DNA from: JBBIPZ01 sp037442505 [NCBI: Deltaproteobacteria bacterium]
GTDB lineage: Bacteria; CALINM01
NCBI GenBank assembly: GCA_037442505.1
Contig: JBBIPZ010000029.1
Location: 1-19,125 of the forward strand
DNA length: 19,125 bases
Direction: 5' to 3'
Made by a program: the position numbers and the translations under genes. Of this stretch, positions 1 through 19,125 are shown in pieces; position 1 is the stretch's first letter; the number at the start of each line of letters is the position of its first letter. The notes under the pieces are model-generated. The model saw nothing but the letters and a program-made list of their open reading frames with translations. It was not told the DNA's origin and made no database searches.

Positions 1-70
1 CCAAAAGCCAAAAATTATCAACTTTGATTGAATAAAATTTGTAAGTGTAAATATAAAAATGTAAATAATT

Positions 71-82
71 GACCTGTCCCCT
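71..82. repeat. Copy 1 of a 12-nt dispersed motif (inverted relative to 18712-18723)
   Basis: The plus strand reads GACCTGTCCCCT here, the exact reverse complement of AGGGGACAGGTC at 18712-18723. A partly symmetric TCCC/GGGA pair surrounds the right edge (77-88). GGGGACAGGT-type words are recalled as parts of dispersed intergenic repeats in several environmental bacteria, but that is memory and was not checked. Both copies lie outside genes. The rest of 1-162 is AT-rich, with no gene, RNA or convincing promoter seen. Confidence 0.4.
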
Positions 83-174
83 ATGGGAGAAATTCTTTAT
101 TTAAATTTAAACAAAATTGGAGTAATATGTGTATTAAATTTTTATGAAAAAGAACGTTAAAGTTGTCGTCGTGT

Positions 175-2223
175 ATGGACTATCATAAAAGAAATTCTTA
201 TATTGCTTTTTTTATTACAGTTACTGCTTATTGTATTGCAAGGTTAATTCCTTTACCAGAGGTCTTAAGCAAGGATGTTTTAAAATTAATAGATCCTGAT
301 AGTTACTATCACTTAAGAAGAATCTTATATACCTTTAGCAATTTCCCAGATATATTAATTTTTGATAATTTTCTTTCTTATCCTGAGGGTGATTTTGTTC
401 CTTGGCCTCCTTTGTTTGATTTTGTGACTGGGTTTCTTTCGTTACCTTTTAAAAACCCCATTTACTTTATCTGCGGTTTTAATTTAATTATTGGTATTGC
501 TATTATAACTGTTGTCTTTATGCATCAACTTCGTAAGTCTTTAAATTCTTCTATTATTTCTTGTTTTTTATTAATCACATCTTACGCTTTTGCCAAGATT
601 AGCAGTTATGGTAGTATAGACCATCATGTTGTTGATGTGTTTTTAGTCACTTCTTTTTACATTTTGTTCGCAAATAAAGCGAATAAAAAATCTGATCTTT
701 TTTTGATATTTGCTATTGTGTGTGCTTCTTTTTTTAATTGGCCTGGTGCACCTTTGTATTATGCGCCTGCTTTTCTTTTGATTTTAGTAAATCTTTACAA
801 TAAGACCTTAGATAATAAAAAAGTTTTGTTCTTAGGAATTGCATTCTTTTTGACTGCTGTTTTTATATCTTTGTATTTTTTGCTAACTACTCACAATGTT
901 CACAGTTATTCTTTTCGCTATTTTTCAGGTTTTCAGAGAGATTTTTGTTTCTTTTTGGGCTTATTACTTATTTTGTTTTATCTATTTTTGATTAAAAAAT
1001 TACCTAAACTTTTTTTCTTTCTGTTTTTCATAGGACTCTTTATATATTTTAACAACATATTTCTTCAAATAATTAATGGATTGGGATATTTAAGTAAGAG
1101 CAGTGAGAGTATTTTGATGAAGATGGTCGAAGAGTCTACACCTATTTTATTTGCTAAAAACAAGTATTTTTTTGATCAATTTATTGAAATGATCGTATTC
1201 TTTACACCTTTCTTGTTAGCTTATCCTTTCATTGCATGGAAATCTTTTAAAGAGAGAAATAATATCATTTTTGTTCTCACCTCTCTCTATTTTTTTATTC
1301 TTACTTGTTTTCAAAAAAGAATGGGAATTTTTTTCATGCCTTTTTTTGCTGTAATTTTGGGAGATTTTGTTATAAATTCTTACAAGAAGCCACAAACTAA
1401 GCTTTTGGCAATTCCAATAGCAACTTATTATTTAATTTTTATTGCTGTGTTCGCTTTAAATTTTAAAGGGCTTTTGCCAAATAAACATATCCTAAAAACA
1501 ATGGATTTTTTATATTACAAAACGCCTTTGCAGGCAGAGTTTGAAAATGGAAATAGCCCTTATGGAATTCTATCTTCTTGGGACTTGGGTCATTATATTA
1601 TTTCTTTAGGCAACAGACCAGCTGCTGCTCATAATTTTATTGCAATCGCAAAAAATAATAAAGAAAAAGAGTTTCTTAAATGTGTCTTTGCAAAAAATGA
1701 AGAAGAAATTATACAAATAATGAGAAATCTTAAAACTCCATTTCTTGTTTTGTCAGACTACGAAGCCTCTTTAAATGTCGGCTGGAGTGTTCTTTTTGAA
1801 GGTAACAATCCCTATATCTATAAAGGAGAGCAGTATTTTCAAGTTACTGAAAATGCAAAAGAGCTCTTTTTATATAATATGCTTTTTGATTATCCAGCTA
1901 ATCAGCTAAGATTTATTTTTGAAAGCGATGATTTATCTTCTGGCGATTTAAAGGTAATATCAGTATACGAACTTGTTAAAGGTGTTAATATAGTATCTCG
2001 CGAACAAGGTAAAATTATTGTAACTCTTAAAACACCTTATAGAGATATCGAACTTGTTTATAATGGTGTTTATAAAGATGGGAGTTATTTTTTCAGGATA
2101 CCTTATTCTACAGAAACAGTCTATGATGTTTACGCTACAGAGATTAAGTTTATTGGCAAAAAAACTATTAATCTGAAATTTTCCGAAAGAGATGTTTTAG
2201 AAGGCACTCTTTTTAAATTATAA
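175..2223 (+). CDS. STT3-family oligosaccharyltransferase-like membrane protein
   Basis: Predicted polytopic glycosyltransferase that would transfer a lipid-linked oligosaccharide to asparagine of exported proteins on the outer face of the inner membrane (family knowledge). Visible hallmarks, numbered from a TTG at 163: a DPDSYYHLR segment (residues 44-52) matching the first-loop DxD metal/catalytic motif; a WPPLFDF segment soon after; DHH at 153-155; VEESTP near 322-327, matching the external-loop acidic 'xxxE' motif; and SWDLGHYI around 472, the bacterial variant of the WWDYG acceptor-binding motif, followed by GNRPAAAHNF. The first 430 or so residues are strongly hydrophobic with about a dozen membrane segments. 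The remaining 200 form a soluble C-terminal domain. The start is uncertain: ATG 175 is used, TTG 163 is in frame, and neither has a good Shine-Dalgarno. No other glycosylation gene is in the window. It ends at a hairpin and is convergent with the parB-side operon. Confidence 0.85.
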   Translation: MDYHKRNSYIAFFITVTAYCIARLIPLPEVLSKDVLKLIDPDSYYHLRRILYTFSNFPDILIFDNFLSYPEGDFVPWPPLFDFVTGFLSLPFKNPIYFICGFNLIIGIAIITVVFMHQLRKSLNSSIISCFLLITSYAFAKISSYGSIDHHVVDVFLVTSFYILFANKANKKSDLFLIFAIVCASFFNWPGAPLYYAPAFLLILVNLYNKTLDNKKVLFLGIAFFLTAVFISLYFLLTTHNVHSYSFRYFSGFQRDFCFFLGLLLILFYLFLIKKLPKLFFFLFFIGLFIYFNNIFLQIINGLGYLSKSSESILMKMVEESTPILFAKNKYFFDQFIEMIVFFTPFLLAYPFIAWKSFKERNNIIFVLTSLYFFILTCFQKRMGIFFMPFFAVILGDFVINSYKKPQTKLLAIPIATYYLIFIAVFALNFKGLLPNKHILKTMDFLYYKTPLQAEFENGNSPYGILSSWDLGHYIISLGNRPAAAHNFIAIAKNNKEKEFLKCVFAKNEEEIIQIMRNLKTPFLVLSDYEASLNVGWSVLFEGNNPYIYKGEQYFQVTENAKELFLYNMLFDYPANQLRFIFESDDLSSGDLKVISVYELVKGVNIVSREQGKIIVTLKTPYRDIELVYNGVYKDGSYFFRIPYSTETVYDVYATEIKFIGKKTINLKFSERDVLEGTLFKL

Positions 2224-2231
2224 AAATTTTT

Positions 2232-2256
2232 GAGGATTGACCAATCCTCTTTATTT
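2232..2256 (+). terminator. Hairpin terminator between convergent genes
   Basis: GAGGATT (2232-2238), a 4-nt loop GACC and AATCCTC (2243-2249) form a perfect 7-bp stem, followed on the plus strand by TTTATTTA. It lies 8 nt after the STT3 stop. On the minus strand the downstream tract is AAAAATTTTTA, a weaker U-run, so it probably serves STT3 best but may act in both directions. Confidence 0.65.
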
Positions 2257-2260
2257 AGGC

Positions 2261-2431
2261 TCAAGTGTATTTTGAGCTTGTGCAACAACTGGCGGGCGCT
2301 TTTTCTTTCTCCTCTTTTAATTCCAGGTCTTCCTGACCACAAAGTGGACATTTTACTTTTTCATCATCAGAAATTGGCACTCTTTCAAAATTAAAATCGC
2401 AGTTTTTGCAGTAATATGTTCTTTTATTCAT
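2261..2431 (-). CDS. Small zinc-ribbon protein (FmdB-like pattern), last gene of the parAB operon
   Basis: A 56-residue protein with CxxC at residues 8-11 and CxxC at 28-31, a four-cysteine zinc-ribbon arrangement, then a Lys/Glu-rich stretch and a tail with a Cys-Cys pair (49-50). The layout resembles FmdB-type zinc-ribbon proteins, but the full family signature is not clear and the function is unknown. ATG 2431 is preferred over an in-frame ATG at 2443. It has GGAG six bases upstream and overlaps the parB stop by the 8 bases ATGAATAA, the same overlap seen between parA and parB. The 2443 start has no ribosome-binding site. It is the last gene before the hairpin and is probably translated by coupling to parB. 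Confidence 0.75.
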   Translation of the reverse strand: MNKRTYYCKNCDFNFERVPISDDEKVKCPLCGQEDLELKEEKEKAPASCCTSSKYT

Positions 2432-3245
2432 TGGATTCTCCATCTATTTTTGAAATTATTTCCTCTAACTGCTCTAAGGAGTAATACTCTATAATTAATT
2501 TCCCTTTCTTACGTCCAATAATACTCACCTTTGTTTTTAATATTTGTGAAAGTCTATTTTCTATTGCTTGTAAATTTACATCTTTTTCCCTCTTTTTTTG
2601 AGCTTTTTTTTCTGCCTGTCTTACTGTAATTTTTGAATTAAGCATCTTTGTAAATAGCTTTTCTCTCTCTTTATCATTCTCAACCGCAAGCAATGCCCTG
2701 CCATGCCCTTCTGTAATCTTTCCCTCTCTTAATGCATTTTTCATTTCTTCGGGCAACTTAAGAATTCTTAATACATTTGCAACACTACTTCTGCTACGCC
2801 CAACAACACCTGCAAGTTCTTCCTGTGTGTATGTGAACTCTTCCATAAGTTTTTTAAATGCCTCAGCCATCTCTACAACATTTAAATCTTCTCTTTGAAT
2901 GTTTTCAATTAATGCCGCTTCCATTATCTCTTTCTTTTCTAAATTCTTAATAATCGCAGGCACTTTTTCCATCTTCAGTTCTTTTGCAGCACGCCACCTG
3001 CGTTCCCCCACTACTATATAATATTTGCCATTTTCTCCCATCGGAGTAATTACTATTGGCTGAATAATCCCTTGAGTTTTAATTGACTGTACGAGCTCTT
3101 CAAACTTCTCTTGGTTAAAAGTTTTTCTTGGCTGATAAGGATTGGGCAGTATTTGATCAACGGAGATTTCTCTTGCCTCTAAACTGCTATCGTCTTCCAT
3201 CAAGGCTGCCAAACCTCTGCCTAAATGTCCTTTTTTATTATTCAT
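2424..3245 (-). CDS. parB: Chromosome-partitioning protein ParB (CTPase, parS-binding)
   Basis: A 273-residue ParB/Spo0J family protein. It binds parS, loads onto DNA as a CTP-dependent clamp, spreads and works with ParA to segregate origins (family knowledge). Visible features: an N-terminal basic LGRGLAAL segment (residues 8-15), the probable ParA-contacting end; the ParB/Srx CTP-binding domain with GERRWRA at 80-86 and ENIQRE at 114-119; a helix-turn-helix at about 139-162 (YTQEELAGVVGRSRSSVANV) followed by a second DNA-binding helical part with GHGRALL; and a C-terminal dimerisation domain (about 225-273). Length is typical of chromosomal ParB. ATG 3245 overlaps the end of parA by 8 bases (ATGAATAA), implying translational coupling. 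A near-perfect parS lies about 1.3 kb upstream in the same operon. Confidence 0.96.
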   Translation of the reverse strand: MNNKKGHLGRGLAALMEDDSSLEAREISVDQILPNPYQPRKTFNQEKFEELVQSIKTQGIIQPIVITPMGENGKYYIVVGERRWRAAKELKMEKVPAIIKNLEKKEIMEAALIENIQREDLNVVEMAEAFKKLMEEFTYTQEELAGVVGRSRSSVANVLRILKLPEEMKNALREGKITEGHGRALLAVENDKEREKLFTKMLNSKITVRQAEKKAQKKREKDVNLQAIENRLSQILKTKVSIIGRKKGKLIIEYYSLEQLEEIISKIDGESNE

Positions 3246-4005
3246 AGCTCACACTCCTTGATAAAAATTCCTCTACAAACTGTTTATAAGTATTGCTTCC
3301 CCTTGAGGATGGGTCAAATTTGTATATCGGCATTCCGTAGCTTGGAGCCTCAGATAACCTAACGTTTCGCGGAATAACAGCATTAAAAACCTTTTCACCA
3401 AAATGTTTTACAATTTCATCATACACACTCTTTGAAAGATTGTTTCTTCCATCAAACATTGTTAACAGAATACCAACGATTTCAAGCTGTGGATTTAGTT
3501 CGCGCTTAACAATTTTAACAGTTTTTATAAGATGACTAAGCCCTTCTAACGAGTAGTATTCACATTGCAAAGGCACAACAAGCAACCTTGCTGCAACAAG
3601 AGCGTTGAGTGTTAAAATCCCCAATGATGGCGGACAATCGATAACGACATAGTCATATTCAGCAACATTAGATAAAAGCTCTTTTAGTTTATACTCCCTT
3701 TTCTCTATTAAAACAAGCTCTATTTCCGCTCCGACAAGATTTTGGTTAGCTGGCAGAATATCTAAATTTCCATAAGCTGTTTTAATTATTGCGTCATTAA
3801 CTGCTATTTGTCCAATTAACGCTTCGTAAATTGTTTTTTTAAGAGAACGCACATCTATGCCCACTCCACTTGAGGCATTACCCTGCGGATCCATATCAAC
3901 AAGCAGTGTTTTTTTTTCGTGAGCGGCGATGCCACTTGCCAGGCTAATCGCTGTGGTTGTCTTCCCAACGCCACCTTTTTGGTTTGCAATGGTTACAATC
4001 TTCAT
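3238..4005 (-). CDS. parA: Chromosome-partitioning ATPase ParA (Soj)
   Basis: A 255-residue ParA/MinD-superfamily ATPase. It dimerises on ATP, binds DNA non-specifically and is released by ParB, which moves the origin region (family knowledge). The deviant Walker A KGGVGKTT is at residues 10-17 with the signature lysine K10. LLVDMDPQGN (35-43) is the A' region and VIDCPP (121-126) is Walker B. The protein starts directly with the P-loop strand and has no N-terminal helix-turn-helix, as in small chromosomal Soj proteins. ATG overlaps the rsmG stop by ATGA (4002-4005), and its end overlaps parB by 8 bases, so rsmG-parA-parB looks like one coupled unit. Confidence 0.96.
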   Translation of the reverse strand: MKIVTIANQKGGVGKTTTAISLASGIAAHEKKTLLVDMDPQGNASSGVGIDVRSLKKTIYEALIGQIAVNDAIIKTAYGNLDILPANQNLVGAEIELVLIEKREYKLKELLSNVAEYDYVVIDCPPSLGILTLNALVAARLLVVPLQCEYYSLEGLSHLIKTVKIVKRELNPQLEIVGILLTMFDGRNNLSKSVYDEIVKHFGEKVFNAVIPRNVRLSEAPSYGMPIYKFDPSSRGSNTYKQFVEEFLSRSVSYE

Positions 4006-4583
4006 CTTGTTTTTTCCCTAAGTATCAAATTTGAGTAGCTATTATCTTTACGTCTGTAAAAGATATTACCAGTAATTTTAAATGATAATGATGTTTCTGG
4101 CGATGATAAGCCTCTAAAATTTATAAGTTTACCGCCTGTTTGCAAATGAATCTCAGCAACTTTTAACAACATCTCTTCCTTCATAGAGGCTTTGCTAACT
4201 ATAGCTTTAAAATGTTTTCCCCATTGTTTATCAGGCAACTTTTTATGGTAAATGTCAAAATCTAACTTTAAAATTTTACTCACATATTCTAAAAAAGCAA
4301 TCTTTTTTTCCGAAACATCTATTAAAGCAACAGAAATTGAAGGATTAAATATTTTTATTATAACTCCGGGATTGCCATATCCCGTTCCAACATCAGCAAT
4401 ATCACTAATTTTATTATGTTCTAACAACTTGAGCAAAACATTACAATCAAAAACGCCTATATCAAAAAACTCTTGTTCAGTGTATGAAGTAAGGTTTAAT
4501 TTTGAGTTCCATTTATAAAGAATCTCGACGTAATTTTTCAGCTTTTCCAATGTTTCTGAGGCTGATTGTTTCATGTGAAACAA
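4002..4583 (-). CDS. rsmG: 16S rRNA (guanine-N7) methyltransferase RsmG
   Basis: SAM-dependent methyltransferase of the GidB/RsmG family, which methylates the N7 of G527 (E. coli numbering) in 16S rRNA in the cytoplasm. Evidence: YKWNSKLNLTS near residues 23-33, then the SAM-binding loop DVGTGYGNPGV (64-74), with an LIDVSEKKIAFLEYV acidic-loop region (88-102). It has 193 residues from TTG 4583, at the short end for the family (usually a little over 200). The start is ambiguous. TTG 4583 follows the mnmE stop directly and has AGGA six bases upstream. ATG 4574, three codons in, has no close ribosome-binding site. Both starts fall inside the parS-like palindrome. mnmG, often next to this gene, is absent here. 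Confidence 0.92.
   Translation of the reverse strand: MFHMKQSASETLEKLKNYVEILYKWNSKLNLTSYTEQEFFDIGVFDCNVLLKLLEHNKISDIADVGTGYGNPGVIIKIFNPSISVALIDVSEKKIAFLEYVSKILKLDFDIYHKKLPDKQWGKHFKAIVSKASMKEEMLLKVAEIHLQTGGKLINFRGLSSPETSLSFKITGNIFYRRKDNSYSNLILREKTR
4567..4582. promoter_or_regulatory. parS: parS-like centromere site at the mnmE/rsmG junction
   Basis: The plus strand reads TGTTTCATGTGAAACA, which differs from the classical chromosomal parS TGTTTCACGTGAAACA at one central base. Extending by one base each side gives TTGTTTCA-TG-TGAAACAA (4566-4583), whose 8-base arms are perfect inverted repeats. It overlaps the rsmG start codon(s), lies about 1.3 kb from the start of parB and about 4-5 kb from the putative oriC. 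ParB sites within coding sequence near the origin are usual. No second copy was noticed by eye. Confidence 0.85.
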
Positions 4584-5966
4584 TTATTTTCCTATACAAA
4601 ATTTGTTAAATATTTCGTCGATTTCATCAGGGGATATTTTCTTGCCAATCAGTTTTTCATATAAATGTATTAACTCTTTAATGGCAAATAGTAGTTTATC
4701 ATCTTTTAGTTCTGCATACAATGTGTCTTCAATCACAGCCAACATATCTTGCAAAATTTCATAATGACGTGGAAGTGTGATATAAATTTCTTTTTGGGTA
4801 TTAAGGCTATATAAATCAAGAATTGTTGACCTAAAAAGCTCTTTAAAAGATTCAAAACCTTCTCCAGTCTTTAATGATAGCCTGGACAAAACAAAGGCTT
4901 CAGGAATTTTATCAACATCCAATAAAAAGCCTTTATCAACCTTATTAAGAAGACAAAAAACTTTTGAATTTTGTTTTTTTAAAGCGATTTCGAGCAGATA
5001 ATTATCTTCTTTTTCTAACGGCGAAGAGGCATCAATGATTAAAAAAATTATATCAGCATTATTTAAAAGCGAGAGTGATTTTTCTATTCCAATCTTCTCA
5101 ACAGGATCTTCTGCTTCCCTTATACCTGCCGTGTCAATTATGTTTAGCGGAACTCCACAAAAATCTATCTGTTCAATAATAAAGTCTCGCGTAGTTCCCG
5201 GAAGTGGAGTTACGATCGCCCTTTCATAGTTTAACATTTTATTTAAAAAAGTAGATTTGCCAACATTGGGTTTACCTAAAATAATTGCGTTTACCCCTTC
5301 TCTTAACGGGGTGGACTCTTGATAAGATTCTTTAAGCTTAGTTAATACATTCTTTAATTCAGAAAGAAGACTTGTTGCATCATCTTTAGCTACGATATCA
5401 ACATCGTCAGGAAAGTTTATCTCTGCCTCTAAAGTGAAGTAGAGTGTTTGTAGCTTTTCAAAAAGATTGTTTATTGCATCAGAAAGCACCCCTTTCAGTT
5501 GCAAAACAGAATTTTTATGTAAAAATTCGTTTGTTGAATTAACTATAGAGTTAACGGCCTCAGCTTGAATAAGGTCTATTTTACCATTTAAAAAAGCCCT
5601 TAAAGTAAATTCTCCTGGAGCAGCTTGTCTCGCCCCTAAAGAAAAAAGTTGTTTGATTATTTTATAAGAAGATATGCTTCCACCATGACACTGAAACTCA
5701 ACGACATCTTCCCCCGTATAGCTTTTTGGCGCCTTCATTACAATAAGGATACATTCATCAATAACGGTATCGTCTTCAAGACTTTTTACATACCCATAGA
5801 GAATTTGTCTTTCTGAAGATTTGTCTATGAGAGTATTAATATTTTTTGCAATAAAGCATTTTTTTGCTAATTTTAACGCTTTGCTTCCGCTAAGTTTAAC
5901 AACAGATATGCTACCTTTCCCCGGAGGAGTTGCGATAGCCGCTATTGTATCAAATAACTCTTTCAT
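4584..5966 (-). CDS. mnmE: tRNA modification GTPase MnmE
   Basis: A 460-residue tRNA-modifying GTPase. With MnmG it installs the 5-carboxymethylaminomethyl or 5-aminomethyl group on wobble U34 of certain tRNAs, using a methylene-THF-derived carbon (family knowledge). Features in order: N-terminal folate-binding domain beginning DTIAAIATPPGKG; EDVVEFQCHGG at about 86-95; a helical domain; G1 GKPNVGKS (231-238), G2 GTTRD (257-261), G3 DTAG (278-281) and G4 NKVD (341-344); and the diagnostic C-terminal CIGK ending, whose cysteine is required in the family. Length is typical. It starts at ATG 5966, 16 nt after yidC, and is followed with no gap by the rsmG TTG. Its partner mnmG is not in this window. 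Confidence 0.97.
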   Translation of the reverse strand: MKELFDTIAAIATPPGKGSISVVKLSGSKALKLAKKCFIAKNINTLIDKSSERQILYGYVKSLEDDTVIDECILIVMKAPKSYTGEDVVEFQCHGGSISSYKIIKQLFSLGARQAAPGEFTLRAFLNGKIDLIQAEAVNSIVNSTNEFLHKNSVLQLKGVLSDAINNLFEKLQTLYFTLEAEINFPDDVDIVAKDDATSLLSELKNVLTKLKESYQESTPLREGVNAIILGKPNVGKSTFLNKMLNYERAIVTPLPGTTRDFIIEQIDFCGVPLNIIDTAGIREAEDPVEKIGIEKSLSLLNNADIIFLIIDASSPLEKEDNYLLEIALKKQNSKVFCLLNKVDKGFLLDVDKIPEAFVLSRLSLKTGEGFESFKELFRSTILDLYSLNTQKEIYITLPRHYEILQDMLAVIEDTLYAELKDDKLLFAIKELIHLYEKLIGKKISPDEIDEIFNKFCIGK

Positions 5967-5982
5967 TTATAACGTTTGTTTT

Positions 5983-7527
5983 TTATGCCTCTTGCTTTTT
6001 TATAGTATAAAGCTGCTGAAAGATAGAAAATATGTTGTTAATTAACCAGTATAAAACCAAACCGGAAGGAAAATTGAGAAACATGAAAGTAAAAACAACT
6101 GGCATTATATACATCATTTTTTTCTGTGTTGGATCACCAGAGCTTGGTGTAAGTATTTGTTGTATTAACATCGTTGCACCCATCAATAGGGGAGTGACAT
6201 AATAAGGATCTTTTGCAGAAAGATCGTTTAACCAAAACATAAATGGGGCTTGCCTGAGCTCTATTGCATTCATTAATGCTTGATAAAGGGCGATGAAAAA
6301 TGGAATTTGAACCAACATTGGCAAACAGCCACTAAGAGGATTTACTCCATATCGTTTATACAAAAGCATCATTTCTCTATTTAATGCTTCTTTGTCGTTG
6401 GCATATTTTTTTCTTAACTCTTCCATTTTTGGCTGGAGCTTTTGCAAAGCTTTCATTGATTTGTAACTCTTGTGGCTCAAAGGAAAAAATGCCAATTTTA
6501 TTAATATTGTCAACAAGATTATGCTAATTCCATAGTTTTGTGTGTACTTGTAAAAAAAGTTCAAGATTACAAGTAATGGTCTTGCTATAAAGTGAAAAAA
6601 TCCATAATCTACTGCGGCATCAAGGTGATATCCCACAGCTTTAAGTATTTCAGGTTTTTTGGGCCCTGCATAAAATTTAAGTTCATAGGCTGTTTCTTTG
6701 TCATTTTCAAGATTTAAAGCTGGTAGGAAAAAGTTAGTTGCAACATGTTCATCCTGTAAAGTGGACTCTATATACATAGCTTCCTTAGGATCAATGAAAA
6801 ACAGGGCAAAGTATTTTTCTGCAACTCCGCCATATAAAACATTCGTTGATTTGAAAACCTTTTTTAACTGTCTTTCTGAGGGGGATTCATAACTTTTATT
6901 TGCAAAAAAGTGGGGAGCAGGATTACCCTCTTCTGAAGTGTTAACTCCTTTAAACTTTTGTATGATTTTAAATCCTGGAACAACATTTTTAAGATTTTTA
7001 TCTGAAGAGACAAAACTGTATCCAATTACTCCAGAGTAATTATTCTTATCAATTGTTAAGGTTTTTTTTACTTTTATGGCGTCTATTTCGCCCATTAATA
7101 CAATTTGTATGACGTCTGATTTTTCGCTAATTTCAATATTGGAATAGTTGATTTTATTAGCGTTCCCTTCAATATAAATTACATCGTATATATCAACAAA
7201 ACCCTCTCTCATTATATCAACAAGCTGCTTATGTGTTTTATCAAAAGTGTATTTATTCAACAGCAATTTTTTAAAAAATCCATCTTCCTTAACAAAAAAA
7301 CCTTGAAAAAGCTCTGTTTTTAGTTCTTTTGTAGTAATATTAGGTGGTGGTGTTTTTTCAAATTTAGTGTTTGAAAAATTAGTTGGTTGTGGTTGGTCTG
7401 CCTTATTAGAAACAGTTTGAGATGTATTTGGTTGTTGCTGAACATTCTTTTTAGGAATAAATAAATAATCCCAAACTATTATAACCAACAAGCTTATAAC
7501 TATAAACAATAATGTCCTTTTTTCCAT
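5983..7527 (-). CDS. yidC: Membrane protein insertase YidC (Gram-negative type)
   Basis: A 514-residue YidC/Oxa1 insertase that places membrane proteins into the inner membrane alone or with SecYEG. TM1 is at residues 5-23, followed by a low-complexity Gln/Pro/Asn linker and a large periplasmic P1 domain (roughly 60-310). The conserved insertase core has further TM segments from about 325 onward. Visible core features are GISIILLTILIKLAFFPLSHKSY, the cytoplasmic coiled hairpin QPKMEELRKKYANDKEALNREMMLLYKRYGVNP in the usual position, and the ending FPSGLVLYWLINNIFSIFQQ. The long P1 domain marks the diderm-type protein rather than a lipoprotein SpoIIIJ. It lies 22 nt after yidD and 16 nt before mnmE. 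No jag/khpB gene follows. Confidence 0.96.
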   Translation of the reverse strand: MEKRTLLFIVISLLVIIVWDYLFIPKKNVQQQPNTSQTVSNKADQPQPTNFSNTKFEKTPPPNITTKELKTELFQGFFVKEDGFFKKLLLNKYTFDKTHKQLVDIMREGFVDIYDVIYIEGNANKINYSNIEISEKSDVIQIVLMGEIDAIKVKKTLTIDKNNYSGVIGYSFVSSDKNLKNVVPGFKIIQKFKGVNTSEEGNPAPHFFANKSYESPSERQLKKVFKSTNVLYGGVAEKYFALFFIDPKEAMYIESTLQDEHVATNFFLPALNLENDKETAYELKFYAGPKKPEILKAVGYHLDAAVDYGFFHFIARPLLVILNFFYKYTQNYGISIILLTILIKLAFFPLSHKSYKSMKALQKLQPKMEELRKKYANDKEALNREMMLLYKRYGVNPLSGCLPMLVQIPFFIALYQALMNAIELRQAPFMFWLNDLSAKDPYYVTPLLMGATMLIQQILTPSSGDPTQKKMMYIMPVVFTFMFLNFPSGLVLYWLINNIFSIFQQLYTIKKQEA

Positions 7528-7549
7528 AAAAACCCCTAAGCACGTTTTA

Positions 7550-7759
7550 TTAACTACAATGTTTATGTGTTACATCAATCGCGTCATAACCACCTTTTGA
7601 AAAAGGATTACACCTAACAATCCTATATATAATCTTAAATATAGCCTTATGCAATGGCAGATATGTAATAGCATCAATGGCGTAATTTGAACACGAAGGA
7701 TAAAAGCGACATTGTCCCCCAAGAAAAGGACTCAAAAAAGTTTTATAGAGTTTTATCAT
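7550..7759 (-). CDS. yidD: Membrane protein insertion efficiency factor YidD
   Basis: A 69-residue protein of the YidD/DUF37 family, a membrane-associated factor that aids YidC-dependent insertion. Diagnostic segments: LYKTFLSPFLGGQCRFYPSCSNYA (residues 4-27, with C17 and C23) and RCNPFSKGGYD (49-59). An open frame extends 37 codons further upstream, but ATG 7759 gives the standard N-terminus of this family. It overlaps the rnpA end by 17 bases. The upstream extension would lie entirely inside rnpA and carries no YidD-like sequence. Translation is probably coupled to rnpA. Confidence 0.93.
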   Translation of the reverse strand: MIKLYKTFLSPFLGGQCRFYPSCSNYAIDAITYLPLHKAIFKIIYRIVRCNPFSKGGYDAIDVTHKHCS

Positions 7760-8084
7760 TACTATTAGTAAGCTCTTGATTGTATATGTAATTTTGAAAA
7801 AGGAAAAACTCTTTTGCCGCTTCATAGTAAGTAAAATTAATTTTTTTGAAACGCACAACCATCGAAACATGGGGTTTAAAAGAATCTCTAAGCACTGCCC
7901 TTACAATTCTTTTAGCCCTATTTCTTTTAACTGCAATCCCCAATTTTTTTGAAACCGATAACGCGTATTTTATATCCTTACAACCACTGTAAATATAATA
8001 AAACTTAAATAAAGTTGTGTCAAAAATTTTGCCGCTGCCAAAAATACTTTTTATTGTCTGCTTCTTTTTAATACTGCTCAACAC
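7743..8084 (-). CDS. rnpA: Ribonuclease P protein component
   Basis: Basic protein subunit of RNase P, which helps the catalytic RNA cut 5' leaders from pre-tRNAs. Core features: KKKQTIKSIFGSGKIF at the N-terminus, FYYI and ALSVSKKLGIAVKRNRAKRIVRAVL. The last holds the RNR signature of the family (RNRAKR at about residues 54-59). From GTG 8084 it is 113 residues, normal for RnpA. An in-frame TTG at 8105 would give 120 residues and overlap rpmH by 17 bases. GTG 8084 is preferred because it lies 4 bases after the rpmH stop (reinitiation) and the extra seven residues look unlike the family. Neither start has a clear Shine-Dalgarno. Confidence 0.9.
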   Translation of the reverse strand: MLSSIKKKQTIKSIFGSGKIFDTTLFKFYYIYSGCKDIKYALSVSKKLGIAVKRNRAKRIVRAVLRDSFKPHVSMVVRFKKINFTYYEAAKEFFLFQNYIYNQELTNSNDKTL

Positions 8085-8088
8085 AACC

Positions 8089-8238
8089 TTATTTACCAGA
8101 CACAACTGGGGTTAAATATTTTCTACCCTTTCTTCTTCTATTTTTAAGTACTTCAATTCCTCCAGCAGAACTGTTTCTTTTTCTAAAACCATGGGTTCTT
8201 TTTCTTTTTGTGTTAGATGGCTGATAAGTCCTTTTCAT
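8089..8238 (-). CDS. rpmH: 50S ribosomal protein L34
   Basis: A 49-codon gene whose product begins [18 protein letters not shown], the nearly invariant start of L34, followed by a basic tail with [11 protein letters not shown]34 is a small 23S rRNA-binding protein of the large subunit. The C-terminus continues YLTPVVSGK, a few residues longer than the usual 44-46. A strong AGGAGG ribosome-binding site is at 8244-8249, five bases before the ATG. It is the first gene of the minus-strand run. The rpmH-rnpA-yidD-yidC order is the classical origin-proximal arrangement. Confidence 0.96.
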
Positions 8239-8268
8239 AAACGCCTCCTATTCTTACGTAAGCTATTA

Positions 8269-8297
8269 ATTTTGTTTCTTTTTTTTTAAAAAGTCAA
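8269..8297 (-). promoter_or_regulatory. Putative sigma-70-type promoter for rpmH operon
   Basis: On the minus strand TTGACT (complement of 8292-8297) is followed after 17 bases by CAAAAT (complement of 8269-8274). Against TTGACA/TATAAT this is 5/6 and 4/6. The expected transcript start is near 8262, giving a leader of about 24 nt with the AGGAGG site. A perfect 10-bp palindrome, CTTACGTAAG (8253-8262), sits at the predicted start point. Confidence 0.5.
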
Positions 8298-8306
8298 GAA
8301 TTAATT

Positions 8307-8321
8307 TGGCAATTTTTGCCA
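8307..8321. promoter_or_regulatory. Perfect inverted repeat in the rpmH-dnaA divergent region
   Basis: TGGCAA-TTT-TTGCCA is a perfect 6-bp inverted repeat with a 3-base centre. It lies just upstream of the rpmH -35 and about 45 bases upstream of the dnaA -35. It could be a repressor or activator site, but no regulator can be named. No U-run follows it, so it is unlikely to be a terminator. Confidence 0.35.
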
Positions 8322-8363
8322 GAGTAAGTAAATTCAAGGTAAAGATTAAAAAGATTTTAATGC

Positions 8364-8392
8364 TTGAATAGAATAAAATATTCTGGTAAATT
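8364..8392 (+). promoter_or_regulatory. Putative dnaA promoter, apparently leaderless
   Basis: TTGAAT (8364-8369), a 17-base spacer and TAAATT (8387-8392) match sigma-70 consensus at 4/6 and 4/6 with ideal spacing. Only 8 bases separate the -10 from the dnaA ATG at 8401. A transcript would start at or within a couple of bases of the ATG. There is no Shine-Dalgarno before this ATG, in keeping with a leaderless message. Confidence 0.45.
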
Positions 8393-8400
8393 ACTCAAGA

Positions 8401-9693
8401 ATGGAAAATCTCTGGAAACGTTTTTTAGAAACAGCAAAATCAAAATTCAATCCAACCACACTGGAGACATGGATTATACCGATGGAAATCATAAAAGCAG
8501 AAGGAGAAACATTAACGCTTTTTGTACCAAATGACTTCTTTAAGGATTGGATTTTAGAAAACCATATTGAACAAATTAAGGAAATATTTTCCGAATTACT
8601 GGAAAAAAACATAGAGATACTTCTCGAAACAACTAAAAAAGAGAAAAAAGAAAACACAAATGAAGTTTTTCATCCAAAACTTGTTCATAAATACACTTTC
8701 GAAAATTTCATTAAAGGCAGATCTAACGAATTTGCTTATGCAGCATCACAGGCAGTTGTGGATAAACTTGGCAGTTTATATAATCCCCTACTCATCTATA
8801 GTAATGTAGGTCTGGGCAAAACTCATCTAATAACGGCTATTGGACACGAGGTTTATAGAAGATACAGAAACAAAAAGATACTGTATTACAGAGCAGTTGA
8901 GTTTATGAACGAACTAATTACATGCATCAGATTTCAAAAAATGCATGAATTCAGGGAAAAGTTTAGAGACGCTGATCTACTTTTAGTGGATGATATCCAG
9001 TTTATAGCTGGCAAAGATACAACTCAAGAAGAATTCTTTAATACTTTCAATATGTTATATGAGATGAAGAAACAAATCGTTATGACCAGTGACAGATTTC
9101 CAAAACAGATACCAAACATAGAAGATAGACTAAAAAACAGATTTGAATGGGGTTTGACAGCAGACATTCAACCCCCTGAATACGAAACACGTATAGCTAT
9201 ACTAAAAAATAAAGCAAAATATCACAATGTTGTTCTTCCTGATGATGTTGCAAACTACATAGCTGAAAATATTTGCAATAATATTAGAGAGATGGAAGGG
9301 GCATTAATAAAAATACTTGCATATTGTTCTTTAACAAAACAAAAAATTTCCTTAGAAACAGCAAAATCACAACTAACAGATTTTATTACCAAAAACAATG
9401 GCATAATTACAATAGAAGGCATACAAAAAGCTGTTGCAGACTATTTTCAAATAAAAATAACCGATCTAAAATCTCAAAAAAAATTAAAAAATATCGCAAT
9501 ACCAAGACAAATTGCAATTTACTTATGCAGAAAACATACTAATCTCTCATTAAACGAAATAGGTCAAAAATTTGGAGGAAAAGACCACTCAACAGTAATA
9601 CATTCTATAAACAAAGTAACAAAAAAGTTAGAAGAAGACAACGAAACAAAAAAACACATAGAAAATATCAACAATTTGTTGATAAAATATTGA
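8401..9693 (+). CDS. dnaA: Chromosomal replication initiator DnaA
   Basis: A 430-residue AAA+ initiator that binds DnaA boxes and opens oriC. Domain I: residues 1 to about 78, with LWKRFLETAKSKFNPTTLETWI typical of the DnaB/DiaA-interacting domain. Domain II is very short (about 79-92). Domain III (about 93-330) has Walker A NVGLGKTH (135-142), Walker B LLLVDDIQF (193-201), the sensor I region and DRLKNRF (243-249). Domain IV is the DNA-binding domain with IGQKFGGKDHSTVIHSI, in which lysine replaces the commoner arginine before DHST. ATG 8401 has no ribosome-binding site, and a promoter ends 8 bases upstream. The last codons overlap a DnaA-box-like inverted pair. Confidence 0.97.
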   Translation: MENLWKRFLETAKSKFNPTTLETWIIPMEIIKAEGETLTLFVPNDFFKDWILENHIEQIKEIFSELLEKNIEILLETTKKEKKENTNEVFHPKLVHKYTFENFIKGRSNEFAYAASQAVVDKLGSLYNPLLIYSNVGLGKTHLITAIGHEVYRRYRNKKILYYRAVEFMNELITCIRFQKMHEFREKFRDADLLLVDDIQFIAGKDTTQEEFFNTFNMLYEMKKQIVMTSDRFPKQIPNIEDRLKNRFEWGLTADIQPPEYETRIAILKNKAKYHNVVLPDDVANYIAENICNNIREMEGALIKILAYCSLTKQKISLETAKSQLTDFITKNNGIITIEGIQKAVADYFQIKITDLKSQKKLKNIAIPRQIAIYLCRKHTNLSLNEIGQKFGGKDHSTVIHSINKVTKKLEEDNETKKHIENINNLLIKY

Positions 9694-9799
9694 TAACTTT
9701 TTTATAAAAAAACAAATTGTTTATAACTTTTAAATTACTAACATTTTATAAACATTGATTTTTTAAAAAATTACAATAACTTATGAATACTTATTAACA
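9665..9799. other. oriC: Candidate oriC: cluster of variant DnaA boxes, AT-rich
   Basis: Between the end of dnaA and dnaN are several 9-mers related to TTATCCACA. Minus-strand TTATCAACA is at 9677-9685, TTATCAATA at 9688-9696 and TTATAAACA at 9718-9726. Plus-strand TTATAAACA is at 9746-9754 and TTATTAACA at 9791-9799, with ATATCAACA at 9665-9673. Four fit TTATNAACA exactly. The first two form a perfect inverted repeat, TATCAACA-ATT-TGTTGATA (9666-9684). Boxes on the left point one way and those on the right the other. The surrounding DNA is almost pure A/T, suitable for unwinding. The dnaA-dnaN gap is a standard oriC site, and gene polarity diverges just upstream, at the rpmH/dnaA switch. Confidence 0.65.
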
Positions 9800-9842
9800 T
9801 TTAAACACAAACTAAAACTAATACTTAACTAAGGAGATAATT

Positions 9843-10922
9843 ATGAAAGTAATAGTAAAGAAAGACAAACTCATAAAAGCATTACAAAAAGTTCAAGGTG
9901 TAATAGAAAAAAGAACAACACTCCCAATATTAAATAATATACTCTTTGAAACAGACTCCAACCTTACCATAAAAGCCACCAATTTAGAGGTTTCCATTAT
10001 CGTAAAAGTAGATGCAAACATTATAGACAATGGAAGTCTATGTGTACCTGCCAAAAAAATATTTGAAATCGTAAGATTACTTCCAGAAAACGAAGTAACT
10101 ATAGAACAAATCGACAAAAACATACTTATAAGCAACGGAAAAATAAACTATAAACTCTTTACATATCCAACAGAAGATTTTCCCGCAATAAAAACTATAA
10201 ACAAGAATCACAAAATTAGCATTGACAGAGAAAAGTTTTTCGAATCAATAAAAAAAGTCGAATATACAATTTATCCCGACGAATCAAGAGAAAGTTTAAA
10301 CGGTGTTTTTATGCACAAAGTCGATAACAAACTCAGATTTGTAGCATCAGATAGCTTTAGATTAGCCTACAATGAATTTGTTTTTGAAAAAGAATGCGAA
10401 GACATCTTAATACCTAAAAAAACAGTTAATGAGCTTACTAAAATACAGTCTGACATAGAAGAAAAAGAGATAAATCTCTATATCGAAGACAAAACAGTTA
10501 TGGTAGAACTTGGAAATGCTACATTAATATCAAAACTAAAAGAAGCAAAATTTCCAAACTATAAAGAGGTTATACCTAATAATCCATATAAGCTTTACTT
10601 AGATAAAAATGCCATACTTGACACATTAAAAAGAGTCTCGATAATTTCTGATGAGACAACCAGAAGCGTGATACTTAACATAAATGAGGATAAGCTTGTT
10701 ATAAAAAGCAGTAATGCAGAGTTAGGTTTTGCAGAAGAGGAAATGTCTGCAAAATTTGAAGGTGTACCTTTTGAAATTTGTTTTAACGCAAAATTTTTGA
10801 TAGAAGCAATAGAATCTATTTATTCCGAAACGATTATAATAGATCTAAAAGATGGACAATCAGCAGCAATGCTTTCGGGAGATGAGAGCTACAAAGCTGT
10901 TTTGATGCCAATAAGAATGTAA
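9843..10922 (+). CDS. dnaN: DNA polymerase III sliding clamp, beta subunit
   Basis: A 359-residue beta clamp, a homodimeric ring that tethers the replicative polymerase and recruits other DNA-processing proteins. The N-terminal pattern KDKLIKALQKVQGVIEKRTTLPILNNILFE and the C-terminal VLMPIRM, next to the hydrophobic binding pocket, are typical of DnaN. Length matches the usual 360-380, with three repeated clamp domains. AAGGAG at 9831-9836, seven bases before the ATG, is a strong ribosome-binding site. A TACAAT at 9772-9777 could be a -10 element, but its -35 is poor. recF follows after 4 bases. Confidence 0.96.
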   Translation: MKVIVKKDKLIKALQKVQGVIEKRTTLPILNNILFETDSNLTIKATNLEVSIIVKVDANIIDNGSLCVPAKKIFEIVRLLPENEVTIEQIDKNILISNGKINYKLFTYPTEDFPAIKTINKNHKISIDREKFFESIKKVEYTIYPDESRESLNGVFMHKVDNKLRFVASDSFRLAYNEFVFEKECEDILIPKKTVNELTKIQSDIEEKEINLYIEDKTVMVELGNATLISKLKEAKFPNYKEVIPNNPYKLYLDKNAILDTLKRVSIISDETTRSVILNINEDKLVIKSSNAELGFAEEEMSAKFEGVPFEICFNAKFLIEAIESIYSETIIIDLKDGQSAAMLSGDESYKAVLMPIRM

Positions 10923-10926
10923 TGGA

Positions 10927-14243
<3,317 letters not shown>

Positions 14244-14261
14244 ACTTCCAGAGGAGGATAT

Positions 14262-16676
14262 GTGATAAAAGAACTTAATTCATTAGAAGTATTCAGGCAG
14301 AGCAAATATAGCAATAATAATAGAATCGCCGAAGCAATAAAGTTCAAAGATGTTCAAAGCAAGGCAACGGAAGCAGTAGAGTTTGGGCTGGAGATGAGCT
14401 CAGAAGGTTATAATATATTTGTTTTAGGTGAAGCAGGGTTGGGTAAACACGAGATAATAAATGCCATAACACATAATAAATCATTAAAAGAACGCGTTCC
14501 CGATGATTATGTATATGTCTACAACTTCAAAGATGCTGATAGTCCGATATATCTACAGCTTCCTCCTAAAAAAGGAGTGCACTTTGCAAAAGATATGGAC
14601 GAACTTGTTGATAGTCTTCGCAAAGAAATACCCAAAATATTTGAGTCTAAAGAGTATGAAAATGAAAAAAATCAGATTATAGAGAAATTTCAAGAGTTTG
14701 ATAGACAGGTGTTTGATCTGTTAACAGAGGAGGCAAAAGGGAGAGGATTTTCTTTGGAAAGAGGAGTGGATGGTTTTGTATTTTTGCCCATTAAAGATAA
14801 CGAAGTACTCGACGAAGAGAAATACTCCAAGTTACCGGATTCAGAAAAAAAGAATATTCAAGAAAAAATAAAAATCTTACAGGGACGATTGAAAGAGGCG
14901 ATAAAATTAGTTAAAGAGGCAGAAAAAGAAACAAAAAAGAAGATTTTAGAGTTAGAAAAGAGAGTAGCCTTTTCCACAGTGTCATATCATATTGACGAGT
15001 TAAAAGATAAATACAACTATAACGGAAAAATAATTAATTATCTAAAGCTTGTTGAAGAAGATATTTTAAACAACTTAGATGATTTTAAACAGGCAGAGAT
15101 GCCAGTACCTGCCAATATGGCACTACGTCTTTTCAAACCAGAACCATCTTTTATGAGATACAAAGTTAATGTTTTCGTAGATCGTGGTGAACAAAACGGC
15201 GCACCTGTCATTTACGAAACTAATCCAAATCCATTTAATTTAATAGGAAAAGTTGAATACAGATTTCAGATGGGAATGGCGGTCACAGATTTCACACTGA
15301 TAAAATCCGGAGCCTTGCACAAAGCAAACGGCGGGTATCTGATTTTGGATGCACTTGACCTGTTTAAAAATCCGTTTTCGTATGACATTATAAAAAGAGC
15401 AATAAAAAACAAAGAGATTCGTATCGAAGATCCCTTAGAATCTTATAGAATGGCTTCTGGTACACTAAAACCAGAACCCATTCCGCTAAGTGTTAAAGTA
15501 ATCATTATTGGCAGCCCATACATTTATTACATACTACATTATTATGACGAGGAGTTTAACAAGATTTTTAAAGTGAAAGCAGACTTTGAAAGAGACATGA
15601 ATTGGACGGATAATGCAGAGGCTAATTATGCATTGTTTATAAACCAGATAGTTGAAAAAGAAAAGCTTTTACCATTTGATAATACTGGTATTCAGAGAGT
15701 AATAGAGTATGGAGGAAGGTTGGTTGATGATCAAAAAAAGCTATCCATAAAGATAGAGGACATTTCAGCTATAGTTAGAGAAGCAAGTTTTTACGCAAAA
15801 AAGCGAGGAAAAGAGAAGGTTTTTAGAGAAGACGTTTACGAAGCAATTAAAAAACGCAGAGAAAGACATGGAAAAGTAGAAAAGCGCATTCAAGAAATGA
15901 TTATGCGCGATGTATTATTAATATCAACAGAAGGACAGAAGGTTGGCACAATTAACGGTTTATCTGTTTACGATCTTGGAGATTATAGTTTTGGTAGACC
16001 TTCGCGAATAACTGCGAAGGTATCTGTTGGAAAAGAAGGCGTTGTTCATATAGATAGGGAAGTAAAGTTGAGCGGGAAGATTCATGACAAGGGTTCGATG
16101 ATAATGTCAGCATATTTATCAAGCAAATTTGGGATAAATGAGTCTTTAGCATTTAATGCAACCATTAGCTTTGAACAGCTTTATGGTATGGTAGAAGGCG
16201 ATAGCGCCACCCTTGCAGAAGTTTTAGTTTTGGAGTCGGCGATAGGCAATATTCCAATAAAACAAAATATAGCGATTACAGGGTCCATGAACCAACATGG
16301 CGAAGCACAGGCAATAGGTGGAGTTAATGAAAAGATAGAAGGTTTTTTTGCAGTTTGCAAGGAAAGAGGGTTAAAAGGCGATGAAGGAGTGATAATTCCT
16401 AAAGCAAATGTTCAAAACCTGATGTTGGATGAAGAGGTCACATCAGCAATAGAAAAAGGTTTATTTCACATTTATGCAGTAGATAATGTTGAAGATGCAC
16501 TTGAGATAATTACAGGTTTAAAAGCTGGAGAGTTGAACGAAAAAGGAGAGTATCCTGAAGGAACAGCAAACTACCATATTATACAAGGACTTAAAACGCT
16601 TAAAGAGCGAAACCAAAAAAAAGAGGAAAAATCTTCTACCAAAAAGAAGAGGAACGAAAATGGAAAAGAAAATTGA
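14262..16676 (+). CDS. Lon-family ATP-dependent protease (LonB/AAA_32 type)
   Basis: An 804-residue soluble Lon-like protease that would unfold and degrade misfolded or regulatory proteins. It has an N-terminal AAA_32-type ATPase region; a long charged coiled-coil insertion (about 120-260); the family segment GAPVIYETNPNPFNLIGKVEYR; ANGGYLILDALDLF, acting as Walker B; and a C-terminal S16 peptidase. The catalytic Ser is S648 in EGDSAT, with Lys K691 in GGVNEKIEGF. The 43-residue spacing equals that of the Ser-Lys dyad in E. coli Lon. The P-loop reads GEAGLGKHE (56-64), lacking the usual Ser/Thr after the lysine. The start is GTG 14262, with GAGGAGG a few bases upstream. It ends in a basic Lys-rich tail and overlaps the next gene by 17 bases. 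Confidence 0.88.
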   Translation: MIKELNSLEVFRQSKYSNNNRIAEAIKFKDVQSKATEAVEFGLEMSSEGYNIFVLGEAGLGKHEIINAITHNKSLKERVPDDYVYVYNFKDADSPIYLQLPPKKGVHFAKDMDELVDSLRKEIPKIFESKEYENEKNQIIEKFQEFDRQVFDLLTEEAKGRGFSLERGVDGFVFLPIKDNEVLDEEKYSKLPDSEKKNIQEKIKILQGRLKEAIKLVKEAEKETKKKILELEKRVAFSTVSYHIDELKDKYNYNGKIINYLKLVEEDILNNLDDFKQAEMPVPANMALRLFKPEPSFMRYKVNVFVDRGEQNGAPVIYETNPNPFNLIGKVEYRFQMGMAVTDFTLIKSGALHKANGGYLILDALDLFKNPFSYDIIKRAIKNKEIRIEDPLESYRMASGTLKPEPIPLSVKVIIIGSPYIYYILHYYDEEFNKIFKVKADFERDMNWTDNAEANYALFINQIVEKEKLLPFDNTGIQRVIEYGGRLVDDQKKLSIKIEDISAIVREASFYAKKRGKEKVFREDVYEAIKKRRERHGKVEKRIQEMIMRDVLLISTEGQKVGTINGLSVYDLGDYSFGRPSRITAKVSVGKEGVVHIDREVKLSGKIHDKGSMIMSAYLSSKFGINESLAFNATISFEQLYGMVEGDSATLAEVLVLESAIGNIPIKQNIAITGSMNQHGEAQAIGGVNEKIEGFFAVCKERGLKGDEGVIIPKANVQNLMLDEEVTSAIEKGLFHIYAVDNVEDALEIITGLKAGELNEKGEYPEGTANYHIIQGLKTLKERNQKKEEKSSTKKKRNENGKEN

Positions 16677-16929
16677 AGATAATATTGAAAATGATGACAT
16701 AGAAAAGTTCATAAATTCAGAAAGAGAAAAAACAAAGACGGAGCTTGCAGAAATACAAGAAGAGCTAAAAAAGCTTTATGATAGATTGTCTAATTATATT
16801 GAAGTTTTAGATAGTGAGATAAAACTGGCTTTTGAGTTAGGAGATGATAAACAGTGGATTTCTTTAACAAATAAAAAGGCGATAATACTTCAGAGACTTG
16901 CAGAAATTGCTCAGATACTAAATAAGTGA
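16660..16929 (+). CDS. Small charged coiled-coil protein, unknown function
   Basis: An 89-residue protein, very rich in Glu/Lys, with a clear heptad-like helical stretch (about residues 20-88, e.g. KTELAEIQEELKKLYDRLSNYIEVLD). There is no cysteine, membrane segment or recognised motif. ATG 16660 overlaps the lon-like gene by 17 bases, and GAGGAACG just upstream may be its ribosome-binding site, so it is likely co-translated with the protease. Its last 12 bases overlap the convergent trmFO end. It could be an adaptor or partner of the protease, but that is inference from context only. Confidence 0.7.
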   Translation: MEKKIEDNIENDDIEKFINSEREKTKTELAEIQEELKKLYDRLSNYIEVLDSEIKLAFELGDDKQWISLTNKKAIILQRLAEIAQILNK

Positions 16930-18231
16930 TTTTTCTTTAAGAATATTTTTGAAATTTTCGAAGGCTTCTATTTCTTGATTATAAACAAAGGCTTTTCTTT
17001 CCTGCTTTCGCTTGCATCCGGACTTATCAAATAGACCGAAATGAATACCTGAAGGCTGAAAAGACTGTTGATCGTTACTTAGGTGAGACAAAAGAGCTCC
17101 TAAAGCAAATTTAGAATCAATGACAGGTAGCTCAATCTTTTTAATATGTGCGATAAGAAAAATTGCTGATAACAGACCAATAGCGGTTGACTCAACGTAA
17201 CCCTCAACACCAGTAATTTGACCTGCCAAATAAACGTTTTTATTGGCATTTAGACATAAGGTCGGAGAAAGAACCTTAGGAGAATCAACGTAAGTATTCC
17301 TGTGAATAGAGCCATAACGCAGAAAAACAGCATTTTCTAACCCGGGCAACATTCTGAATATTCTTTCCTGTTCTTTAAAAGTTAGTTTTGTTTGAAATCC
17401 CACAAGATTATAAGCAGAGCAGTCAACATCTTCACTTCTTAGCTGAACAACTGCATAAGGAGAAAAACCAAAGATAGATTTATCAAAACCGACAGGCTTA
17501 AGCGGACCATATGCCAAAGTTTGCAAACCTCTCTCTGCCATAACTTCTATAGGCATGCAACCTTCGTAATAAATTTCTTTTTCAAACTCCCTTAGCGGTA
17601 CTTTTTCTGCAATTTTCAATTCGTTAACAAAATCGATGTACTGCTGTTCAGTTAAAGGGATATTTAAAAAATCACCAGCACCCTTATTATATCGAGAGGC
17701 TTTAAAAACTTTTGACATATCGATAGAATCAGCATCAATAATAGGTGCGATAGCATCGTAAAAATAAAGAAAATTTGTGCCAACAAGAGACGAAATAAAA
17801 TCAGAGAATGGCTTGGTTGTAAGTGGTCCCGTAGCAATTATATAATAGTCGTATCCCTCAGGCAAACAAGACAACTCTTGACAAAAAGTAGTCAAATTAG
17901 GAAAAGAAAGAAGGGTGTTTGTAACTTCCTTACTGAGACAGATTCTATCTACAGCTAAGGATAGAGCAGCTGGAACACGGCACTTATAAGCAGAACTTAT
18001 AATAATAGAGCCTAACTCTTGAAGTTCTTTTTTTAGCATAAAAGAGGGCGAACCTTCAGATAATGATTTAAGCGAGTTACTACAGACAAGCTCGGCATAA
18101 GTAGGGAGTTTGTGTGCCTCTGTAAATTTATCAGGCTTCATATCAAAAAGATGAACATTGAAGCCTTGTTTCAAAAGAAAATAGGCAGCTTCACACCCAG
18201 CAAGTCCAGCCCCGATAACGGCTATTTTCAC
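16918..18231 (-). CDS. trmFO: tRNA (uracil-54-C5) methyltransferase TrmFO, folate/FAD-dependent
   Basis: A 436-residue flavoenzyme making ribothymidine at position 54 of the tRNA T-loop with methylenetetrahydrofolate. The FAD-binding GAGLAG is at residues 7-12. The LVCSNSLKS segment places a cysteine at 50 and EGCMPIEVMAERG places one at 225, close to the two functional cysteines of B. subtilis TrmFO (C53, C226). GQITGVEGYVES near the C-terminus is also typical. GTG 18231 is chosen because it has GGAGGG five bases upstream and starts at the FAD-binding strand. The frame is open 23 codons further, but that runs through the tRNA-Arg gene. Length is typical, and it is too short for MnmG. It lies 22 bases downstream of tRNA-Arg. 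Confidence 0.95.
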   Translation of the reverse strand: MKIAVIGAGLAGCEAAYFLLKQGFNVHLFDMKPDKFTEAHKLPTYAELVCSNSLKSLSEGSPSFMLKKELQELGSIIISSAYKCRVPAALSLAVDRICLSKEVTNTLLSFPNLTTFCQELSCLPEGYDYYIIATGPLTTKPFSDFISSLVGTNFLYFYDAIAPIIDADSIDMSKVFKASRYNKGAGDFLNIPLTEQQYIDFVNELKIAEKVPLREFEKEIYYEGCMPIEVMAERGLQTLAYGPLKPVGFDKSIFGFSPYAVVQLRSEDVDCSAYNLVGFQTKLTFKEQERIFRMLPGLENAVFLRYGSIHRNTYVDSPKVLSPTLCLNANKNVYLAGQITGVEGYVESTAIGLLSAIFLIAHIKKIELPVIDSKFALGALLSHLSNDQQSFQPSGIHFGLFDKSGCKRKQERKAFVYNQEIEAFENFKNILKEKSLI

Positions 18232-18253
18232 ATCGTCCCTCCAAAGATAAAAA

Positions 18254-18326
18254 CGCGCCCGGCAGGAATCGAACCTGCGACACTTGGCTCCGGAGGCCAA
18301 TGCTCTATCCTCTGAGCTACGAGCGC
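18254..18326 (-). tRNA. tRNA-Arg (anticodon CCG)
   Basis: A 73-nt cloverleaf on the minus strand. The acceptor is GCGCTCG (18326-18320) paired with CGGGCGC (18261-18255), including one G-U, with discriminator G at 18254 and no encoded CCA. The anticodon stem TTGGC/GCCAA encloses the loop CTCCGGA, so the anticodon is CCG, reading CGG. The T-arm GCAGG-TTCGATT-CCTGC is perfect. It sits 10 bases after the GYD gene stop and 22 bases before trmFO on the same strand, with only a short T-run following. Confidence 0.96.
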
Positions 18327-18336
18327 AGATAAGAGA

Positions 18337-18621
18337 TTATTTTATTTTTTGAATAAACTCATCGACAGGAATTGCAGGATGAGTCTCGATCTGGATTGTG
18401 CCTCTTGCACCTAACTCGATAGAGATTTTAGCAACAGTTTCGTTATCCTTAGCCTCTAAAATTGTAGCAAAGTCATAACCACCCAGTAACGCATATTGAG
18501 AAACAACCTTTCCACCCATAATTTCAATTTCCTTGTTAACTTCTCTAATTCTTTCAGGCTTAGACTTGATGGTTCTTCTTCCTTCGTCAGTGAGTTTACT
18601 TAATAAAACAAAGTAAGGCAT
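18337..18621 (-). CDS. GYD-domain protein
   Basis: A 94-residue protein of the GYD family (named for its conserved Gly-Tyr-Asp). It begins MPYFVLLSKLTDEGRRTIK, has GGYDF at residues 47-51 and continues into an alpha/beta ferredoxin-like fold with ARGTIQIETHPAI. The biological role of the family is not established; structurally it resembles dimeric alpha-beta barrel proteins. No signal peptide or membrane segment is visible. ATG 18621 has a GGGGG run a few bases upstream. It lies just upstream of tRNA-Arg and trmFO and may share their transcript. Confidence 0.85.
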   Translation of the reverse strand: MPYFVLLSKLTDEGRRTIKSKPERIREVNKEIEIMGGKVVSQYALLGGYDFATILEAKDNETVAKISIELGARGTIQIETHPAIPVDEFIQKIK

Positions 18622-18811
18622 AAAGACCCCCTTTTGTAAAAAATGCTATTTATTATTATTAAAATAATGCCATTCAGATAGAAAAAAAGCAAGGGCATAA
18701 AAGGGCATAAAAGGGGACAGGTCCCGATCAAAAAACAATTTATTTTCTGGCAAAATTGTCACAGATGACCTAAAATAAAAATTATTAACAGCAATAGTAG
18801 GAGGCCTGCAT
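18622..18811. other. Divergent intergenic region with short repeats
   Basis: A 190-base AT-rich gap between the GYD gene (minus) and the DUF6485-like gene (plus). It contains the tandem and palindromic repeats listed separately, plus a GTCA-CAGA-TGAC inverted repeat (about 18759-18770). Promoters for both flanking genes should lie here, but no candidate matched consensus well enough to place. No RNA gene was recognised. Confidence 0.4.
18691..18725. repeat. Tandem AAGGGCATAA repeat followed by palindromic GGGAC-AG-GTCCC
   Basis: AAGGGCATAA occurs twice in tandem (18691-18700 and 18701-18710), then AAGGGG starts a degenerate third unit. This runs into GGGAC-AG-GTCCC (18714-18725), a perfect 5-bp inverted repeat. 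Bases 18712-18723 are the reverse complement of 71-82 at the other end of the window. This may be a short dispersed repeat element. Confidence 0.45.
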
Positions 18812-19015
18812 ATGGATTGTCCACAAAAAGAAAGAAATAAACAGTTTTGCAACTGTAGCTATGAACCGTGTTCAAAAAAGCTAAGATGTTGCGATTGTCT
18901 ACATTATCATCGGAAAAATGGAGAATTACCAGCCTGTTTTTTCCCAAACAACATAGAGAGAAGTTACGACAGAAGTATCTCAAATTTTATTAAACATTAC
19001 AAAAAGCTTGACTAA
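18812..19015 (+). CDS. Small cysteine-rich protein, DUF6485-like
   Basis: A 67-residue protein with eight cysteines (3, 13, 15, 20, 26, 27, 29, 42) and segments [26 protein letters not shown] and ERSYDRSI. These match my recollection of the DUF6485 family, found mainly in anaerobic bacteria such as deltaproteobacteria. The cysteine/histidine pattern suggests a bound metal (zinc or iron-sulfur), but the function is unknown. It has a strong GGAGG ribosome-binding site seven to eight bases before ATG 18812. It is monocistronic as far as visible, followed by tRNA-Ala. Confidence 0.8.
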
Positions 19016-19017
19016 AG

Positions 19018-19047
19018 TTAACTTCAAGATATATCATTAAGTTTACT
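19018..19047 (+). promoter_or_regulatory. Possible promoter for tRNA-Ala
   Basis: TTAACT (19018-19023), an 18-base spacer and TTTACT (19042-19047) each match consensus at 4/6. They would start transcription at about the first base of the tRNA. It is a weak candidate, and read-through from the upstream gene is equally possible, as no terminator is seen between them. Confidence 0.3.
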
Positions 19048-19054
19048 GAAAATT

Positions 19055-19125
<71 letters not shown>

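Follow-up and report, generated by a model that had tools for sequence, protein, structure and literature searches.

The closest described counterparts of the locus analysed here are origins situated between dnaA and dnaN. Those of the Bacillota (the incC type of B. subtilis and oriC2 of C. difficile) share with it both this position and an AT-rich gap. The Epsilonproteobacterial oriC2, as excerpted from PMC5043019, also occupies the dnaA-dnaN gap and carries two outward (tail-to-tail) arrays of DnaA boxes, as does the window, by which we mean the whole stretch of 19,125 nucleotides under analysis. According to the same excerpt, a lysine at the position of E. coli R432 is usual in DnaA of the Epsilon- and Deltaproteobacteria, as is S435, and both residues are present in the DnaA of the window. 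The likeness does not extend to the box itself or to residue 399. The Epsilonproteobacterial box has a TTCAC core with a strict T at position 5 and mostly C at position 6 (C6 to A is rare), whereas in the exact boxes of the window position 5 varies and A6 is constant, and the fixed combination of T5 and C6 is found in none of the window's four exact boxes; Epsilonproteobacterial DnaA retains R399, where the window has lysine (PMC5043019, in the part available).

A box of the window's kind is also described from a different setting. One predicted box in the linear-chromosome origin of Cyanothece 51142 is TTATCAACA, a sequence shared with the window, but that origin lies between two hypothetical genes, away from dnaA, and mixes the box with TTATCCATA, unlike the arrangement here (PMC4674748, in part). 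This paper is the one informative match that searches of partial texts for TTATNAACA-type boxes gave, the B. subtilis scoring matrix in the supplement of PMC4447404 falling outside its coverage. A TTATMCACA motif from the same search was discarded, as it is not an A6 box. Published origin searches, as far as the excerpts go, use TTATCCACA or TTWTNCACA as the reference box and allow one or two mismatches. Origins that have no canonical box, such as that of the window, would be easier to find if A6 were counted as a box class in its own right.

The dnaA-dnaN stretch of the window is very probably the replication origin of this bacterium. We put at roughly 85% the probability that positions 9660-9842 form the DnaA-binding and unwinding part of oriC in an AT-rich bacterium, with two outward arrays and boxes in which A at position 6 is tolerated.

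Gene context and composition of the gap

The dnaA gene (8401-9693, plus strand, 430 aa) is identified by alignments and by the NCBIfam model TIGR00362 (530.4 bits, cutoff 343.9), and the right border of the gap is formed by dnaN, the sliding clamp gene (9843-10922, plus strand; TIGR00663, 275.8 bits, cutoff 137.65). The names dnaA, dnaN and parB are assigned by NCBIfam and mnmE by a solved-structure match; the remaining neighbouring genes bear names that we assume from reading alone. A recF-like protein follows (10927-11832, plus strand), with a length of only 301 aa and a score below its NCBIfam cutoff (120.8 of 172 bits). At the left of the window, an STT3-like oligosaccharyltransferase (163-2223, plus strand) has a sole NCBIfam match, to an archaeal subfamily model and far under its cutoff (143.9 of 450 bits).

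The gap between the two genes (9694-9842) is the proposed origin core and unwinding region. It has 14.8% GC, and among all 149-bp stretches of the window the one poorest in GC is located here (13.4%, compared with 20.1% for the lowest stretch elsewhere). The least stable 100-bp stretch begins at 9683; measured over 30 or 60 bp, stability is slightly lower at the start of recF (10949-10982) than in the gap. All genes to the left of dnaA except the first are transcribed leftwards, and from dnaA onward the window's gene map is mostly rightward. The minimum of the AT and purine skews is at 8287 and that of the GC skew at 10277, the gap falling between them as judged over these 19 kb only. A DnaA-box cluster above chance level (see below), an AT-rich unwinding region and a switch of strand and skew at dnaA/dnaN, three of the features by which an oriC is recognised, occur within the 19 kb, and site cluster, gene context and skew together fit an origin in the dnaA-dnaN gap.

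The same switch of gene strand and skew bears on the possibility that the sites are mainly transcriptional, acting in a dnaN promoter or in DnaA autoregulation, with the true origin elsewhere. DnaA doubles as a transcription factor (PMC4447404, in excerpt) and weak promoter-like sites are present in and near the gap, but across 8100-10000 such sites are no commoner than in shuffled sequence (9 against 8.7), and the strand and skew switch located here speaks for an origin. We consider a mainly transcriptional role quite improbable, although the transcription and origin roles are not mutually exclusive. A reading of the gap as a terminator or RNA element was also rejected, the sole terminator-like stem in 8100-10000 being at 8307-8321, and an Rfam scan of the whole window gives two tRNAs only, with no RNA element in the gap. 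A search of genome contigs with the window's DnaA returns no close relative, its only matches being from a Lachnospiraceae MAG (40%) and from two Carboxylicivirga (34-35%); among viral contigs, GyrB finds a relative on one contig of the viral collection and the Lon-like protein finds nothing.

Arrangement and clustering of the DnaA boxes

The places, orientation, spacing and clustering of the sites are direct observations. Motif searches locate four exact TTATNAACA sites exactly where they had been reported, namely TTATCAACA at 9677-9685 and TTATAAACA at 9718-9726 on the minus strand, and TTATAAACA at 9746-9754 and TTATTAACA at 9791-9799 on the plus strand. All four contain TTAT, A6 and C8, with position 5 being C, A, A and T respectively. 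Their order is minus, minus, plus, plus, with the TTAT ends facing each other, so that they diverge and do not converge as previously stated. Sites with one mismatch include ATATCAACA at 9665-9673 (plus strand, one mismatch to TTATNMACA) and TTATCAATA at 9688-9696 (minus strand), which lacks C8 and stands head-to-tail with 9677-9685 at a spacing of 2 bp. A further minus-strand site, TTATAAAAA at 9699-9707, 2 bp from the last, is poor, lacks C8 and may be due to chance. On the plus strand, the weak box TTACTAACA at 9735-9743 is head-to-tail with 9746-9754, also at 2-bp spacing, and a triplet with 10-bp periodicity is opened by the weak box TTATGAATA (9781-9789, no C8), has the exact box 9791-9799 in the middle, and is closed by the weak box TTAAACACA (9801-9809). 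The inverted repeat noted earlier in the last dnaA codons (9666-9684; TATCAACAA/TTGTTGATA) is present and perfect, with arms of 9 bp around a 1-nt centre and not of 8 bp; in it the weak plus box at 9665-9673 faces the exact minus box.

The preliminary description was also right that no canonical site is among these boxes, as TTATNCACA is absent from 9660-9842. It occurs in the window only at 8757-8765 (inside dnaA) and at 10309-10317 (inside dnaN), and these two copies are approximately at chance level, given 0.9 expected outside the gap. The window's 8.4 kb upstream of dnaA hold no exact TTATNCACA, and a canonical box in the gap or upstream, which is the canonical R-type criterion, is found at neither place. 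The copy at 8757-8765 (minus strand) is a perfect canonical TTATCCACA within the dnaA coding region and may be a chance occurrence. A bipartite origin with further boxes immediately before dnaA was considered and rejected, since 8246-8400 contains no match to TTATNMACA at up to one mismatch.

The cluster is far denser than composition predicts. In 9660-9842 there are four exact TTATNAACA sites against 0.09 expected, a count reached in 0 of 1000 dinucleotide-preserving shuffles, and with the textbook motif TTATNCACA, which was not chosen from the data, five sites with at most one mismatch against 0.45 expected (again 0 of 1000 shuffles). Any 183-bp stretch elsewhere in the window has a maximum of two sites by either measure (starts at 9401-9900 excluded), and TTATCCACA with up to two mismatches has seven matches at the gap and at most four elsewhere in the window. 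Sites within one mismatch of TTATNMACA number 11 in 9660-9842, a total unreached in 2000 shuffles, but with a chance expectation of 1.7-1.9 some of the weak sites may mean nothing. Same-strand pairs with starts 9-12 bp apart number five against 0.04 expected and are likewise unreached in 2000 shuffles; they comprise two leftward pairs (9677/9688 and 9688/9699) and three rightward pairs (9735/9746, 9781/9791 and 9791/9801), of which three of the five include a site without C8. When C8 is required there remain seven sites (1.2 expected) and two pairs (0.02 expected), the pair count being matched in 0.25% of 2000 shuffles. The proposal of an origin with TTATNAACA-form boxes is supported by the dnaA-dnaN position, the gene-strand switch, the lowest GC content in the window and the head-to-tail pairs, the last of these being weaker if C8 is required.

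These counts also bear on a reading of the A6 sites as mainly the product of AT drift without selection, that is, as chance words in a gap of 15% GC. The gap is indeed extremely AT-rich, and TTATNAACA also exceeds expectation in the remainder of the window, with eight occurrences outside the gap against a dinucleotide expectation of 2.2, which makes some of its abundance background. However, shuffles of the gap itself yield only the 0.09 exact sites given above, the head-to-tail spacing is enriched, and in the survey described below A6 is strongly preferred over T6 to an extent that dinucleotide composition does not explain in the 90 regions. We judge unselected drift very improbable. Two TTATAAACA copies are found at 2055-2063 and 2067-2075 (minus strand), head-to-tail and 12 bp apart, near the end of the STT3-like gene.

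Boxes 2 bp apart are described as ideally spaced for a DnaA filament (PMC8235120, in excerpt). On the preferred reading, DnaA of the window is predicted to bind a leftward array at the dnaA end (9677, 9688 and 9718) and a rightward array toward dnaN (9735, 9746, 9781, 9791 and 9801), in which head-to-tail neighbours one helical turn apart would nucleate filaments. The rightward triplet would then drive a filament onto the single strand immediately ahead of dnaN and open the AT-rich gap, giving the predicted unwinding and origin activity. An unwinding module of the BUS type is defined as a DnaA box, a spacer of up to 16 and at least three NAN triplets (PMC8287927, in part). A candidate DnaA-trio run (AAC-TAA-AAC-TAA-TAC, 9810-9824, plus strand) directly follows the triplet, its first TAA lying 13 bp from box 9791-9799. 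The five NAN triplets after 9791-9799/9801-9809 agree with the rule, but as many are found in 11% of 400 shuffles (P 0.11), so the run is not significantly above chance and is not counted as evidence for an origin.

A at position 6 in a survey of dnaA-dnaN regions

The frequency of A6 boxes elsewhere was surveyed at 92 loci (L009-L100) with a recognisable DnaA helix, drawn from the phylum to which a Lachnospiraceae genome (G001) belongs and which we take to be the Bacillota; this phylum is possibly a poor guide, since the DnaA of the window is distant from every member (nearest tree distance 1.29). The loci include 22 of K type, which are all the pattern matches in 299 genomes, and 70 of R type taken from the 243 genomes that gave a match, 30 of them as returned by the search and 40 hand-picked with a leaning to AT-rich codons. 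Two loci at contig edges (L027 and L044) were dropped, leaving 90 usable regions, and boxes were counted on fixed regions.

The canonical TTATNCACA is found 112 times in these regions against 2.4 expected, and TTATNAACA 67 times against 4.6, making it the commonest one-step variant (the next has 33). The T6 form TTATNTACA occurs seven times (3.7 expected) and the G6 form TTATNGACA twice (1.4 expected), while by fold enrichment some variants at positions 1 and 3 equal or exceed A6. A6 boxes are present in 45 of the 90 regions, comprising 27 of 69 R-type and 18 of 21 K-type regions. Between relatives C and A replace each other at the same offset: at -17 from the dnaA stop L022 and L024 differ from L023 and L025, one relative having C and another A, and at offset 66-67 L023 differs from the other three; among these four loci TTATCAACA occupies in one genome the place that TTATCCACA has in another. 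Given this enrichment and the exchange in place, A6 looks like an enriched and interchangeable box variant, a normal alternative DnaA box in the survey phylum.

The A6 variant is carried also by other bacteria with ordinary DnaA, and as such the finding in the window is sound but mostly ordinary. The boxes would have A6 instead of C6 because DnaA in general accepts A at this position more readily than T or G, and in an AT-rich genome they would drift towards the base that is accepted, C8 staying in the four exact boxes. If this tolerance is general, C6 should perform at least as well as A6, and T6 should fail, in a comparison of the boxes TTATCAACA, TTATAAACA, TTATTAACA, TTATCCACA and TTATCTACA.

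Minus boxes tend to precede plus boxes in the survey phylum, as they do in the window, but this is a tendency only (median offset 46 for 80 minus boxes and 79 for 99 plus boxes). The number of boxes in the window is unremarkable, with as many exact sites in 10 of the 90 regions and as many with at most one mismatch in four. Loose head-to-tail pairs number five in the window, compared with a maximum of four in the 90 regions, the window's gap being more AT-rich. Nine of the 90 regions have at least two A6 boxes and zero C6 boxes in the gap. All eight of these that are readable upstream of dnaA retain C6 boxes there (seven within 300 bp and one at 1.1-1.5 kb; on the contig of L018 no DNA precedes dnaA, and for L029 the contig end was counted as upstream on the assumption of a circular contig), whereas none was found in the window, whose DnaA is distant.

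Lysines in the DNA-binding domain of DnaA

The domain IV helix of the window's DnaA reads GGKDHSTVIHS, and the protein has lysine at 399 and 432 and serine at 435 in E. coli numbering (residues 397-408 were numbered by hand on an alignment with solved chains). The preliminary description noted GGKDHST in place of GGRDHST and suggested that the recognition sequence may have shifted in this lineage. A broader form of this idea is a lineage-specific change of DnaA (K399, K432 and S435) toward A6, such that C6 boxes are no longer needed. The lack of exact TTATNCACA in the gap and 8.4 kb upstream would fit such a change, given the upstream C6 boxes of all eight readable A6-only regions, as would K399 and, where regions are AT-rich, the raw link between K432 and A6: below 34% GC, A6 boxes are present in 17 of 18 regions with K and in 21 of 42 with R (Fisher P 0.001).

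Other observations weigh against it. K at the 432 position, usual in the Epsilon- and Deltaproteobacteria (PMC5043019), is also found in 22 of the 299 genomes of the Lachnospiraceae phylum and, by alignment, in the solved DnaA 1l8q/2hcb, which we take to be that of Aquifex. Two loci (L013 and L014) have GGKDHSTVIH as in the window, yet contain TTATCCACA in the gap beside one TTATTAACA each, and R-type DnaAs also occur with TTATNAACA boxes. When the seven K clades are set against their nearest three R relatives, two have a higher A6 share than the relatives and five a lower one (the R sets overlap), and the odds ratio for K and A6 stratified by GC is 1.4; we read the raw association as probably reflecting shared ancestry and AT content.

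Residue 399 is less usual, with lysine in the window and arginine in every one of 90 comparators, which belong to a single phylum (96 sequences were given, of which L002, L003, L009, L093 and L099 were unmatched by the search expression). The solved chain 3pvp_A, presumably M. tuberculosis DnaA, also aligns lysine here, so K399 is not unprecedented. The M. tuberculosis box, YWRTCCACA (PMC5043019, in excerpt), is relaxed at its 5' end, whereas the exact boxes of the window keep TTAT. In the available part of PMC5742627, which gives 1j1v as the solved chain of E. coli DnaA, R399 contacts the 5' TTA in the minor groove and not position 6, and TTAT is intact in four of the four exact boxes of the window. 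We therefore regard a lineage-specific change of recognition as unlikely, and a specificity shift caused by GGK is not supported by these comparisons.

A related and doubtful reading is that the window holds an origin without any canonical C6 boxes, all-A6 and one-sided, in which a DnaA with lysines in place of both base-reading arginines (399 and 432) would rely on dense one-turn head-to-tail arrays to compensate for weaker contacts with single boxes. If this were true, the DnaA of the window would be a natural test of drift in box recognition. In the phylum of Carboxylicivirga, the strict helix pattern is matched in 3 of 61 genomes.
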